NCBI RefSeq assembly: GCF_019308355.1
Contig: NZ_JAAGKM010000010.1
Span: 1 to 64,000 of the forward strand
Source: Empedobacter falsenii
GTDB lineage: Bacteria > Bacteroidota > Bacteroidia > Flavobacteriales > Weeksellaceae
DNA length: 64,000 nt
Direction of reading: 5' to 3'
Shown: one piece after another, positions 1 through 64,000 of the stretch
Layout: each line of letters opens with the position of its first letter
How positions within the stretch are numbered: the first letter of the stretch is position 1
Made by a program: the position numbers and the translations under genes
The notes under the pieces: generated by a model
What the model saw: only the letters and a program-made list of their open reading frames with translations
Database searches by the model: none
What the model was told of the DNA's origin: nothing

Positions 1-84
1 TTTACCCTCAAAGGTCTGAAAAAAGTAGAATTGGAGTTCGGTTTACACGCTTTAGCACACAATCTAAGAAAGAAAGTTGCCTAA
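1..84 (+). CDS. Transposase C-terminal end (IS1182-like, partial at window edge)
   Basis: Frame 1 is open from the first base to a TAA at 82-84 and reads a 27-residue tail containing GLKKVELEFGLHALAHNLRK. A 'K-x-E-x-x-x-x-L-x-A-x-A-H-N-L-R-K' ending is what I know from DDE transposases of the IS1182 type. Only the last residues are visible, so whether the element is intact cannot be judged. It ends about 125 bp before the LpxD paralog, so the left flank of that gene is mobile-element DNA. The family call rests on this short tail alone. Confidence 0.6.
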   Translation, partial: FTLKGLKKVELEFGLHALAHNLRKKVA

Positions 85-129
85 AGAGGACAACTTTTTC
101 TATTTTCCAAAATAATATACATTTTACCG

Positions 130-172
130 AAATAAAAAATCCGCCTCAAATTTTGTTGTGAGACGGATTCTT
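130..172. terminator. Hairpin terminator after the transposase
   Basis: Two 19-nt arms (130-148 and about 158-176) pair except at two A/C positions, with an AT-rich loop. The two mismatches become G-T wobbles on the minus strand, so the hairpin is stronger read leftwards, but the T-rich stretch after the right arm also fits termination of the transposase transcript. The loop contains the TTG that could serve as the -33 element of the next promoter. Confidence 0.6.
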
Positions 173-186
173 TATTTTTATATTTG
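156..186 (+). promoter_or_regulatory. Bacteroidota-type promoter of the LpxD paralog
   Basis: TAtaTTTG at 179-186 matches the Bacteroidota -7 consensus TAnnTTTG exactly. A TTG at 156-158 lies 20 nt upstream, a normal spacing for the -33 element. The start codon is at 211, preceded by a purine-rich AGGAG-type stretch near 199-203. The -33 element falls in the loop of the preceding terminator hairpin. Confidence 0.65.
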
Positions 187-210
187 TAGACTTTTTAAAA
201 GGAGAGAAAG

Positions 211-1137
211 ATGAAATTTCCACAAACACATCAATTAAAAGATATAGCATCAATTATCGATGCAAAATTTATTGGAGACGAAAATTTTCCAGTAGAAGGA
301 ATCAATGAAATTCACCGTGTAGAAGCGGGAGATATAGTTTTTGTTGATCATCCAAAATATTATGATAAAGCGTTACAATCGAATGCTACAATTGTTTTGA
401 TAAACAAAGAAGTTGATTGTCCAGAAGGAAAAGCTTTGTTGATTTCTGATGATCCTTTCCGTGATTTTGTCAAAATTGGACAACATTTTATGGCGTTTGA
501 AGCTGCTACAAAACAAATTTCTGATTCTGCAGAAATAGGTGAAGGAACAATTATTCAGCCAGGCGCATTTATAGGAAATCATGTCAAAATTGGAAAAAAT
601 TGTGTGATTCATTCTAATGTTTCAATCAATGATTATGCAATTATCGGAGATAATGTAATTATTCGTTCGGGAACAGTTTTAGGAGCTGATGCATTTTACT
701 ACAAAAACCGCGAAACAGGTTTTGATCGTTTAAAATCTGTCGGAAATGTTATCATCGAAAATAATGTAGAAATTGGTGCGAATTGTACGATAGATAGAGG
801 AGTTTCTGCTTCTACAATTATTGGTGAAGGAACAATAATGGATAATTTAATTCAGATTGGTCACGATACAATTATTGGTAAAAAATGTTTGATTGCTTCG
901 CAAGTTGGAATTGCTGGTTGTGTAAATGTAGAAGACGAAGTTTCTATTTGGGGACAAGTTGGGATTACAAGTGGTGTAACAATCGGTACAAAAGCGGTAT
1001 TATTAGCACAAGCAGGAGTTAGTAAATCTCTGGAAGGAGGAAAAACATATTTTGGTTATCCAGCTGAAGAGGCTCGAGGATTGTATAAAAAAATGGCTGT
1101 CACAGAGATAATGGTTCGCGATTACAAGAGAAAATAA
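211..1137 (+). CDS. lpxD: UDP-3-O-(3-hydroxyacyl)glucosamine N-acyltransferase, LpxD family (probably second copy)
   Basis: LpxD adds the second 3-hydroxyacyl chain to UDP-acylglucosamine in lipid A synthesis. The 308-residue protein has the N-terminal uridine-binding domain (about 1-100) followed by left-handed beta-helix hexapeptide repeats (about 105-270). The catalytic histidine is visible as His218 in IQIGHDTIIG, aligned with the active-site His of E. coli LpxD. Flavobacteria often carry an extra LpxD-like gene just before sucD, and this gene has that position; the canonical lpxD with lpxC/fabZ and lpxA is not in the window. It has its own promoter (179-186) and a terminator (1162-1187), so it is likely monocistronic. 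Substrate preference of the paralog cannot be read from sequence. Confidence 0.9.
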   Translation: MKFPQTHQLKDIASIIDAKFIGDENFPVEGINEIHRVEAGDIVFVDHPKYYDKALQSNATIVLINKEVDCPEGKALLISDDPFRDFVKIGQHFMAFEAATKQISDSAEIGEGTIIQPGAFIGNHVKIGKNCVIHSNVSINDYAIIGDNVIIRSGTVLGADAFYYKNRETGFDRLKSVGNVIIENNVEIGANCTIDRGVSASTIIGEGTIMDNLIQIGHDTIIGKKCLIASQVGIAGCVNVEDEVSIWGQVGITSGVTIGTKAVLLAQAGVSKSLEGGKTYFGYPAEEARGLYKKMAVTEIMVRDYKRK

Positions 1138-1161
1138 AATTATCTATAGAAAATATTTTAT

Positions 1162-1187
1162 AGCCGACCGTTTGGTCGGCTTTTTTT
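1162..1187 (+). terminator. Intrinsic terminator of the LpxD paralog
   Basis: A perfect 8-bp GC-rich stem (1162-1169 with 1174-1181, loop GTTT) is followed directly by a run of T. Confidence 0.9.
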
Positions 1188-1278
1188 ATGATAAATATCT
1201 TATCCTTTTTTGTCCTGTTCCAATAAAGATTTAGTGTATTTTTTACATTGAATATTTTTTAAAATGCAAAACTCCTTT

Positions 1279-1286
1279 TATATTTG
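1279..1286 (+). promoter_or_regulatory. -7 promoter element of sucD
   Basis: TAtaTTTG matches the consensus exactly and lies 18 nt before the ATG at 1305, predicting a very short leader. No well-spaced -33 TTG is evident; the nearest is at 1248-1250. Confidence 0.55.
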
Positions 1287-1304
1287 TGTAAATTAAAAAT
1301 CACA

Positions 1305-2174
1305 ATGTCTGTATTAGTAAACAAAGATTCAAAAATAATCGTTCAAGGTTTCACAGGGAAAGAAGGAACTTTTCATGCTGAGCAAATGATTGAATATGGA
1401 ACACAAGTAGTAGGTGGCGTAACTCCAGGAAAAGGAGGACAAACTCACTTAGGGTTACCAATTTTTAACACAGTAAAAGATGCTGTTGATCAAGCAGGAG
1501 CAGACGTTTCTATTATTTTCGTTCCACCAGCATTCGCTGCTGACGCTGTAATGGAAGCTGCAGAAGCAGGTATCAAAGTAATTATTTGTATTACAGAAGG
1601 TATTCCAGTAGAAGATATGGTAAAAGTACAAGCTTATGTTGACCAAAGAGATGTAACATTAATCGGACCTAACTGTCCTGGTGTTATCACTTCTGAGGAA
1701 GCTAAAGTTGGTATTATGCCAGGTTTCATTTTCAAAAAAGGTAAAGTTGGTATCGTTTCTAAATCAGGAACTTTAACTTACGAAGCTGCTGACCAAGTAG
1801 TAAAAGCTGGTTACGGAATTTCTACAGCAATTGGAATTGGTGGAGATCCAATTATTGGAACTACAACAAAAGAAGCTGTTGAATTATTTATGAATGACCC
1901 AGAAACTGAGTGTATCGTAATGATTGGTGAAATTGGTGGACAATTAGAAGCTGAGGCTGCTCGTTGGATTAAAGCAAATGGAACTAAACCAGTTGTAGGA
2001 TTTATTGCAGGACAAACTGCACCAAAAGGTCGTACAATGGGACACGCTGGAGCTATCGTAGGTGGAGCTGATGATACAGCACAAGCTAAAATGGCAATTA
2101 TGGAAGAATGTGGAATCCACGTTGTTGCATCTCCTGCTGATATCGGAGCTACAGTAGCAAAAGTTTTAGGATAA
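1305..2174 (+). CDS. sucD: Succinyl-CoA ligase (ADP-forming) alpha subunit
   Basis: SucD forms the SucCD complex that makes ATP or GTP from succinyl-CoA in the TCA cycle. The 289-residue product starts [10 protein letters not shown] and shows the CoA-binding Rossmann fold (about 4-100), the phosphorylated histidine His247 in [10 protein letters not shown], and the ligase motif around GPNCPGVI (121-128). Length equals the E. coli protein. The frame extends 7 codons upstream to a TTG at 1284, but that overlaps the promoter element, so ATG 1305 is chosen. sucC is not adjacent, as is common in this group. It is separated from the LpxD gene by a terminator and has its own promoter. Confidence 0.97.
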
Positions 2175-2196
2175 GAATATTCTTAATCAAAATAGT

Positions 2197-2226
2197 AAAG
2201 GAACTCAAATTTGAGTTCCTTTTTTT
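2197..2226. terminator. Bidirectional terminator between sucD and a convergent gene
   Basis: The palindrome AAAGGAACTCAAATTTGAGTTCC is followed by T on the plus strand and preceded by A, so it can stop sucD and the minus-strand gene ending at 2225. Confidence 0.85.
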
Positions 2227-3229
2227 ATTTTAAAATTCTTGTTATGCAATAAATATTATATGTAATCAATACAATCAATAATACTCCTAAACACATTAGT
2301 AATAAATCAAATCGCCCTTGAAATTTATTTGAAAAATCGATTTGTATTAACTCTTTATTTTGATATTTTAAAGCTTGTATTGATATTATTTTCTTATTAT
2401 TTAAATGAGAATAAAAATAAGGTTGTGCCAGTTTTTTGATATTGTAATCATTGTCTTCTTTAAAAATTTCGAATTCAATCAAATTATTTTGATGATTTGT
2501 TTTAACAAATTCATATCCATTAATTTTATTGAAATTTTCATATTGTAAATTGAAATTTATTTGAGGATATTCTTTTAATTTAAAGATTAAATATTCTTTT
2601 CGATTTTTCCTTTTTCCACTAAAATCTATTTCTGGCTGATAAGCCATATGACCTTTAATGGTTTTGTATTCTTGTATTTTATCAGGCTGATAATTTTCTA
2701 TGCTAAAAGATAAAATAAATATTATTAAAGAGGAGAAAATCAATGATGTAATTATAATATATTCTTTTTCTACAAAACTTATTTCAAAATCTTCATTCTT
2801 TTTTATCTCAGGATAATTAGTTTTTAAATAAGATAGAATCTCATCAAACACATATTTATTATGAACTTCTTTAATACGACAAACTATTTTATTATCAGCA
2901 TACAATTGAATTAATTGTCCATTAGATTTCCTTTTATAAGAATCTTTATATTCACCATTTGTAATACTATAGCTTGTGAAATCTATCGCTTTCTTATATA
3001 CTAAATTAGTATAAATAAGTCTGTTGTTATTAAATTCATAAGACTCTTTACTATTACTAATTATAAAATAAAGTTGAACTATAATAAGTCCAGAAATTAA
3101 AAAATAATTGAAAGCGCTATATCCTATTAATATAAAAAAGAAATAGGCAACTACTGAAATTAATGTGGCAATTTTCCTTAGAGCACTATCTTCCCTTGAT
3201 GGAATAAAATGGGTATTAAATTTTATCAT
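2225..3229 (-). CDS. Membrane protein of unknown function
   Basis: I do not recognise this 334-residue protein. Hydrophobic segments are visible at about 19-39, 40-58, 157-176 and 308-330, giving a probable four-helix inner-membrane protein with two soluble loops (about 60-155 and 177-305) rich in Asn, Lys and Tyr. Its ATG overlaps the stop of the upstream DUF4240 gene by one base (TAATG), so the two are probably translated from one mRNA and may act together. The AT-rich codon use resembles the neighbours but is at the extreme end. No catalytic motif is seen. Confidence 0.7.
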   Translation of the reverse strand: MIKFNTHFIPSREDSALRKIATLISVVAYFFFILIGYSAFNYFLISGLIIVQLYFIISNSKESYEFNNNRLIYTNLVYKKAIDFTSYSITNGEYKDSYKRKSNGQLIQLYADNKIVCRIKEVHNKYVFDEILSYLKTNYPEIKKNEDFEISFVEKEYIIITSLIFSSLIIFILSFSIENYQPDKIQEYKTIKGHMAYQPEIDFSGKRKNRKEYLIFKLKEYPQINFNLQYENFNKINGYEFVKTNHQNNLIEFEIFKEDNDYNIKKLAQPYFYSHLNNKKIISIQALKYQNKELIQIDFSNKFQGRFDLLLMCLGVLLIVLITYNIYCITRILK

Positions 3230-3888
3230 TATAAAAACTCGTCTTCATCATCAAAATCATCTTCCATTTCGTCGTCGTCTGGAGAATAATCTTCGATAAA
3301 AACTTTGAATAATCTTGGACAAATGATTTGCAAATTGGTTAAATTTTCGTCATCCCAATCAAACTCAGGTTTTGGAGATTTTTCAGTATAAAATTTAAAA
3401 CATTCTTTGTCTACAAAGTCAATAATCTTGTGTTCGAATTTTTCGTAGAAAACATCATCAGCGATTAAATGAAAATCTTCAAATTCATATAAATCATCTT
3501 CGTTGAAGCCTTCGTTAAAATAATCAGCTAAATTATCAGGATTCAAAATTGCCTTTTCAAACAATTCTTGTCCTTGCGAAATAATCCAATTTTTGAAATA
3601 ATAGAAATGTGTTGGATCTGTATCATCATTCATAATACAAGCTGCACACCATATTTCAGGCGAATGTAATGAATAGGAGTAGAACTCTAATCGAAGTTGA
3701 AAACCAATAATATCCTCGGCAGTTAGATCTTCTAATTCTTGTTCCAAAGCCTTTTCTTGATCTTGCAAATTATTGGCATTGAGCAAAGAATTTTCTATAA
3801 TTTGCCAAAACAAATCTTCTTCGAGCATACGCGAAATGCGCTCTGAGGGAAGGGTTGAAGAGTTAAACAAATCATCTAAAAAATCCAT
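3229..3888 (-). CDS. DUF4240 domain protein
   Basis: The 219-residue acidic, soluble protein matches the DUF4240 pattern as I know it: FWQIIENSL (about 27-35), then a helical stretch, an 'IWCAACIMNDD' block near 78-88 and FKNWIISQG near 98-106. The C-terminus is an Asp/Glu-rich tail (about 200-219). DUF4240 proteins have no established biochemical role; some occur near polymorphic-toxin or immunity genes, but no toxin is seen here. It is the first gene of a two-gene unit with the membrane protein that starts one base before its stop ends. Confidence 0.75.
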   Translation of the reverse strand: MDFLDDLFNSSTLPSERISRMLEEDLFWQIIENSLLNANNLQDQEKALEQELEDLTAEDIIGFQLRLEFYSYSLHSPEIWCAACIMNDDTDPTHFYYFKNWIISQGQELFEKAILNPDNLADYFNEGFNEDDLYEFEDFHLIADDVFYEKFEHKIIDFVDKECFKFYTEKSPKPEFDWDDENLTNLQIICPRLFKVFIEDYSPDDDEMEDDFDDEDEFL

Positions 3889-4083
3889 ATTTCTACTTTT
3901 TAGTTTGTATTTAGTTGGTTTTGATTCGTAAAAAATTATCTAACGTTTTATTTCTTAAACCTTTAATTGATAAAACATTTTAATAAAATCTTTTTATAAT
4001 TTATAAATAAAATATGATGAAACCTATTAATTTTTAAACTATTTGCAATTTTTAAGGTAATTGTTTGATTTTGTTTAAACTAA
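3889..4083. other. Intergenic AT-rich gap with no gene seen
   Basis: Between the DUF4240 gene and the terminator of the YgiC-like operon. Both strands are interrupted by stops and no RNA or repeat structure is evident; it must hold the promoter of the DUF4240 gene. Confidence 0.6.
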
Positions 4084-4117
4084 AAAAAGTCTAATTCGAA
4101 GTGGAATTAGACTTTTT
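4084..4117. terminator. Terminator of the YgiC/YgiB-like operon
   Basis: A perfect 14-bp stem (4084-4097 with 4104-4117, 6-nt loop) is flanked by A runs on the left and T on the right; on the minus strand it ends the gene stopping at 4131. Confidence 0.9.
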
Positions 4118-4130
4118 GGTTTTAAATATT

Positions 4131-5267
4131 TTACTCAATAATATGCGGAACAAAACGACTTTTATCGGTTGTAATAAATTGGTCACTTTCGCGGAACGTA
4201 ATTCCACACGATTCTTGCCCAATAATCCAACTTCCGATAATGGTATAACCTGTTTCTTCATGATGTAAATTAGCCAAAGCTTGATAAATAAAACCTTCTT
4301 CACCATATTCTCCTGAAGTTTGCTCCGAAATAGTTCCGTTTTTTACAACTTCTATATTTGCGCCTTCACGTGATAACAATGGTTTTTTGACATAATTCTT
4401 CATCTCTTTTGGTGAATCTGTATAAGCTTCTAATAATAATGGATGATCTGGATACAATTCCCATAAAATTGGTAAAATAGCTTTGTTCGAAAGAATCATT
4501 TTCCAAGCAGGTTCTATCCAATTTGCGTTGATTTCATCATTTTTGATGTTGTATGCAAACAACTCGTTCATCATCCATTCCCACGGATAAAGCTTGAAAA
4601 TATCTGTAATTGGTTTTTCTTCTAAATCAACAAAATTGACATTATTCCAACCGATTTCGTCAACGTAAATTAATTTGGTATTAATTCCGGCTTGTATCGC
4701 ACAATCTCTGATATATTCGATATTCGTCAAATCTTCTAACGATTCTCTCACGCAAGAAAAATGCAAGGTTTCACCTTTCAAATAAGGTTTTAACATTTTC
4801 CATGTTTCAATTAATTTATCGTGAACAGAATTGAATTGATCTTTTGTTTCTCCAAAATAATTTTCCATCCAAAACCATTGTACAACACCACATTCAAACA
4901 ACGAAGTAGGTGTATCAGCATTGAATTCTAACATTTTCAATTGATCATTATCGTAAGCAAAATCAAAACGTCCATAAATACTTGGCGCATCATTTTCCCA
5001 TGTATCAATCAAATAAGGTTGAATAAATTTTGGAATTTTAAATTCGTCCAAACGATTATTTTGAATCACATGTTCGACAGCATTCAAGCACATTTCCCAC
5101 AATTCGTTTGTCGCTTCAAAGATTTTATCCGCTTCTTTTTCCGAAATAGAATAGTAATAATCTTCTACCCAATAGGTTTGTTTATTTTCGTCTGTATGAT
5201 AGCCAAAGCCAATATTTTCTAACCTTTCTTGCCAGTTTTCGTCAGCTTTTATTCTTTTTAATTGCAT
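4131..5267 (-). CDS. Glutathionylspermidine synthase-fold protein (YgiC/YjfC type)
   Basis: The 378-residue protein is close in length to E. coli YgiC (386) and shows its ATP-grasp landmarks: LEFNADTPTSLFE (about 113-125), IFKLYPWEWM (about 225-234) and KPLLSREGANIEVV (about 299-312). It has only the synthetase-like domain and lacks the amidase domain of true Gsp synthetase-amidase. The E. coli paralogs YgiC and YjfC have no demonstrated glutathionylspermidine activity, so the substrate is unknown; peptide-bond formation on a polyamine or peptide is only a family-level expectation. It follows a YgiB-like lipoprotein gene by 9 bp, as in the E. coli ygiB-ygiC pair. Confidence 0.85.
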   Translation of the reverse strand: MQLKRIKADENWQERLENIGFGYHTDENKQTYWVEDYYYSISEKEADKIFEATNELWEMCLNAVEHVIQNNRLDEFKIPKFIQPYLIDTWENDAPSIYGRFDFAYDNDQLKMLEFNADTPTSLFECGVVQWFWMENYFGETKDQFNSVHDKLIETWKMLKPYLKGETLHFSCVRESLEDLTNIEYIRDCAIQAGINTKLIYVDEIGWNNVNFVDLEEKPITDIFKLYPWEWMMNELFAYNIKNDEINANWIEPAWKMILSNKAILPILWELYPDHPLLLEAYTDSPKEMKNYVKKPLLSREGANIEVVKNGTISEQTSGEYGEEGFIYQALANLHHEETGYTIIGSWIIGQESCGITFRESDQFITTDKSRFVPHIIE

Positions 5268-5276
5268 AAAATTTGT

Positions 5277-5666
5277 TTAAGATGAAACTGAACGAGAAGA
5301 AGCAGATTTTCCGAATCCACCGCGAACAGTTTGACTTTTATACGCTTGCGCTTTTGCTGCGTTTGTTCCGACGTTAGACTGTTGATGCAAACCTTGACTT
5401 GCATAGCCCATTCCGCTGCCAGTTAAGCTACGAAAAGCCATAAACCAAAGCAACGAACTTCCCATTCCACCGTGATGCGAACCACCAGAATGAGATGCAT
5501 AATTTGACGTAACATCTGTGTAAGGAGCAGTAGAATCTGCACGCATATATACCTTTTGTGCATTGTTCGTAACAGGCGCTTCTTCACGATTCATACACGA
5601 ACTAAGAACCGAAGAAATTAACACTAAAGTCACGACTTTACTTGCTCTTTTTTCTCTTTTATTCAT
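5277..5666 (-). CDS. YgiB-like (DUF1190-type) lipoprotein
   Basis: A 129-residue protein with a basic N-terminus, a hydrophobic stretch and lipobox SVLSSC (Cys about 24). The rest is Gly/Ser/His-rich, with a short hydrophobic patch SSLLWFMAFRSL and the ending VRGGFGKSASSRSVSS. That ending closely recalls the conserved VTRGGFGES tail of E. coli YgiB, and the gene sits directly upstream of a YgiC homolog, as ygiB does. The protein is much shorter than YgiB (about 220 residues). Role unknown; probably attached to an envelope membrane. Confidence 0.75.
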   Translation of the reverse strand: MNKREKRASKVVTLVLISSVLSSCMNREEAPVTNNAQKVYMRADSTAPYTDVTSNYASHSGGSHHGGMGSSLLWFMAFRSLTGSGMGYASQGLHQQSNVGTNAAKAQAYKSQTVRGGFGKSASSRSVSS

Positions 5667-5672
5667 GATAGA

Positions 5673-5951
5673 TTATTGAATGGTTACGTAAATAGGAATT
5701 TTGGTAGAATCGGTAGGTGTATATTGTTTGTGCGTAATCAAAGTATCTACTTTTTCTGCAATCATCAAATCGTTTGACCAAATTTTTTGTTTGGTAATAT
5801 GTAAAACAGAGTCGCCTTTAGTTTCGGTTGTCAATACAACTTCGCGAGCCGATTTTTTATCAATTTGTTCTAAATTTTGATTTTCGTTTTGATTAGATTG
5901 ACACGCAAAAAAAGTTGTCAATGGTAGTGTTATTAAAAGTATTTTTTTCAT
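5673..5951 (-). CDS. Small lipoprotein of unknown function
   Basis: A 92-residue protein with signal peptide and lipobox TFFAC (Cys 17), followed by an Asn/Glu-rich linker and a charged domain. No family recognised. It is six bases upstream of the YgiB-like gene, so it is the first gene of a three-gene unit: small lipoprotein, YgiB-like lipoprotein, YgiC-like ATP-grasp protein. The arrangement suggests an envelope function for all three, which is inference from context. Confidence 0.7.
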   Translation of the reverse strand: MKKILLITLPLTTFFACQSNQNENQNLEQIDKKSAREVVLTTETKGDSVLHITKQKIWSNDLMIAEKVDTLITHKQYTPTDSTKIPIYVTIQ

Positions 5952-5989
5952 GTTTCTTAGACTTCTAACAAAGTTACATTATTTCACAA

Positions 5990-6026
5990 AAAAAGCACAA
6001 TTCAGAAATTCTGAATTATGCTTTTT
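5990..6026 (-). terminator. Terminator of the CoA-transferase gene
   Basis: Arms 5990-6005 and 6011-6026 pair over 16 bp with one C/A mismatch that becomes a G-T wobble on the minus strand; A-rich flank on the left gives a U run for minus-strand RNA. Confidence 0.85.
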
Positions 6027-6055
6027 GAAAAAGTATAGTCTTATTATTTATTATT

Positions 6056-7567
6056 CTAGTGATTCAAAACTAATAATTCTTCTTTTTTCATAGAACCTGT
6101 TTGTTTCAATCTTGTGTGCCAAGAGAACGCTTCTTCTAAGATATGTGGCGTTTGACCACCTCTTTCTACACAAGCTCTTTCGAAATAAGATAATAATTCA
6201 CCTTTATAATCTGGATGAACACAGTTGTTGATAATTTCGATAGCTCTTTCGCGTGGTGCTAAACCTCTTAAATCGGCTAAACCTTGCTCTGTAACAATAA
6301 TATCTACATCATGTTCTGTGTGATCGTGATGAGAAACCATCGGAACGATAGACGAAATATTTCCACCTTTTGCGATAGAAGCAGTAACAAAGATTGAGAT
6401 AAATGCATTACGAGCAAAATCTCCAGAACCTCCAATACCATTCATCATGTGTGTACCAGAAACATGAGTTGAGTTTACGTTACCATAAATATCACACTCT
6501 AAAGATGTATTGATTCCAATAATTCCTAAACGACGAATAACTTCGGCAGAGTTAGAAATAGATTGAGGACGTAAAACAATTTTATCTTTATAATTGTCGA
6601 TGTTTCCTATAACACGGTCATAACATTCTTGAGAAACTGTCATAGAAGATGCCGAAGCAAACTTCATTTTTCCAGAATCAATTAAGTCAAATGTAGAATC
6701 TTGTAAAACTTCTGAGTACATTACTAAATCTTCAAAATCAGAATGTTCTAAACCACCTAAAACAGCGTTTGCAACTTTACCAATACCACATTGTAATGGC
6801 ATTAATGATTTTGTAAGACGACCTTCTTCAACTTCATTTTCGAAGAATTTCACAATGTTTTGAGCAATTGCAGCAGTCGCTTCATCAGCTGGTTGAATGT
6901 CTCCTGGAGCATCTTGAATGTCGTGAAAAACAATTCCAACAATTTTAGAAGGATCTACTTTTATTGTTTCTGTTCCAATTTTTGTATCACAAGCAGTGAT
7001 GTTAATTGGTGTACGTTTTCCATATTCTTCTACACTATAAATATCGTGAATACCTTTTATATTTGTAGGGATAGACGTGTTAATCTCAATGATTAATTTG
7101 TCTGCATTTGCAGCAATTTCTGCATTATTACCGATAGAAGTTGTAGGTACTAAAGAACCATCTTCTAAAATTTCAGCAACTTCTAAAACACCTAAATTAA
7201 TTTTAAATTGTCCATCTAAAATATGTTCAGCAGTTTCTCCTAAATGCTGATCGATAAATAAAACATTACCTGCATTTATATTTTTACGCATTACAGTGTC
7301 TACTTGGAATGGTAAACGTTTTTTTAATGCTCCACTTTCTACTAAAGCTGCGTCTGTACCATGTCCTAATGAAGCTCCTGTTACTAAAGTGATTTTTAAA
7401 TTTTCAGATTTGGCACGCTCCGCAACAGCTTTTAATACAACTTTTGTATCGCCTCCTCTTGTAAAACCACTAGAACCAACAGTCATTCCATCTTCAAAAA
7501 ATTTGGCAGACTCCTCTGCTGTCATTACTTTTGACTGTAAGTCAGTTAATTTTATTCTTTCCAACAT
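6056..7567 (-). CDS. Succinyl-CoA:acetate CoA-transferase / acetyl-CoA hydrolase family
   Basis: Enzymes of this family move CoA between acetyl-CoA and a carboxylic acid, usually succinate, linking acetate metabolism to the TCA cycle. The 503-residue protein has the expected length. Visible motifs are the N-terminal GSSGFTRGGD (31-40), QCGIGKVANAV (259-269), the catalytic glutamate Glu286 in MYSEVLQDS, and the C-terminal GIGGSGDFARNAF plus VTEQGLADLRGL blocks typical of the class. It is transcribed alone, divergently from an AraC-type regulator across about 195 bp, which makes it a candidate target of that regulator. Substrate assignment (succinate rather than other acids) is by resemblance to AarC-like proteins. 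Confidence 0.9.
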   Translation of the reverse strand: MLERIKLTDLQSKVMTAEESAKFFEDGMTVGSSGFTRGGDTKVVLKAVAERAKSENLKITLVTGASLGHGTDAALVESGALKKRLPFQVDTVMRKNINAGNVLFIDQHLGETAEHILDGQFKINLGVLEVAEILEDGSLVPTTSIGNNAEIAANADKLIIEINTSIPTNIKGIHDIYSVEEYGKRTPINITACDTKIGTETIKVDPSKIVGIVFHDIQDAPGDIQPADEATAAIAQNIVKFFENEVEEGRLTKSLMPLQCGIGKVANAVLGGLEHSDFEDLVMYSEVLQDSTFDLIDSGKMKFASASSMTVSQECYDRVIGNIDNYKDKIVLRPQSISNSAEVIRRLGIIGINTSLECDIYGNVNSTHVSGTHMMNGIGGSGDFARNAFISIFVTASIAKGGNISSIVPMVSHHDHTEHDVDIIVTEQGLADLRGLAPRERAIEIINNCVHPDYKGELLSYFERACVERGGQTPHILEEAFSWHTRLKQTGSMKKEELLVLNH

Positions 7568-7762
7568 AATGCAACTTTTTCTTTCTAATACTATTCAATA
7601 ATTGTTCCCTTCTGAACGAGGGGAATTACAAATATTGGACTAATTAATAAAAAGTTAATATTAAAAATAGTCAAATAATTATCTATTTCGGACATTTTTA
7701 TTTGTGTACATTATACATCATATCAAATAAATTATTATATTAGTTCGCAGATTAAAGAAACT

Positions 7763-8584
7763 ATGAATATACATTTGGATAATAAGTTCGAAACACGATA
7801 TTACCTAACCGAAATTGACAAATTACCAACCTCAATTTTCTGTTACCATAAGGAAATTTCGGAAGCATACGTGGTAGAACATAAACATAACAAAGCGCAA
7901 TTTCTTTATTGTGAGGGAGGAATAGTTTATGTAAAAATAGGAAAAGATACTTTTTATTTACCTGCAAGACACTATATGTGGATACCGCCTCATGTGGAAC
8001 ATAGTATACACCCAAATACACCAGAGGTGATTATGAGAAATTTATATTTCCCTATTAATGAAAGTGATAATTCGTTTTATAAAAAAGTAGGAATCTATCC
8101 TGCTGATGGATTGTTGTTAGAGCTTTTATTATTTTCTAACCAATGGAAAGGAGATATTGTTCCAGAAAACAGAAGCGAATATGTAATTGCACAAGCTTTT
8201 AAAGAAATATTACCTAAAGTAAGCAAAAGTAGTTTACGATTAGCTCTTCCATTACCACACGATGAACGTCTGAAAAAAATCGTTCAATTCTTAGATGATA
8301 ATATGGATTCTTCGATTACAATGAAGAAAATTACAGCCGAATTCGGTTTCTCTGAACGATCATTATCACGATTATTCCAAAAAGATTTGAATATGACATT
8401 TGTTCAATATTTCACTATTTTAAGAATGTTACGCGCTTTACAATTGTTAATTGATAATACGTATTCAATCAGTGAAATTTCGACAATGGTTGGTTACAAT
8501 AGTTTACCAACATTTAGTAATACATTCCAAAAAGTAATTGGAGTTCGTCCAACAGATTACTCAAAGAAAAAAGATATATTATAA
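7763..8584 (+). CDS. AraC family transcriptional regulator with cupin sensor
   Basis: A 273-residue protein with an N-terminal cupin-type ligand domain (about 15-110; the YLPARHYMWIPPHVEHSI strand pair is characteristic) and a C-terminal double helix-turn-helix (about 170-268) including the second-HTH signature ISEISTMVGYNSLPTFSNTFQKVIG in part. No membrane segment, so cytoplasmic. It is divergent from the CoA-transferase gene and 8 bp upstream of a hydrolase gene, so it may control both. Effector unknown. Confidence 0.9.
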   Translation: MNIHLDNKFETRYYLTEIDKLPTSIFCYHKEISEAYVVEHKHNKAQFLYCEGGIVYVKIGKDTFYLPARHYMWIPPHVEHSIHPNTPEVIMRNLYFPINESDNSFYKKVGIYPADGLLLELLLFSNQWKGDIVPENRSEYVIAQAFKEILPKVSKSSLRLALPLPHDERLKKIVQFLDDNMDSSITMKKITAEFGFSERSLSRLFQKDLNMTFVQYFTILRMLRALQLLIDNTYSISEISTMVGYNSLPTFSNTFQKVIGVRPTDYSKKKDIL

Positions 8585-8592
8585 ATTAAGGT

Positions 8593-9255
8593 ATGAAAAT
8601 TTATCAAGTAAGTGGATTAGGCGCAAACGCAAATGCTTTTCGAAATCTACGCTTGGAACAAGATTTTGAGCAAGTTTATATTCCTTGGTTAGATCCAGAG
8701 AAAGATGAAACTTTGGCTCATTATACCGAAAGATTATTAGATAAAATAAATCCCACAGAAGATTTTCTTTTGATGGGATTATCTTTTGGTGGAATAATTG
8801 TGCAGGAAATGAATCGTTTTATTAATCCAAAACATACATTTCTGATTTCGACAGTGAAGAATAGGGCAGAGCTTCCGAAGTTATTTCGATTCTCGGCTTC
8901 TATTAATGCACATAAAATAATTCCGATGAGTTTCTTAACTTCGGATCGGACATTTTCGTACATGATGATGCGAAAATTATATTATACTGATCGAGAAAAA
9001 GATAATATTGACGATATTTTTGAGTTTCGAAACAAAGAATATTTAAGTTGGTCGATTCATAAGATTGTAAACTGGGAACATTCTACAGCTTATCATGAAG
9101 AAAATATTACACATATTCATGGTACAAAAGATATTGTTTTTCCGATTGAATATATCAAAGATGCAATACAAATAGAAGGCGGAACACATATTATGGTGAT
9201 GCAAAAGCCAAAATTAGTGAGCGACGAAATAAATAAAGTATTAATCACTTTATAA
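8593..9255 (+). CDS. Alpha/beta-hydrolase fold protein
   Basis: A 220-residue cytoplasmic protein with a compact alpha/beta-hydrolase core: oxyanion region near VSGLGANANAF (6-16), nucleophile elbow GLSFGG (Ser about 64), an acid in HGTKDIVFP (Asp about 180) and the histidine in GGTHIMVMQKP (His about 198). No lid domain of recognisable type, so the substrate is unknown. Probably co-transcribed with the AraC regulator 8 bp upstream and ended by the terminator at 9254-9292. Confidence 0.8.
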   Translation: MKIYQVSGLGANANAFRNLRLEQDFEQVYIPWLDPEKDETLAHYTERLLDKINPTEDFLLMGLSFGGIIVQEMNRFINPKHTFLISTVKNRAELPKLFRFSASINAHKIIPMSFLTSDRTFSYMMMRKLYYTDREKDNIDDIFEFRNKEYLSWSIHKIVNWEHSTAYHEENITHIHGTKDIVFPIEYIKDAIQIEGGTHIMVMQKPKLVSDEINKVLITL

Positions 9256-9292
9256 TTAAAAAGCTTGAACATTTGTTCAAGCTTTTTTAATT
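9254..9292. terminator. Bidirectional terminator between the hydrolase and truB
   Basis: A 13-17 bp stem (9254-9270 with 9275-9291, loop ATTT) with A and T flanks serves both converging transcripts. Confidence 0.9.
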
Positions 9293-10003
9293 TTATACTT
9301 CTTCTGTTGTATTTTCTTCTTCAAAATAACTTTTTTCTAAAGCGAAATTTTCAGCATTGATGACATCAAATTCACCAATTTTTGTACGACGAAGTGCTGT
9401 TAAATATCCACCAGAATTGACTGCTTTTCCAAAATCAAAAGCCAAAGAACGAATATAGGTTCCTTTGCTACAATTCACTTCAAAATCAACAAAAGGTAAA
9501 TTGATAGTTGTAATTTTAAAATCGTGAATGGTAATTTTACGTGCTTTAATTTCTATTTCTTGACCTTCTCGAGCCAATTCATACAAACGTTTTCCATCAA
9601 CTTTTACCGCTGAATGCATTGGTGGAAATTGTTCAATTTCTCCTATAAATTGTTTCGTTGCTTCGTGAATGATTTCTTCTGTAATATGTTCTGTAGGAAA
9701 AGTTTGATCTTCTTCCGATTCCAAATCATACGTTGGTGTTGTAACACCTAATTTGATTGTACCAGTATAGGTCTTTTCTTGCGCCTGAAATTCATCAATG
9801 CGTTTTGTCCACTTTCCTGTACAAACCAATAAAAGTCCAGTCGCTTTAGGATCTAAAGTTCCAGCGTGCCCAACTTTTATTTTCTTTAAATTATATGCTT
9901 TTCTAATGTTCCAACGAATTTTGTTCACGACATCAAAAGATGTCCAATCAAGTGGTTTATCAATCAAAAAAACGTGACCTTCTTGTATTTTTTCTACGTT
10001 CAT
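9293..10003 (-). CDS. truB: tRNA pseudouridine(55) synthase
   Basis: TruB converts U55 to pseudouridine in the T-loop of tRNAs. The 236-residue protein shows the motif GHAGTLDPKATGLL with catalytic Asp51, the FPPMHSAVKVDGKRLYELAR block (about 125-144) and KGTYIRSL near 185. It is shorter than E. coli TruB because it lacks a C-terminal PUA domain, usual in Bacteroidota. Start ATG follows the uppP stop after one base, placing it last in the ftsX-DUF3098-uppP-truB operon. Confidence 0.97.
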   Translation of the reverse strand: MNVEKIQEGHVFLIDKPLDWTSFDVVNKIRWNIRKAYNLKKIKVGHAGTLDPKATGLLLVCTGKWTKRIDEFQAQEKTYTGTIKLGVTTPTYDLESEEDQTFPTEHITEEIIHEATKQFIGEIEQFPPMHSAVKVDGKRLYELAREGQEIEIKARKITIHDFKITTINLPFVDFEVNCSKGTYIRSLAFDFGKAVNSGGYLTALRRTKIGEFDVINAENFALEKSYFEEENTTEEV

Positions 10004-10004
10004 C

Positions 10005-10889
10005 TTATTTGTGCTGAATCATTGTAGTTTCTACTGAAGCGGCATTGTCTTTTTCTGCTTGTGTTGGAGAATTGTATGAGAAATAAATCAGTAAAATAAT
10101 ACCGATGATAATTCTGTACCAACCCCAAAATTTGAAACCGTATTTTGTTAAAACTGCGATAAATGTTTTTACTGCGATTAATGCCACAATAAATGCGACA
10201 ACATTCCCAATTACAAATAATATAATATGGTTTTGATCTTGCAAAATCATTTCGTAACCTTTCATTGGTGTTGCTGTATCTTCTCCCCAAGTTTTCACAA
10301 AAACAGAATAAACTGTAACCGCTAACATTGTCGGAACCGCTAAAAAGAATGAAAATTCTGCAGCTGCTTTACGCGATAAACCTTGTGTCATACCACCAAT
10401 AATAGAAGCAGCAGAACGAGAAGTTCCAGGCATCATCGCTAAACATTGCCAAAAACCGATAATAATTGCTTGTTTTAATGTAATATCTTTTTCATCATTA
10501 ATTTTAGGATTTTTGAACCATTTGTCTACAAATAATAAAATGATTCCTCCGAAAACTAACATTCCAGAAATAGCAACTTGATTTCCTAAAACAGCTTCGA
10601 TTTTATCATCAAATAATTTTCCTAATATAAGGGCAGGAATAACCGCACAAGCTAATTTGATGTAAAAATTGAAATTGAAATTTTTGAAGTCAAAGAATTT
10701 TTTCCAATATAAAACGACAATTGATAAAATTGCTCCAAATTGTATCGAAACTTGAAACATTTTTAAGAATTCACTTTCTGGCATTCCCATCAAAGCTGCT
10801 GTGAATCCCATGTGTGCTGTAGAAGAAATCGGTAAATATTCTGTAAGACCTTCTATAATAGCAATGATAATTGCTTGTAAAGTATTCAT
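10005..10889 (-). CDS. uppP: Undecaprenyl-diphosphate phosphatase (BacA/UppP)
   Basis: This inner-membrane enzyme recycles undecaprenyl diphosphate to the monophosphate carrier for peptidoglycan and O-antigen synthesis and gives bacitracin resistance when abundant. The 294-residue polytopic protein has the two inverted-repeat signatures EGLTEYLPISSTAH (13-26) and PGTSRSAASI (154-163), with catalytic Glu and Ser/Arg residues in place. The ORF overlaps the DUF3098 stop by one base and precedes truB by one base. Confidence 0.97.
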   Translation of the reverse strand: MNTLQAIIIAIIEGLTEYLPISSTAHMGFTAALMGMPESEFLKMFQVSIQFGAILSIVVLYWKKFFDFKNFNFNFYIKLACAVIPALILGKLFDDKIEAVLGNQVAISGMLVFGGIILLFVDKWFKNPKINDEKDITLKQAIIIGFWQCLAMMPGTSRSAASIIGGMTQGLSRKAAAEFSFFLAVPTMLAVTVYSVFVKTWGEDTATPMKGYEMILQDQNHIILFVIGNVVAFIVALIAVKTFIAVLTKYGFKFWGWYRIIIGIILLIYFSYNSPTQAEKDNAASVETTMIQHK

Positions 10890-11191
10890 TATTTTTCTTT
10901 ATTCGGATTGATTAAAATGGCATAAATCTCGACGATGAAACCTACGACAACTAAAAATGGCGCTAATCTAATTCTACGAAAAGAATAGATTTCGTCGTTC
11001 CAATAATTTGCATCCCATGTTCCGTCGGGTCTTGTGTTGGCATCGTGTCCCGTCATCAATAAAAATCCAAGACCAATTAGCGCTACACCAATTGCCATGA
11101 AAATGTAATTTCTTTTTCCAAATAAAAAAGTAAAACCAGCATCATTTGTAGATGCTGATTTTTTTGTTGTATCGATAGAATTTGATTTCAT
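10889..11191 (-). CDS. DUF3098 small membrane protein
   Basis: A 100-residue protein with two transmembrane helices (about 29-46 and 76-93) joined by a loop with GTWDANYWNDEIYSFRRI. This is DUF3098, a family restricted largely to Bacteroidota and typically found between ftsX and uppP, as here. Function unknown; the constant neighbourhood suggests a role in cell-envelope synthesis or division. It overlaps both neighbours by one base, so translation is coupled. Confidence 0.85.
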   Translation of the reverse strand: MKSNSIDTTKKSASTNDAGFTFLFGKRNYIFMAIGVALIGLGFLLMTGHDANTRPDGTWDANYWNDEIYSFRRIRLAPFLVVVGFIVEIYAILINPNKEK

Positions 11192-12084
11192 TAATAAAGT
11201 TGATCAGTTTTTAATCTTAAATAACGCCATGCAGCAAACAATGTACTGAAAACGGCAATAACAACTCCAATTCCAATTAAAATAAGAATAAGTGGAGTAA
11301 AACTTGGATTCCAAAGTACTAAACCAACTTTTGTTGCTAAAATGTACCATAAGAAACCTAATCCTACAGCTGCAATAAATGCTGCTAAGAAACCTAAAAC
11401 TGCGGCTTCTATCAAGAAAGGTTTTACAATAAAACGTCTACGCGCACCAACTAATTGCATCGTTTTGATGCTGAAACGTTTTGCGTAAATTTTCAGACGG
11501 ATAGAGTTGTTAATTAAAATGACTACAATCACTAAGAAAATAACAGCAAAAATCATAATCCAGAATGTAATTTTGTTGATGCTGTGGTAAATTGTTACCA
11601 TCGCTTCTTTGTCACTTTTTACTTCGTCTACAATAGGATTTTTTGCCAATACCTTATTAATAGAATCAATTTGTTCAACTGATTGTATTAATGCAGGGTT
11701 CAATGTGATTTGAACTGATGCAGGGAAAATACTTTCTTCGAAGAAATCGCTACCATCTGTACCCAAATCTTTTTTCGCAATTTTAGCTGCATCCTCTTTG
11801 CTGATATACTGTGTAGCTTCAACAAAAGGATACTTCACTTTCAACGAATCGATATAAGATTTTTGTAAATCAAGCTCCTTATCTTTTAATTTTGGATCTT
11901 CGACATCTTTAAAATATGCCTCGATTTTTAACTCTCTTTTTAGATGTTCTGCGTAACTTTGTGCATTAATGACAATTAAGCCGAAAATACCTAATAGAAA
12001 TAAAACAAGCGAAATACTAATCACAACAGTGATGTTAGAAGATCGCAGTCTTTTTTTCTCAAATTTATCGTTCGTTTTTGACAT
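11191..12084 (-). CDS. ftsX: Cell division protein FtsX (ABC-type permease)
   Basis: FtsX with the ATPase FtsE transmits division signals to peptidoglycan hydrolases. The 297-residue protein has a first transmembrane helix (about 20-42), an extracytoplasmic domain (about 43-170), and three C-terminal helices with the FtsX core motif 'KTMQLVGARRRFI' (about 207-219). It starts the operon DUF3098-uppP-truB. ftsE is not adjacent, as is common in Flavobacteria. Confidence 0.93.
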   Translation of the reverse strand: MSKTNDKFEKKRLRSSNITVVISISLVLFLLGIFGLIVINAQSYAEHLKRELKIEAYFKDVEDPKLKDKELDLQKSYIDSLKVKYPFVEATQYISKEDAAKIAKKDLGTDGSDFFEESIFPASVQITLNPALIQSVEQIDSINKVLAKNPIVDEVKSDKEAMVTIYHSINKITFWIMIFAVIFLVIVVILINNSIRLKIYAKRFSIKTMQLVGARRRFIVKPFLIEAAVLGFLAAFIAAVGLGFLWYILATKVGLVLWNPSFTPLILILIGIGVVIAVFSTLFAAWRYLRLKTDQLY

Positions 12085-12190
12085 TTGGGTTAATTTTGGG
12101 GCTAAGATAAAAAAAACTTATTTCGCAAGAAAGATATTCCGTATATATTCTACGGTAAGTTGGTTAAAGAAAACTTAAAATTTAGAATTT

Positions 12191-12958
12191 TTGAAAGTAA
12201 AAGCTAAAAAACATTTAGGTCAGCATTTTTTGAATGATGAAAATATTGCACGAGACATCGCCGAAGGGTTAACTTGGGAAGGTTATGATCGTGTCTTAGA
12301 AATTGGTCCAGGAATGGGCGTGTTGACAAAATATATTTTACAAGCAAAGAAAAATATAGAGGTTGTGGAGATTGATACAGAATCAGTCGAATATTTAAAA
12401 GAATATTATCAACCATTTTACCCAGGATTTAAAATTCATTCCGAAGATTTCTTGAAAATGGACTTTTCATCAAAGTTTGATGAACAAATTGCTATTTTAG
12501 GAAATTTTCCGTATAATATATCTTCGCAAATTATTTTTAAAGCTTTAGAAGAGCGTTACACTGTTCCCGAAGTTTGTGGAATGTTTCAGAAAGAAGTTGC
12601 CGAACGTATTGCATCAAAAAAAGGTACAAAAGATTATGGTATACTTTCTGTTTTAGCTCAAGCGTATTATCATTGTGAATATTTGTTCACTGTTCCAGAA
12701 CACGTTTTTACACCACCACCAAAGGTGAAATCGGGTGTTATTATTATGAAACGCTACCGAACAGAAATTGAAGGAGTCGAACAAAAACGATTTTTTCAAG
12801 TGGTAAAAGCTGGTTTTGGACAAAGAAGAAAAACGCTTCGTAATTCGTTGAAAGCTTTGGGTATTCCTGAGGATTTAAACGATCACGAGTTTTTGAATAT
12901 GCGCGCAGAACAATTATCTGTCGAAGATTTTATTGAGTTAACGAAAAGAATGAAATAG
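12191..12958 (+). CDS. rsmA: 16S rRNA dimethyladenosine transferase (KsgA), TTG start
   Basis: RsmA dimethylates A1518 and A1519 of 16S rRNA. The 255-residue protein begins [20 protein letters not shown], has the SAM-binding [11 protein letters not shown] (36-46) and the NFPY catalytic motif (105-108; the usual form is NLPY). An in-frame TAA lies at 12176-12178 and no ATG or GTG lies between it and the conserved N-terminus, so TTG at 12191 must be the start. It is divergent from ftsX and three bases upstream of mgtE. Confidence 0.95.
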
Positions 12959-12961
12959 ATT

Positions 12962-14317
12962 ATGGAGGTAAAAATTACAAAAGATTTTATTGAACATTTA
13001 AACGAAAGTATTAATCAGCAAAATGCAAAAGCAGTTAAGGAGATGTTGCAAGATTTGCACCCTGCTGATATTGCTGAATTGTTTGATGAGCTTTCGACCA
13101 AAGAACAGTCTTTTGTAATTGATTTACTCGATAATGAAATTTCTGCTGATATCCTTCTTGAATTAGAAGAGGATGATCGTCGCAAATTCCTGAAAACGCT
13201 TACTGCAAAAGAAATTGCTGAAGATGTCATTAATGAGATGGATACCGATGATGCGGTTGACGTCATTAATGAGCTTTCTGATGAAAAGAAAGATGAGGTA
13301 ATTGCACAATTAGAAGACCAAGAACATGCCCGCGAAATTGTAGATCTTTTACGCTACGACGAAGATACGGCTGGTGGTTTGATGGGAAAAGAGTTGATAA
13401 AAGTCAACAAAGACTGGTCGGTAATCACAGCAGTAAAACAAATGCGAAAACAAGCTGAGGATTTTGAAGAAGTTTTTTCAATTTATGTAGTTGATGAAGA
13501 TGAAAAATTACTTGGAACATTGAGTTTGAAACGTTTGTTGACGACTTCTGCAAATACAAAAGTGGCAGATGTTTACAATGAAAAGATCCAATATGTAAAG
13601 ACCTATACAAAAGATATGGAGGTTGCGAAAGTAATCGAAAAATATGATTTGTACGAAGTGCCTGTTGTAGACGAATTAATGCGTTTGGTTGGTGTAATTA
13701 CGGTGGATGATGTGATTGATGTGATTCGTGAAGAAGCTGAAGAAAACTATCAATTAGCAGCCGGGATTACGCAAAATGTTGATTCTGATGATAATATATT
13801 GAAATTAACTCGCGCTCGTTTGCCTTGGCTTTTATTGGCTTTGGTAGGTAGTTTTGTAGCAGTTAATGTGTCGCAAAGTTTTAGTGATGCGATGAATTTG
13901 TATCCGCAATTATTCTTTTTTACGCCGCTTGTTGCTGCCATGGCAGGAAATGTAGGTGTGCAATCTTCTGCAATTATTGTGCAAGGTTTGGCGAATAGTA
14001 ATATTTCGGGTTCTATTTGGAAAAGATTAGGAAAAGAAATGTTATTAGCTTTATTGAATAGTACATTATTAGCTTTTGTACTTTTATTGGCGACACATTT
14101 CTTGATGAGCACAAGCTACGAAATTTCTTCAACCATTGTTTTAGCTTTAGTTATTGTGATGATTTTAGCAAGTTTGATTGGGACATTTATTCCAATTATG
14201 TTGCATAAATATGGTGTTGATCCTGCTATTGCAACGGGACCATTTATCACAACAAGTAATGATATCTTTGGTTTGTTGATTTACTTTTCGATTGCGAAAA
14301 TGATTTTAGGATTTTAA
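12962..14317 (+). CDS. mgtE: Magnesium transporter MgtE
   Basis: MgtE is a dimeric Mg2+ channel gated by cytosolic magnesium. The 451-residue protein has the acidic N-domain (about 1-130), two CBS domains (about 135-255, with 'VPVVDELMRLVGVITVDD'), and a five-helix membrane domain (about 285-450) with the conserved MAGNVGVQSSAI and the pore Asp region ATGPFITTSNDIFG. All landmarks of the family are present. Three-base gap from rsmA and 11-base gap to the next gene indicate one operon; the pairing rsmA-mgtE is common in Flavobacteria. Confidence 0.96.
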   Translation: MEVKITKDFIEHLNESINQQNAKAVKEMLQDLHPADIAELFDELSTKEQSFVIDLLDNEISADILLELEEDDRRKFLKTLTAKEIAEDVINEMDTDDAVDVINELSDEKKDEVIAQLEDQEHAREIVDLLRYDEDTAGGLMGKELIKVNKDWSVITAVKQMRKQAEDFEEVFSIYVVDEDEKLLGTLSLKRLLTTSANTKVADVYNEKIQYVKTYTKDMEVAKVIEKYDLYEVPVVDELMRLVGVITVDDVIDVIREEAEENYQLAAGITQNVDSDDNILKLTRARLPWLLLALVGSFVAVNVSQSFSDAMNLYPQLFFFTPLVAAMAGNVGVQSSAIIVQGLANSNISGSIWKRLGKEMLLALLNSTLLAFVLLLATHFLMSTSYEISSTIVLALVIVMILASLIGTFIPIMLHKYGVDPAIATGPFITTSNDIFGLLIYFSIAKMILGF

Positions 14318-14328
14318 AAACCTTAAAA

Positions 14329-14778
14329 ATGAATAAGTTGAAAATTATAGGAATAACGACTCAAACGTCTAATAATGATAGTCAAGCGATTGATGATTTA
14401 GGAAAATTGTGGCATCAATTTTTCGATGAGAATATAATTGCTAAAATTCCAAATGCAATTAGTTCTAATATTTATTCTGTTTACACAGATTATGAAAGTG
14501 ATTTTACAGGAAAGTATATGACAATTATTGGTTTAGAAGTTTCTTCATTAGATGAAATTCCAGAAGGTATGGTTGGTCGTGAATTTGAGCCACAAACATT
14601 CAAAAAATATATTGCCAAAGGAGAATTGCACGAAGCAGTTGGGAAAACTTGGACAGAAATTTGGAATGATGATGCAAATCTAAATCGCACGTATAAATAT
14701 GATTACGAATTGTACACCGAAAAAGCTCAAAATCCTGCTGATGCAGAAATTGAGATTTATATTGGTGTAAAAGAATAG
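14329..14778 (+). CDS. GyrI-like/effector-binding domain protein
   Basis: A 149-residue single-domain protein. The pattern YTDYESDFTGKYMTIIGLEV followed by 'GREFEPQTFKKYIAKGEL' and an ending with DAEIEIYIGVKE matches the stand-alone effector-binding (GyrI-like/Cass2-like) fold also found fused to AraC regulators. There is no DNA-binding domain. Such proteins bind small amphipathic molecules; ligand unknown here. It is the last gene of rsmA-mgtE-effector-binding unit. Confidence 0.8.
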   Translation: MNKLKIIGITTQTSNNDSQAIDDLGKLWHQFFDENIIAKIPNAISSNIYSVYTDYESDFTGKYMTIIGLEVSSLDEIPEGMVGREFEPQTFKKYIAKGELHEAVGKTWTEIWNDDANLNRTYKYDYELYTEKAQNPADAEIEIYIGVKE

Positions 14779-14811
14779 TAATTAATACTGATATATTAGA
14801 AAATAATATTA

Positions 14812-14851
14812 AAAAAATGAGCTGAAAGTAAAACTTTTCAGCTCATTTTTT
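14812..14851. terminator. Terminator shared by the GyrI-like gene and the toxin remnant
   Basis: A 16-bp AT-flanked stem (14812-14827 with about 14836-14851) around TGAGCTGAAA. It lies between the plus-strand gene and the minus-strand toxin remnant and can terminate both. Confidence 0.85.
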
Positions 14852-15123
14852 ATTTTGGATATTTTGTAGGATTTCTATGCGCATTAAAAACTGCATAAAT
14901 AAAAAAGTTTTTTCTTCTTCATTAGTTTCAAAAAAAAACAAATAAGGAAAAGATCTAAAAGGTTTTGAACGCAAATTTCTATAGTTCACTTGATAGAAAG
15001 GATTATTTCCAAAGTTTCCAAAACTTAAGATTTTGCCGCAGATGTAGAAAAGTTTGAATAATAAGAAAGAGCTTGTTCAATATCTTGGGCAGCTTCAGAA
15101 GAAATTCTAGTCTTATAAATCAT
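14850..15123 (-). pseudogene. Frameshifted RelE/ParE-family toxin remnant
   Basis: Read on the minus strand from ATG 15123, the first frame gives MIYKTRISSEAAQDIEQAL and then a further 14 residues to a TAA. Other frames continue the family pattern: NNPFYQVNYRNLRSKPFRSFP, then a stretch of Glu after a T8 tract, then IYAVFNAHRNPTKYPK to a TAA at 14850-14852. This is the standard order of a ParE-type toxin, but it needs at least three frame changes, two at homopolymers, and part of the middle is missing. A 16-codon ORF starting at ATG 15163 overlaps its start and may be the stump of the antitoxin. No intact antitoxin is present. Confidence 0.75.
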
Positions 15124-15254
15124 ATTTTTCGTGTAATTCTTTCAATACATCTTTTGCGTTCATAATTATTAATTTTACAAAACAGTTGTCGTTCTAACAA
15201 AGTCACAAAAAGTATACCTCATTATATAATCAAGATTTTGTGTAATATTTCTGA
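15124..15254. other. Upstream region of the toxin remnant; no intact gene
   Basis: Together with the remnant this covers the 14779-15254 gap. It holds a 16-codon minus-strand ORF (15163 down to 15113) beginning MNAKDVLKELHEKYDL and AT-rich DNA. Nothing else is seen. Confidence 0.5.
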
Positions 15255-16406
15255 TTATTTTTTCAATAAAATCTTAAACTCAGTTCCCGTTTCTTTAGAT
15301 GATTTAGCTACAAATATTTTTCCTTTGTGATAATCTTCGATAATTCGTTTTGCTAATGATAATCCCAATCCCCAACCGCGTTTTTTGGTAGTAAAGCCAG
15401 GTTGAAAAATCTTTTTCTGCAATTTGGTCGGAATTCCAGAACCTGTATCAGCAATAGAAATTTCGACAAATTTACCTTTCGTTTTTATATCGATATCCAA
15501 AACGCCTTTATTTTGCATTGCATCAGCGGCATTTTTCATCAAATTTTCGATAACCCAACTATATAAAGAAGAATTAAGATTGATGTTAAATTCATCGACA
15601 TCGGTAGTAAAGTTTAATTCAATTCCTTTCGAAATGCGTTGCGAAATATAATCCACTGTTTGTTTGGAAGTTGAAATAATATCAGTTTGTTTGAGTTCAG
15701 AAGTTGAACCAATTTTCGAGAAACGTTCGGCAATATGTTTCAATCGATCCACATCTTTTTCAATTTCTATGACTGAAGTTTGATCGATTTCTTCCAATTT
15801 CAATAATTCGACCCAACCCATCAACGAAGAAAGTGGTGTACCAATTTGATGTGCCGTTTCTTTTGCCATTCCAGCCCATAAATAACTTTTTTCGGTGTCA
15901 CGAACTGTTTTGAAATACCAGTACGAAAATCCAAAAAACAGTAAAATCAATAAAATAATGATGAGTGGATAATATTGTAATTGATTGAGAAGTTTTGAAT
16001 TTTTGAAATAAACATAATTTTTAGTTCCGATTAATTCAACATCAATTGTTTGTTCCGACGATTTCATTTTGTTGACATATTTTTTTAATTGAACCGAATC
16101 TTTTACGATGGATTCATCAATATTTTTGGTGTCTACAATAATGCCTTTTTCGTCTACAAGTGCAACAGGGATTGATTTGTTGTCTTCAATTAATTTGAAT
16201 AGAAAATCTTGCGTTTTCGGGTCTAAAAATTCTGATGAGCTTATCAACTCTAGCGATCGCGCATAATTCTCTACACGTTTGTGTTCTTCACGTTTTAGCT
16301 CTTGTACAATTTTGTTACTCGACCATATTGTAATAGCGAAAATCACAAATATTATAAAGAAGCCAATCCAACGTTTGTTTATTTTTTTTGTTAGAAAATT
16401 TCTCAT
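15255..16406 (-). CDS. Membrane sensor histidine kinase (orphan)
   Basis: A 383-residue kinase with one transmembrane helix near 12-29, an extracytoplasmic sensor region (about 30-143), a second helix (about 146-164) and a cytoplasmic kinase core. The phosphoacceptor is His186 in KETAHQIGTPLSS, and the ATPase domain shows N (IENLMKNAADAM), G1 (ADTGSGIP) and G2 (GWGLGLSL) boxes. No HAMP domain and no response regulator next to it, so the partner is unknown. It is transcribed divergently from sucA. Confidence 0.92.
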   Translation of the reverse strand: MRNFLTKKINKRWIGFFIIFVIFAITIWSSNKIVQELKREEHKRVENYARSLELISSSEFLDPKTQDFLFKLIEDNKSIPVALVDEKGIIVDTKNIDESIVKDSVQLKKYVNKMKSSEQTIDVELIGTKNYVYFKNSKLLNQLQYYPLIIILLILLFFGFSYWYFKTVRDTEKSYLWAGMAKETAHQIGTPLSSLMGWVELLKLEEIDQTSVIEIEKDVDRLKHIAERFSKIGSTSELKQTDIISTSKQTVDYISQRISKGIELNFTTDVDEFNINLNSSLYSWVIENLMKNAADAMQNKGVLDIDIKTKGKFVEISIADTGSGIPTKLQKKIFQPGFTTKKRGWGLGLSLAKRIIEDYHKGKIFVAKSSKETGTEFKILLKK

Positions 16407-16527
16407 CTAAATGTAAAATCTTTCTTAAATTTATATCAAATGTAATGATTATTTGATTATAATATATTTTTATGGCGAGATAAGATAAATATGATGAAAG
16501 TAATTTTTTTTAAAGCCTTAAATAGTT

Positions 16528-16535
16528 TATTTTTG
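16528..16535 (+). promoter_or_regulatory. -7 promoter element of sucAB
   Basis: TAttTTTG matches TAnnTTTG, 28 nt before the sucA ATG. No clear -33 TTG was found at the usual distance. Confidence 0.55.
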
Positions 16536-16563
16536 TAGCTAAATCTCATAGAGAGTAAAATTT

Positions 16564-19353
16564 ATGGATCGTTTTTCGTTTTTAAATGCCGCTCATTTAG
16601 AGTTTATAGGCGACTTATATGATCAATACGTCCAATATCCGGATAGTATTGAACCAAGTTGGAAAGCTTTTTTCCAAGGGTATGACTTTGCGAATGCAAC
16701 ATATGATGGAGAGCCATTATTTGCACCAGCAACACAAACAGCTCCTAACAAAGCTAGTCAAACAACGCAAGCAGTAGTTAATCCTGCAGTAGTATCTCAA
16801 GTTCCAGACAACGTACAGAAAGAATTTAAAGTAATCAATTTGATTGATGCTTACCGTTCTCGTGGACATTTGTTTACTAAGACTAACCCAGTTAGAGCGC
16901 GTAGAACTTTTGAACCTTCATTAGACATCAAGAACTTCGGTTTGACAGATGCCGATTTAGGATTGACATTCAATGCTGGTGAAATTTTAGGTATTGGTGG
17001 ACCAATCACTTTACGTGAAATCATTGGACACTTAGAAAACATGTACTGCGAATCTATCGGAATCGAGTATATGTATGTAAGAGAACCTCAAAGAATTAAT
17101 TGGATTCAGAATTGGTTAAACCAAAACTTGAATCAACCAAAATTATCTAAGGAGGAGAAAGAACGTGTTTTAGAAAAGTTGAATGAAGCAACTGCTTTTG
17201 AAAACTTTATGCACACGAAATATGTTGGACAAAAACGTTTCTCAGTAGAAGGAAATGAATCTTTAATTCCTGCTTTGGATACATTGATTAACCGTTCTGC
17301 AGATCACGGCGTACAAGAGGTTATCGTAGGGATGGCTCACCGTGGTCGTTTGAATGTTTTGGCTAACATTTTTGGAAAATCATATTCTCAAATCTTTTCA
17401 GAATTCGAAGGAAAAGCTTTTGATACAGATTTAATGGCTGGTGATGTTAAATATCACATGGGATCATCAAATCAAATCAAAGCATTGAATGGAAAAGATA
17501 TCCGAATCAATTTAGCACCAAATCCATCTCACTTAGAGACTGTAGATGCAGTTGTAGAAGGGATTACACGTGCAAAAGTTGAGGAAGATTACAAAGATGA
17601 TTATTCTAAAATTATTCCAATCTTAATTCATGGTGATGCTGCTGTAGCTGGACAAGGAATCGTTTACGAGGTTGTTCAAATGGCAGGATTAGACGGATAT
17701 AAAACAGGTGGTACAGTACACGTTGTGGTAAATAACCAAGTTGGGTTTACAACAAACTATTTAGATGCGCGTACATCTACATATTGTACAGATGTTGCTA
17801 AAGTAACATTGTCTCCTGTAATGCATGTAAATTCTGATGATGTAGAAGCGGTAGTTCACGCTTTCCGTTTTGCAGCAGATTATCGTGCAGAATTCGGTTC
17901 TGATGTATTCATCGATTTATTAGGATACCGTAAATATGGACATAACGAAGGTGATGAACCAAAATTCACTCAACCTAAATTATATAACTTAATCGCTAAA
18001 CACCCAAATCCTCGTGAAATTTACAAGGATAAATTATTAAAAGAAGGTGTAATAGGAGAAGAAATCGTTAAACAAAAAGAAGCAGAATTTAAAGCTCTAT
18101 TAGAAACGAATTTCGAAGCTTCTAAAGAAATTGAGCGTAATCACATTTTCCCTTTCATGCCAGAAGAGTGGGAAGGATTTGAAATTGCTGATGATGCAAA
18201 AGTTTTTGAACAAGCAAATACTTCTTACGACGAAGCAAAATTAAAAGAAATTGCAAAAGCTGTTTCTACAGTTCCTGAAGGTAAAAAATTAATCAAAAAA
18301 GTTTCTCGTTTAATTGAAGGACGTGGAAAAATGATTGAGGAAGATAAAATTGACTGGGGATTAGGAGAAGCTTTAGCTTTCGGTTCTATCTTAACAGACG
18401 GACGTAACGTGCGTGTTTCTGGGGAAGATGTAGAACGTGGAACTTTCTCTCACCGTCATGCGGTTGTAAAAACTGAAGACACAGAAGAAGAAATTATCTT
18501 ATTAAACCATATCAATAATGAACAAGGTCAATTAAGAATCTATAATTCATTATTATCTGAGTATGCAGTTTTAGGTTTTGATTATGGATATGCAATGGCA
18601 AATCCTAAAGCGTTAACTATTTGGGAAGCTCAATTTGGAGATTTCGTGAATGGAGCGCAAATCGTAATCGACCAATATATTTCTGCAGCAGAAGATAAAT
18701 GGAAATTACAAAATGGTTTAGTAATGTTATTGCCTCATGGATATGAAGGGCAAGGAGCAGAGCACTCTTCAGCACGTTTAGAGCGTTTCTTACAAATGTG
18801 TGCTGGTAACAATATGTTTGTTGCAAATATCACAACTCCAGCTAACTTCTTCCACGCATTAAGAAGACAGGTTGTAACAGATTACCGCAAACCATTGGTT
18901 GTAATGTCACCAAAATCATTATTACGTCATCCATCAGCAGTATCATCATTAGCAGATTTCGCAAATGGAGGTTTCCAAGAAATCATCGAAGATGTAACAG
19001 TAGATGCGAAAAAAGTGAAAAAAGTAGTTTTCTGTTCAGGAAAAATCTACTACGATTTAGACAAAAAACGCCAAGAATTAGGTGATAAAGAAACTGCAAT
19101 TATTCGTTTAGAGCAATTATATCCTTTAAATGAAGAAAAAGTAGATGCTATCATCTCTAAATTTGGTAATGCTAAATTGGTTTGGGCACAAGAAGAACCA
19201 GAAAATATGGGAGCTTGGATGTATATCTTACGTAAGTTAAGAAAATATCCATTCGACGTAGTTTCTCCAGCAGAAAGTGCTGCAACAGCACCAGGTTCAA
19301 GTAAACGTTGGGCTGCAATTTACGAAGAGGTAATTAATAAAGTATTCAATTAA
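16564..19353 (+). CDS. sucA: 2-Oxoglutarate dehydrogenase E1 component
   Basis: E1 decarboxylates 2-oxoglutarate with thiamine diphosphate and hands the succinyl group to E2. The 929-residue protein has the N-terminal E1o segment (FLNAAHLEFIGDLYDQYVQ type), the substrate/ThDP region GMAHRGRLNVLANI (about 256-269), GDAAVAGQGIVYE (about 358-370) with the Mg-binding region VVVNNQVGFTT, and the transketolase-like C-terminal half with LPHGYEGQGAEHSSAR. Length fits the family. It is followed by sucB after 18 bp; E3 (lpd) is elsewhere. Confidence 0.98.
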   Translation: MDRFSFLNAAHLEFIGDLYDQYVQYPDSIEPSWKAFFQGYDFANATYDGEPLFAPATQTAPNKASQTTQAVVNPAVVSQVPDNVQKEFKVINLIDAYRSRGHLFTKTNPVRARRTFEPSLDIKNFGLTDADLGLTFNAGEILGIGGPITLREIIGHLENMYCESIGIEYMYVREPQRINWIQNWLNQNLNQPKLSKEEKERVLEKLNEATAFENFMHTKYVGQKRFSVEGNESLIPALDTLINRSADHGVQEVIVGMAHRGRLNVLANIFGKSYSQIFSEFEGKAFDTDLMAGDVKYHMGSSNQIKALNGKDIRINLAPNPSHLETVDAVVEGITRAKVEEDYKDDYSKIIPILIHGDAAVAGQGIVYEVVQMAGLDGYKTGGTVHVVVNNQVGFTTNYLDARTSTYCTDVAKVTLSPVMHVNSDDVEAVVHAFRFAADYRAEFGSDVFIDLLGYRKYGHNEGDEPKFTQPKLYNLIAKHPNPREIYKDKLLKEGVIGEEIVKQKEAEFKALLETNFEASKEIERNHIFPFMPEEWEGFEIADDAKVFEQANTSYDEAKLKEIAKAVSTVPEGKKLIKKVSRLIEGRGKMIEEDKIDWGLGEALAFGSILTDGRNVRVSGEDVERGTFSHRHAVVKTEDTEEEIILLNHINNEQGQLRIYNSLLSEYAVLGFDYGYAMANPKALTIWEAQFGDFVNGAQIVIDQYISAAEDKWKLQNGLVMLLPHGYEGQGAEHSSARLERFLQMCAGNNMFVANITTPANFFHALRRQVVTDYRKPLVVMSPKSLLRHPSAVSSLADFANGGFQEIIEDVTVDAKKVKKVVFCSGKIYYDLDKKRQELGDKETAIIRLEQLYPLNEEKVDAIISKFGNAKLVWAQEEPENMGAWMYILRKLRKYPFDVVSPAESAATAPGSSKRWAAIYEEVINKVFN

Positions 19354-19371
19354 AAAATAAAGCTAATAGAT

Positions 19372-20604
19372 ATGTTAGAAATGAAAGTCCCATCACCAGG
19401 GGAATCAATCACAGAAGTAGAGATCGCTACGTGGTTAGTAAAAGACGGTGATTACGTAGAAAAAGACCAAGCAATTGCTGAGGTTGACTCAGATAAAGCA
19501 ACATTAGAATTACCAGCAGAAGAAAGTGGAATTATCACTTTGAAAGCGGAAGAAGGTGATGTTGTAGAAGTAGGACAAGTTGTTTGTCTTATTGATACAT
19601 CAGCTGCTAAACCAGAAGGAGGAAGCGCTCCAGCTGCAGAAGCACCAAAAGCTGAGGTTAAAGAAGAAGTAAAAGCTGCTCCAGCTCCAGTTGCTACGCC
19701 AGCACCTGCTGCTCCAGCTGCAACTTACGCTACGGGAACTCCATCTCCAGCGGCTAAAAAAGTTTTAGACGAAAAAGGTATCGATGCTTCTCAAGTAAAA
19801 GGTTCAGGACGTGACGGACGTATCACTCAAGATGATGCAGCTCGTTTTACACCAGCAATGGGAACTTCTACTCAAGGAACTCGTGCTCAATCAGAGAAAA
19901 AATTATCATCATTACGTCGTAAAATTGCACAACGTTTAGTTTCTGTTAAAAATGAAACTGCAATGTTAACTACATTCAACGAAGTTGATATGTCTGCAAT
20001 TTTTGCTTTACGTAACCAATATAAAGACGAATTCAAAGCTAAACACGGTGTTGGTTTAGGATTCATGTCTTTCTTTACAAAAGCAGTTACACGCGCATTA
20101 GAGTTATACCCAGACGTAAACTCTATGATTGACGGTGACTACCAAGTAAAATTTGACTTTGCTGACGTTTCTGTTGCAGTATCAGGACCAAAAGGTTTAA
20201 TGGTGCCAGTTGTACGTAATGCAGAAAACTTAACTTTCCGTGGTGTTGAGCAATCTATCAAAGATTTAGCAATCAAAGTACGTGACGGAAAAATTTCTGT
20301 TGATGAAATGACAGGAGGTACATTTACAATCACTAATGGTGGTGTATTTGGATCTATGATGTCTACACCAATCATCAACCCACCTCAATCAGGTATCTTA
20401 GGAATGCACAATATCGTTGAGCGTCCAGTTGTTAAAAACGGACAAATTGTTATCGCTCCAATGATGTATGTTGCTTTATCTTATGACCACCGTATCATCG
20501 ACGGACGCGAATCTGTAGGATTCTTAGTTGCTGTTAAAGAAGCGGTAGAAGATCCATTAAACGTATTAATGGGAGGTGACGTTAAAAGAGCTTTAGAATT
20601 GTAA
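19372..20604 (+). CDS. sucB: 2-Oxoglutarate dehydrogenase E2 (dihydrolipoyl succinyltransferase)
   Basis: E2 transfers succinyl from lipoate to CoA and forms the core of the complex. The 410-residue protein has one lipoyl domain with the modified Lys42 ([11 protein letters not shown]), an Ala/Pro linker (about 80-115), the E1/E3-binding domain (about 120-157, [17 protein letters not shown]) and a catalytic domain ending with [12 protein letters not shown], with His373 and Asp377 as the catalytic pair. Same operon as sucA, closed by the terminator at 20637. Confidence 0.98.
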
Positions 20605-20636
20605 TACATAAAAACATTCTAACAATCCATAAATTG

Positions 20637-20664
20637 AAAGCCATTCGAAAGAATGGCTTTTTTG
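20637..20664. terminator. Terminator of sucAB
   Basis: A perfect 10-bp stem AAAGCCATTC/GAATGGCTTT with GAAA tetraloop, followed by T. It also lies just past the end of the convergent gene at 20680. Confidence 0.92.
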
Positions 20665-20679
20665 GTTTATAAGTTTAGA

Positions 20680-22992
20680 TTACCTAATTCTACCTTCCTC
20701 TTCATTTACTTTATTCTCTTTCGAGATGGTTTTATTCAATCGGCCAAAATTATATTTAACTCCAACTGTTAGTTCTTGATAATCGACTAAAAATAGATTT
20801 TTAGAACTTATTTTATCATAATTCAATGTTTGGCTAAATTTCATTTGTTTGAATAAATCATTGAAACGAATAGAAAAATCAAAGTTTTTGTATGATTTTG
20901 TCAATCCAAGATTAACGATAACTTGAGAATTTCGATCATAAATTCCTTCAGTTCGTTTACTTAACCAATATCCATCAACCATAAAGTTGAAATCTTTTCC
21001 CAATTTAAAATTGTGATTAGAGTATAAATAGATATACGGAATCGATTTTTTTAACACAGCTTTTTCATCAATTATTTTACTATGAATCATAGCTAAACTA
21101 ATTTGTGTTGACCAAAATTTATATTCGAATGGAACATCCAAAGCAACAGAAATGTTTTTTTCTTTTTCAAAATTAATCGTTGTAAATGTTGAAATATTTC
21201 TCACATCATCATAAATCAACGTATAATTCATCGGATTTTTACTTTGATAATACGTCACATTCATGTTCCATTTTTTTAATGAATAATTCGCTGAAAATGT
21301 GTCGGTGTAAGTAGGTAAAATATTAAAATTTCCACTGTATTCGATATAAGGACTTCCGTACAAATTCCCAGAAGAAAGATTGCTGTAATTCGGTCTGTCA
21401 ATCGTACGTTTATAGTAAATTGTTAACGCATTTTTATTATCAAAAGTGTAATTAATTTCTGCATTCGGAAACCAATCGATGTATTTTTTATCAATATCCG
21501 AAAGTTGTTTTATTTCATCAAAACCTTTAGAATTAGTCGTTTCTGTTCTTAATCCAGCTTTATAATTCCATTTTTCATAATTTTTAGTGTATTGCAAATA
21601 GGCGGAAAGATTCAGTTCTTTGAAATTATAAAGAAATTCTTCTGATGATTGTTGAGGAAAAAATGTTTCATTATTCGTCTCAGATTTTGCATGCGTAAAA
21701 CGTCCTCCAAATTCAATTTTTTGATCAGATTCAAACTTTTTCTCTACATCAAATTTTCCTGCAAAAACCTTAAGACGATATTTTTGATAGCGCGATTGAT
21801 TGTATTCGACATCATTCTCATTAATCTTATTGTAAAAATCATATGTTGTTCCTGTGTTATAAATCGTGTATTGTAAACCTGTTAAAATACTTGCATCGAT
21901 TGACTTAATATTTTTATTGTAATTCACCAAAGTATTCACAAAATTTCGATGATTTTCATTATCATTTAACGTTAAAATAGATTGATTTTCATTGTTTTCG
22001 GTATATTCTGTTTTGGTTTCAAGCAAACCTTTATCTTTTCTCAAATTTGAATTAATAGCAAACGAAAAATAATCTCCAGATTCATTTAATTCCTGAAAAA
22101 AGCTTGTGTTTACAATAAAATGTGGACGTTTCGTTTGCGATTTTATGAAATAATTGGACTGAATATTTTTGTCTTTTATGTGATAATCGAATCCATTTCC
22201 TTCCCATGGATTTAGTTGATTATAAGATGCGTTCAGTTTAAATTCGCTTTTATTTTTACGAATTTGAAAAGTCGAATTGAAATAATTATTAAACTTTCTT
22301 TTGAACGATAATGTTTCTTGTAAAGTCAATTTTAAACCTTCTTTTTTACTTTTCTTTAGATTAATTTTTACGACAGATTTTCCATTTGCTTCATATTTAG
22401 CAGAAGGGTTTTTGATAATTTCAATCGATTTTATGTCCTCAATTGCTAAACTCGAAATGGTAGAAAAATCAACTTGTTGATCGTCCAAATACAACAAAGG
22501 GTTTCCTTTTCCAATAATTGTCAATGTTTCTTGATCTGCGCCTAACATGACGCTTGGTAATTTTGAAAATAATTCTTTAGTTGTAGCAAGTTTATTAAAA
22601 TTTGAATTGGCGACATCAATATTATAATTGCCATTTTCTATTTTGAAAGTTTCTTTTTTTCCATTGATTATAACTTCATCAATTTGTACAGTTTCATCAA
22701 TGTTTAAGTGAAATGTTTTATTTTCGTTCAAATAAAAAGGTTCTTCATCTTGAATATTATTGTCATAAATAACAGAAATTAAATAGATTTTAGGTTCTAA
22801 ATTTTCAAAGTTAAATTTAGAATTTTCAGTTTCAATTGTTTGAATAACATTTTGAAATTCATCGTATAAAATAACTTTTGCGTGAATTGTTTTTGACTCT
22901 TTTTCTGATGAAATATATCCTGTAATCGAATATTTTTCTTGTGCAAAAGCAAAAGAGCTAATCAAAATGAGAATTAATTGTAGAAACTTCAT
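20680..22992 (-). CDS. Outer-membrane beta-barrel protein, TonB-dependent-receptor-like
   Basis: A 770-residue protein with a signal peptide (1-17, ending AFAQ), a carboxypeptidase-like beta-sandwich (about 22-95), a plug-like region (about 105-210 with 'IEIIKNPSAKYEANG') and a long C-terminal barrel of the outer-membrane beta-barrel family. It resembles the smaller flavobacterial barrel proteins rather than SusC; there is no SusD partner. The first residues of the barrel (about 215 on) have alternating aromatic strands. Cargo unknown. It is divergent from a TPR-AraC regulator (about 125-bp gap), which may control it. Confidence 0.85.
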   Translation of the reverse strand: MKFLQLILILISSFAFAQEKYSITGYISSEKESKTIHAKVILYDEFQNVIQTIETENSKFNFENLEPKIYLISVIYDNNIQDEEPFYLNENKTFHLNIDETVQIDEVIINGKKETFKIENGNYNIDVANSNFNKLATTKELFSKLPSVMLGADQETLTIIGKGNPLLYLDDQQVDFSTISSLAIEDIKSIEIIKNPSAKYEANGKSVVKINLKKSKKEGLKLTLQETLSFKRKFNNYFNSTFQIRKNKSEFKLNASYNQLNPWEGNGFDYHIKDKNIQSNYFIKSQTKRPHFIVNTSFFQELNESGDYFSFAINSNLRKDKGLLETKTEYTENNENQSILTLNDNENHRNFVNTLVNYNKNIKSIDASILTGLQYTIYNTGTTYDFYNKINENDVEYNQSRYQKYRLKVFAGKFDVEKKFESDQKIEFGGRFTHAKSETNNETFFPQQSSEEFLYNFKELNLSAYLQYTKNYEKWNYKAGLRTETTNSKGFDEIKQLSDIDKKYIDWFPNAEINYTFDNKNALTIYYKRTIDRPNYSNLSSGNLYGSPYIEYSGNFNILPTYTDTFSANYSLKKWNMNVTYYQSKNPMNYTLIYDDVRNISTFTTINFEKEKNISVALDVPFEYKFWSTQISLAMIHSKIIDEKAVLKKSIPYIYLYSNHNFKLGKDFNFMVDGYWLSKRTEGIYDRNSQVIVNLGLTKSYKNFDFSIRFNDLFKQMKFSQTLNYDKISSKNLFLVDYQELTVGVKYNFGRLNKTISKENKVNEEEGRIR

Positions 22993-23116
22993 AATAAAAT
23001 TGTGTTGATTATTGTTTTACTTACATTTAGAGGAAGTAAAATTTTTGTTTGAACAATTTTAATTTATATTTTTAAATGTTTTTTATCAACTTGGTGTCAA
23101 ATGATAATTGTTTACA

Positions 23117-24691
23117 ATGTTATTTAAATTAAAGAAATATAATATGTTACGTTTTATAATTTCGGGAAATAGGCTTCTTAAATTTATTATAGTTATTCTA
23201 TTCATATTCAGTTCAGTAAATATGTTTGGAAAAACACAAAAAGATAAAGCTGAATTTTTACGTCAAAAAAATAATGATTTGGTTGAAGAAAATCTTCGAA
23301 TTATTGATTCTACGATTTCAACAGCTTATCGGTTGAATGATAAAGTTGTGTTGAGTGAAGCTTATATCGAAAAAGGAAATTATTTTTTGGAGCAACGTAA
23401 TTACAATAATGCTTTGAAAAATTTCACCATTTCGAAACAACTATCAACTGAAATAAAAGATGATTTTACATTTTATTCTTCGCTTGTAGGAATTGCGAAA
23501 ACAAAAGAAAACTTACATGAAATAAAGGAATCTATAGAATTGTATGAAGCTTCTTTACCATATTTCGAGAAATATAAACATCAGTCAAAATCGTTTAGTA
23601 TTTACCTTTCCATTCTTGGGAAATTGTCTTATTTATATAGCAAAACAAATCATCTGAACAAAAGTGATTATTACAACAAAATTGAATTATCTGAAACGGT
23701 TGATACGGTAAATTATCAATATGCTTTGAAGAATAAAGGAATTATTGATTTCTACAAAAAAGATTATAATTCGGCATTTAATACATTGAAAAAAGCACAA
23801 CAAGCTTTCTGGAAGCAAAATGATATCAAATGGTATGTGATTTCGGAGCAATTTTTAGGTGAAATTTTATATCAACAAAAGCGAAATAGAGAAGCAATTC
23901 AATATTTTGAAAATGTTGTGGAATTCTCAAAACAATATAAAATTCTTGATGAAGAACTGCGACTTTCTTATGAACGAGTAGTTGAATACAACGAGAAATA
24001 TGGAAATAGTCGAGATAAATTATTATCTGTAAATAATTTATTGTCTTTTGATAGTTTATTTTATGTGGCTGATCATACTGTTTTGAAAACAAATCTCGAG
24101 AAATATGAAAATACATTCCTGAAAACTGAACGAAATTTATTGAAAGAAAAGAATCAAAACTTCAAAAGAACTTCATTTTTTGGTTTAGTAATAATTCTAA
24201 TTTTTGGTGGAATTATTTTTTATAAAATGAATCAAAAACATCAAAAAAAGAAGAATTATTTACAAAAATGTCTTGATGAAATAACAATACCTGAGTTAGA
24301 TATTAAGGAAGAAAATCAATTAGAAAAAACAAAATTCGAAGTTGAAATTGATGAAGATTTTGAACAAAGTTTGCAATTATTTGAAGAACAAAAGTTGTTT
24401 CTAAATCCAAAATTTTCGTTGAATGATTTGGTTCTAGAATTGAACGCCAATCGAACAATTGTGTCAAATTATATTAATCGTTCGAGATCGAAAAATTTTA
24501 ACCAATATATCAATGAATTGAGAATTAATCATCTTTTGAAACGAATTGAAAATGAGCCAAATCTCAAAAAATACACAATTGATGCGTTGGCAGAAGAAAC
24601 AGGTTTTAATTCGAGAAAGACTTTTTCAGATGCTTTTTTGGAACATACAGGTTTTCGTCCGTCAAATTATATCAAGAAAAACACTTTTTAA
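23117..24691 (+). CDS. TPR-containing membrane regulator with AraC DNA-binding domain
   Basis: A one-component regulator of a kind frequent in Flavobacteriia: N-terminal signal or anchor helix, a row of tetratricopeptide repeats (about 60-310), one transmembrane helix (about 350-370, FFGLVIILIFGGIIFY) and a C-terminal AraC-type helix-turn-helix (about 430-522, ending DAFLEHTGFRPSNYIKK). The frame is open from TTG 23108; ATG 23117 is given, but ATG 23144 directly before the hydrophobic segment MLRFIISGNRLLKFIIVIL is equally likely. It sits between the barrel protein and the GH110 gene and so may regulate either. Confidence 0.85.
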   Translation: MLFKLKKYNMLRFIISGNRLLKFIIVILFIFSSVNMFGKTQKDKAEFLRQKNNDLVEENLRIIDSTISTAYRLNDKVVLSEAYIEKGNYFLEQRNYNNALKNFTISKQLSTEIKDDFTFYSSLVGIAKTKENLHEIKESIELYEASLPYFEKYKHQSKSFSIYLSILGKLSYLYSKTNHLNKSDYYNKIELSETVDTVNYQYALKNKGIIDFYKKDYNSAFNTLKKAQQAFWKQNDIKWYVISEQFLGEILYQQKRNREAIQYFENVVEFSKQYKILDEELRLSYERVVEYNEKYGNSRDKLLSVNNLLSFDSLFYVADHTVLKTNLEKYENTFLKTERNLLKEKNQNFKRTSFFGLVIILIFGGIIFYKMNQKHQKKKNYLQKCLDEITIPELDIKEENQLEKTKFEVEIDEDFEQSLQLFEEQKLFLNPKFSLNDLVLELNANRTIVSNYINRSRSKNFNQYINELRINHLLKRIENEPNLKKYTIDALAEETGFNSRKTFSDAFLEHTGFRPSNYIKKNTF

Positions 24692-24745
24692 CAAATACAT
24701 TGTTGTGTAATACAAATTATTGAAGTATTTTAGATTATTAATGAT

Positions 24746-26628
24746 ATGAATAATTCAGGGAATTCTCCTGACACTAAACTCAATTTATTAATGATTTTAA
24801 ATTCTTTAAAAAAGCAAGCGTTTTTTCTTATGTTAATGCTTTTTTTTATGCATGCACATGCAAGTTCTTCTAAAGTTTATGATTTATCTAACTACGGTAT
24901 TCAGCCGAATACAGGTGAAAATATTAGTTTAACAATCAATCAAACGATTCAAAAAATTATTTCCGAAGTAGGAAAAGATGTTCCTATAACAATCAAGTTT
25001 AAGAAAGGACGTTATGATTTTCATACCGAAGGAACGCAATCCAAACAGTATTATATTTCTAATCACGATCAAGATAATCCGAAAAAAGTTGGGATTGCTT
25101 TAGAAGGTTATAACAATATTACGTTAGATGGTCAAGGCTCAGACTTTATTTTTCATGGACGTATTTTACCAATTTCATTGATTAGTAATCGTAATTTAAT
25201 GCTAAAAAATATCAATATAGATTTTGAACAACCTCAAATTTGTCAAGTCAAAATTCTAGAAAATGATGTAGAAGCTGGAACTATAACTTACCAAATCGCT
25301 CCTTGGGTGACGTATAAAATAAAAGCTGGAACATTTTATAACACTGGAGAAGATTGGGAAATGCAGCCTACAGCGGGAATTGCTTTTGAAGCGGATACAA
25401 AACATATTGTTTACAACACAAGTGATATTGCAGTTGGAACTAAAAATGTTGAAGAAATTTCGAATGGAATTATCAAAGCAAAAAATTGGAAAAACCCAAA
25501 GTTAATTCTAGGAACTGTGATTGCAATGCGCAGTTGGTATCGCCCGAATCCAGGTATTTTTGTTCACAAAGGGAAAGATATAAAATTACAAAATTTGACG
25601 GTGCATTGACGGTGCATTATTCGGAAGGAATGGGTTTGTTGGCACAGTTAACAGAGAATATCTATTTAGATAATTTCAATGTTTCGTTGAGAGGAAAAGA
25701 TGATCCGAGATATTTTACGGCGCAGGCAGATGCTACGCATTTTTCTGGTTGTAAAGGAGTTATTGTTTCTAAAAATGGATTGTACGAAAATATGATGGAT
25801 GATGCAATTAATATTCACGGAACTTATCTAAAAATCCTTAAAAAATTAGATGATAAAACACTTATTGCAAAATACATGCATGAGCAAACTTATGGATTTG
25901 ACTGGGGTTACAAAGGAGATTTGGTGCAGTTTATACAAGCGAAAACGATGGAACTTTGGAATGATAATAATTCAATAGAATCGATTGAAGTGATTCGTAA
26001 GGATAATTCAGATCCAATTCGTGAATTTAAAATTGTATTGACAAAATCATTGGATAAATCTATTGATCCAACAACAATGAATATTGGAATAGAAAATTTG
26101 ACTTGGACTCCAAAAGTAGAATTTAAAGGAAATACAATTCGAAATAATCGTGCAAGAGGAGCATTATTCAGTACGCCGCAAACAACTATTGTAGAAGATA
26201 ATCTTTTTGATCATACGTCTGGTACAGCGATTCTTTTGTGTGGTGATAGTAATGGTTGGTACGAAACAGGCTCTACGAGAGATATTACGATTAGAAATAA
26301 TAAATTTATCAATTCGCTTACTAATATGTTTCAGTTTACAAATGCTGTGATTTCAATTTATCCCGAAATTCCAGATTTGAAAAATCAAAAGAAATATTTT
26401 CATAGTGGAATTAAAATTGAGAAAAATTATTTCGAAACGTTTGATAAACCAATTTTATATGCAAAATCTGTAGACAGAATTATTTTTTCGAACAACAAAA
26501 TAAAAACAAACTCAGATTATCCAGCTTTTCATTGGAATAAGAAAGAAATATTTTTTGAGCGCATCATAAACGAAACGATCAAAAACAATACAAACGATGG
26601 AAAACCGATGGTTTATCCTTCAAAATAA
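24746..26628 (+). pseudogene. glaB: GH110 alpha-1,3-galactosidase, frameshifted by an 11-bp duplication
   Basis: Two overlapping frames, 24746-25609 and the frame ending at 26628, together encode about 620 residues that follow the Bacteroides GH110 exo-alpha-1,3-galactosidase (cleaves Gal-alpha-1,3-Gal and blood-group B ends) throughout: signal peptide from ATG 24791, YYISNHDQDNPKKVGIALEG, DGQGSDFIFHGR, then EGMGLLAQLTENI, DPRYFTAQADATHFSGCKG, MMDDAINIHGTY (25792-25827; acidic pair belonging to the active site) and GTAILLCGDSNGW. The break is a tandem duplication of TTGACGGTGCA at 25595-25605 and 25606-25616. Deleting one copy gives the expected KLTVHYSEGMG. As written, translation stops at 25609, before the catalytic residues. 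Parallel beta-helix enzyme, exported. Confidence 0.9.
25595..25616 (+). repeat. 11-bp perfect tandem duplication causing the GH110 frameshift
   Basis: Two back-to-back copies of TTGACGGTGCA (25595-25605, 25606-25616). The length is not a multiple of three; the first copy leads into TGA at 25607-25609, while removal of one copy rejoins the two open frames. Confidence 0.95.
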
Positions 26629-26739
26629 TCTCAAGAACCATTCGAAAGAGTGTTTTTTTTTTTGTGTCTTACTTTAACAATTATTTAAAATTTTATTCTG
26701 GATTAATCTAATATCTTTAGAATACAATAATTATTAACC

Positions 26740-27471
26740 ATGAAAAAGACATTTACTCTCATAGCATTTACAGTGTTTCTTGTAAATTCTTATAGCCAAA
26801 AAGGACCGAATATATCTTCGGAAATTGAGAATTCTGTATTGTTGAATGATTACAATGTAACGATTCAACAACGATTAAGAACTATAGAATTGAATCTTCA
26901 AGAAGTTGTTTTTTCTGAAAAATTTATCAATTCTACGAATGGTAAAGAATATATTTTTACAATAAAAAGTGACAAAAATGATGAGTTGTATAACGAATTT
27001 ACTAAGATTGATACAAGCAAATCTTTGCAAAAATTAGATTATGCGCCATTTAATATTACAACTATTACAAAGAATGAAACGGAAAAGAAAAGAGTTTTTT
27101 ATAACGAAGATTTAGAGAATTTTTTCAATAAAATTAAAAGTCAATATTCGCAAGATATTTACAATTTTATGAGAGAACTTCCATCAGGAAAATATTCGTA
27201 CGATTTTAAAATTAATCAGCGAATAAAAGATGATTCTCAGAAAACAAATCTTGTAAAACAGGTTGAAAAAGTATTGACAGAACAAAATGCTTTGAATGAT
27301 AATCCATTTGAACAGCCACTAATCTTAGTGAATAAAAAAGAAAAATTTTACAATCAGCTTGAAGAATTGGATGCCTCAATACAACCAACAATTAACTATC
27401 TTGATCAAAAAACAGCTAAATCTACATATTTTGGCTATTTCAAAAATGGTGTAGTTTTGATTACTTATTAA
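26740..27471 (+). CDS. Secreted protein of unknown function
   Basis: A 243-residue protein with a typical signal peptide (1-19, ending NSYSQ). The mature part is rich in Lys, Asn and Thr and has no cysteines in a lipobox context, no membrane helix and no motif I recognise. It lies 111 bp after the GH110 gene and ends before the terminator at 27483; it has no obvious promoter of its own, so it could be read with or without the upstream gene. Confidence 0.6.
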   Translation: MKKTFTLIAFTVFLVNSYSQKGPNISSEIENSVLLNDYNVTIQQRLRTIELNLQEVVFSEKFINSTNGKEYIFTIKSDKNDELYNEFTKIDTSKSLQKLDYAPFNITTITKNETEKKRVFYNEDLENFFNKIKSQYSQDIYNFMRELPSGKYSYDFKINQRIKDDSQKTNLVKQVEKVLTEQNALNDNPFEQPLILVNKKEKFYNQLEELDASIQPTINYLDQKTAKSTYFGYFKNGVVLITY

Positions 27472-27482
27472 TAGTTACACAT

Positions 27483-27514
27483 AAAAAAAGCAATCCAATT
27501 GGATTGCTTTTTTT
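27483..27514. terminator. Bidirectional terminator
   Basis: A 14-bp stem (27483-27496 with 27501-27514, loop AATT) between the converging genes ending at 27471 and 27533. Confidence 0.92.
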
Positions 27515-27532
27515 ATTATTATATGAAATTGA

Positions 27533-29116
27533 TTAATTCACTTTACTTAATGTACGAACTCTAATTTCTTGTAAAACATCTTCTACAGACATTCCTACAT
27601 ATGCACCTTCTTCTACAATTGGGTACAATTGATCATAAGACATAATACGCGTATTGTCGATACGTAAATTTACGTGAGAACGATTGAAATCTCTGTGAGA
27701 TTTAACACCTGTTGCAGAAATTAATTCAGATAATATATGCATTGTTTTCTTGTGGAAATTATACATACGAGTTGCTTTATCTTCTACATCTAACCCTTTC
27801 ATCAATTCACGATCTTGGGTCGCAACACCAACTGGACATGTATTTGTATTACATTGTAAAGCTTGGATACATCCTACAGCCATCATCATAGCACGAGCCG
27901 AATAAACTAAATCTGCACCAATCGCCATTGCACGAGCAATGTGGAAAGAAGAAATAATTTTTCCAGAAGCTACAACACGAATATCTTTTTTAAGACCATA
28001 ACCACGTAAAGTATCAACTGCGAAAGCTAAACCATCTAACAAAGGCATACCTAGAGAGTTAGAGAACTCTACAGGAGCAGCTCCAGTTCCACCTTCACCA
28101 CCGTCAATTGCGATATAATCTGGTTTGATACCCGTTTTAATCATTGCTTCACAAATTTCGATAAACTCACGTTTAATCCCTATACACAATTTGAAACCAA
28201 CTGGTTTTCCACCTGATAATTCTCTTAATTGTTTGATGAAATGTAACATTCCTTCTGCATCAGAGAAAGCTGAGTGAGATGGAGGAGAATCAACAGTTGT
28301 ATATGGTTCTACAGCACGAATCTTAGCGATTTCTGGAGTATTTTTATTTGCTGGTAAAATTCCTCCGTGACCTGGTTTTGCACCTTGAGAAATTTTCAAC
28401 TCAATCATTTTTACATTTGGTAAAGTAGCACGCTCTACATACTTATCTGGATCGAAACCACCATCAGCTGCACGACATCCAAAATATCCTGTACCAATTT
28501 GCCAAATCAAATCTCCACCTGGCTGTAAGTGATATGGAGAAATTCCCCCTTCACCTGTATTGTGCGCAAAGTTTCCTAATTTGGCTCCTTTGTTCATTGC
28601 TAATACAGCATTTTCACTTAACGAACCGAAAGACATTGCAGAAATGTTTAATAAACTTGCTAAATAAGGTTGTTTACATTCGCTTCCACCAACTTTTACA
28701 CGTGGATCATCAGCATGTTTGATTTTTCCTGCATACATCGAGTGATTTAACCACTCATATCCTGGTTCATAAACATCTAATTGCGTCCCAAAAGGAACTG
28801 TGTCAATTACATTTTTTGCACGACGATACACCATACTACGCATCAAACGGTCAATAGGCTTTCCTTCAGTATCCGTTTCAACAAAGTATTGCATAATTTC
28901 TGGACGAATACTTTCTAACAAATAACGTCCATGTCCAATAATTGGAAAGTTTCTTCTGATAGCGTGCTTTGTTTGCGAGATATCTGCAAATCCTAAAGCA
29001 ATCAAAGGAAGAATAATTATTAAAGACCATAAGATACCTGGCCAAAAATAAGAGATTACTCCAATTGCAACAAGAGTAACGATAGATCCTACTACGAAAA
29101 GTTGTCTTACTTTCAT
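27533..29116 (-). CDS. FMN-binding glutamate-synthase-like protein, membrane-anchored
   Basis: A 527-residue protein that corresponds to the FMN/iron-sulfur half of glutamate synthase (GltB central domain) without the amidotransferase domain. Two N-terminal hydrophobic helices (about 5-43) anchor it. The TIM-barrel shows AMSFGSLSENAVLAMNKGA (about 160-178), GISPYHLQPGGD, KISQGAKPGHGG and the cluster cysteines in CIQALQCNTNTCPVG (about 407-421). Stand-alone proteins of this kind are common in bacteria and annotated as glutamate synthase-related, but the reaction of the membrane-anchored form has not, to my knowledge, been shown. Promoter element TATATTTG on the minus strand at 29156-29163. Confidence 0.88.
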   Translation of the reverse strand: MKVRQLFVVGSIVTLVAIGVISYFWPGILWSLIIILPLIALGFADISQTKHAIRRNFPIIGHGRYLLESIRPEIMQYFVETDTEGKPIDRLMRSMVYRRAKNVIDTVPFGTQLDVYEPGYEWLNHSMYAGKIKHADDPRVKVGGSECKQPYLASLLNISAMSFGSLSENAVLAMNKGAKLGNFAHNTGEGGISPYHLQPGGDLIWQIGTGYFGCRAADGGFDPDKYVERATLPNVKMIELKISQGAKPGHGGILPANKNTPEIAKIRAVEPYTTVDSPPSHSAFSDAEGMLHFIKQLRELSGGKPVGFKLCIGIKREFIEICEAMIKTGIKPDYIAIDGGEGGTGAAPVEFSNSLGMPLLDGLAFAVDTLRGYGLKKDIRVVASGKIISSFHIARAMAIGADLVYSARAMMMAVGCIQALQCNTNTCPVGVATQDRELMKGLDVEDKATRMYNFHKKTMHILSELISATGVKSHRDFNRSHVNLRIDNTRIMSYDQLYPIVEEGAYVGMSVEDVLQEIRVRTLSKVN

Positions 29117-29155
29117 AAGTAAAAATTTAAATGATTTTGATTAAAAATTTGGTGT

Positions 29156-29163
29156 CAAATATA
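29156..29163 (-). promoter_or_regulatory. -7 promoter element of the glutamate-synthase-like gene
   Basis: Reverse complement is TAtaTTTG, an exact match to the consensus, 39 nt before the start at 29116. Confidence 0.5.
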
Positions 29164-29348
29164 TCTAAAAAAACTCGGTTTAACGCCTATATTTCTGAAA
29201 TAATTTCTTTTAAATTGTTGATTTCAAACGTTAGAGAAAACCCATTATTTCAAATAAGTTAACAATTATCTAATGTAGTGAAATAAAATGAAATATTATT
29301 TAGATTTTTTTAAAAGATGTTCAAACTTTTTGAGAAATGTCAAAAGAA

Positions 29349-30932
29349 TTATTCTTTGTAAACTCTCGTTAAATCCAATAATTTGATTGGTCCCATCGAA
29401 AAATTCTTAACTTTTTTATTCAAAAATAACGTTGTTTGATCATAAAATAATGGCAAAATTGGAGCGTTTTGCATCATCAATGCATCCATTTTTTGATAAA
29501 TTTTGGCACGTTCGTCTAGATTATTGGTCAAAAATGCTTGTTCGTACATTTTATCAAATTCACCATTTTTGTAATGTGAATAATTTGGACCTTCTGGCGC
29601 AAAGTTTTTCGAATAATATAAAGACAAAAAGTTTTCGGCATCTGGATAATCTGCTCCCCAATTTGCGCGGAACAACGTAAATTTTCCCGTTGCTTTTCCA
29701 TCGCGCATCGTTGGTCCAGGTACAACATTCACTTTTATTGGTAAGCCTAATTTTGCCATTTCTGCCGCAATATATTCACAAACATCTACATATTCTTGCA
29801 CAGTTGTCAGCTCGATTGGTACAATTTTTTCGTTCGTTTTTTTATAGCTATTGATTAGTTCACGTGCTTTTTCGGGAGAATATTTGTAACCACTTTCTGG
29901 CGAATAACCTGGTAAACCTTTCGGAATGAAACCTCCATCTGCTTCAAAAGCTTGACCTTTCATCATATATTTGATGATTTTGTTTTTATCAACTCCATAA
30001 TTTAATGCTTGACGCAATTTCAAATCAACTGCATTGGGCGCATCAAGATAAAAACATAAATAAACGGTACTTAAATAAGGAACTTTTTGAATCGTTAAAA
30101 TATTTGAATATTTTGGATTCAAATCTCCGATTGGATTTAAAATTTCATCTTTATAAGAAGGATCCAAATCTGCCATCATATCCAAATTACCTTTGATTAA
30201 TTCTAAAAATTCTGAATTTTTCTCTGGTAAAAATGATAAATTAACCGCTTCTAAATATGGTAAACGTTGTCCTTTTTCATCAAACTCGAAATACTTTGGA
30301 TTTTTTCTAAAAACCATTTTCACATTATCTTCCCAAATCTTAAATTGAAAAGGGCCTGTACCAATTGGATGTTTCAAGAATTCATCGTTTCCATTTTTGA
30401 ATAATTCTTTCGGAACAACCGAAGCATATTTCATCGAAATTAATCCCAAAAATGCAGGATAAGCCTCTTTTAATTTAATTTCAAAAAGTGTATCATTTAT
30501 CGCTTTATATGAATCAATATTATTCATAATCCAACCTCCAGAACCTCCAGCTTTCGGATCTTTTAAACGATTAAAACTATACTCGAAATCTGAAGCCGTT
30601 ACAATTCGAGTCGAATCTTTTCCGAAAGCTTCATGTTTATGAAAAAAAACATCATTTCTCAAAGTAAAAGAATACGTTTTTCCATCTTCAGAAATTGTCC
30701 AAAATTTTGCAATATCTGGCTGAATTTCTAGTTCGTTATCAATCTTCACTAAACTATTGTACATTAAATTGCATGCCCAATTATTGGCTTGTGTACGTGC
30801 ATTGATAGGATCTAAAGAAGAAATATTATCGTAACGATTTAATTTAAATACTTTGTTTTCATCGATTTCAATTTTCTTAGAACACGAAAATATTGAAACG
30901 AATAACATAATGTAGATAAAGTATTTAGTCAT
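29349..30932 (-). CDS. Peptide-type ABC transporter substrate-binding lipoprotein (SBP family 5)
   Basis: A 527-residue lipoprotein with lipobox ending at Cys17 (SIFSCSK) and the family 5 layout of DppA/OppA: the SLDPINARTQANNWACNLMYNSL start of the mature domain, 'GTGPFQFKIWEDN' near 192 and DYPDAENFLSLYYS near 430. In its family it binds peptides or nickel chelates for an ABC permease. No permease or ATPase gene is adjacent, so it either works with a distant system or has another role; solitary copies are frequent in Flavobacteriia. Divergent from mtaB. Confidence 0.9.
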   Translation of the reverse strand: MTKYFIYIMLFVSIFSCSKKIEIDENKVFKLNRYDNISSLDPINARTQANNWACNLMYNSLVKIDNELEIQPDIAKFWTISEDGKTYSFTLRNDVFFHKHEAFGKDSTRIVTASDFEYSFNRLKDPKAGGSGGWIMNNIDSYKAINDTLFEIKLKEAYPAFLGLISMKYASVVPKELFKNGNDEFLKHPIGTGPFQFKIWEDNVKMVFRKNPKYFEFDEKGQRLPYLEAVNLSFLPEKNSEFLELIKGNLDMMADLDPSYKDEILNPIGDLNPKYSNILTIQKVPYLSTVYLCFYLDAPNAVDLKLRQALNYGVDKNKIIKYMMKGQAFEADGGFIPKGLPGYSPESGYKYSPEKARELINSYKKTNEKIVPIELTTVQEYVDVCEYIAAEMAKLGLPIKVNVVPGPTMRDGKATGKFTLFRANWGADYPDAENFLSLYYSKNFAPEGPNYSHYKNGEFDKMYEQAFLTNNLDERAKIYQKMDALMMQNAPILPLFYDQTTLFLNKKVKNFSMGPIKLLDLTRVYKE

Positions 30933-30958
30933 TTTGAATAGCTGATTTATTTATGTTT

Positions 30959-30986
30959 CAAAACTATGGATAATTTCTTAAATTTG
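30959..30986. promoter_or_regulatory. Two divergent promoters of the binding protein (-) and mtaB (+)
   Basis: On the minus strand 30959-30966 reads TAgtTTTG and on the plus strand 30979-30986 reads TAaaTTTG, both exact consensus matches only 12 nt apart. The plus-strand element ends five bases before the mtaB ATG (30992), predicting a leaderless or nearly leaderless mRNA. Confidence 0.65.
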
Positions 30987-30991
30987 CAGCT

Positions 30992-32329
30992 ATGAATAAT
31001 CAAACTAAAACAGTTGCATTTCATACATTGGGATGTAAACTTAATTTTTCTGAAACTTCGACGATCGCAAGAAACTTGAAAGATAATGGATATCAGAAGG
31101 TTGAGTTTACAGATTCTGCGAATGTGTACGTGATAAATACATGTTCGGTAACCGCAAATGCAGACAAAGAGTGCAGAACGATTGTGAAAAATGCAATGAA
31201 AGCAAATCCAGAAGGTTTTGTTGTCGTTGTAGGTTGTTATGCGCAGTTGAAACCGCAAGAAATTGCGGAAATGGAAGGTGTTGATTTGGTTTTAGGAGCT
31301 GCAGAAAAATTTAATATTGCTGAATATTTAGACGATATCAATAAAAAAGAAGAAACAATTGTACATTCTTGTGAGATTGAAGAAGCCGATTTTTACGTTG
31401 GTTCATACTCAATCGGTGATCGTACGCGTGCTTTTTTGAAAGTGCAAGATGGTTGCGACTACAAATGTACGTATTGTACAATTCCTTTGGCTCGTGGAAT
31501 TTCGCGTTCAGATACAGTAGAAAATGTTATCAAAAATGCGAATGAAATTGCACAAAAAGGAATCAAAGAAATTGTATTAACGGGTGTAAATATTGGTGAT
31601 TACGGTAAAGGTGAATTCGGGAATAAAAAACACGAACATACTTTCTTGGAATTGGTACAAGAATTAGATCAAGTTGATGCGATAGAACGAATCAGAATTT
31701 CTTCGATTGAACCAAATTTATTAAAAAATGAAACAATTGATTTTGTTTCAAAAAGTAATCGATTTGTTCCGCATTTCCATATTCCATTACAATCTGGTAG
31801 CGATGAGATTTTGAAGAAAATGAAACGTCGTTATTTATCTAATCTTTATTTAGATCGTGTAACAAAAATTCGCGAAGTGATGCCAAATGCGTGTATTGGT
31901 GTAGATGTAATTGTTGGTTTTCCAGGAGAAACAGAAGAATTGTTTATGGAAACATATAATTTCTTAAACGAATTACCAATTAGCTATTTACATGTATTTA
32001 CTTATTCGGAGCGTGATAATACAGAAGCGATCGAATTTGAAGGAGTTGTAGATCAAGGAGAACGTAAACGTCGTAATAAAATGTTACGAATTTTATCAGA
32101 GAAAAAACGTCAAGCTTTTTATCAGTCTCAATTAAATTCTACTCAAAAAGTGCTTTGGGAACATGATAATAAAGACGGGAAAATGTTTGGTTTTACAGAA
32201 AATTATGTAAAAGTTCAGACAGATTTTAATCCTGAATTAGTCAACGAAACGCAAATTGTAGATTTGGTTAGAATCAATCACAATGGAATTGTTGAAGTGA
32301 AAATTCAAGAGTTAGAATTAGCAAAATAA
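30992..32329 (+). CDS. mtaB: tRNA t6A37 methylthiotransferase MtaB
   Basis: MtaB is a radical-SAM enzyme that adds a methylthio group to t6A at tRNA position 37. The 445-residue protein has the N-terminal cluster cysteines Cys15, Cys51 and Cys82, the radical-SAM CxxxCxxC as Cys155, Cys159 and Cys162 in DGCDYKCTYCTIP, and a C-terminal TRAM-like domain. 'HTLGCKLNFSE' at the N-terminus separates MtaB from MiaB and RimO. Start ATG follows a promoter element by five bases. Confidence 0.95.
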   Translation: MNNQTKTVAFHTLGCKLNFSETSTIARNLKDNGYQKVEFTDSANVYVINTCSVTANADKECRTIVKNAMKANPEGFVVVVGCYAQLKPQEIAEMEGVDLVLGAAEKFNIAEYLDDINKKEETIVHSCEIEEADFYVGSYSIGDRTRAFLKVQDGCDYKCTYCTIPLARGISRSDTVENVIKNANEIAQKGIKEIVLTGVNIGDYGKGEFGNKKHEHTFLELVQELDQVDAIERIRISSIEPNLLKNETIDFVSKSNRFVPHFHIPLQSGSDEILKKMKRRYLSNLYLDRVTKIREVMPNACIGVDVIVGFPGETEELFMETYNFLNELPISYLHVFTYSERDNTEAIEFEGVVDQGERKRRNKMLRILSEKKRQAFYQSQLNSTQKVLWEHDNKDGKMFGFTENYVKVQTDFNPELVNETQIVDLVRINHNGIVEVKIQELELAK

Positions 32330-32346
32330 AATTGTAAATATTAGTT

Positions 32347-32384
32347 AAAAAGAAGTTCATGTATTTTGAGCTTCTTTTTTTTTT
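32347..32384 (+). terminator. Terminator of mtaB
   Basis: A 13-bp stem with one G-T wobble (32347-32359 with 32367-32379) followed by a ten-base T run. Confidence 0.92.
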
Positions 32385-32440
32385 GATTTACCTTTACATT
32401 TAGGAATAATAATTGTAGTTTTAAATAAAAAATCAAGGTC

Positions 32441-32971
32441 ATGAAAATTATACACTTTACTTTTATAATTTTGTTGTCATTATTTGTAACAAGCTGTGGA
32501 ACAGTTCAAGTAAGTACAGATTACGACAGATCAGCAAATTTTGCTTCATATAAAACTTATACTTTTCACCAAAAAGGATTAGATAAGTTAAAGGTTAACG
32601 ATTTGGATAAGAATCGACTAATTAAAGCAATTGATGCACAAATGGCTACAAAAGGATTTACAAAAGTAAGTTCTGATGCAGGCTTAGTTATTAATTTATT
32701 GACAAGTTCTAAAGAACAAGTTTCTGTAAATAATAACAATTGGGGCTACGGTCCTTATGGTTACTATGGCGGATATTACGGCGGAAATAGCGTTTCTTCT
32801 TATCAAGCAGGAACAATTGTAATAGACATTATTGATGATAAACGTAATATATTGGTTTGGCAAGGTGTTGGTTCTGATCTTAATTTGAGTAATATCAGTG
32901 CTAAAGCGGAAAGAATCCCGAAAGCAATTGAAGAAATTCTTGCTAAATTTCCACCTCAACCAAAGAAATAA
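32441..32971 (+). CDS. DUF4136 lipoprotein
   Basis: A 176-residue lipoprotein with lipobox VTSCG (Cys 19). The mature part carries the DUF4136 pattern: 'VSTDYDRSANFASYKTYTF' at its start, a low-complexity Gly/Tyr-rich loop (about 102-116) and the closing block IVIDIIDDKRNILVWQGVGS (about 128-147). DUF4136 proteins are widespread outer-membrane-linked lipoproteins without a known activity. Single gene with its own terminator. Confidence 0.88.
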   Translation: MKIIHFTFIILLSLFVTSCGTVQVSTDYDRSANFASYKTYTFHQKGLDKLKVNDLDKNRLIKAIDAQMATKGFTKVSSDAGLVINLLTSSKEQVSVNNNNWGYGPYGYYGGYYGGNSVSSYQAGTIVIDIIDDKRNILVWQGVGSDLNLSNISAKAERIPKAIEEILAKFPPQPKK

Positions 32972-32990
32972 ATTTTCGAAAATAATATAG

Positions 32991-33018
32991 AAAGTTCTTC
33001 ATTTGGAGAGCTTTTTTT
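32991..33018 (+). terminator. Terminator of the DUF4136 gene
   Basis: A 10-bp stem with two G-U pairs (32991-33000 with 33005-33014, loop ATTT) followed by a T run. Confidence 0.8.
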
Positions 33019-33076
33019 ATGAAATGAAGTTTGTATTAAAAAAAGCTTTAATTTTGTTAAAATTATACAATAACTT

Positions 33077-33679
33077 ATGAAAAATTTATAAACCAATCTA
33101 TTAAGTTTATTTCTTTTAAGTTTATCTACTTTTTCTTTTGCTCAAATCGAATTTGGAGTTAAAGGAGGTGTTGGACTTAGTAACACAACTATTGTTCATG
33201 GAGTTTCTAAAGAGAGAGTTGGATTTTTAGTTGGAGGAGTTGCAAAATATCAATTAACTACTCGAAACGAAAATCATTATTTACAAGCTGAAGTTTTATA
33301 TACTACTCAAGGTGAATATTCGTTATATAAAGAAGGTGGAGAGAAATACAAAGCTTTCTTAAATTATATCAATATTCCAATTATGTATAAATACTATTTT
33401 GATGATCAAGGAAAAGATTTCTTCGTTGAAGGTGGTCCTCAATTAGGTTTCAAAGTATCAGAAAAATTTGATGAAAATGAACCTGAAAGAGAAAATAATG
33501 TTCCAAAATCGTTTGATTTAGCTTTTAATATCGGTGGAGGTTATTCTATTGATAGAAAATACGAAATTAATTTACGCTATCAATATGGTTTAATAGATAC
33601 TTACGACTATAAACGTTGGGATAATGGAACAAATCGTTCATCATTTTTAACTTTAGGAATTACATATTTCTTCAAATAA
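33077..33679 (+). pseudogene. Porin-family outer-membrane beta-barrel gene with a stop at codon 5
   Basis: From ATG 33077 the frame reads MKNL, then TAA at 33089-33091, then continues without any stop to 33679 as TNLLSLFLLSLSTFSFAQIE and a small barrel protein. The stop lies inside an otherwise perfect signal peptide (n-region MKNL-x-TNLL, h-region, cleavage after FAQ). The 200-residue product would be an 8-strand OmpA/PorT-like barrel with FGVKGGVGLSNTT, a LNYINIPIMYKYYF segment and a terminal aromatic strand SSFLTLGITYFFK. The first in-frame ATG after the stop is 33383, leaving half a barrel with no signal. No in-frame ATG, GTG or TTG rescues the signal peptide. Confidence 0.85.
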
Positions 33680-33684
33680 ATTCA

Positions 33685-33708
33685 AAACCGCTTTATAGCG
33701 GTTTTTTT
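33685..33708 (+). terminator. Terminator after the porin-family gene
   Basis: An 8-bp stem AAACCGCT/AGCGGTTT with TTAT loop, followed by T. Confidence 0.9.
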
Positions 33709-33733
33709 ATTATCTTGTTTTAAAATTTAGTCA

Positions 33734-34864
33734 ATGAATTTTAAACAAATTATTATTTTAGGTTTTTTCTTAATTAGTAGTAATCTATTTGCACAAAATA
33801 CAATTAAAGGAAAAGTGATTGATGAAAAATCGCTTCCAATTATTAATGCTGAAATCTATGTCGATAATTCTACGATTAAATCAAAAACGAACGAAAAAGG
33901 TGAATTTGAACTAAGTCTTCCTAATGGACAATATAACTTAATTGTTCGTGCAAGTTTGTTTGAAAATTATATTTTGAATGTTAATACAAATCAAATTACA
34001 TTTTATAAAGTAGTTTTAGAACCTGAAGTGGTAGCGTTGCAAGAAACAGTTGTTCAAGCAATATCTAAAGAAGATTGGTTGTATTATTATCAGACTTTTT
34101 TGAAATTGTTTTTGGGAAGTAATGAAGCTGCAAAAAAATGCAAAATAGAAAATTCGAAAGACTTAAGGTTTAAATATGATAAAAATACACGACAATTATC
34201 TGCTACTTCTAGAAATCCTTTAATCATTACAAACAATTACTTAGGTTATAAAATCGAGTATGACTTGGTTGATTTTAATGTTGATTTTAAGTCAAATTAT
34301 GTCTTAACTCTTGGAACAGCACTTTTTACTGAGTTAAAATCATCAGCTTCTAAAGAAAAAAAATGGCAAGAAAATCGTCGTAAATCTTATTTAGGAAGTA
34401 TTACTCATTTTATGAAAGCAGTTTATGAGAATAAAATTGAGGAAGAAGGATATGATATAAAACGATTGATTCGCAAGGATAATCCTGAATACATAAAATT
34501 TAAAGAAGAAACTTTGTTAGGAGGTAGAATTGAAGGTAAAGTTCTTCCAAAAATAATTACTTACTTAGTTAATCAAAAAGTTCCATCTGATAGTTTGAAA
34601 ATCGTTGATAATAATAATCAGTATCTTAATTTTAAAGGATTATATTCAGTTGAATATAAAAATGAAAAAGAGGATTTGGACTATGCAAAACAGAATGGTG
34701 CAAAATATATTTCGAACCAACTTTCTATTTTCGCTATAAAAAGCGATTTATTAAAAATTGAAGAAAATGGTACATATTACCATCCTGCTAATTTGGTTGT
34801 TGAAGGATATTGGAGCTGGGAAAAAATAGCAAACATGGTTCCTATGGATTATAAAATTGAGTAA
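33734..34864 (+). CDS. Exported protein with carboxypeptidase-like regulatory domain
   Basis: A 376-residue protein with signal peptide (1-20, ending LFAQ) and an N-terminal beta-sandwich of the CarboxypepD_reg-like type (about 22-96: NTIKGKVIDEKSLPIINAEI, then a repeat of KTNEKGEFELSLPNGQYNL). The remaining 270 residues (EDWLYYYQTFLKLFLGSNEAA onward) form a soluble domain found in many Bacteroidota exported proteins next to outer-membrane transporters, of unknown role. No barrel. It converges with the cupin remnant 10 bp away, with no terminator between them. Confidence 0.75.
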   Translation: MNFKQIIILGFFLISSNLFAQNTIKGKVIDEKSLPIINAEIYVDNSTIKSKTNEKGEFELSLPNGQYNLIVRASLFENYILNVNTNQITFYKVVLEPEVVALQETVVQAISKEDWLYYYQTFLKLFLGSNEAAKKCKIENSKDLRFKYDKNTRQLSATSRNPLIITNNYLGYKIEYDLVDFNVDFKSNYVLTLGTALFTELKSSASKEKKWQENRRKSYLGSITHFMKAVYENKIEEEGYDIKRLIRKDNPEYIKFKEETLLGGRIEGKVLPKIITYLVNQKVPSDSLKIVDNNNQYLNFKGLYSVEYKNEKEDLDYAKQNGAKYISNQLSIFAIKSDLLKIEENGTYYHPANLVVEGYWSWEKIANMVPMDYKIE

Positions 34865-34874
34865 TATTTAAAAC

Positions 34875-35330
34875 CTATTTCTTAATTCCATAATATCCAT
34901 GACTTTTCTTTATTGCCCATTTTTCTTTAAAATGAATCCATTTTAGTTGAAAAATCTTGCGCATTAACTTATCTGTATAGCGCATAATAAATACATGATA
35001 AATGGTATTCATCACTTGAAAAAACTCATTAGGAAAGGCGCGTAAAGACATTGAAAATCCTGCTTCTAAATAACGATTATAATGCCAATAACCACGTGGG
35101 ATAAATAAAGCATCGCCATGATTCATGACAAAATCAAAACCTTTTGCGTGTTTCAAAGCTGGGAATTTTTCGTAATCGGGATGATCATAATCAATTTCGT
35201 AAATTGTATGTACAGAAAGTGGAACTTTATATAAAGCTTTGGATTGTTTTGGATCAAACAACAAAATTCGTTTATCACCTTGAAACTGAAAATGAATAAA
35301 ATCCGTCATGTCAACATCATAATGCATCAA
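34875..35330 (-). pseudogene. Cupin-like (JmjC-type) protein, 5' end lost
   Basis: The frame starts at a TTG (35330) and reads MHYDVDMTDFIHFQFQGDKR then the C-terminal half of a Cupin_8/JmjC-like protein (GDALFIPRGYWHYNRYL, metal-site His in HYDVD and WHY). Families of this type are near 290 residues; only about 150 remain here. The frame stays open upstream and still reads FYNLLFGGSEAKVL to about 35372, then runs antisense into the MMPL gene, where no family sequence is visible. The missing N-terminal half marks a deletion end shared with the plus-strand gene. Confidence 0.8.
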
Positions 35331-35431
35331 AACTTTAGCTTCACTTCCTCCAAAAAGAAGATTATAAAAAGTTAGAACAAAAACTCTTAAAAGATTCGAT
35401 TGCTTCTATTGTTGAAAGTAATTACAAAAGT

Positions 35432-38400
35432 TTGATTACACCGACTGGAATTGTTTCAAAAGAATTTATGTTGAAAGATCCGCTTGGGTTGACTTTTGTT
35501 GCATTAAATCGTTTAAAAGAAAAGAATTTGACGGATGATTTCGAAGTTTACAATGGATTTATTGTGACGAAAGATCATTCGAAATTATTTCTTTTTATCA
35601 ATCCTAAATTTTCAGGAAGTGAAACAGAACATAATACTGAATTTGTTAATCGTTTAGAAGAAATTCAACAGCATTTAAATCCAGAATATAGCGGAAAATC
35701 AACATTGAGTTATTTCGGTTCAAGCTTTATTGCAGTTGCGAATGCAAAACAAATTAAACAAGATATTATTACAACTGTTTTGATTTCGATGATTACATTA
35801 ATGGTCATTTTAATTGTATTTTATCGAAAAATTTACATTCCGATAATTATTTTTATTCCTTCCGTTTTTGGTTTTTTCTTTGCTTTGGCACTTTTGTATT
35901 TTATTCAAGGTACAATTTCTGCAATTTCTTTGAGTATTGGAGCAGTTTTATTAGGAATAACGATTGATTATTCGTTGCATATCATGACGCATTATAAGCA
36001 CAATAGCGATTCTAAAACATTGTTTAAGGAGATTACAAAACCGCTTATCATGAGCTGTACAACTACAGCGATTGCATTTTTGTGTTTACTTTTTGTGAAA
36101 TCAGATGTGTTGAAAGATTTAGGAATTTTTGCTGGAATAACAGTTGTTGTTTCTGGTGTTTTTTCATTGTTGATTATTCCACATTTATATCATCCAAAAG
36201 AAGATGCGATTGAAAATAATTCTTCAATAATAGAGAAGTTAGCGTTCTTTTCATTTCATAACAACAAGATATTGATTGGTGCTTGTGTTCTTTTGATTAT
36301 AGTGAGTTGTTTTACGTTTAATAATGTAAATTTTGATAAAGATTTGTCTAAGCTAAATTATGTTCCAACCGATCAAAAAATAGCGGAACAAAAGTTAGAA
36401 ACTTCTTCAAATTCTATCTCAAAATCGTTGTATGTTGTCAATTATGGAAACAATGTAGAAGATGTTTTAAATCAAAATATTGCGTTAACAAATAAGCTTG
36501 AACTAGCAGAAAATAAGGATGAGATTTTAAGTTATAATTCCATTCAATCGTTGGTTTTACCAATTTCAGTTCAACAAGAAAAAATTAAAGATTGGGAAAA
36601 TTTTTGGAATACAGAGAAGGTGAGTTTTGTAAAAAATGAGTTTATTAAGGATGGAAAAAAATATGGTTTTAAAGAAAGTATTTATAATCAATTTTTCTCA
36701 ATTTTCGATAAAGCATATAAACCTTTAAAATTAGAAGATTACCGCGCGTTTAATCCTTCTCTTTTTGAAGAATTTGTTTCTCATAAAAATGGGTTTTATA
36801 CGATTTCTACTTTAGTAAAATTAAAGGAAGAAAGCCGAGAAAACTTCATCAAACAATATCATAATAAAGAAACAATTGTAATTGATCGTAAACAGCTAAA
36901 CGAAAATTTTTTAGGAAATTTAGTTACTGATTTTAATAATCTTGTCAATTACTCATTTATTGCTGTTTTATTAATATTGTGGTATTTCTTTCGACGTATC
37001 GAATTGGTTATTATTAGTGCAATTCCTATCGCATTATCAGGTTTGGTTACAGCTGGATTGATGGGACTTTTTGATATTAAATTCAATATTTTTAGCAGTA
37101 TTGTATGTACATTGGTTTTTGGGCATGGTGTTGATTTTAGTATTTTTATGACGAGTGCTTTACAAAAAGAATATACGACTGGAAAAGACGAAATGCCTAC
37201 TTATCGCACTTCGATTTTATTAGCAGTTATCACGACAATTTTAGCAATTGGAGCGTTAATTTTTGCCAAACATCCAGCGTTAAAATCAATTGCATCAGTT
37301 TCGTTAGTTGGAGTTGTGGCAGCGCTAGTAATTACATTTATTTTCTACCCAATTTTATTTCGATTTTTCATCTCAAATCGTCCTAAAAAAGGTAAAAGTC
37401 CAATGACGTTGTGGTTAGCAATTCAAAGTGGAATTTTCTTCATTTATTTTGGATTATTTGGTACGGTAACTTCATTAATTCTTCGATTTTTGATGCTTAT
37501 TTTACCAATTTCGAAAGAAAAAAAATATAAACTTTTTGGTTGGGGAATGTCAACTTTTATGAAATCTGTGTTGATGTTAAAGCCAACTGTTGTCAAGAAA
37601 ATTATTAATCTAAATCAAGAAGATTTTAAGAAACAATCAATCATAATTGCGAATCACACTTCGTTCTTGGATACGTTGGCGATTGGAATGTGTACGCCTA
37701 AAATTGTGTTCTTAGTGAACGATTGGGTTTACAAATCGCCAATTTTTGGTCGTGCCGTGAAAATGGCTGGTTTTTATCCTGTTTCAAATGGTGTTGAAAA
37801 TAATATTGAAGAGATTAAAACTCGAATTGGGAATGAGTTTTCGTTAATGATTTTCCCTGAAGGAACGCGTTCTCGAACGAATAATATAAATCGTTTTCAC
37901 AAAGGTGCATTTTATTTGGCGGAGAAATTACAACTTGATATTTTACCAATTTATATTCATGGGAATTCTGAAATTATTCCAAAAGGAGAATTTTTAATTT
38001 TTGATGGACATATTTATTCAATAATAGGTAAAAGAATTGCTTGGAATGATGAAAACTATGGTTTGAATTATTCAGAACGAACTAAAAGAATCAGTAAGGA
38101 ATTTAAAAATAATTTTCAAGAAATTCGAGATAAATATGAAGATAAAAACTATTGGAAACAGAAATTATTTTTAAGTTTTTTGTACAAAGAATCTGAAATT
38201 ATTCAAGTTGTAAAAAAGGATTTTAGTTTGAATAAATCTGTTTATCATCAATTAAATAATGCATTTACAAAAGATGAAAAAATAGTTCATTTTTCGAATG
38301 ATTTTGGACAAATTGATTTTTTATTATTGATGCAACAAGCAAACCGAAAAATAATAACGTTTGTAAAAGAGGAAGAAAAGCGAGAGATTGCAGCAACAAA

Positions 38401-38623
38401 TTACATTACAAAAATTCGTTCGTTAGAATATCGTTCTGATCTTGATGTTATAGATGATTATAAGACGCTTTTAATTTCTACTGATATTGAAAATATTTAT
38501 CAAGAAACAATAAATCAATTTGAGAAAATTGTTGTTTTAAAGAATAGAAATATTGACGAATCACTTTTTACAAGTTTTGCCCAACAAACCGAAACAAATG
38601 AATACACAATTTACACAAAATAA
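35432..38623 (+). CDS. MMPL/RND exporter fused to lysophospholipid acyltransferase, 5'-truncated
   Basis: The large product has an RND-type membrane part (about 1-640: two groups of helices, with GITIDYSLHIMTHYK and VFGHGVDFSIFM as the TM4-like segments), a PlsC-type acyltransferase (about 745-930, NHTSFLDTLA and FPEGTRSR) and a C-terminal region (about 950-1063) at the place of a SAM-methyltransferase-like domain in homologs. The frame is open back to 35339 and conserved coding is visible from about 35357 (EDYKKLEQKLLKDSIASIVE), but the first transmembrane helix and roughly 130 residues are missing; the TTG at 35432 is a formal start only. Such tri-domain proteins are found in flexirubin/aryl-polyene clusters, and the three genes that follow fit that. 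Function may be lost. Confidence 0.8.
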   Translation: MITPTGIVSKEFMLKDPLGLTFVALNRLKEKNLTDDFEVYNGFIVTKDHSKLFLFINPKFSGSETEHNTEFVNRLEEIQQHLNPEYSGKSTLSYFGSSFIAVANAKQIKQDIITTVLISMITLMVILIVFYRKIYIPIIIFIPSVFGFFFALALLYFIQGTISAISLSIGAVLLGITIDYSLHIMTHYKHNSDSKTLFKEITKPLIMSCTTTAIAFLCLLFVKSDVLKDLGIFAGITVVVSGVFSLLIIPHLYHPKEDAIENNSSIIEKLAFFSFHNNKILIGACVLLIIVSCFTFNNVNFDKDLSKLNYVPTDQKIAEQKLETSSNSISKSLYVVNYGNNVEDVLNQNIALTNKLELAENKDEILSYNSIQSLVLPISVQQEKIKDWENFWNTEKVSFVKNEFIKDGKKYGFKESIYNQFFSIFDKAYKPLKLEDYRAFNPSLFEEFVSHKNGFYTISTLVKLKEESRENFIKQYHNKETIVIDRKQLNENFLGNLVTDFNNLVNYSFIAVLLILWYFFRRIELVIISAIPIALSGLVTAGLMGLFDIKFNIFSSIVCTLVFGHGVDFSIFMTSALQKEYTTGKDEMPTYRTSILLAVITTILAIGALIFAKHPALKSIASVSLVGVVAALVITFIFYPILFRFFISNRPKKGKSPMTLWLAIQSGIFFIYFGLFGTVTSLILRFLMLILPISKEKKYKLFGWGMSTFMKSVLMLKPTVVKKIINLNQEDFKKQSIIIANHTSFLDTLAIGMCTPKIVFLVNDWVYKSPIFGRAVKMAGFYPVSNGVENNIEEIKTRIGNEFSLMIFPEGTRSRTNNINRFHKGAFYLAEKLQLDILPIYIHGNSEIIPKGEFLIFDGHIYSIIGKRIAWNDENYGLNYSERTKRISKEFKNNFQEIRDKYEDKNYWKQKLFLSFLYKESEIIQVVKKDFSLNKSVYHQLNNAFTKDEKIVHFSNDFGQIDFLLLMQQANRKIITFVKEEEKREIAATNYITKIRSLEYRSDLDVIDDYKTLLISTDIENIYQETINQFEKIVVLKNRNIDESLFTSFAQQTETNEYTIYTK

Positions 38624-40169
38624 TTCTGAATCTCATTACGATGTAGTCGTTATTGGTAGTGGTTTGGGAGGACTTGTTTCTGCGCTTATTTTGGCAAAAG
38701 AAGGAAAGAAAGTTGTTGTATTAGAAAAGAACAATCAGTTTGGAGGGAATTTGCAAACTTTTGTTCGAAATAAAACAATTTTTGATACTGGTGTTCACTA
38801 TGTTGGAGGTTTGGATAAAGGAGAAAATTTGTATAACTATTTCAGTTATTTGAATATATCCGACAAATTGAAATTGCGCCAGTTGAATAAAAATGGTTTT
38901 GATATGATTTCGTTTGATGATGATTCTCAGGAATATCCAATTGCGCAAACGTATCAGAATTTTGTTGATCAATTAGCTGTTTTTTTTCCTGAAGAGAGAG
39001 AAAATTTAATCAAATACAGCAAAAAATTAGAGGAAATTTGTTCTGCTTTTCCTATGTATAATTTGAATATCGGAACTTTTGCTGATGAAGAAGATTTTTT
39101 GTCGATTAATGCGAAAGAATACATCGATTCGGTTTTCACAAATAAGCGTTTGAAAGCGGTTTTAGTAGGAAATAATTTTCTTTATGTAGGACAAGCAGAG
39201 AAAACGCCTTTGTACATACACGCGCTTTCAGTTAACTCTTATATACATTCGGCTTGGAGATGTGTAAATGGAGGAAGCCAAATCGCGAAACTTTTGATCA
39301 AAGAACTGAAGAAATATGGAGGTGAAATTTATAAATACCAAGAAATAAAATCATTTGTACAAAACGAGAATGAAGAAGTAATTGGTTGTGAAACAACAAA
39401 AGGAAAACGTTTCTTTGGTAATTTATTCATTTCGAATATTGACATTAAAAAAACAATAGATATGTTAGGCGAGCGTAAGTTTGGTAAACCATTTTCTCGA
39501 CGCGTCAAAAGCTTGGAAGTAACGCCTTCTGCATTTACTATTTATATTGTTTTTAAGCCAAAAAGTTTTTCCTATATCAATCATAATATTTATCATTTTA
39601 ACTCGATAAATGATGTGTGGGACAGCTACGAAAAAACTACAAATGATTGGCCAAATACATACATTGCAACATTTAGTATGGATCAACAAGATGAAGAGTA
39701 TTCGGAAAGTATGACGGTTATGACGTATATGATGTTTGATGAAGTACAAAAATGGGAAGAATCGTATAATGTTGATATTAATGATAATTACGGAAATAGA
39801 GGAGAAGAATATGAAGAATTTAAACGTCAGAAAACGGAATTAATCATTCGTAAATTAGAGAAAAAATTTCCTGATATTAGAGAAAAAATTTCTTCAATTC
39901 ATACTTCTACGCCTTTATCTTATCGCGATTTTATAGGTTCTGAAAAAGGAAATATGTATGGATATTTGAAAGATAGTAATCATCCGATGAAAACATTTAT
40001 TTCACCAAGATCAAAAGTAAAAAATGTGTTTTTTACTGGTCAAAATGTCCGTGTTCATGGAGTTTTGGGTGTAACGGTTGGTGCATTTGTAACATGTTGC
40101 GAAATCCTTGGTGCTGACTATTTAATGAATAAAGTTCATCGTGAAATAAAACTAAATGCGAATGAATAA
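38598..40169 (+). CDS. FAD-dependent phytoene-desaturase/retinol-saturase-like oxidoreductase
   Basis: A 523-residue flavoprotein with the N-terminal dinucleotide motif VVVIGSGLGGLVSALILAKEG and the C-terminal signature near 'VFFTGQNVRVHGVLGVTVGA' that binds FAD in carotenoid-desaturase-like enzymes. The start ATG 38598 overlaps the previous gene by 26 bases. An in-frame TTG 15 codons further up exists but lies deeper in the neighbour. In pigment clusters, enzymes of this type saturate or desaturate polyene chains. Four overlapping genes argue for one operon. Confidence 0.85.
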   Translation: MNTQFTQNNSESHYDVVVIGSGLGGLVSALILAKEGKKVVVLEKNNQFGGNLQTFVRNKTIFDTGVHYVGGLDKGENLYNYFSYLNISDKLKLRQLNKNGFDMISFDDDSQEYPIAQTYQNFVDQLAVFFPEERENLIKYSKKLEEICSAFPMYNLNIGTFADEEDFLSINAKEYIDSVFTNKRLKAVLVGNNFLYVGQAEKTPLYIHALSVNSYIHSAWRCVNGGSQIAKLLIKELKKYGGEIYKYQEIKSFVQNENEEVIGCETTKGKRFFGNLFISNIDIKKTIDMLGERKFGKPFSRRVKSLEVTPSAFTIYIVFKPKSFSYINHNIYHFNSINDVWDSYEKTTNDWPNTYIATFSMDQQDEEYSESMTVMTYMMFDEVQKWEESYNVDINDNYGNRGEEYEEFKRQKTELIIRKLEKKFPDIREKISSIHTSTPLSYRDFIGSEKGNMYGYLKDSNHPMKTFISPRSKVKNVFFTGQNVRVHGVLGVTVGAFVTCCEILGADYLMNKVHREIKLNANE

Positions 40170-41817
40170 AACTATTTACTTTTTTACGTTTATTTTTTTT
40201 ACGTTTATATCTTGTGGCATTAGAAAAAGTTTAGAAAATCGTCCTGATTTGTCTACTTTTCAATCAAAACAATATAGTAGAAATGAGATCAATGACTCAC
40301 TTTTTTATATTGAAAATAATTTTTTTAAGAAAAATAAAACACAAAATTGGGAACTTTTTGTTTCGGGAGATCCGTTAGAAATTGGTCAAAAAACAGGTGT
40401 TTTAACGAAAGAATTATATGCTTTTCAAGAGCAATCTTTCATGAATTTGATAACTGATTTTATTCCTTCTGAAAAGCGCAGAAAATTTCTTTTCAAAGTA
40501 CTCAAATATTATAATCGAGATTTACATAAATATGTCAACAACGAATATAAAGCACAAATTTATGGACTTTCTGAGTCTGCAAATAGCCGCTATGATTCGT
40601 TAATAGACAAATATAATCGTAACCTTTTTTTACATGGGGCGCACGATATAGGACATGCTATGCATGATTTGATGTTGGTTGGTTGTTCATCTTTGGCTGT
40701 TTTGGATAATAAATCTGAAGATGGAGGTTTGTTGATTGGTCGCAATTTTGACTTTTATGCAAATGATGATTTTGCGAAGAATAAAATAGTTTCGTTTGTC
40801 AAGCCAAATTCTGGTTATCCATATATGTCGGTGACTTGGGGTGGAATGATTGGTGTTTCGTCTGGAATGAATCTGGAAGGGCTTACAGTAACGATAAATG
40901 CGGGAAAATCTTCTATTCCACTTAAAGCAAAAACGCCCATTTCTCTCGTTGCTTTAGAAATTTTACAATATGCCTCAACGATTGATCAAGCAATTGAATT
41001 AGCAAAGACTAAAAAGGTTTTCGTTTCTGAGAGTATTATGATTGGTAGTTCAAAAGATCATCGTGTGGTGTTGATAGAAATTTCTCCTAAAAAGTTTGGT
41101 GTTTATGAAGTTCAAAATCAACCTTATTTAGCATGTACTAACCATTTTCAGAGTGATGTTTATTTGGATGATAAGCGAAATAATATTCAAAAAGAGGAAA
41201 GTCATTCGGTTTATCGTTTTGAAAAAATTGAAGAACATCTTTCGAATGAAAATAAACTAAATCCCGCTAAAATGGTTGAATTATTGCGTGATACAAATGG
41301 TTTGAAAAACACCAAATTAGGTTACGGAAATGAAAAGGCTTTGAATCAACTAATGGCGCATCACGCAGTTGTTTTTCAACCAGATAAACGATTGGTTTGG
41401 GTTTCGTCAAATCCATATCAATTAGGTGAGTTTACAGCTTATGATTTGAATAAAATTTTTAATGATTCTATTTCAAATTATATGTTAAATGTAGATAGTT
41501 TGAGAATAGAAAAAGACAAGTTTGTCTTATCTGCTGATTATTCTAATTATGAAAAATATCGTGAACAAACACACCAAATAAGTAAGTTGATAAAAGAAAA
41601 TAAGAAAATTGATGAAACTTTTTTAACAAGTTACATTCAAAATAATCCTGATTTTTGGTTGGTTTATGACAAAGTTGGTGATTATTATTTTCAGCAGAAA
41701 GATTATCAACAAGCGAGTTTTTATTATAAATTAGCATTGACAAAGGAGGTGACTACAGTTCCTGACCGAAATAAAATTCAGAAAAAATTATCCAAATGTT
41801 CTCGAAAAACGCGTTAA
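40162..41817 (+). CDS. C45-type autoproteolytic acyltransferase/hydrolase lipoprotein
   Basis: A 551-residue lipoprotein with lipobox ending FISCG (Cys 18 from ATG 40162) and an N-terminal-nucleophile hydrolase domain of the acyl-CoA:6-aminopenicillanate acyltransferase/acid-ceramidase type; the nucleophile is Cys175 in LVGCSSLAV, followed by IGRNFDFY and later NHFQ, the expected order. The C-terminal 100 residues form helical repeats. A second ATG six bases earlier (40156) is also possible. Members in flexirubin-type clusters are predicted to transfer acyl groups in the envelope. Overlaps the preceding gene by 8 bases and the next by 22. Confidence 0.82.
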   Translation: MNKTIYFFTFIFFTFISCGIRKSLENRPDLSTFQSKQYSRNEINDSLFYIENNFFKKNKTQNWELFVSGDPLEIGQKTGVLTKELYAFQEQSFMNLITDFIPSEKRRKFLFKVLKYYNRDLHKYVNNEYKAQIYGLSESANSRYDSLIDKYNRNLFLHGAHDIGHAMHDLMLVGCSSLAVLDNKSEDGGLLIGRNFDFYANDDFAKNKIVSFVKPNSGYPYMSVTWGGMIGVSSGMNLEGLTVTINAGKSSIPLKAKTPISLVALEILQYASTIDQAIELAKTKKVFVSESIMIGSSKDHRVVLIEISPKKFGVYEVQNQPYLACTNHFQSDVYLDDKRNNIQKEESHSVYRFEKIEEHLSNENKLNPAKMVELLRDTNGLKNTKLGYGNEKALNQLMAHHAVVFQPDKRLVWVSSNPYQLGEFTAYDLNKIFNDSISNYMLNVDSLRIEKDKFVLSADYSNYEKYREQTHQISKLIKENKKIDETFLTSYIQNNPDFWLVYDKVGDYYFQQKDYQQASFYYKLALTKEVTTVPDRNKIQKKLSKCSRKTR

Positions 41818-43103
41818 CATCCTTAGAACTTCAATCTTTAGAAGAGATTAAAGAATTTCAAAATCAGAAACTTCAAGAACAGATAAAGTATCTTGCGACG
41901 CATTCCAAATTTTATCAAGATTTATTCAAAAAATATCAAATTGATTGGAAATCTATTCAAACAACGGAAGATTTAAAATTAATTCCTGTTACAACGAAGA
42001 ATGATTTGCAACAATATAATTTTGATTTTTTATGTGTTCCATTAACTGAAATTATTGATTACTCAACAACTTCTGGAACTTTAGGTGATCCTGTAACATT
42101 TGGTTTGACGGATAAAGATTTAGATCGTCTGGCAGCAAATGAAATGAATTCTTTTCAACGAATTGGGGTTCAAAAAGGTGATGTTGTACAATTGATGACA
42201 ACGATTGATCGTCGTTTTATGGCTGGTTTGGCGTATTTTCTTGGTTTGAGAAAAATAGGCGCGGGCGTTATTCGTGTTGGTGCTGGAGTTCCGCAATTGC
42301 AATGGGATTCTATTTTAAAATATCAACCCAAATTTTTGGTTGCTGTTCCATCTTTTTTATTGAAAATGTTAGATTATGCAGAGAAAAATAACATCGATTA
42401 TCAAAATTCATCCGTAAAATCGGTTTTGTGTATTGGAGAGTCGTTGCGTGATAAAGATTTGAATTCGTCTTTGTTGGCGCAAAAAATAAATTCGAAATGG
42501 GATATTCAACTTTTTTCGACTTATGCTTCAACCGAGATGGGAACAGCGTTTACAGAATGTAATGAATCGGTTGGAGGACATCATCAGCCAGATTTGATTA
42601 TCACAGAAATTTTAGACGAGAATAATGAAGTTGTACAAGATGGTGAATTAGGTGAATTGACAATTACAACATTAGGAATAGAAGGAATGCCTTTATTGCG
42701 TTTTAAAACAGGTGATTTAGTACGCAAACATTCCGATAAATGTATATGCGGGAGTAATTCGTATCGATTAGGACCAGTTGAAGGTAGAAAGCAACATATG
42801 ATAAAGTACAAAGGAACAACCTTGTATCCGCCAGCTTTACATGATATTTTGAATCATTTTGATGAAATCAAATTACATTTAATCGAAATTTATTCGAACG
42901 AATTTGGAACAGATGAAATTTTAATTCGATTAGTTTCAACAGACGAAACCGATGATTTTTTAGCAAAAATAAAAGATTATTTCAGAGCAAAATTACGCGT
43001 AACGCCTTCTATAAAATTTGAAACTTTTGAAGAATTACAATCAATTGTTTTCAAGCCAGAAAGTAGAAAACCAATTACGTTTGTTGATTATAGAGAAAGT
43101 TAA
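41796..43103 (+). CDS. Phenylacetate-CoA ligase-like acyl-adenylating enzyme
   Basis: A 435-residue adenylate-forming enzyme of the PaaK class: P-loop-like DYSTTSGTLGDPVTFGL (about 87-103), ATP-binding 'YASTEMGTAF' (about 245-254) and the C-terminal hinge MPLLRFKTGDLVR (about 294-306). PaaK-like members in dialkylresorcinol/aryl-polyene clusters activate aromatic acids such as coumarate-type starters. It is the last gene of the operon; a strong terminator follows. Confidence 0.87.
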   Translation: MFSKNALTSLELQSLEEIKEFQNQKLQEQIKYLATHSKFYQDLFKKYQIDWKSIQTTEDLKLIPVTTKNDLQQYNFDFLCVPLTEIIDYSTTSGTLGDPVTFGLTDKDLDRLAANEMNSFQRIGVQKGDVVQLMTTIDRRFMAGLAYFLGLRKIGAGVIRVGAGVPQLQWDSILKYQPKFLVAVPSFLLKMLDYAEKNNIDYQNSSVKSVLCIGESLRDKDLNSSLLAQKINSKWDIQLFSTYASTEMGTAFTECNESVGGHHQPDLIITEILDENNEVVQDGELGELTITTLGIEGMPLLRFKTGDLVRKHSDKCICGSNSYRLGPVEGRKQHMIKYKGTTLYPPALHDILNHFDEIKLHLIEIYSNEFGTDEILIRLVSTDETDDFLAKIKDYFRAKLRVTPSIKFETFEELQSIVFKPESRKPITFVDYRES

Positions 43104-43110
43104 ATATATG

Positions 43111-43145
43111 AAATAAAAAGTCCACTGAAAGTGGACTTTTTATTT
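43111..43145. terminator. Bidirectional terminator of the pigment-type operon and the M28 peptidase
   Basis: A perfect 16-bp stem (43111-43126 with 43130-43145, GAA loop) between convergent genes ending at 43103 and 43155. Confidence 0.95.
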
Positions 43146-43154
43146 GAAAATATC

Positions 43155-44717
43155 TTATTTTAAATAAGTATCAGAATTTCTTGCCGGGCTTTTAACCTCT
43201 GGCCATTCTTGCTGTTTTCCGTCTCTACCATTAGGTAAAATACGACGCTCACGACTTACTAAATCTTTTTCTTGATCTGCCATCATCGTTAAAGTAGCAC
43301 TCAAAATTGCATTCGTTTGTACTTCTTCAAAAACGATTTTATCATACGTATCTTTGTTTGTGTGCCAAGTATACGTACCGTAACCCCAATTTAATGAACT
43401 AAGTCCGAAAGCTGGCGCTCCTGCAGCGATAAAAGATGCATGATCCGATCCTCCACCACTTGGCATTCCAGGGAAATCTGTCTTGATTTCTTTCGTAATA
43501 AAATTAGGAACAGCTTGTAACCAGCGCGTCATGTATTCATATGATTTTTCAAAACCAGATCCATTGATGTTTACTACACGTCCTGTTCCATTATCTTGGT
43601 TAAATACAGCTTGAGTGTTTTTAATAATTTCTGGATGATCTTCTACAAAAGCACGAGAACCATTCAATCCTTGTTCTTCACTTCCCCATAAACAAATCAA
43701 AATTGTACGTTTGTTATTTGGGTATAATTTTTTGATTGTACGAATTGTTTCCATCATTGTGATAGTTCCAGTTCCGTTATCTGTTGCTCCTTGCGCTCCA
43801 TCCCAAGAATCGAAGTGAGCAGAAAGAATAATGTACTCGTTTGGTTTTTCTTTTCCTTTAATTTCTCCAATAATATTGAATGTTTTCGCAACTCCATTGT
43901 GTTTAGATTGTGCATTAACAGTCAATTTTGGAGCAGTTCCATTTTCAGCTAAACGATATAACATTCCGTAATCTTCATTCGAAATATCTAACATTGGGAT
44001 AGTTTTCGTTTTTGCACCAAAAATTCTATTTGCTCCCATAATTCCTGTCCAATAAGAAATTGCAACCGCTGCAGCTCCATTTTTCTCAAAAACTTCTGGA
44101 AGTGTATTGTTGTTGTAACCTGTCACTTTTATAGAATTTGCCCAAGCTTCGGCTTCAGCTTTTCTTGTTTCAGTAACTTTTTTATACAAATCCTCTAAAC
44201 CAAAATCTTTGTATTGATAATCAGAACGTCCATATGATTGGTTTTGTGACATCAAAACAACTTTTCCTTTTACAGAAGGTAACCATGCGTCAAATTCAGC
44301 TTTTGTTTTGAAAACAGGCATTGCGATAGCATCTGCATTCACAGCTTTTTTAGTTGCTGGTGACCATGCTAATTGAGTAGCTTCGATAGATTTTGCTCTT
44401 GGATACGTCATATCAACATGCGTTATTCCGCGCTCCCATGCTTTCCATGTTCCATAATCTTCACGGCGGGCATCAATTCCCCAAGATTTCAACGTTTTAA
44501 TTGCCCATTCTCCTGCTTGATCCATTTGTGGAGTTCCTACTAAACGAGGTCCGATTCCGTCTAATAATTCGTGCGAAATTTTCTTCAACTGCGAATTATT
44601 TTGAATTTCGGTTACAAAACTTTGTACAGTTGGGTCTAATTTTTCTTGTGCTTGCGCATGTACCGCAATAGACGATAATACAATTGTAGAGTAGGTTAAT
44701 GTGTTAATCAATTTCAT
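43155..44717 (-). CDS. M28 family zinc aminopeptidase/carboxypeptidase, exported
   Basis: A 520-residue exported peptidase with a signal peptide (about 1-23). The two-zinc site is complete: His301 and Asp303 in AHFDSWDGAQGATDNGTG with Asp313, catalytic Glu347 and ligand Glu348 in WGSEEQG, Asp375 in NQDNGTG, and His426 in GGGSDHASF. A PA-type insertion domain lies about 130-270. This corresponds to the carboxypeptidase Q-like branch of family M28. It is a periplasmic or surface exopeptidase. Monocistronic, with the terminator at 43111 shared with the converging operon. Confidence 0.93.
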   Translation of the reverse strand: MKLINTLTYSTIVLSSIAVHAQAQEKLDPTVQSFVTEIQNNSQLKKISHELLDGIGPRLVGTPQMDQAGEWAIKTLKSWGIDARREDYGTWKAWERGITHVDMTYPRAKSIEATQLAWSPATKKAVNADAIAMPVFKTKAEFDAWLPSVKGKVVLMSQNQSYGRSDYQYKDFGLEDLYKKVTETRKAEAEAWANSIKVTGYNNNTLPEVFEKNGAAAVAISYWTGIMGANRIFGAKTKTIPMLDISNEDYGMLYRLAENGTAPKLTVNAQSKHNGVAKTFNIIGEIKGKEKPNEYIILSAHFDSWDGAQGATDNGTGTITMMETIRTIKKLYPNNKRTILICLWGSEEQGLNGSRAFVEDHPEIIKNTQAVFNQDNGTGRVVNINGSGFEKSYEYMTRWLQAVPNFITKEIKTDFPGMPSGGGSDHASFIAAGAPAFGLSSLNWGYGTYTWHTNKDTYDKIVFEEVQTNAILSATLTMMADQEKDLVSRERRILPNGRDGKQQEWPEVKSPARNSDTYLK

Positions 44718-44784
44718 AATTAAAGTAATTTCGTGTGATAAATTTTACAAATTAGGTCTAAAATAGAATATTTTGTGAAATAAA

Positions 44785-44808
44785 AAAAGACATCTGTAGA
44801 TGTCTTTT
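44785..44808 (-). terminator. Terminator downstream of the unknown AlbA_2-like gene
   Basis: An 11-bp stem (44785-44795 with 44798-44808) with A-rich left flank, reading leftward for the gene ending at 44846. Confidence 0.8.
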
Positions 44809-44845
44809 GTGTAATTATGTTTTTTTGAAAATATAGTATTGTTTT

Positions 44846-45877
44846 TTAACTATCTTTCATTTTAATGAATCGATTATTTTGTAGCACAAATATTTTGTCA
44901 GGGTTATAGGCATGATTCTTTTTCGATTCTTCATTTAATGGAAAAACCGTAATTGCTAAAACTGGAAAATCATTGAAACTAAATATCTGTAAATTAATGT
45001 TTTTATATAAATATTCGTCCTGAGAAAAATTTGCATCAAGTAAATTGTAATAATTAATCAATTCGACATCGCTCATAATACTTTCGGTTAAATTTTCTGG
45101 ATGATAACCAACAAATAATAAACCTCCCTGACCATGCAGCATTGCATAAATATTTTTTTCAATTTCTTTCGGACAATTCTTTTCTAAAAACTGAACATAA
45201 TTAAAATATTGATAATGAAAAAGATGATCGTAAAGACAATCTAGAATAAATTCGTTGTTCGAAATATTATTTATAAAAAATTGTCTTGTTGGGTTATTCC
45301 ACAAAAAAGGTGTGTCTAAAATTTTGAAATAGTCATCTTTAATAGCAAAATTTGAGAATAGATTTTTATTTAATTTTATTGCATTTATTTGTTCTTCAAA
45401 ACCTAAATTTTTCAGTAACTTATATTCGTTTATTAAATTGTTAAGTTGTTCAGAATAATTAATTTGTTTAGAATTTTTTAAAGAATAAATTTCATATTCG
45501 TTATCTTTTTTTAAAGAATCGAAATCTTCATTTAACACAAAAGACAAACTAATTCCGTAAGGAAAAATGGTTTCATTTGGAGTGATAAAAATAGCTTCTT
45601 GATTAACTAGTTTTAAGCGTTTGTAATTATTTTCGTTAGGAAAATTGATTTCAGTATTTATTCGATCAATTGCTTTTGGTTGAATAAAGTTACTTTCAAT
45701 TTGTAGCAAACCTTCATTTGAAATAATTTCGATGTAATTTTTAAGAAAATTAAAAGCATCCAACCTATTTTTTAACCCGTTATCCGAATTAAATTCAGTT
45801 GTTTGAAATTCTTTTGAGCTTGTGCAAAAACGTGTTTTTACAACATAAGTTATTGTAGATAAAATGTTTTTGTGCAT
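44846..45877 (-). CDS. Unknown protein with a possible AlbA_2/Schlafen-like C-terminus
   Basis: A 343-residue soluble protein that I do not recognise as a whole. The last 100 residues carry a pattern reminiscent of AlbA_2 (Schlafen-like) domains: YAMLHGQGGLLFVGYHPEN, a beta strand FSFNDFPVLAITVFPL and a closing KIFVLQNNRFIKMKDS. AlbA_2 domains occur in transcription regulators and in defence or nuclease proteins. The first 200 residues look helical and are rich in Asn, Leu and Phe. No second gene accompanies it. The resemblance is from pattern only. Confidence 0.55.
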   Translation of the reverse strand: MHKNILSTITYVVKTRFCTSSKEFQTTEFNSDNGLKNRLDAFNFLKNYIEIISNEGLLQIESNFIQPKAIDRINTEINFPNENNYKRLKLVNQEAIFITPNETIFPYGISLSFVLNEDFDSLKKDNEYEIYSLKNSKQINYSEQLNNLINEYKLLKNLGFEEQINAIKLNKNLFSNFAIKDDYFKILDTPFLWNNPTRQFFINNISNNEFILDCLYDHLFHYQYFNYVQFLEKNCPKEIEKNIYAMLHGQGGLLFVGYHPENLTESIMSDVELINYYNLLDANFSQDEYLYKNINLQIFSFNDFPVLAITVFPLNEESKKNHAYNPDKIFVLQNNRFIKMKDS

Positions 45878-46065
45878 AGTTGAATTTTAATCTTTTGTAA
45901 ATGTAAAAGATTAGTTTTTAATAATTTTTACTAAAAAACACTTTTTTATAAAAATTATTAAGTGTTTTTGTTAAGAACTTTTTGATTCCGTTTTCGATAA
46001 AATAGTCACTTTTTTTAACATTGTTTTTGAGGAAATGATAAAATTATAAATTTGATTTAAACAAA

Positions 46066-46095
46066 AAATCCTCAACTCCGAAGAATTGAGGATTT
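46066..46095 (-). terminator. Terminator of the hsp20 gene
   Basis: Stem AAATCCTCAA/TTGAGGATTT (46066-46075 with 46086-46095) downstream of the minus-strand gene ending at 46121. Confidence 0.88.
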
Positions 46096-46120
46096 ACTAA
46101 CCAACTAAAATTAACTATAT

Positions 46121-46582
46121 CTATGAAATTTGTATGCTACGTTTTTCTTTTGGTAAAGCTTCTTCTTTCTTAGGTAGAACTAATTGCAAAATTCCGTTTA
46201 CATAAGAAGCTTCTATTTTATCTTCGTTTATGGTTTCTGGCAATGTAAATGCTCTTCTGAAGCTTGAAAAATTAAATTCTTTTCTCGAAAATTTTTCTTC
46301 TTTTACTTCTTCATTTTGTTTAAATTCTGATGAAATTTTCAAAATATTTTCATCAATTTCAATAGAGAAATCTTCTTTGTTTAAACCTGGTGCAGCTAAT
46401 AAAATCTCGAAACTATCTTCATTTTCTTTGATATTTACTGCAGGAAATTGATTTTGAGAATTTACAAAAGTTTCAAATTTTGGACGCATTGCATTTTCAA
46501 ATCCAAAAGGAAAATAATTTGCTCTATTTTTTCTTGCTGTATTCATGTCTTGTATGTTTAAATTTTTGATTTCATTGTTCAT
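46121..46582 (-). CDS. Small heat shock protein (Hsp20/alpha-crystallin)
   Basis: A 153-residue chaperone that keeps unfolded proteins soluble. The alpha-crystallin domain spans about 45-140: PAVNIKENEDSFEILLAAPGL, the EKFSRKEFNFSSFRRAFTLP strand and VNGILQLVLPKKE, with the usual I-x-I-type tail SIQIS. Upstream on the minus strand a near-consensus promoter TAATTTG is seen, but no heat-shock operator was recognised. Confidence 0.95.
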   Translation of the reverse strand: MNNEIKNLNIQDMNTARKNRANYFPFGFENAMRPKFETFVNSQNQFPAVNIKENEDSFEILLAAPGLNKEDFSIEIDENILKISSEFKQNEEVKEEKFSRKEFNFSSFRRAFTLPETINEDKIEASYVNGILQLVLPKKEEALPKEKRSIQIS

Positions 46583-46692
46583 GTTTTCACTTTATTCAAA
46601 TTATGTGCAAATCGATATTTTAAGACAAAATGACTGGTTTTTACTATTTTCAAATGTCAAAATGACCGAAAATTTAAATTTTGAACATAAAA

Positions 46693-46720
46693 AAATCCTG
46701 AAAAGTCATTTTCAGGATTT
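46693..46720 (-). terminator. Terminator of the S1/P1 nuclease gene
   Basis: A perfect 12-bp stem (46693-46704 with 46709-46720, loop GTCA) downstream of the minus-strand gene ending at 46744. Confidence 0.92.
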
Positions 46721-46743
46721 GTAAATCTCGGTAAAGATTCTAT

Positions 46744-47535
46744 TTATTTATAAATTTCGTCTAAAACTTTTGCTAAACGTAGACCGCCTTTTAGCATTTG
46801 ATCTTCGATCGTTTTTTTGTTGTCAAAATGATAACGGTAACCTAATTTATCGTCCATTTTAACACCTGCGTAAATTCTGTTTGCAATAATATAAGAGCCG
46901 TAAATCCAATCAGCAAAAGTTCCTTCTTGCATTGTTTTTTGTTGTTCTTTCGTTGCAATATCCAGTAAATTAGAATATTCTGTGTACGAATAGTTTTCGT
47001 AATCAACCAATTTAGAATCCCAAACGGTATGAATATTTACTTTATCGCGAAACCATTCAACTTTGATTCTATTTCCACCCAAATCGTCTGGACGCCCAAC
47101 ATGTAAAGGTTGATGCGCATCTCCCAAAATGTGAATCAAGAAATATAAATCGTGTTGTTTTTGTTCGATTGTTAAATTCTTGTTGTTTTTTAATTCATTA
47201 ATCAAAAACAAACCTTTTTTGTACATATTATCATCAGAAGTTCCATCTAGCGCAACATCAAATTGTGCACGATCCAAATCTCCTGGAATATTTACGTAAT
47301 GGTAAGAATCTGCATGTTTCCAAGAATCATCAGACTTGATAAAATCTGGCCAGTTCGCCCAATACGCTAATTTTTGTGGACCAATAATTTTTGTAATTTC
47401 TTTACGAGTTTTCTTGCTAATATGTTGTTCTGCAATTTGAGAAACTACTCGGTGACCTGTTAATCCCCAAGCTAAAGCACTTTCTGAAGCTAAAAATGCT
47501 CCTAAAAGCATTGCACTTCCTATAATTTTTTTCAT
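46744..47535 (-). CDS. Secreted S1/P1-type zinc nuclease
   Basis: A 263-residue exported nuclease cutting single-stranded nucleic acid. Signal peptide 1-22 (ALA) exposes Trp23 as the mature N-terminus, the first zinc ligand of the family. Further ligands appear in GHRVV (His28), DSYHYVN, HILGDAHQPLHVG (His135, Asp139, His145) and NIHTVWDS, matching the S1/P1 nuclease trinuclear zinc site. Probable use is nutrient phosphate or nucleoside recovery. Promoter TAccTTTG on the minus strand at 47556-47563. Confidence 0.93.
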   Translation of the reverse strand: MKKIIGSAMLLGAFLASESALAWGLTGHRVVSQIAEQHISKKTRKEITKIIGPQKLAYWANWPDFIKSDDSWKHADSYHYVNIPGDLDRAQFDVALDGTSDDNMYKKGLFLINELKNNKNLTIEQKQHDLYFLIHILGDAHQPLHVGRPDDLGGNRIKVEWFRDKVNIHTVWDSKLVDYENYSYTEYSNLLDIATKEQQKTMQEGTFADWIYGSYIIANRIYAGVKMDDKLGYRYHFDNKKTIEDQMLKGGLRLAKVLDEIYK

Positions 47536-47555
47536 TGTGTGAGCTCGATTTTTGA

Positions 47556-47563
47556 CAAAGGTA
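47556..47563 (-). promoter_or_regulatory. -7 promoter element of the nuclease gene
   Basis: Reverse complement is TAccTTTG, an exact match, 20 nt before the start codon. Confidence 0.55.
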
Positions 47564-47690
47564 ATAAAACTAATTCAAGTAGAATGAGTGATTTTTGAAG
47601 GTGATTTTTAAATGATAGTTAATATTTTTTCAAGTAAAATCAAGTACTTTTTCATAAAAAAAACATCGATTTTAAAATATTCTTAAATAA

Positions 47691-47735
47691 CTTAAAAAAC
47701 TTAAAAAACTTAAAAAACTTAAAAAACTTAAAAAA
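47691..47735. repeat. Five tandem copies of the 9-bp unit CTTAAAAAA
   Basis: Five exact units at 47691-47699, 47700-47708, 47709-47717, 47718-47726 and 47727-47735. The A6 tracts recur every 9 bp, less than one helical turn. It lies between the divergent nuclease and PadR genes, 83 bp before the PadR promoter -33 element. The rest of this 341-bp gap holds the two promoters and no gene. Confidence 0.95.
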
Positions 47736-47817
47736 AATATTAATTCAATAAACCTCGATAAACAGGCAGATTGGTATGTCTTTTATTTATAATACTAAAA
47801 ATAATTCAGTACTTTGT

Positions 47818-47850
47818 TTTGCATAATACTAAAACTTTTATATATATTTG
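47818..47850 (+). promoter_or_regulatory. Promoter of the padR-pspC operon
   Basis: TTTG at 47818-47821 and TAtaTTTG at 47843-47850 with 21 nt between them, a complete Bacteroidota promoter, 28 nt before the PadR ATG at 47878. Confidence 0.75.
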
Positions 47851-47877
47851 TATAACAAAATAAAACAAGCCGTTCTT

Positions 47878-48219
47878 ATGAATATAGAGAAAACAAAAGT
47901 TCAGATGCGAAAAGGTGTACTGGAATATTGTATTCTCAGCATTATCAAAAAAGGAGATGCGTATGCATCTGATATCATAGACGAATTGAAAAAAGCAGAG
48001 ATGATTGTTGTTGAAGGAACATTATATCCGCTTTTGACAAGACTAAAAAATGATGACCTTTTACAGTATCGCTGGGAAGAATCAACGTCAGGACCACCTC
48101 GCAAATATTATGCACTTACAGAGTTAGGTGAAAATTTTTTAAAAGAATTAGCTGAAACTTGGGAACAGTTAATTGAAGCCGTGAATAAAGTAACCACAGA
48201 AACGCAGAAAAATGGATAA
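47878..48219 (+). CDS. PadR family transcriptional regulator
   Basis: A 113-residue winged-helix repressor: MRKGVLEYCILSIIKKGDAYASDIIDELKK at its start and the wing 'GPPRKYYALTELG' are family signatures, and the size matches the short PadR-s2 group. The open frame extends 10 codons back to a TTG overlapping the promoter, so ATG 47878 is used. Overlaps the PspC gene by 8 bases. In Bacteroidota, padR-pspC pairs are common; the inducer is unknown, and envelope stress is a guess from the partner. Confidence 0.9.
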   Translation: MNIEKTKVQMRKGVLEYCILSIIKKGDAYASDIIDELKKAEMIVVEGTLYPLLTRLKNDDLLQYRWEESTSGPPRKYYALTELGENFLKELAETWEQLIEAVNKVTTETQKNG

Positions 48220-50008
48220 AACAGTATCAATAAGTATAGGAGGATTTTCTTTCGTGTTAGACGAAATCGCCTATAATAAATTAAAGACCTATTTACAAGA
48301 TGTAAAAACTTCGTTGAGAGGTACGGAAGGTGTAGAAGATATTATTGAAGATGTAGAAATCCGTATTTCTGAATTATTTCGTGAACGATTAAAATTTAGA
48401 GAAGTCGTAAACGAAGATGACATCAATTTTGTAATTGCAACGATGGGACATCCAGATCAATATAAGGTTGAAGAAGATGAAGAGAACGAAAAAACGTCTA
48501 CAAATTCATCATACAATTATTCGTCAAATAATCAATCGTATGGTGGGCAACAAACTGGTGCGAAACGTTTGTACCGCGATCCAGATGATACAATTGTAAC
48601 AGGATTATCTGCTGGTTTGGCGCATTATATGGGCGTTGATCCTTGGTTTGTACGTTCTATTTGGTTAGTTCTTGGAATTTTGGGAATTTTCACAGCAGGT
48701 GTATCATTTTTCTTAGTGGTATTCTGTTATTTTATCTTGTTAATTTTTGTTCCAAAAGCAAAAACAACATCAGAGAAGTTACAGATGTACGGACAACCAG
48801 CAAACATTGATACATTAAAAAAAAACGTAGAACAAGCTAGTGAAGCTGTTGTAAGTGGAAGCAAAGAATTAAGTAATAAATTAGGCGGAGCCTTTGGTGT
48901 TTTTGGTCGAATTTTACTTTGGTTCATCGGATTTATCATTCTAAGTTCAGGAATTGGATTAATCATTGGAGGATTCTTTTTCTTCTTTACTACTTGGACA
49001 GAAATGCCAACAGAATTATTCGGTTATCTTGTTGAAGAGGAATGGATGAGCATGGCAGCCAAAATATTTGGAGGAATATTAATGGTAATTCCAGGTATTT
49101 TGTTGACAATTTTAGGTGTAAAATGTTTCTGGAATAAAGTAAAAGTAAGCAAAGCTGTCATCTTTGGATCAATCGCTCTTTGGTTTGTTGCATTATTTGC
49201 AATCATCGGAATTTCTGTAAGTACAGCAAGTAAATTTAGAAACTCAGTTGAAATGACACAAGAAAAAAGTTATGTTATTCCTTCTGATACCTTACAAGTT
49301 TATTTTAGAGAAAATAATGAAGGTAACTTAAAGTTCAAAACTTTTAACGATTTAGATCAATTAATTGATGCTGATGGAAACTTAATCATTCCAATTGATG
49401 ATATTTTTGAGATTGAAGAAAGTACAGACGATAAACTTCATGTTCAAGTAACTTATTCTTCTAAAGGAGGAAGCAAAGAAGAAGCAAAACGCAATTTAGA
49501 AGCAATTAGATATAATTACGAATTAAATGGAAATAAACTTTATTTAGATGAGTTTATTAAAATTCCTAAAGATGGTAAATTTAGAAATCAAACGGTTGAT
49601 ATCAAATTGTATGTTCCTAAGAACAAATTAATTCACACGAATAACACTGATCGAATAACAATTATTAATAATGATAATGATCGTGATTATTTATACGATT
49701 TGAAGAATAAATTTATTGGATATAATGGAAAAAAATTCGTATGTTTGAATTGTCAAAAAGATTCAGATTCTGAGGACGATATTAATCTTGATTCAGAGGA
49801 TGTAAACATAAATTTGAATGACGGAAACGATTCGGCGAGAGTTAGAATTGATAAAAATGGTATTCGTGTCGAAAGTAAAGACGGTTCAGTAGGACTAAAT
49901 TTACCAAGAACTGAAAACAAAAAAGAAAAATCAAACCAAGAAATACACTATAAAGATGATACAGATTCTATTAACATTAACTACAGAAATCATTCAAATA
50001 ATCGTTGA
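48212..50008 (+). CDS. PspC domain membrane protein
   Basis: A 598-residue membrane protein. An N-terminal helical domain (about 1-95) is followed by an Asn/Ser linker and the PspC signature RLYRDPDDTIVTGLSAGLAHYMGVDPWFVR (split here around residues 119-149, then helices 150-180). Two or three further transmembrane helices (about 230-335) lead to a C-terminal extracytoplasmic region (about 345-500) with repeated beta strands and an acidic, Asn/Asp-rich tail. PspC proteins respond to membrane stress in other bacteria. Translationally coupled to the PadR regulator upstream. Confidence 0.88.
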   Translation: MDKTVSISIGGFSFVLDEIAYNKLKTYLQDVKTSLRGTEGVEDIIEDVEIRISELFRERLKFREVVNEDDINFVIATMGHPDQYKVEEDEENEKTSTNSSYNYSSNNQSYGGQQTGAKRLYRDPDDTIVTGLSAGLAHYMGVDPWFVRSIWLVLGILGIFTAGVSFFLVVFCYFILLIFVPKAKTTSEKLQMYGQPANIDTLKKNVEQASEAVVSGSKELSNKLGGAFGVFGRILLWFIGFIILSSGIGLIIGGFFFFFTTWTEMPTELFGYLVEEEWMSMAAKIFGGILMVIPGILLTILGVKCFWNKVKVSKAVIFGSIALWFVALFAIIGISVSTASKFRNSVEMTQEKSYVIPSDTLQVYFRENNEGNLKFKTFNDLDQLIDADGNLIIPIDDIFEIEESTDDKLHVQVTYSSKGGSKEEAKRNLEAIRYNYELNGNKLYLDEFIKIPKDGKFRNQTVDIKLYVPKNKLIHTNNTDRITIINNDNDRDYLYDLKNKFIGYNGKKFVCLNCQKDSDSEDDINLDSEDVNINLNDGNDSARVRIDKNGIRVESKDGSVGLNLPRTENKKEKSNQEIHYKDDTDSININYRNHSNNR

Positions 50009-50051
50009 TTTCTTTGCGTAGACTTAAGAAGTATTTTAATTAATAATATTC

Positions 50052-50086
50052 AAAAAGAGACATTTCATTTCGGAATGTCTCTTTTT
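50052..50086 (+). terminator. Terminator of padR-pspC
   Basis: A perfect 13-bp stem (50052-50064 with 50074-50086, nine-base loop) ending in T. Confidence 0.9.
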
Positions 50087-50098
50087 ATTTTTGGTTAC

Positions 50099-50133
50099 TT
50101 TGACTAATATCCGTTTCGAGTTTTGTATGTTTG
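50099..50133 (+). promoter_or_regulatory. Promoter of the acyltransferase-thioesterase-menF operon
   Basis: TTTG at 50099-50102 and TAtgTTTG at 50126-50133 with 23 nt between; the first ATG is at 50156. Confidence 0.65.
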
Positions 50134-50155
50134 CAAATGCATAAAGCATCATTTT

Positions 50156-50716
50156 ATGAAAAAATTTTTAGGTAAACTTTTGTACTCATTAGGTGGTTGG
50201 AAATTAGATAATCATCTCGATTTATCGAAAGTAGATAAATGCGTTTTGGTTTGCGCTCCGCACACTTCCAATTGGGATTTTTACTACACTATTTTGGCTT
50301 TTTGGCAAATGGGAATTCCAATGAAAATGTTTATCAAAGATGCTTGGACAAAGCCTTGGTATGGATATTTTATCAAGAAAATGGGCGGAATCGGAATTGA
50401 TCGTTCACAACGACATAATATGGTTGATTTTGCTTCAGATATTTTAAAAAAATCAGATAAATTATATTTAATTAATACACCAGAAGGAACGCGTTCTCGT
50501 GCAGAAAAGTGGAAAAATGGATTTTTCTATATCGCGCAAAAAGCAGATGTTCCGATTGTTTTGGCTTATTGTGATTTCAAGAAAAAAAGAGCTGGAATTT
50601 CAAAAATTGTAGAAACAGAAAACAGAACTTTAGAAGATGTGATGGATGAAATTCAAGATTTTTACAAAAAAGTTAGGGCAAAACATCCAGCACTTTATAA
50701 CCCAAAAATACATTAA
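50156..50716 (+). CDS. 1-Acyl-sn-glycerol-3-phosphate acyltransferase family protein
   Basis: A 186-residue PlsC-like acyltransferase with APHTSNWDFY (the catalytic HxxxxD, about residues 36-45) and PEGTRSR (about 110-116). It belongs to the short branch common in Bacteroidota. ATG 50156 is chosen because the promoter element lies inside the 11-codon upstream extension. It is followed after three bases by a thioesterase gene, so a shared transcript with the menaquinone genes is likely although the enzyme itself acts on phospholipid acylation. Confidence 0.88.
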   Translation: MKKFLGKLLYSLGGWKLDNHLDLSKVDKCVLVCAPHTSNWDFYYTILAFWQMGIPMKMFIKDAWTKPWYGYFIKKMGGIGIDRSQRHNMVDFASDILKKSDKLYLINTPEGTRSRAEKWKNGFFYIAQKADVPIVLAYCDFKKKRAGISKIVETENRTLEDVMDEIQDFYKKVRAKHPALYNPKIH

Positions 50717-50719
50717 ATT

Positions 50720-51142
50720 ATGAACGAACAAGATATTTTACAGAAGTTCAATGAAATTTCGAAAAATACATTACTTGAAACTTTAGATATAGAATTTACG
50801 GCAGTTGGAGAAGATTTTTTATCAGGAAAAATGCCTGTTACGCCTAAAGTTCATCAACCATTTGGGTTATTGCATGGAGGCGCTTCTATCGTTTTGGCGG
50901 AAACGTTGGGAAGTACATTGTCAAATATTATTTTACATTCGGATGATTTTGTGGCGGTTGGTCAACATGTTGACGCAAATCATCTTCGTCCAAAAAAGGA
51001 AGGAACAATTTTTGGGCATGCAACAGTCGTAAAACAAGGTCGTACTTCGCATTTGATTAAGATTGAAATCAAAGATGAAAACGATAAATTAATCTGTTAT
51101 ACACATTTAACAAACGCCATTATTTCTAAAAAACATGTTTAA
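50720..51142 (+). CDS. Hotdog-fold acyl-CoA thioesterase (PaaI/MenI type)
   Basis: A 140-residue single hotdog domain with HQPFGLLHGGASIVLAETLGS (about 42-62, holding the catalytic Glu) and the closing 'KQGRTSHLIKIEI' strand. This is the PaaI/YdiI-like family that includes 1,4-dihydroxy-2-naphthoyl-CoA thioesterase. Overlap of eight bases with the isochorismate synthase gene supports a role in menaquinone synthesis. The substrate assignment is from context. Confidence 0.85.
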   Translation: MNEQDILQKFNEISKNTLLETLDIEFTAVGEDFLSGKMPVTPKVHQPFGLLHGGASIVLAETLGSTLSNIILHSDDFVAVGQHVDANHLRPKKEGTIFGHATVVKQGRTSHLIKIEIKDENDKLICYTHLTNAIISKKHV

Positions 51143-52160
51143 AAAATTTCAAGATAAACTTGAAAGATTAATTCAGAATCAAGAACCTTTTCTTCTTTTT
51201 AGAAAACCAAATTCTACACAAGTGGAGTTGTGGGAAAATAAAGATTCTGAATCGGATAATAAGTTTATTTGTAATAGTTTCTATAATACAAAATTGGTTG
51301 AATTTAATGATGATGAGGTTATAGAAATTTCGATTGATGAATTACCAAATTTCGAACTTTCTCTACCAGAATCTGATCAAAATGAAGCTATTTCGTATGA
51401 AAATTATATTGATTTAATTCAAAAAACAGTTGAAGAATTACAAAGTGATTCACCAACTAAAAAAATTGTAATTAGTCGAATTAATTCACTTCCAGAAACG
51501 AATATTAATTTAGTTGAAACTTTCAAAAATTTACATCAACATTATCCAAATGCCTATGTGTATTTGCGATTTGATGCAGAAGAAGGTTGTTGGATTGGAG
51601 CTTCGCCAGAACTTTTATTGAAAGAAAATAACCAATTTATACAAACTGTTTCTTTGGCTGGAACAAAAGCAAAAGAAGATGAATGGACGGAGAAAGAATA
51701 TCATGAACAACAAGTGGTAACCGATTATATTTCGTCAACTTTAGAATCTTATACATCTTACATCGATGTTGATGGTCCATTTTCTGTAAATGCTGGCTTT
51801 TTTGAACATTTGAAATCATTTATTTCAGCTCAATTAAAAGACAAATCTCAGCTGTATGACTTGTTGAAAGCTTTGCATCCAACGCCTGCTGTAGGAGGAA
51901 TGCCAAAGGATCTGTCAAAAGATTTTATTCTCGAAAACGAAGGCTATAATCGTACTTTTTATGCAGGTTTTATGGGCTTTCAAAATAAAACAGAATCGGA
52001 GTATTTTGTTAATCTTAGATGTGCAAAAATCTATTCTAATAAAGTAAATTTGTATGTAGGAGGAGGTATTATGCCCGATTCTATTCCTGAAAATGAATGG
52101 CGAGAAACAGAACTGAAATCAAAAACAATAGGTGAATTGTTGGTGAAAACAGAGAATTAA
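51135..52160 (+). CDS. menF: Isochorismate synthase (chorismate-binding enzyme)
   Basis: A 341-residue chorismate-utilising enzyme with the expected C-terminal motifs: GASPELLL (about 155-162), TVSLAGTKA (about 170-178), LHPTPAVGGMPK (about 250-261), EGYNRTFYAGFMG and a final CAKIYSN-GGGI stretch. The order fits isochorismate synthase (MenF/EntC) rather than anthranilate or aminodeoxychorismate synthase. Flavobacteria respire through menaquinone, and a thioesterase gene overlaps it upstream. It is on the short side for the family. The rest of the menaquinone genes are not in the window. Confidence 0.88.
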   Translation: MFKKFQDKLERLIQNQEPFLLFRKPNSTQVELWENKDSESDNKFICNSFYNTKLVEFNDDEVIEISIDELPNFELSLPESDQNEAISYENYIDLIQKTVEELQSDSPTKKIVISRINSLPETNINLVETFKNLHQHYPNAYVYLRFDAEEGCWIGASPELLLKENNQFIQTVSLAGTKAKEDEWTEKEYHEQQVVTDYISSTLESYTSYIDVDGPFSVNAGFFEHLKSFISAQLKDKSQLYDLLKALHPTPAVGGMPKDLSKDFILENEGYNRTFYAGFMGFQNKTESEYFVNLRCAKIYSNKVNLYVGGGIMPDSIPENEWRETELKSKTIGELLVKTEN

Positions 52161-52504
52161 ATCAACTTAGGACGTTTAGATTTTGGTAAAGTTAAGATGA
52201 CTAAATTATAAGAATCTTTTATCCATTCTTTGATTTGAATGTTTTTCACGTCTTGATGAATTTTAACAGTATTCCAATGTTTTTTGTTCATGTGATAACC
52301 AGGAATTACAGCTTCGAAAGTTGCGCGTAATTCGATTGCATTATCTGGATCACATTTGATATTTACAGAATCAAAATCGTCAATATTACAAAGGCAAAAC
52401 ATTTTTCCAGCGATATAAAAGACCAAAGTAGATTGATCAAAAGGAAATTTTTCTTCGACCAATGGAAGTCCTAAACAAAACTCTCTTAACTCTTCTATAT
52501 GCAT
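52157..52504 (-). CDS. MmcQ/YjbR family DNA-binding-fold protein
   Basis: A 115-residue protein with the YjbR pattern: LREFCLGLPLVEEKFPFDQ at its start, GKMFCLCNID (about 33-42), IKCDPDNAIELRA (about 48-60) and PGYHMNKKHWNTV (about 68-80). The fold resembles winged-helix or double-wing DNA-binding proteins but a role is not established. It converges with menF, the two stops overlapping by four bases. Confidence 0.88.
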   Translation of the reverse strand: MHIEELREFCLGLPLVEEKFPFDQSTLVFYIAGKMFCLCNIDDFDSVNIKCDPDNAIELRATFEAVIPGYHMNKKHWNTVKIHQDVKNIQIKEWIKDSYNLVILTLPKSKRPKLI

Positions 52505-52537
52505 AAAAATATTTTTAGTGAAGATACAAATAAAACG

Positions 52538-52565
52538 AAAACGACCTTAATTACAAGGTCGTTTT
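52538..52565 (-). terminator. Terminator of the SusCD operon
   Basis: A perfect 11-bp stem AAAACGACCTT/AAGGTCGTTTT (52538-52548 with 52555-52565) downstream of the SusD gene that ends at 52590. Confidence 0.92.
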
Positions 52566-52589
52566 CTATTAAATGTGGAATGTATGCAA

Positions 52590-54041
52590 TTAATTTACAT
52601 CCCACCAAACACGCGTATTGATGTTATCTGGTCCCATTTGTTGAAGTGCGTTCTGATAGCCTTCTGGGTTATAATTTCTAACACTTGTTGGATAAAGCAT
52701 ACGACGAGGCATTTTTTTATCATTCAACATGGTAGAAGTTGTCGGTAATTTTGGAAAACCAGTTCTTTTATATTCAAACCATTGTTGGTAATCTGTAAAG
52801 AATAAAGCAAAATATTTTTGATCGATGATACGTTCTAACGTATTGTTGTATTTAATTTTTTCTTGTGCCATAAATTCAGCAGTAGGCTCGATATTCGTCC
52901 ATAATTGTACAGCAGCTTTTACAGCTTTATCATAATGAGTTTTTGCATCACCACCTAAACCTTTTTGAGCCATTTCAGCTTTTATAAACTCAACTTCAGC
53001 ATAAGTCATTAATGGAATTTTCATCGGAGCGATAACAATTGCATTGTTAGGAGATGACGGATTGAATTTGTAATCAGAACTATTTCCTTCGTAAGCTGCA
53101 GGAACTCCTTTGTAACCTAATGAAGAACCATCCAAATTAGAAGCTTTATTGACTAAAATTGGTAAACGAGGATCATTAGTTTCATTCATTTTATCAATAA
53201 AAAATGTTGTGAATGTTCGGCTATCTCTATAATCTTGTGCTCTTGGCCAAGGAGATAAACTTGGTGCTAAACCAGAAATTTGTAAAATAGCAGATTCTGA
53301 TTCACTTTCGAAAACAGGATAAGTTGTCGGATTATCAATTATTTTTTTAAGTTCTGTTAAGGCAGATGCATCACGATTCGAAATTCTTAATAATAATCTC
53401 ATTTTAAGAGAATTTGTGAATTTTTTCCAACGTGTTATATTGATGTTTTTTTCACTACTTGGGAATAAAATATCTGTACCATATTTCAGACCTAAATTAG
53501 TTACATATAATTGATTTGCTTTTTCTAAATCATTTAGTAATTGCTTATAAATATCTTCTTGTTTGTCAAACTTAGGTTTTGTAATACCTTCTTCGGCTTT
53601 TGCTGCTTCTGTAAAAGGAACATCGCCAAACATATCGGTTAAATTAGAAATTACCAATGAGCGAAGCGTCAATGCAATTGCTTGATAATTTACATCTCCT
53701 TCTTTTTCAGAAACCTTCAACATTTCTTCTAAATTTACGAGATTTTTATAAGCATTATTCCAAGTAGAGTTTCCTGTTCCTGTTGTTACATCATATCTAT
53801 GAAGCCCCATAGCATTGCTTGGAAAAGGGATGTGTACTTGCATTAATTGTGCTGTGATATCATAGTTTTTTAGAACATTGTTTTCAGCTAAATTATATAA
53901 TACAGGATTTAAAACGGAACCTGAATTAATTTCTGTGATTAAGTTTGGATCTTCATTTGCTTTCTCAAAATCGTTTGTACAAGAGAAAACAGTTGAAATT
54001 ATAGTGAAGGCAAAAAATAGTTGAATTGAAATCTTTTTCAT
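52590..54041 (-). CDS. SusD/RagB-family outer-membrane lipoprotein
   Basis: A 483-residue lipoprotein with lipobox TVFSCTN (Cys 21) and the SusD-like_2 layout: 'FEKANEDPN' just after the lipid site, helices with YKNLVNLEEML and the closing FEYKRTGFPKLP. SusD lids cover SusC to capture large substrates on the cell surface. It follows the SusC gene by 23 bases, so SusC-SusD form one unit. No glycoside hydrolase or sugar regulator accompanies them; the substrate is not a recognisable polysaccharide by context. Confidence 0.9.
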   Translation of the reverse strand: MKKISIQLFFAFTIISTVFSCTNDFEKANEDPNLITEINSGSVLNPVLYNLAENNVLKNYDITAQLMQVHIPFPSNAMGLHRYDVTTGTGNSTWNNAYKNLVNLEEMLKVSEKEGDVNYQAIALTLRSLVISNLTDMFGDVPFTEAAKAEEGITKPKFDKQEDIYKQLLNDLEKANQLYVTNLGLKYGTDILFPSSEKNINITRWKKFTNSLKMRLLLRISNRDASALTELKKIIDNPTTYPVFESESESAILQISGLAPSLSPWPRAQDYRDSRTFTTFFIDKMNETNDPRLPILVNKASNLDGSSLGYKGVPAAYEGNSSDYKFNPSSPNNAIVIAPMKIPLMTYAEVEFIKAEMAQKGLGGDAKTHYDKAVKAAVQLWTNIEPTAEFMAQEKIKYNNTLERIIDQKYFALFFTDYQQWFEYKRTGFPKLPTTSTMLNDKKMPRRMLYPTSVRNYNPEGYQNALQQMGPDNINTRVWWDVN

Positions 54042-54064
54042 TTTAATAAATTGAATGTTGTAAA

Positions 54065-57000
54065 TTATAATGAAGCTTTTAAGGTTACTCCATACGTTGC
54101 TGTTGACGGCATTTGTCCCATTTCAACTCCAGGTACATAAGTATTTCCATTTAATGATGCTGTTTCTGGATCGTATAAAGGAAAATCACTAATCGTGAAT
54201 AAATCGCGTCCGTAAACTGTTAATGACAATGCTTGTAAACCTGTTTTTGATAATAATCTTTTAGGAAAATCAAATGTTAAACTCACATCTCTTAATTTTA
54301 AATATGAAGCTTCGAATGAATTAGATTCTACATTTGCACGACGATTATATTCAGCATAATAAGTTGCCACATCAGCTTTTGTTGTATTTGGAGAATAAGT
54401 TCCGTCAGCATTCAATACAACACCATTTCCAATGATGTAACCATCTTCTCGACCAGGTAAAGAATCTGCCAATTTTCCTTGCTCCATCATTTTATGGTAA
54501 CTTTGTGAATAGACAATTCCACCATATTGTCCGTCTAAAGTAAAACTGAAACGCAATGTTTTGTATTTGAATTCGTTTGTAAACCCTGCTCGCCATTTTG
54601 GAGTTGCATCGCCAACGTATTCTAACGATCCATTTTTAATAGGAACACCAGTTTTTTTGTCATAAATGATTTGTCCCGCATCGTTTCTTACAAATTTTTC
54701 ACCATATAGAGCTGTAGAAGAACCGCCAACTTTAGCAATTTGATAAACTGTTCCAGATTGACCAAGAATCATTTGATCACCTTCTATTCCTTCTACTAAA
54801 GATTTTACTTTGTTTTCATTTTTAGACCAAGTTCCAATCATTTTCCATTCAAAATCTTTACTTTTAATTGGAGAATACGTAGCTGCTATTTCAATTCCTC
54901 GGTTTTCAATTTCTCCTCCATTTACCACTCTTCTTGAATAGCCAGTTGTGATATCATTTGGTAATTCGAAGATTTGATTTTTTGTACTTTGTTGATAAAC
55001 TGTAAAATCTAAGCTTAATCTTTTCTTGAATAATAAAGCCTCGAAACCAGTTTCCCATGATGTTGTAGATTCAGGTTTAATATCAGGATTAAATAATCTT
55101 CCAGGTACTACTGCAGATGCTGTAAAATCGCTTTGATCGTAATATCTATTTGTCCAACCTGTTGTACCTCCGTTACCAACTTTTGCAAATGATAAACGGT
55201 ATTTTAAGTAATTAATAGGTCCTTTTATTTTGAATAAATCTGACAGAATAAAACTTGAAGAGACTGAAGGATAAAAGAATGAGCTATATTTTACTGCAAC
55301 AGAAGAATTCCAGTCGTTACGACCTGTAAAATCAACGAAAATCATGTCTTTCCAACCAAATGAAGCCATTCCGTATAATGAATTTTCTTTTAAATTAGAA
55401 TCAGAAGTTCTAGCAAAAGGAGAAGTTAATCCATTCGAAAGTTTATAAACACCAGGAGAAGCTAGTCCATCTACCCAAGCGGTTAAATTTCTGTATTCAT
55501 AATTTTTTCTATTACCTCCAACATTTGCATTGAAACCAAAATCTCCCCATTTATCAGTATAAGTTAATAAGAAATCGATATTTGTTTCAGTTTTAGATAT
55601 GTCTTGTCTTTTGTAATATCCATTCGGCGTACGATTCATATCAAATGGACGTTTTTGTTCGCGCAATTGAGTATAGGTATTAATTGCAGGACGTAACATT
55701 AAGCTTAATTTATTGCTTAATTTAAAATCTGCTCTAATATTTCCAACAATTTGATTACTACTCATTGGATTAACAGCTTCGTAAGCAATAGCATAAGGAT
55801 TGTCCATGTATGAACTAAATGGGCGAATCATTTTTACTCCATTGAAATCCTTTTTCCAAATTGGTTTGTACCAATTTAAATCTACGTTTGGATTTTGGAA
55901 GATCATAAAATAAGCAATAGATCCGTTATTGTAACCAGTTCCTGGTAAATTATCACTTGTTTTGCGAGTATAGTTTAAGGCAGTCGAAACTTTGATGCGA
56001 TCACTTACTTGATAGTTTCCATTAATAGCAGCAGTATAATTTTCGTAGCCTGTATTTGGCATAATCCAGCTATTTTTCTGATGTCCAATAGAAGCTCTCA
56101 TACTTCCTTTGTCATTTCCACCAGAAAGTGTAACTGCATTACTGAAAGTGAAACCAGTTTGCCAAAACCCTTTTCTATTATCTTTATACGCACGCCATAA
56201 AGTTCTTTCAGCCCCTTGTTTTTCTAAAGTTGGATCATATTGAAAAAATGATTGTCCGTCAAATTTTGGTCCGAATGCAGAAGAAGTACTTCCTGTATTT
56301 GGTCCATCTGCTGAGGTTTGATATGAGTAATAAGGATTGCCGTTTTTATCGAAACTTTTTCCAGTTCCTTGACCATATTCATATTGAAAATCTGGCCAAT
56401 TGTTAATAACGTCAATAGCTACAGTTGATTTATATTCTAAACCTAATTGTTTACCTTTTTTACCTGATTTTGTTGTTATAATTAAAGCTCCATTTGCAGC
56501 TTTGTTTCCATAAAGAGCCGCTGCAGAAGGACCTTTTAAAACGGTTACACTTTCGATATCTGCTTGATTGATGTCAGAAATACCGTTACCAAAATCGATA
56601 GGTGAATCATTGCCCATGTAAGCAGTATTGTTTCCAGAAGAAGTCATTTCTGTACTCATTGGAACACCATCGATGACAATTAAAGCGTAATTTTTTGATT
56701 GGTCGATTGAATTTGCTCCGCGCAAAATAATTTGCTGAGAATTGATTGGTCCATTTCCTCCAGAAATAATATTAAGACCAGCTACTTTTCCTTTCAATCC
56801 CGAAGACCAGTTATTCGCTTCTGCTGTTGCAAGTTCTTCCGAACCTATATTTTGTTGAGCAAATCCTAATTTTTTCTGCTCTCGCTTTATCCCCAAAGCA
56901 GTTACAATTACCTCATTCAGTTGGTTAGATTCTTCTTGTAAAGTAATTTTTACTTGAGAAATATCTTTCGGTGTGTATTCAATAAATTTGTGTTGAGATG

Positions 57001-57268
57001 AATTTACCAATAATGTAGGATGAGCAACATTTACTGAAACAAATTCGAAAAAACCATCTCCGTCTGTAAATGTTTTAAAAGATGTTCCCTTGATGATGAT
57101 TTCTACATCTGCAATTCCTAATCCGTTTTGATCAACGATTTGACCTTTGATTGGATTTTGATCTTGAGAAATCGATTGATGATAATCTGTTTCGGTATAA
57201 GTTTTAGCATTGGCGTGTAAACTTAAAAATCCACCTAGTAGAAGTAGTGGTAATTTTAATTGCTTCAT
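54065..57268 (-). CDS. SusC/RagA-family TonB-dependent outer-membrane receptor
   Basis: A 1067-residue receptor: signal peptide from ATG 57268 (MKQLKLPLLLLGGFLSLHANA), a carboxypeptidase-like domain (about 35-115), a TonB box-like segment LNEVIVTALG, a plug (about 130-250 with 'GVAGLNIISGG' type loop and ITTKSGKKG at its end) and a long beta-barrel. The frame reaches 14 codons further to 57310, but that part overlaps the promoter element at 57308 and lacks signal features. Paired with SusD for import of a large substrate. The preceding gene is a secreted phosphoesterase. Confidence 0.92.
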   Translation of the reverse strand: MKQLKLPLLLLGGFLSLHANAKTYTETDYHQSISQDQNPIKGQIVDQNGLGIADVEIIIKGTSFKTFTDGDGFFEFVSVNVAHPTLLVNSSQHKFIEYTPKDISQVKITLQEESNQLNEVIVTALGIKREQKKLGFAQQNIGSEELATAEANNWSSGLKGKVAGLNIISGGNGPINSQQIILRGANSIDQSKNYALIVIDGVPMSTEMTSSGNNTAYMGNDSPIDFGNGISDINQADIESVTVLKGPSAAALYGNKAANGALIITTKSGKKGKQLGLEYKSTVAIDVINNWPDFQYEYGQGTGKSFDKNGNPYYSYQTSADGPNTGSTSSAFGPKFDGQSFFQYDPTLEKQGAERTLWRAYKDNRKGFWQTGFTFSNAVTLSGGNDKGSMRASIGHQKNSWIMPNTGYENYTAAINGNYQVSDRIKVSTALNYTRKTSDNLPGTGYNNGSIAYFMIFQNPNVDLNWYKPIWKKDFNGVKMIRPFSSYMDNPYAIAYEAVNPMSSNQIVGNIRADFKLSNKLSLMLRPAINTYTQLREQKRPFDMNRTPNGYYKRQDISKTETNIDFLLTYTDKWGDFGFNANVGGNRKNYEYRNLTAWVDGLASPGVYKLSNGLTSPFARTSDSNLKENSLYGMASFGWKDMIFVDFTGRNDWNSSVAVKYSSFFYPSVSSSFILSDLFKIKGPINYLKYRLSFAKVGNGGTTGWTNRYYDQSDFTASAVVPGRLFNPDIKPESTTSWETGFEALLFKKRLSLDFTVYQQSTKNQIFELPNDITTGYSRRVVNGGEIENRGIEIAATYSPIKSKDFEWKMIGTWSKNENKVKSLVEGIEGDQMILGQSGTVYQIAKVGGSSTALYGEKFVRNDAGQIIYDKKTGVPIKNGSLEYVGDATPKWRAGFTNEFKYKTLRFSFTLDGQYGGIVYSQSYHKMMEQGKLADSLPGREDGYIIGNGVVLNADGTYSPNTTKADVATYYAEYNRRANVESNSFEASYLKLRDVSLTFDFPKRLLSKTGLQALSLTVYGRDLFTISDFPLYDPETASLNGNTYVPGVEMGQMPSTATYGVTLKASL

Positions 57269-57307
57269 GACTGTAAAAATGAAATGTTTATGTGTTAAAA
57301 ATTTTAA

Positions 57308-57315
57308 CAAAACTA
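57308..57315 (-). promoter_or_regulatory. -7 promoter element of the SusC-SusD operon
   Basis: Reverse complement is TAgtTTTG, an exact match, 39 nt before the ATG at 57268. No well-spaced -33 element is seen. Confidence 0.5.
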
Positions 57316-57467
57316 GAACTTCTGTTTATGAAGTTGTTTAACTCAGGATTAAGAGATTTTTAAGTAAACATTACTAAAATAGAGGTCTTGATATTAGTTT
57401 TACATTTGAATAAAGGTTTATTGATTTTTATTTAACATGAATAAATTGTAAAATATTTTATTTAAAA

Positions 57468-57491
57468 AAGCCACTTCAAAAGAAGTGGCTT
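57468..57491 (-). terminator. Terminator of the phosphoesterase gene
   Basis: A perfect 10-bp stem AAGCCACTTC/GAAGTGGCTT with AAAA loop, followed on the minus strand by a U run, so SusC-SusD are mostly transcribed separately. Confidence 0.9.
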
Positions 57492-57512
57492 ATCAAGATG
57501 TGTATAAAACGG

Positions 57513-59066
57513 TTATTTAATAACTTCGAAAGAAGATTTTTCTGTAAAAGTGTTTCCGTACAAATCGGTTGCGCGAACTTCAATTGGATAAGTTCCAACT
57601 TTTAACTTATTCGGTAAACGAACAGACCAAATATGTTTCGAAATTTCTGGAGCAGAAGGTCTGTTACCAATATTTGTAATTTCTGCATTATCAATTTTCA
57701 TGATGGTTTCCATATAATTGTAATCAACTGTTGGATCCCAATTCATCCCTTTCCATTCACCATTATTTACGCGATATTCCACTTTATTCGATTCATGTCC
57801 CATAAAGAAATTAGCATATAAAAAAGCACGATTGCGTTTACCTTCTTTTACTTTTTTTGTGTGGTACAAGTCGATTTGTTTTTCTTTTGGTGAATTTGCA
57901 ACTTTATAATCAAATTTATATTGATTACCATCTACATGCAAAAAGGCATAACCTTTTGGTGTACCATCGCGCATCGTAGAAGCCGGAACTCCTTTAGCGT
58001 CTTTTGGTCCAGAATACCAATCACCAGAAGTTGTTCCAACATTGTACTCGTGATGAGGTTTTTGTTGTTGCCAACCATCTTGATTTGCATAAAAAATCTG
58101 TTCTTGGAAATGTGTATGAGCAGACATCGAAACTGTATTTGGATAATCTTTTAACAATTCGAATAATTGATTTCTATCTTCTGGACGTGTGTCACGCAAC
58201 GGAATATGAAATGCTAAAACAATTAAATGATCTTTTGGAACAAATTTTAAATCATTTTTGATAAACTCTAATTGATCAGGACGGAAACCTCCCCAATATC
58301 CTTTTCCATCACGAGGATCTGGATATAAAATATCATCTAAAACAATAAAATGTGCTTTACCGATATTATATGAATAATTATTTGGACCGAAATTTTTCTC
58401 GAACGTTTCATCCGAATATTGATCTTCTTTTGCATCATAATTCATATCGTGATTTCCCATAACATTGTACCAAGGTAAACCAACTTTCGAAACAGCTTTT
58501 ATATAAGATGGATGCAAATTCAAATCATCACCAACCAAATCTCCTAAAGAAAGTCCGAATTCCATTCCTTTAATTCCTTTAACATCATCAATTACACCTT
58601 TAGAGAAATACTCGATTTCTTCTTCTGTATAAGCTTGAGGATCACCAAAAATTAAAGCCGAAAATTTTTCGTTTTCTTTTGTAGGAATTAAAGCAAAATC
58701 AATACTCTTTGGAGTATTTCCAGTCGGAGCAGAACCTGCATATTCTAATTTTGGAGAGCCATTAGGTTTGTTGATGTAGTAGAATTGTGGCTGATTGAAT
58801 TCGTTTGTAGGAACTTTGTAATTTGTTGGTTTAATGACAAACAAAATAGTTTCGTTATCAATCTCGATTTGATATTCTCCTTTATCATTTGTCGAAACAA
58901 CTTGTTTTCCGTTACTAATTTGCACGTTTGCCAAACGTTTTTCTGATTTATCGAATTTATTGTTTTGATTTTTATCTTCAAAAACAATTCCTTTAGCAAG
59001 TTGTTGAGCGTTGACAGAAGTATAAAAACTTCCAAATAATACCAGCGATAATACGATTTTTTTCAT
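57513..59066 (-). CDS. Secreted calcineurin-like phosphoesterase
   Basis: A 517-residue exported enzyme. After the signal peptide (1-20) comes a SdrD-B/carboxypeptidase-like domain with VFEDKNQNNKFDKSEKRL (about 28-45), then the two-metal phosphoesterase core: GDPQ (141-144), GDLVGD (175-180), GNHD (204-207), AFHIPLRD and SAHTHFQE, all ligands present, and a C-terminal beta domain. Members hydrolyse phosphodiesters or phosphomonoesters; the substrate is unknown. It lies directly upstream of SusC-SusD in the same direction and probably supplies or processes their cargo. Confidence 0.92.
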   Translation of the reverse strand: MKKIVLSLVLFGSFYTSVNAQQLAKGIVFEDKNQNNKFDKSEKRLANVQISNGKQVVSTNDKGEYQIEIDNETILFVIKPTNYKVPTNEFNQPQFYYINKPNGSPKLEYAGSAPTGNTPKSIDFALIPTKENEKFSALIFGDPQAYTEEEIEYFSKGVIDDVKGIKGMEFGLSLGDLVGDDLNLHPSYIKAVSKVGLPWYNVMGNHDMNYDAKEDQYSDETFEKNFGPNNYSYNIGKAHFIVLDDILYPDPRDGKGYWGGFRPDQLEFIKNDLKFVPKDHLIVLAFHIPLRDTRPEDRNQLFELLKDYPNTVSMSAHTHFQEQIFYANQDGWQQQKPHHEYNVGTTSGDWYSGPKDAKGVPASTMRDGTPKGYAFLHVDGNQYKFDYKVANSPKEKQIDLYHTKKVKEGKRNRAFLYANFFMGHESNKVEYRVNNGEWKGMNWDPTVDYNYMETIMKIDNAEITNIGNRPSAPEISKHIWSVRLPNKLKVGTYPIEVRATDLYGNTFTEKSSFEVIK

Positions 59067-59200
59067 TGTGTGAATCTCTTGTTTTGTAGATGTTAAAATT
59101 CTATATTTTATGCGGTACTCGGATTAACACAACAATAAGTAAAGATTAAATTTAAGTAAATAAGAATAACATATTTTCAAATTTAATAATGGATGAATAA

Positions 59201-59231
59201 TTGTCTTTGATTATTAAATATTCTAAATTTG
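59201..59231 (+). promoter_or_regulatory. Promoter of the MFS transporter gene
   Basis: TTG at 59201-59203 and TAaaTTTG at 59224-59231 with 20 nt between, a full consensus promoter; ATG 59251 follows 19 nt after the -7 element. Confidence 0.7.
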
Positions 59232-59250
59232 TAACCGATTGCATTATGTT

Positions 59251-60459
59251 ATGGAAGAGAAATTAAGCATGAGTTCACGACAAATTTTCATGCAAATTAT
59301 AGGTTATGTAAGTTTTTCATTTATAGGTTATTTACTGATAGGTTTACCTTTGGCTATTCTACCTATTTTTATTACAAAAACATTAGGTTTTACTGAGCTT
59401 GTAGCGGGTATTGTAATTAGTTTGCAATATGTGACAACTTTTATATTGAGAGGTTATGCCGGAAAAATTGTAGATACAAAAGGTCCTAAACCAGCCGTTT
59501 TATTGAGTATGAGTTTGTTTATTTTAGCTGGAGTTTTATTATACTTTTGTTACTTCACAAGAAACAATCATTTTTTGTCATTAGCTATTCTTGTACTTGC
59601 GAGATTGGTTACTGGTGCAGCAGAAGGAATGGTAGGTGGAAGTCCGATAAACTGGGCAATTTTAAAAATTGGACAACAACATACAGCGAAAGCAATTTCT
59701 TATAATGGTGTTGCTAGTTATGGTGCATTGGCAATTGGAGCACCATTGGGAGTTATCTTAAATCAATATTTTGGACTTGGTTTTATTGGTTTGTTTAGTA
59801 TTGTTTGTGCGATTATAGGTTATTTTTTAGCTAGAAATAAAGAGAATATATTAACTGCAGTTTCAAAAGTTCCGCAACCATTTATAAGTGTATTGAAAAC
59901 AGTTGCTCCTTTTGGAATTTGTTTAGCACTTGCAGGTCTTGGATTTGGAGGAATTTCCAATTTTATAACACTTTACTACGACTTTTATAGTTGGTCGAAT
60001 GCAGCTTTATGTTTAAGTGTTTTCAGTTTATTGTTTATTGCAGGACGATTATTTTTTAATAGTTCAATTAATACATTAGGAGGATTAAAAGTTGGAATTA
60101 TTTGCATGATAGTCGAAACGATAGGTTTATTAATTCTTTTTAGTGCGCCAAATTCTTTTATCGCTCTTATTGGTGCAGGTATTACAGGAATTGGTTTTTC
60201 ATTGGTTTTTCCTGCGATGGGAGTAGAGGCTGTTGCTTTGGTTTCAGATAATAGTAAAGGAGCTGCTTTAGCTGCGTATGGCTTGTTTATTGATATCTCA
60301 TTGGGAATTACAGGTCCTCTAATTGGTGGTGTTATCAGTTTGTTTGGAATGTCAAACTTATTTGGTTTTTGTAGTTTGTTTGTGTTTATAGGATTATTGT
60401 ATAGTTATTATTTACAAACAAAAAAAAATCGTTCAGAATTTAATAATTCCGAACGATAA
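59251..60459 (+). CDS. MFS transporter (YfcJ/YhhS-like)
   Basis: A 402-residue inner-membrane transporter with twelve hydrophobic helices. The loop 2-3 motif is GYAGKIVDTKGPKP (about 70-83) and a charged helix-4 motif LARLVTGAAEGMVGGSPINW (about 121-140) is visible, as in the YfcJ/YhhS branch of predicted exporters. Substrate unknown. The open frame begins at TTG 59239; ATG 59251 (MEEKLSMSSRQ) fits the promoter distance better. Its last 20 bases overlap the end of the converging DUF5715 gene. Confidence 0.88.
   Translation: MEEKLSMSSRQIFMQIIGYVSFSFIGYLLIGLPLAILPIFITKTLGFTELVAGIVISLQYVTTFILRGYAGKIVDTKGPKPAVLLSMSLFILAGVLLYFCYFTRNNHFLSLAILVLARLVTGAAEGMVGGSPINWAILKIGQQHTAKAISYNGVASYGALAIGAPLGVILNQYFGLGFIGLFSIVCAIIGYFLARNKENILTAVSKVPQPFISVLKTVAPFGICLALAGLGFGGISNFITLYYDFYSWSNAALCLSVFSLLFIAGRLFFNSSINTLGGLKVGIICMIVETIGLLILFSAPNSFIALIGAGITGIGFSLVFPAMGVEAVALVSDNSKGAALAAYGLFIDISLGITGPLIGGVISLFGMSNLFGFCSLFVFIGLLYSYYLQTKKNRSEFNNSER
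60421..60457 (-). terminator. Minus-strand terminator lying inside the end of the MFS gene
   Basis: A 13-bp stem (60428-60440 with 60445-60457) with one G-T wobble on the minus strand, followed there by a run of eight U. It stops the DUF5715 transcript but its DNA also codes the last residues of the MFS protein. Confidence 0.85.
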
Positions 60460-61021
60460 TATGAAAACATCTAATTTTAGATTCTTTTACGTAGTAAATT
60501 TTACCTGTTCTAACATAATTTTTTAGCACTTGTTCTAACTCTTTTTCTAGTTTAGAATCAGGTCTAATTTTATGATTAAACCTAACATAAGAAATATCAA
60601 AAGCAGCACCAAAATTATGTGAACTATCATTAGAAGAAGCATTTTTATTAATTCCTCTCAAACGATTTTGATCATGTAGCGTTCGTGTCATTGATGTAAC
60701 AACGAAAAAATTTTGACCTGTTGTTTTTACAAAATCTCTTGCAATACTTGTCAAAATATCTCGACCTTTTGGAATAAGATACGAATGACTATGCGTTAAA
60801 TCACCAACTCGCCAACCATAACCACGTTGTTTTATTTTAACCAATTTACCTTGATTGATATATTTGTTCAACTTTTTATCACCATCAATTAGCTCAAGTT
60901 TATGAGATTTTGCGGCATTCAAATGCTGAACATATTCTTTAGAAGGTTCTATAATAACTCGAGATTGAGCGTAACCGAATAAAGAAGAGCAAATAAAAAA
61001 AGTTGTTAAAAATTGTTTCAT
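60440..61021 (-). CDS. DUF5715 protein, M15/LAS-type metallopeptidase-like (copy 1)
   Basis: A 193-residue exported protein with signal peptide (1-18, ending GYAQ). The C-terminal half has TSMTRTLHDQNRL, SSHNFGAAFDISYV (HxxxxxxD zinc-site pattern) and CFHIIV, the arrangement of LAS-type D,D- and L,D-carboxypeptidases that trim peptidoglycan. Family DUF5715 is little studied. Paralog lies 43 bp upstream, so they may be one operon or a duplication. Overlaps the converging MFS gene by 20 bases. Confidence 0.8.
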   Translation of the reverse strand: MKQFLTTFFICSSLFGYAQSRVIIEPSKEYVQHLNAAKSHKLELIDGDKKLNKYINQGKLVKIKQRGYGWRVGDLTHSHSYLIPKGRDILTSIARDFVKTTGQNFFVVTSMTRTLHDQNRLRGINKNASSNDSSHNFGAAFDISYVRFNHKIRPDSKLEKELEQVLKNYVRTGKIYYVKESKIRCFHIIVRNY

Positions 61022-61064
61022 GATTCAATTCTCTTCTGCAAAAATAGAAAAGAACTTTTATATA

Positions 61065-61709
61065 TTACATTGTTGTTGATTTAAATTGATCGGGATTACG
61101 AACCGTTACATGAAAACAGTGTTGTCTATATTCTTTGATATAGTAAATTTTACCGTCTTCTTGCAATTGTTTTAAAATCGCTTCTAAATTATCACGATGA
61201 GTTTTGCTATACGTATATTTATTATTGAATTTTGTATACGACAAATCAAAAGAAGCACCATAGTTATGAGAACTTTCGCCTTTTGCTGCATTGCTATTTA
61301 CTCGTCTTAAACTTGCTTGACTTTCTTCAGAACGGGTAAGCGAAGTTACAGTAATTGTAGCATTGTTTTCGTCCAGAAATTTTGAAGCAATTCGTTCCAA
61401 CACAGTTTTTGCTCTGTTATTTAAAAAAGCTTTACTGTGTGTTAATTTCTCAATTGTGTACCCATTTCCTTCTTCAGGAATTGCAACTAATTTTTTTGTA
61501 GCAACTAAACCTTCAATATCATCAAAACTCTTCACGATTGGAATGTTGAATGATTCTGCTGCCATTAAATGATCGTCATAAGTTACTTTTTTTGTAGAGA
61601 TAGAAGTGGATGAAGAGGCAGAATTTTCTGCTAAAATGTAACTTTCTTGACTTTGAGCTGAAATAAATATTCCGCTAAAAAGACAAGAAAGGGCAATTAA
61701 TTTTTTCAT
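61065..61709 (-). CDS. DUF5715 protein, M15/LAS-type metallopeptidase-like (copy 2)
   Basis: A 214-residue exported protein, signal peptide 1-18 (ISAQS), paralogous to the next gene downstream: TSLTRSEESQASLRRV, SSHNYGASFDLSYTKF with His and Asp of a zinc site, and CFHVTVRN near the end. It differs by a longer N-terminal Ser/Thr-rich segment (about 20-45) and in the middle domain. Likely acts on peptidoglycan in the periplasm; no substrate has been shown to my knowledge. Confidence 0.8.
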   Translation of the reverse strand: MKKLIALSCLFSGIFISAQSQESYILAENSASSSTSISTKKVTYDDHLMAAESFNIPIVKSFDDIEGLVATKKLVAIPEEGNGYTIEKLTHSKAFLNNRAKTVLERIASKFLDENNATITVTSLTRSEESQASLRRVNSNAAKGESSHNYGASFDLSYTKFNNKYTYSKTHRDNLEAILKQLQEDGKIYYIKEYRQHCFHVTVRNPDQFKSTTM

Positions 61710-61924
61710 GTTTTAAATTATTACGCGACAAAATTAGAAGTTACAATTTAATAAAGACTTGTTAAAAATTATAATATTTAGGTAAACTTTTTTTAAAATT
61801 TTCTTAAATCTGTTCTCAAAATAGCATTGCTAGATAGATTGATAGAAATTTAAATTTCATCACATTTGAAACATAAAATATTCTTAAATATAAATTCTAA
61901 TAGATTAAATCCTACTAAATTCGC
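61710..61924. other. Intergenic region, no gene seen
   Basis: AT-rich DNA between the divergent DUF5715 and aguB genes; both promoters must lie here and only the aguB -7 element is clear. Confidence 0.6.
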
Positions 61925-61932
61925 TATTTTTG
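61925..61932 (+). promoter_or_regulatory. -7 promoter element of the aguB-bla-aguA operon
   Basis: TAttTTTG, an exact consensus match 39 nt before the aguB ATG; no clear -33 TTG at the usual distance. Confidence 0.55.
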
Positions 61933-61971
61933 TAATTATTATTCATTTTTATTTTTAGACCTATTTATAAA

Positions 61972-62847
61972 ATGGCAAAAGTTAAAGTTGGAATGGTACA
62001 AATGACTTGTACTAATAACAAACAAGAAAATTTAAACAAAGCAATAGAGCAAGTAAAAGTAGCAGCTGCAAAAGGCGCTCAAATTGTGTGTTTGCAAGAA
62101 TTGTTTACCTCATTATATTTCTGTGACGTAGAAGATTACGATAATTTCGACTTAGCAGAAGCAATTCCTGGACCATCAACAGATGCGTTATCAGTTGTAG
62201 CTAAAGAATTGGGAGTGGTAATTATCGCTTCATTATTCGAAAAACGTGCGCAAGGTTTATATCACAATACAACCGCTATTTTAGATGCTGATGGACAATA
62301 TTTAGGAAAATATCGCAAAATGCATATCCCAGATGATCCTGCGTTTTATGAAAAATTCTATTTTACTCCAGGTGATTTAGGTTACAAAGTTTTTGATACT
62401 AAATTTGGAAAAATTGGAGTGTTAATTTGTTGGGATCAGTGGTATCCAGAAGCTTCTCGTATAACAGCATTGATGGGAGCAGAAATTTTATTTTATCCTA
62501 CTGCGATTGGTTGGGATACGACGCAAGACGAAGAAACAAATCAAGATCAATACAATGCTTGGCAAACAATTCAGCGTTCACATGCGGTTGCGAATGGAGT
62601 TCCGGTTATTTCTGTAAATCGTGTTGGTTTTGAGCAAGATGGAGCAATGAAGTTCTGGGGAGGCTCTTTTGCGACAAATGCGCAGGGAAAATTGTTGTAC
62701 TTAGCAACGCATGATAAAGAGGAAACAGAAGTGGTTGAATTGGATTTGAACGAATCTGATTTCTTCCGTAAACACTGGCCTTTCTTAAGAGATCGCCGCA
62801 TCGATTCTTATCAACCAATTACAAAACGTTTTATAGACGAGGATTAA
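61972..62847 (+). CDS. aguB: N-carbamoylputrescine amidase
   Basis: AguB hydrolyses N-carbamoylputrescine to putrescine, CO2 and ammonia, the last step from agmatine to putrescine. The 291-residue nitrilase-fold enzyme has the complete Glu-Lys-Cys triad: Glu43 (CLQELFTSLYF), Lys116 (YRKMHIPDDP) and Cys153 (LICWDQWYPEASR). The DQWYPEAS context and HIPDDPAFYEKFYF distinguish AguB from other nitrilases. It is the first gene of the operon and its TAA overlaps the ATG of the next gene by one base. Confidence 0.95.
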   Translation: MAKVKVGMVQMTCTNNKQENLNKAIEQVKVAAAKGAQIVCLQELFTSLYFCDVEDYDNFDLAEAIPGPSTDALSVVAKELGVVIIASLFEKRAQGLYHNTTAILDADGQYLGKYRKMHIPDDPAFYEKFYFTPGDLGYKVFDTKFGKIGVLICWDQWYPEASRITALMGAEILFYPTAIGWDTTQDEETNQDQYNAWQTIQRSHAVANGVPVISVNRVGFEQDGAMKFWGGSFATNAQGKLLYLATHDKEETEVVELDLNESDFFRKHWPFLRDRRIDSYQPITKRFIDED

Positions 62848-63554
62848 TGAAGAAATTATTTTCACTTATAGCATTGATAGGAAGTTTTGCATTTGGTCAA
62901 ATAAAACCAATTCAGATTGATCCGATTAATAACAATTTATTTGTTTATCAAACATTCAATTCGTTTAATGGTGTTGAGTATAATGCAAATGGAATGTATT
63001 TGGTAACGAATAAAGGAATCGTTTTGTTTGATGTTCCTTGGCAGAAATCGCAATATCAAGAATTAAATGATATGTTGCAAGAAAAGTATAATTTGCCAGT
63101 TATCGCTGTGTTTGCAACACATTCGCATGATGATAGAGCAGGAGATTTAAGTTTTTATAATGATTTGAATATTCCTACTTATGCAACTTCTTTAACCAAT
63201 TCTAAATTAAAAAAAGAAGGAAAAGCGACTTCGAAATTTGAGATTGAATTAGGAAAAACATACAAATTTGGTAATGAAAAATTTGTTGTTGAATATTTTG
63301 GTGAAGGACATACTTCTGATAATGTTGTGGTTTGGTTTCCAAAATATAAAGTGCTGAATGGAGGTTGTTTGATAAAAGGTGCTGACGCTGTAAATTTAGG
63401 TTACACAGGTGAAGCAAATGTTACTGAATGGCCAAAAACAGTACAGAAATTAGTTACAAAACATCCAAAAATTAAACAAGTTATTCCAGGTCATGATAAT
63501 TGGAAAGTTACTGGACATATCGAAAATACGTTTAAACTTTTAGAAAAGAAATAA
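62847..63554 (+). CDS. blaEBR: Subclass B1 metallo-beta-lactamase, EBR-like carbapenemase
   Basis: A 235-residue periplasmic zinc beta-lactamase that opens beta-lactam rings including carbapenems in its family. Signal peptide 1-17 (AFGQ). All B1 ligands are present: Zn1 His92, His94 (ATHSHDDRAGD) and His155 (GEGHTSDN); Zn2 Asp96, Cys174 (NGGCLIKG) and His216 (PGHDNWK); Lys177 binds the substrate carboxylate. I match it to EBR enzymes of Empedobacter from memory; the allele cannot be named without a search. The ATG overlaps the aguB stop (TAATG), and aguA follows two bases after its stop, so it is expressed as part of an agmatine operon. Confidence 0.93.
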   Translation: MKKLFSLIALIGSFAFGQIKPIQIDPINNNLFVYQTFNSFNGVEYNANGMYLVTNKGIVLFDVPWQKSQYQELNDMLQEKYNLPVIAVFATHSHDDRAGDLSFYNDLNIPTYATSLTNSKLKKEGKATSKFEIELGKTYKFGNEKFVVEYFGEGHTSDNVVVWFPKYKVLNGGCLIKGADAVNLGYTGEANVTEWPKTVQKLVTKHPKIKQVIPGHDNWKVTGHIENTFKLLEKK

Positions 63555-63556
63555 AA

Positions 63557-64000
63557 TTGAACACTATAGATACATCAAAATTCCCAAAAGATTTAGGATA
63601 TAGATTTCCTGCCGAATGGGAAGAACACGAAGCAACATGGTTGTCTTGGCCGCACAAAGAAGAATCTTGGCCAGATCGTATTCAGTTAATTTATCCAGCT
63701 TATGCTGAATTTATTGCTGAATTATCGAAAGGTGAAAAGGTTCGTATTAATGTGAAAGATGAAGAAATGAAAGTGTTTGCGTTGTCTTTTATCGAAAAAA
63801 CGGATGCAGATTTGTCACAAGTTGAGTTTTATTTTAATGAAACAAATGATGCATGGTGTCGCGATCATGGTCCTGCATTTTTATTGAATAAAAACAATCC
63901 TGATAACCCAAAAGTTATTGTTGATTGGGGATTCAATGCGTGGGGAGGAAAATATCCACCTTTCGAAAATGATGATGTTGTGCCAACAAGAATTGGTGCA
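63557..64000 (+). CDS. aguA: Agmatine deiminase, N-terminal part (cut by window end)
   Basis: AguA converts agmatine to N-carbamoylputrescine, the substrate of AguB. Only the first 148 codons are inside the window: TTSKFPKDLGYRFPAEWEEH-type start (from TTG 63557, two bases after the beta-lactamase stop), the EATWLSWPHKEESWP block and NDAWCRDHGPAFLL with the substrate-binding Asp-His-Gly. These match the peptidyl-arginine-deiminase-like family. The TTG start follows the stop codon directly and no ATG or GTG is available before the conserved sequence, so it is chosen. Confidence 0.93.
   Translation, partial: MNTIDTSKFPKDLGYRFPAEWEEHEATWLSWPHKEESWPDRIQLIYPAYAEFIAELSKGEKVRINVKDEEMKVFALSFIEKTDADLSQVEFYFNETNDAWCRDHGPAFLLNKNNPDNPKVIVDWGFNAWGGKYPPFENDDVVPTRIGA

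What the first reader, a model, noticed from the sequence alone, without database searches (positions are those of the whole stretch)
61972..64000. Metallo-beta-lactamase gene embedded in the agmatine-to-putrescine operon
The carbapenemase gene overlaps aguB by one base (TAATG) and ends two bases before aguA. It has no promoter, terminator, repeat or IS of its own. The arrangement implies that resistance level is set by the promoter and regulation of a polyamine pathway, and that the gene is a long-resident part of the chromosome. Whether the order aguB-bla-aguA is shared by all Empedobacter is not known to me.
Basis: partly seen in the sequence, partly recalled or inferred. Interest (0 to 1): 0.7.

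Follow-up and report, generated by a model that had tools for sequence, protein, structure and literature searches.

The report
Carbapenemase in swappable polyamine-operon slot
A carbapenem-destroying enzyme gene sits between two polyamine-pathway genes in all 14 held species of its genus, and the same junction seems to be a slot in which unrelated single genes come and go in related bacteria, so the place is old but the resistance gene in it can be exchanged.

Summary
The rough location was already in print (PMC11475475). Two things appear new. (1) The occupant is not one lineage: seven species, the window's included, carry EBR; seven carry another B1 enzyme (group means 52-57% identical to EBR, all under NCBI's EBR cut-off). 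The enzyme's history conflicts with rpoB, gyrB and the neighbouring DUF5715 genes, so an exchange inside the slot is likely, not proven. (2) The aguB|aguA junction is a recurrent slot: 27 of 52 scorable genomes hold an insert ORF. In one related genus it holds a YhcG-type nuclease, a four-helix protein, a membrane protein, a small ORF, or once a B1 enzyme that still has a 49-bp yhcG remnant behind it. 'Long-resident' therefore fits the slot better than the allele. Co-transcription, regulation and the recombination route are inferred, not shown.

The parts
61925..61932 (+). TAnnTTTG element before aguB, candidate -7 promoter element of Bacteroidetes type (consensus recalled, from no call)
   Evidence: Present at -42 to -49 from the aguB start in 14 of 14 genomes; a TTG 17-23 bases further upstream in only 2 of 14
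61972..62847 (+). aguB-like gene (N-carbamoylputrescine amidase-like, carbon-nitrogen hydrolase)
   Evidence: PF00795 205 bits; TIGR03381 318.6 bits, under cut-off 410.25
62847..63554 (+). bla, EBR family subclass B1 metallo-beta-lactamase, the occupant of the slot
   Evidence: NF000444 524.5 bits, cut-off 475; HxHxD, GHTSD, GGCL and GHDNW motifs present
63557..64000 (+). aguA-like gene (agmatine deiminase-like), 5' part; runs on to 64618 on the contig
   Evidence: PF04371; full-length ORF TIGR03380 275 bits, under cut-off 381.8; TTG start in 14 of 14 genomes
61065..61709 (-). DUF5715 gene, divergent neighbour, used as a fast-evolving control; not part of the unit
   Evidence: PF18979; identities

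Best explanation
The gene is an intact-looking chromosomal EBR-type B1 metallo-beta-lactamase, carried as the middle gene of a three-gene polyamine unit. It is most likely transcribed from a promoter before aguB and translated in coupling with the aguB stop codon (both inferred). The aguB|aguA junction is a recurrent cargo slot in the family: conserved flanks hold one gene, sometimes two, and the gene can be replaced while the flanks stay (shown by comparison; clearest from the scar in G101). The likely route is homologous recombination of incoming DNA in the flanking genes, with no recombinase at the site (inferred). In the window's lineage EBR most likely displaced an older, different B1 enzyme in the same slot (likely, not proven).
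For: aguB-bla-aguA in 14 of 14 genomes. EBR model passed by 7 of 7 in one group (500.7-524.5 bits) and by 0 of 7 in the other (294.3-337.1). G099 and G104 group with the EBR species by gyrB+rpoB (100/100; each gene alone) and by DUF5715 (80.3 and 83.1% against 47.9% for the G044 group), but their enzymes are nearer the G044 group (67.4, 66.5%) than EBR (57.2, 53.5%). The species grouping is rejected for bla in the rooted sets (p 0.0035; p 0.013); 0 of 1000 resamplings reverse the distance order. Slot inserts in 27 of 52 scorable genomes. In g9 the pair is interrupted in 11 of 19 cases against 16 of 145 for 12 other conserved pairs. Occupancy changes at least 5 and cargo at least 10 times on the g9 tree. 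A 49-bp yhcG 3' remnant (44 of 49 identical) lies between bla and aguA in G101.
Against: One clade of all genus enzymes is not rejected (p 0.0925; p 0.169). Without outgroups the species split is not rejected (p 0.060 protein, 0.236 DNA). Synonymous distance of bla is much like that of the flanks (for example G000-G099 1.17 against 0.92 and 0.98), which a distant import would not predict unless dS is saturated. The EBR lineage lies slightly farther from the outgroups than most of the other group (1.97 against 1.78-1.88, G061 2.10). aguA and aguB show no significant conflict with the species tree (p 0.257, 0.231), so raised recombination in the flanks is not shown. Three of the 12 control pairs are also interrupted (5 of 14, 7 of 20, 4 of 18). 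No transcript data.
Confidence: 0.62

Rival explanations
1. One B1 gene entered the slot in the ancestor of the genus and was inherited vertically; its protein changed very fast, most of all before the EBR radiation. No exchange took place in the genus.
For: One clade of the 14 enzymes is not rejected; the unrooted species split is not rejected; dS of bla is like that of its flanks while dN is high; the start codon of aguA and the slot are the same in both groups.
Against: The fast neighbour DUF5715 keeps the species order and bla does not; the rooted tests reject the species grouping; EBR is only slightly farther from outgroups, too little for its long stem.
Confidence: 0.22
2. The genus ancestor had two B1 genes in tandem in the slot; different lineages lost different copies.
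For: The slot can hold two genes (G104).
Against: None of the 14 genomes has two B1 genes there; each has one match in the whole genome. The second gene of G104 is a membrane protein.
Confidence: 0.1
3. bla has its own promoter inside aguB, so the operon position does not set its expression.
For: A TAnnTTTG match inside aguB at +428 in 10 of 14 genomes; internal promoters are common in bacteria (recalled).
Against: No internal site is kept in 14 of 14, and +428 lies about 450 bases before bla in coding sequence; sigma-70-like hits are at chance level.
Confidence: 0.15
4. The linkage is functional: the enzyme is kept in this unit because beta-lactam defence and polyamine synthesis gain from joint control.
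For: Kept in 14 of 14 species; B1 enzymes also occupy the slot in G101 and in record L062.
Against: The slot also takes genes of unrelated kinds; related enzymes in Chryseobacterium lie elsewhere.
Confidence: 0.12

Closest known systems
EBR metallo-beta-lactamases of Empedobacter (PMC10101081 for EBR-5; PMC11475475 for the genetic context)
   Same: The window gene is an EBR by NCBIfam. G109 carries bla where PMC10101081 places EBR-5. PMC11475475 reports blaEBR conserved beside the agmatine deiminase gene (passages).
   Different: That paper names a 'hypothetical gene I' on the other side; its figure was not seen. The second enzyme lineage, the slot in other genera and the scar are in none of the passages seen.
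IND/CGB-type and BlaB B1 enzymes of Chryseobacterium and relatives
   Same: Same broad model NF012146; IND-type enzymes are the sister of EBR in the tree (97/93).
   Different: Not in the aguB-aguA junction: 0 of 24 Chryseobacterium loci had either gene in the flanks held.
[quoted passage not shown]
   Same: Conserved flanks, rapid turnover of contents, no mobile element seen at the window site.
   Different: Here the site is inside a two-gene operon and holds one gene, sometimes two; the paper notes that genes rarely integrate within operons. Raised recombination in the flanks was not shown.

Membership tests
EBR family subclass B1 metallo-beta-lactamase | Score over the curated NCBIfam cut-off (475 bits) | tested here: met
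   524.5 bits
EBR family subclass B1 metallo-beta-lactamase | B1 zinc-binding motifs (HxHxD, second His, Cys, third His) | tested here: met
   HSHDD 92, GEGHTSD 152, GGCL 172, GHDNW 215; assignment of the motifs to zinc sites recalled
EBR family subclass B1 metallo-beta-lactamase | Carbapenem hydrolysis | not testable with these tools
   Shown for EBR-5 in PMC10101081, not for this protein
EBR family (the other seven occupants of the slot in the genus) | Score over the curated NCBIfam cut-off (475 bits) | tested here: not met
   294.3-337.1 bits, 7 of 7 under
AguB N-carbamoylputrescine amidase (TIGR03381) | Score over the equivalog cut-off | tested here: not met
   318.6 against 410.25; best match all the same, so named aguB-like
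AguA agmatine deiminase (TIGR03380) | Score over the equivalog cut-off | tested here: not met
   275 against 381.8 for the full ORF; named aguA-like
Operon | Same strand, overlapping or near-touching ends, no terminator between | tested here: met
Operon | Single transcript over aguB-bla-aguA | not testable with these tools
   No RNA data
Recombination-driven hotspot at core genes (PMC5635113) | Turnover of contents between conserved flanks | tested here: met
   27 of 52 occupied, several unrelated cargoes; at least 10 cargo changes on the g9 tree
Recombination-driven hotspot at core genes (PMC5635113) | Raised homologous recombination in the flanking genes | tested here: inconclusive
   aguA and aguB trees not in significant conflict; occupied and empty g9 slots differ in the aguA N-terminus, 11 of 11 against 9 of 9
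Mobile element carriage (IS, transposon, plasmid) | Repeats or close copies on plasmids | tested here: not met
   No direct repeats of 16 bp or more in 61800-64000; 2710 plasmid records matched, every one under 60% identity

The most novel reading that the evidence does not exclude
The aguB|aguA junction of this family is an intra-operon cargo slot without a recombinase of its own. It swaps single genes, including resistance enzymes and a candidate anti-phage nuclease, between species by recombination in two housekeeping genes, so that each newcomer is at once expressed from a polyamine promoter.
Probability: 0.5. Interest if true: 0.68.

Novelty: new variant of a known kind. Interest (0 to 1): 0.54.

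Why it matters
If true, it explains how an intrinsic carbapenemase can be present in every held species of a genus and yet not be one inherited gene: the place is inherited and the gene is exchanged. It shows an insertion hotspot inside an operon, where insertions are reported to be rare (PMC5635113, passage). It also gives a simple surveillance handle: reading the aguB-aguA interval finds B1 enzymes that the EBR model does not call, as in seven species here.

Tried and rejected
Own promoter or terminator for bla: scans at chance level. RNA element: none at gathering scores. Repeats at the borders: none in the window; between the two sides of 13 occupied slots (11 of g9, one of g21, one of g11) the longest exact direct repeats are 7-9 bases, which I take for chance. 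Plasmid copies: 2710 records, all under 60% identity. Cargo remnants in the short spacers of g28: the strong matches to the genus g1 intervals fall on the aguA start region; the rest were short and weak. Linkage in other families: of the f3 genomes listed with both genes none has them within 40 kb by the printed coordinates; the 32 f3 genomes with a distant aguB (53-57%) were not scored for their interval.

Literature: eight searches, open-licence PMC only. One paper holds both blaEBR and agmatine; none listed describes exchange in this slot, and I opened only a few. Seen: PMC10101081 part 1 of 2 of the text; PMC11475475, PMC12925461, PMC10135574, PMC5635113 found passages; PMC10653852 outline and abstract; Riemerella competence papers search listing only.

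On rechecking I corrected the count of interrupted control pairs (three, not two), added the missing -33 partner and the unscored f3 genomes; odds of the main reading were set anew within 0.05 of what I intended.

Full report
WHAT IS THERE. The contig is 80301 bases long and aguA ends at 64618 on it. The neighbours on both sides (DUF5715 at 61065-61709 and an ORF at 64693-65460) lie on the other strand, so the unit is three genes. bla is EBR by NCBIfam (524.5 bits, cut-off 475). Its partners match AguB and AguA best but stay under the equivalog cut-offs. An arginine-decarboxylase-like gene lies elsewhere in 14 of 14 genomes, 0 of 14 over the speA cut-off (one checked). Together with the published role of N-carbamoylputrescine amidase in spermidine synthesis of Bacteroides thetaiotaomicron (PMC10135574, passages) this suggests a biosynthetic unit. 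That is inference.

HOW FAR IT REACHES. Fourteen genomes of the genus are held, the window's included, and 14 of 14 have aguB-bla-aguA with one such enzyme per genome. Five of them were also found as named records with the same order: E. tilapiae, E. sedimenti, E. stercoris, E. brevis and Weeksellaceae bacterium MIP2422. G109 has bla at the coordinates that PMC10101081 gives for EBR-5. The start of bla against the aguB stop varies: a one-base overlap in four EBR species, gaps of 8, 8 and 11 bases in the other three, and an 11-base overlap at the first ATG in the seven others. aguA starts with TTG in 14 of 14, and in 3 of 3 genomes of genus g28 that have no bla there. In G104 a second ORF, a membrane protein distantly like one of the g9 cargoes (25.5% over 239 aa, E about 1e-5), stands between bla and aguA. 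PMC11475475 had already reported that blaEBR is conserved beside the agmatine deiminase gene (passages).

EXPRESSION. Before aguB one TAnnTTTG element is kept at -42 to -49 in 14 of 14 genomes; a TTG at the expected distance upstream is present in only 2 of 14. Inside aguB no such element is kept in all; the best is +428 in 10 of 14. The consensus is recalled. No terminator-like site separates the genes. I infer one transcript and coupled translation; neither is shown.

TWO ENZYME LINEAGES IN ONE SLOT. Seven species (G000, the window; G092, G117, G125, G109, G113, G121) pass the EBR cut-off with 500.7-524.5 bits; the other seven (G021, G044, G073, G083, G099, G104, G061) score 294.3-337.1. Group means of identity between the two sets are 51.6-57.2%. 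By gyrB+rpoB DNA, G099 and G104 belong with the EBR species (100/100; each gene alone starred). Their enzymes do not: G099 and G104 are 67.4 and 66.5% identical to the G044 group but 57.2 and 53.5% to EBR. The DUF5715 genes next door keep the species order (EBR species to G099, G104, G044 group: 80.3, 83.1, 47.9%; second copy 71.5, 78.0, 62.6%). In the 44-row protein tree EBR stands with Chryseobacterium enzymes and G101 (97/93), the other seven with two Sphingobacterium sequences (98/95). Holding EBR with G099 and G104 is rejected with p 0.0035, and with p 0.013 in a 37-row set from which seven rows were dropped (two Sphingobacterium, L062, G061, G101, two outgroup rows). In 1000 resamplings of 234 columns the distance order never reversed.

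RESULTS AGAINST THIS. One clade of all genus enzymes is not rejected (p 0.0925; p 0.169). Without outgroups the species split is not rejected (p 0.060 protein, 0.236 DNA). dS of bla is about that of its flanks; near 1 in such A+T-rich DNA it may be saturated. The EBR set is slightly farther from outgroups than most of the other set. aguA and aguB do not conflict significantly with the species tree. I read this as: exchange within the slot likely, donor unknown.

A SLOT, NOT ONLY A GENE. Sixty-two genomes have a close aguB (58 of 148, three more, one more, G352). In 52 aguA is near enough to score; not scored are eight of g17, G003 and G149. An insert ORF (60 aa or more) lies in 27 of 52: g1 14 of 14, g9 11 of 22, g11 1 of 6, g21 1 of 4, g28 0 of 3, others 0 of 3. 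Record L062, labelled a Pedobacter MAG, has a B1 enzyme there too. The g9 cargoes are a DUF1016/YhcG nuclease in four, a membrane protein without Pfam match in three, a 23S-rRNA-intervening-sequence-type protein in two, a small ORF in one, and a B1 enzyme in one, G101; the g21 insert is also YhcG-like. One representative of each was scanned with Pfam; the YhcG one matches PADLOC candidate defence family PDC-S02. G101 is the only one of 23 g9 genomes with a BlaB/IND-type enzyme at E 1e-20 or better.

CONTROL. In 20 of the 23 g9 genomes, 20 kb each (G146, G148, G149 left out), the aguB-aguA pair is interrupted in 11 of the 19 counted, and 12 other conserved same-strand pairs in 16 of 145 (Fisher p 1.1e-5, not corrected for kinship). 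Three of those 12 pairs are also interrupted (5 of 14, 7 of 20, 4 of 18), one of them at least partly by a gene that is itself conserved, so the region may be permissive as a whole. On a tree of four flanking proteins occupancy changes at least 5 times and cargo at least 10. Occupied slots go with another aguA N-terminus than empty ones, 11 of 11 against 9 of 9, as if slot and aguA start travel together.

A SCAR. In G101, 49 bases between bla and aguA match the 3' end of yhcG of G054 at 44 positions (score 73; highest of 500 shuffles 27). The enzyme gene most simply stands where yhcG stood. This is the clearest single sign of replacement in the slot.

MECHANISM. The published model that fits is recombination between flanking core genes at sites without mobile elements; [quoted passage not shown] Competence is reported for Riemerella (listing only); that it belongs to the same family is recalled. 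Raised recombination in aguA or aguB was not shown.

VERDICT. Observation confirmed; interpretation partly supported. Known: EBR and its rough location. Apparently new, within the searches made: the order in all held species, the second enzyme lineage in the same place, the slot in other genera, and the scar.

Noticed in passing
L061 and L066 (Sphingobacterium), ORF of 824 aa whose last ~220 aa are the match at 5001-5666: A B1-type metallo-beta-lactamase domain forms the C-terminal part of a long ORF with an unrelated N-terminal part that looks like a glycoside hydrolase (from its letters, not scanned); a possible natural fusion.
   Followed up: partly
L008 1501-3316: In G084 an IND-like bla has a distant agmatine-deiminase-like ORF (34% to aguA) directly upstream on the same strand; chance or a second linkage is unknown.
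   Followed up: no
G021, G044, G061, G073, G083, G099, G104 (slot loci): Seven species carry B1 enzymes with the usual metal-binding motifs that stay under the EBR cut-off; of the models listed for four of them, only the broad B1 and BlaB/IND/MUS models are passed.
   Followed up: partly
L062 4076-6697: A record labelled Pedobacter sp. MAG (G+C 0.41) carries aguB (88%), a B1 enzyme and aguA (67%) in the same order; mis-binning or transfer not resolved.
   Followed up: no
window 60440-61709: Two adjacent DUF5715 genes of unknown function on the minus strand, kept near aguB in most of the genus and evolving much faster than aguB.
   Followed up: partly
L178 8128-8844 (G104): A second cargo gene, a membrane protein, sits behind bla in the slot and is a distant relative of a g9 cargo (25.5%).
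   Followed up: partly
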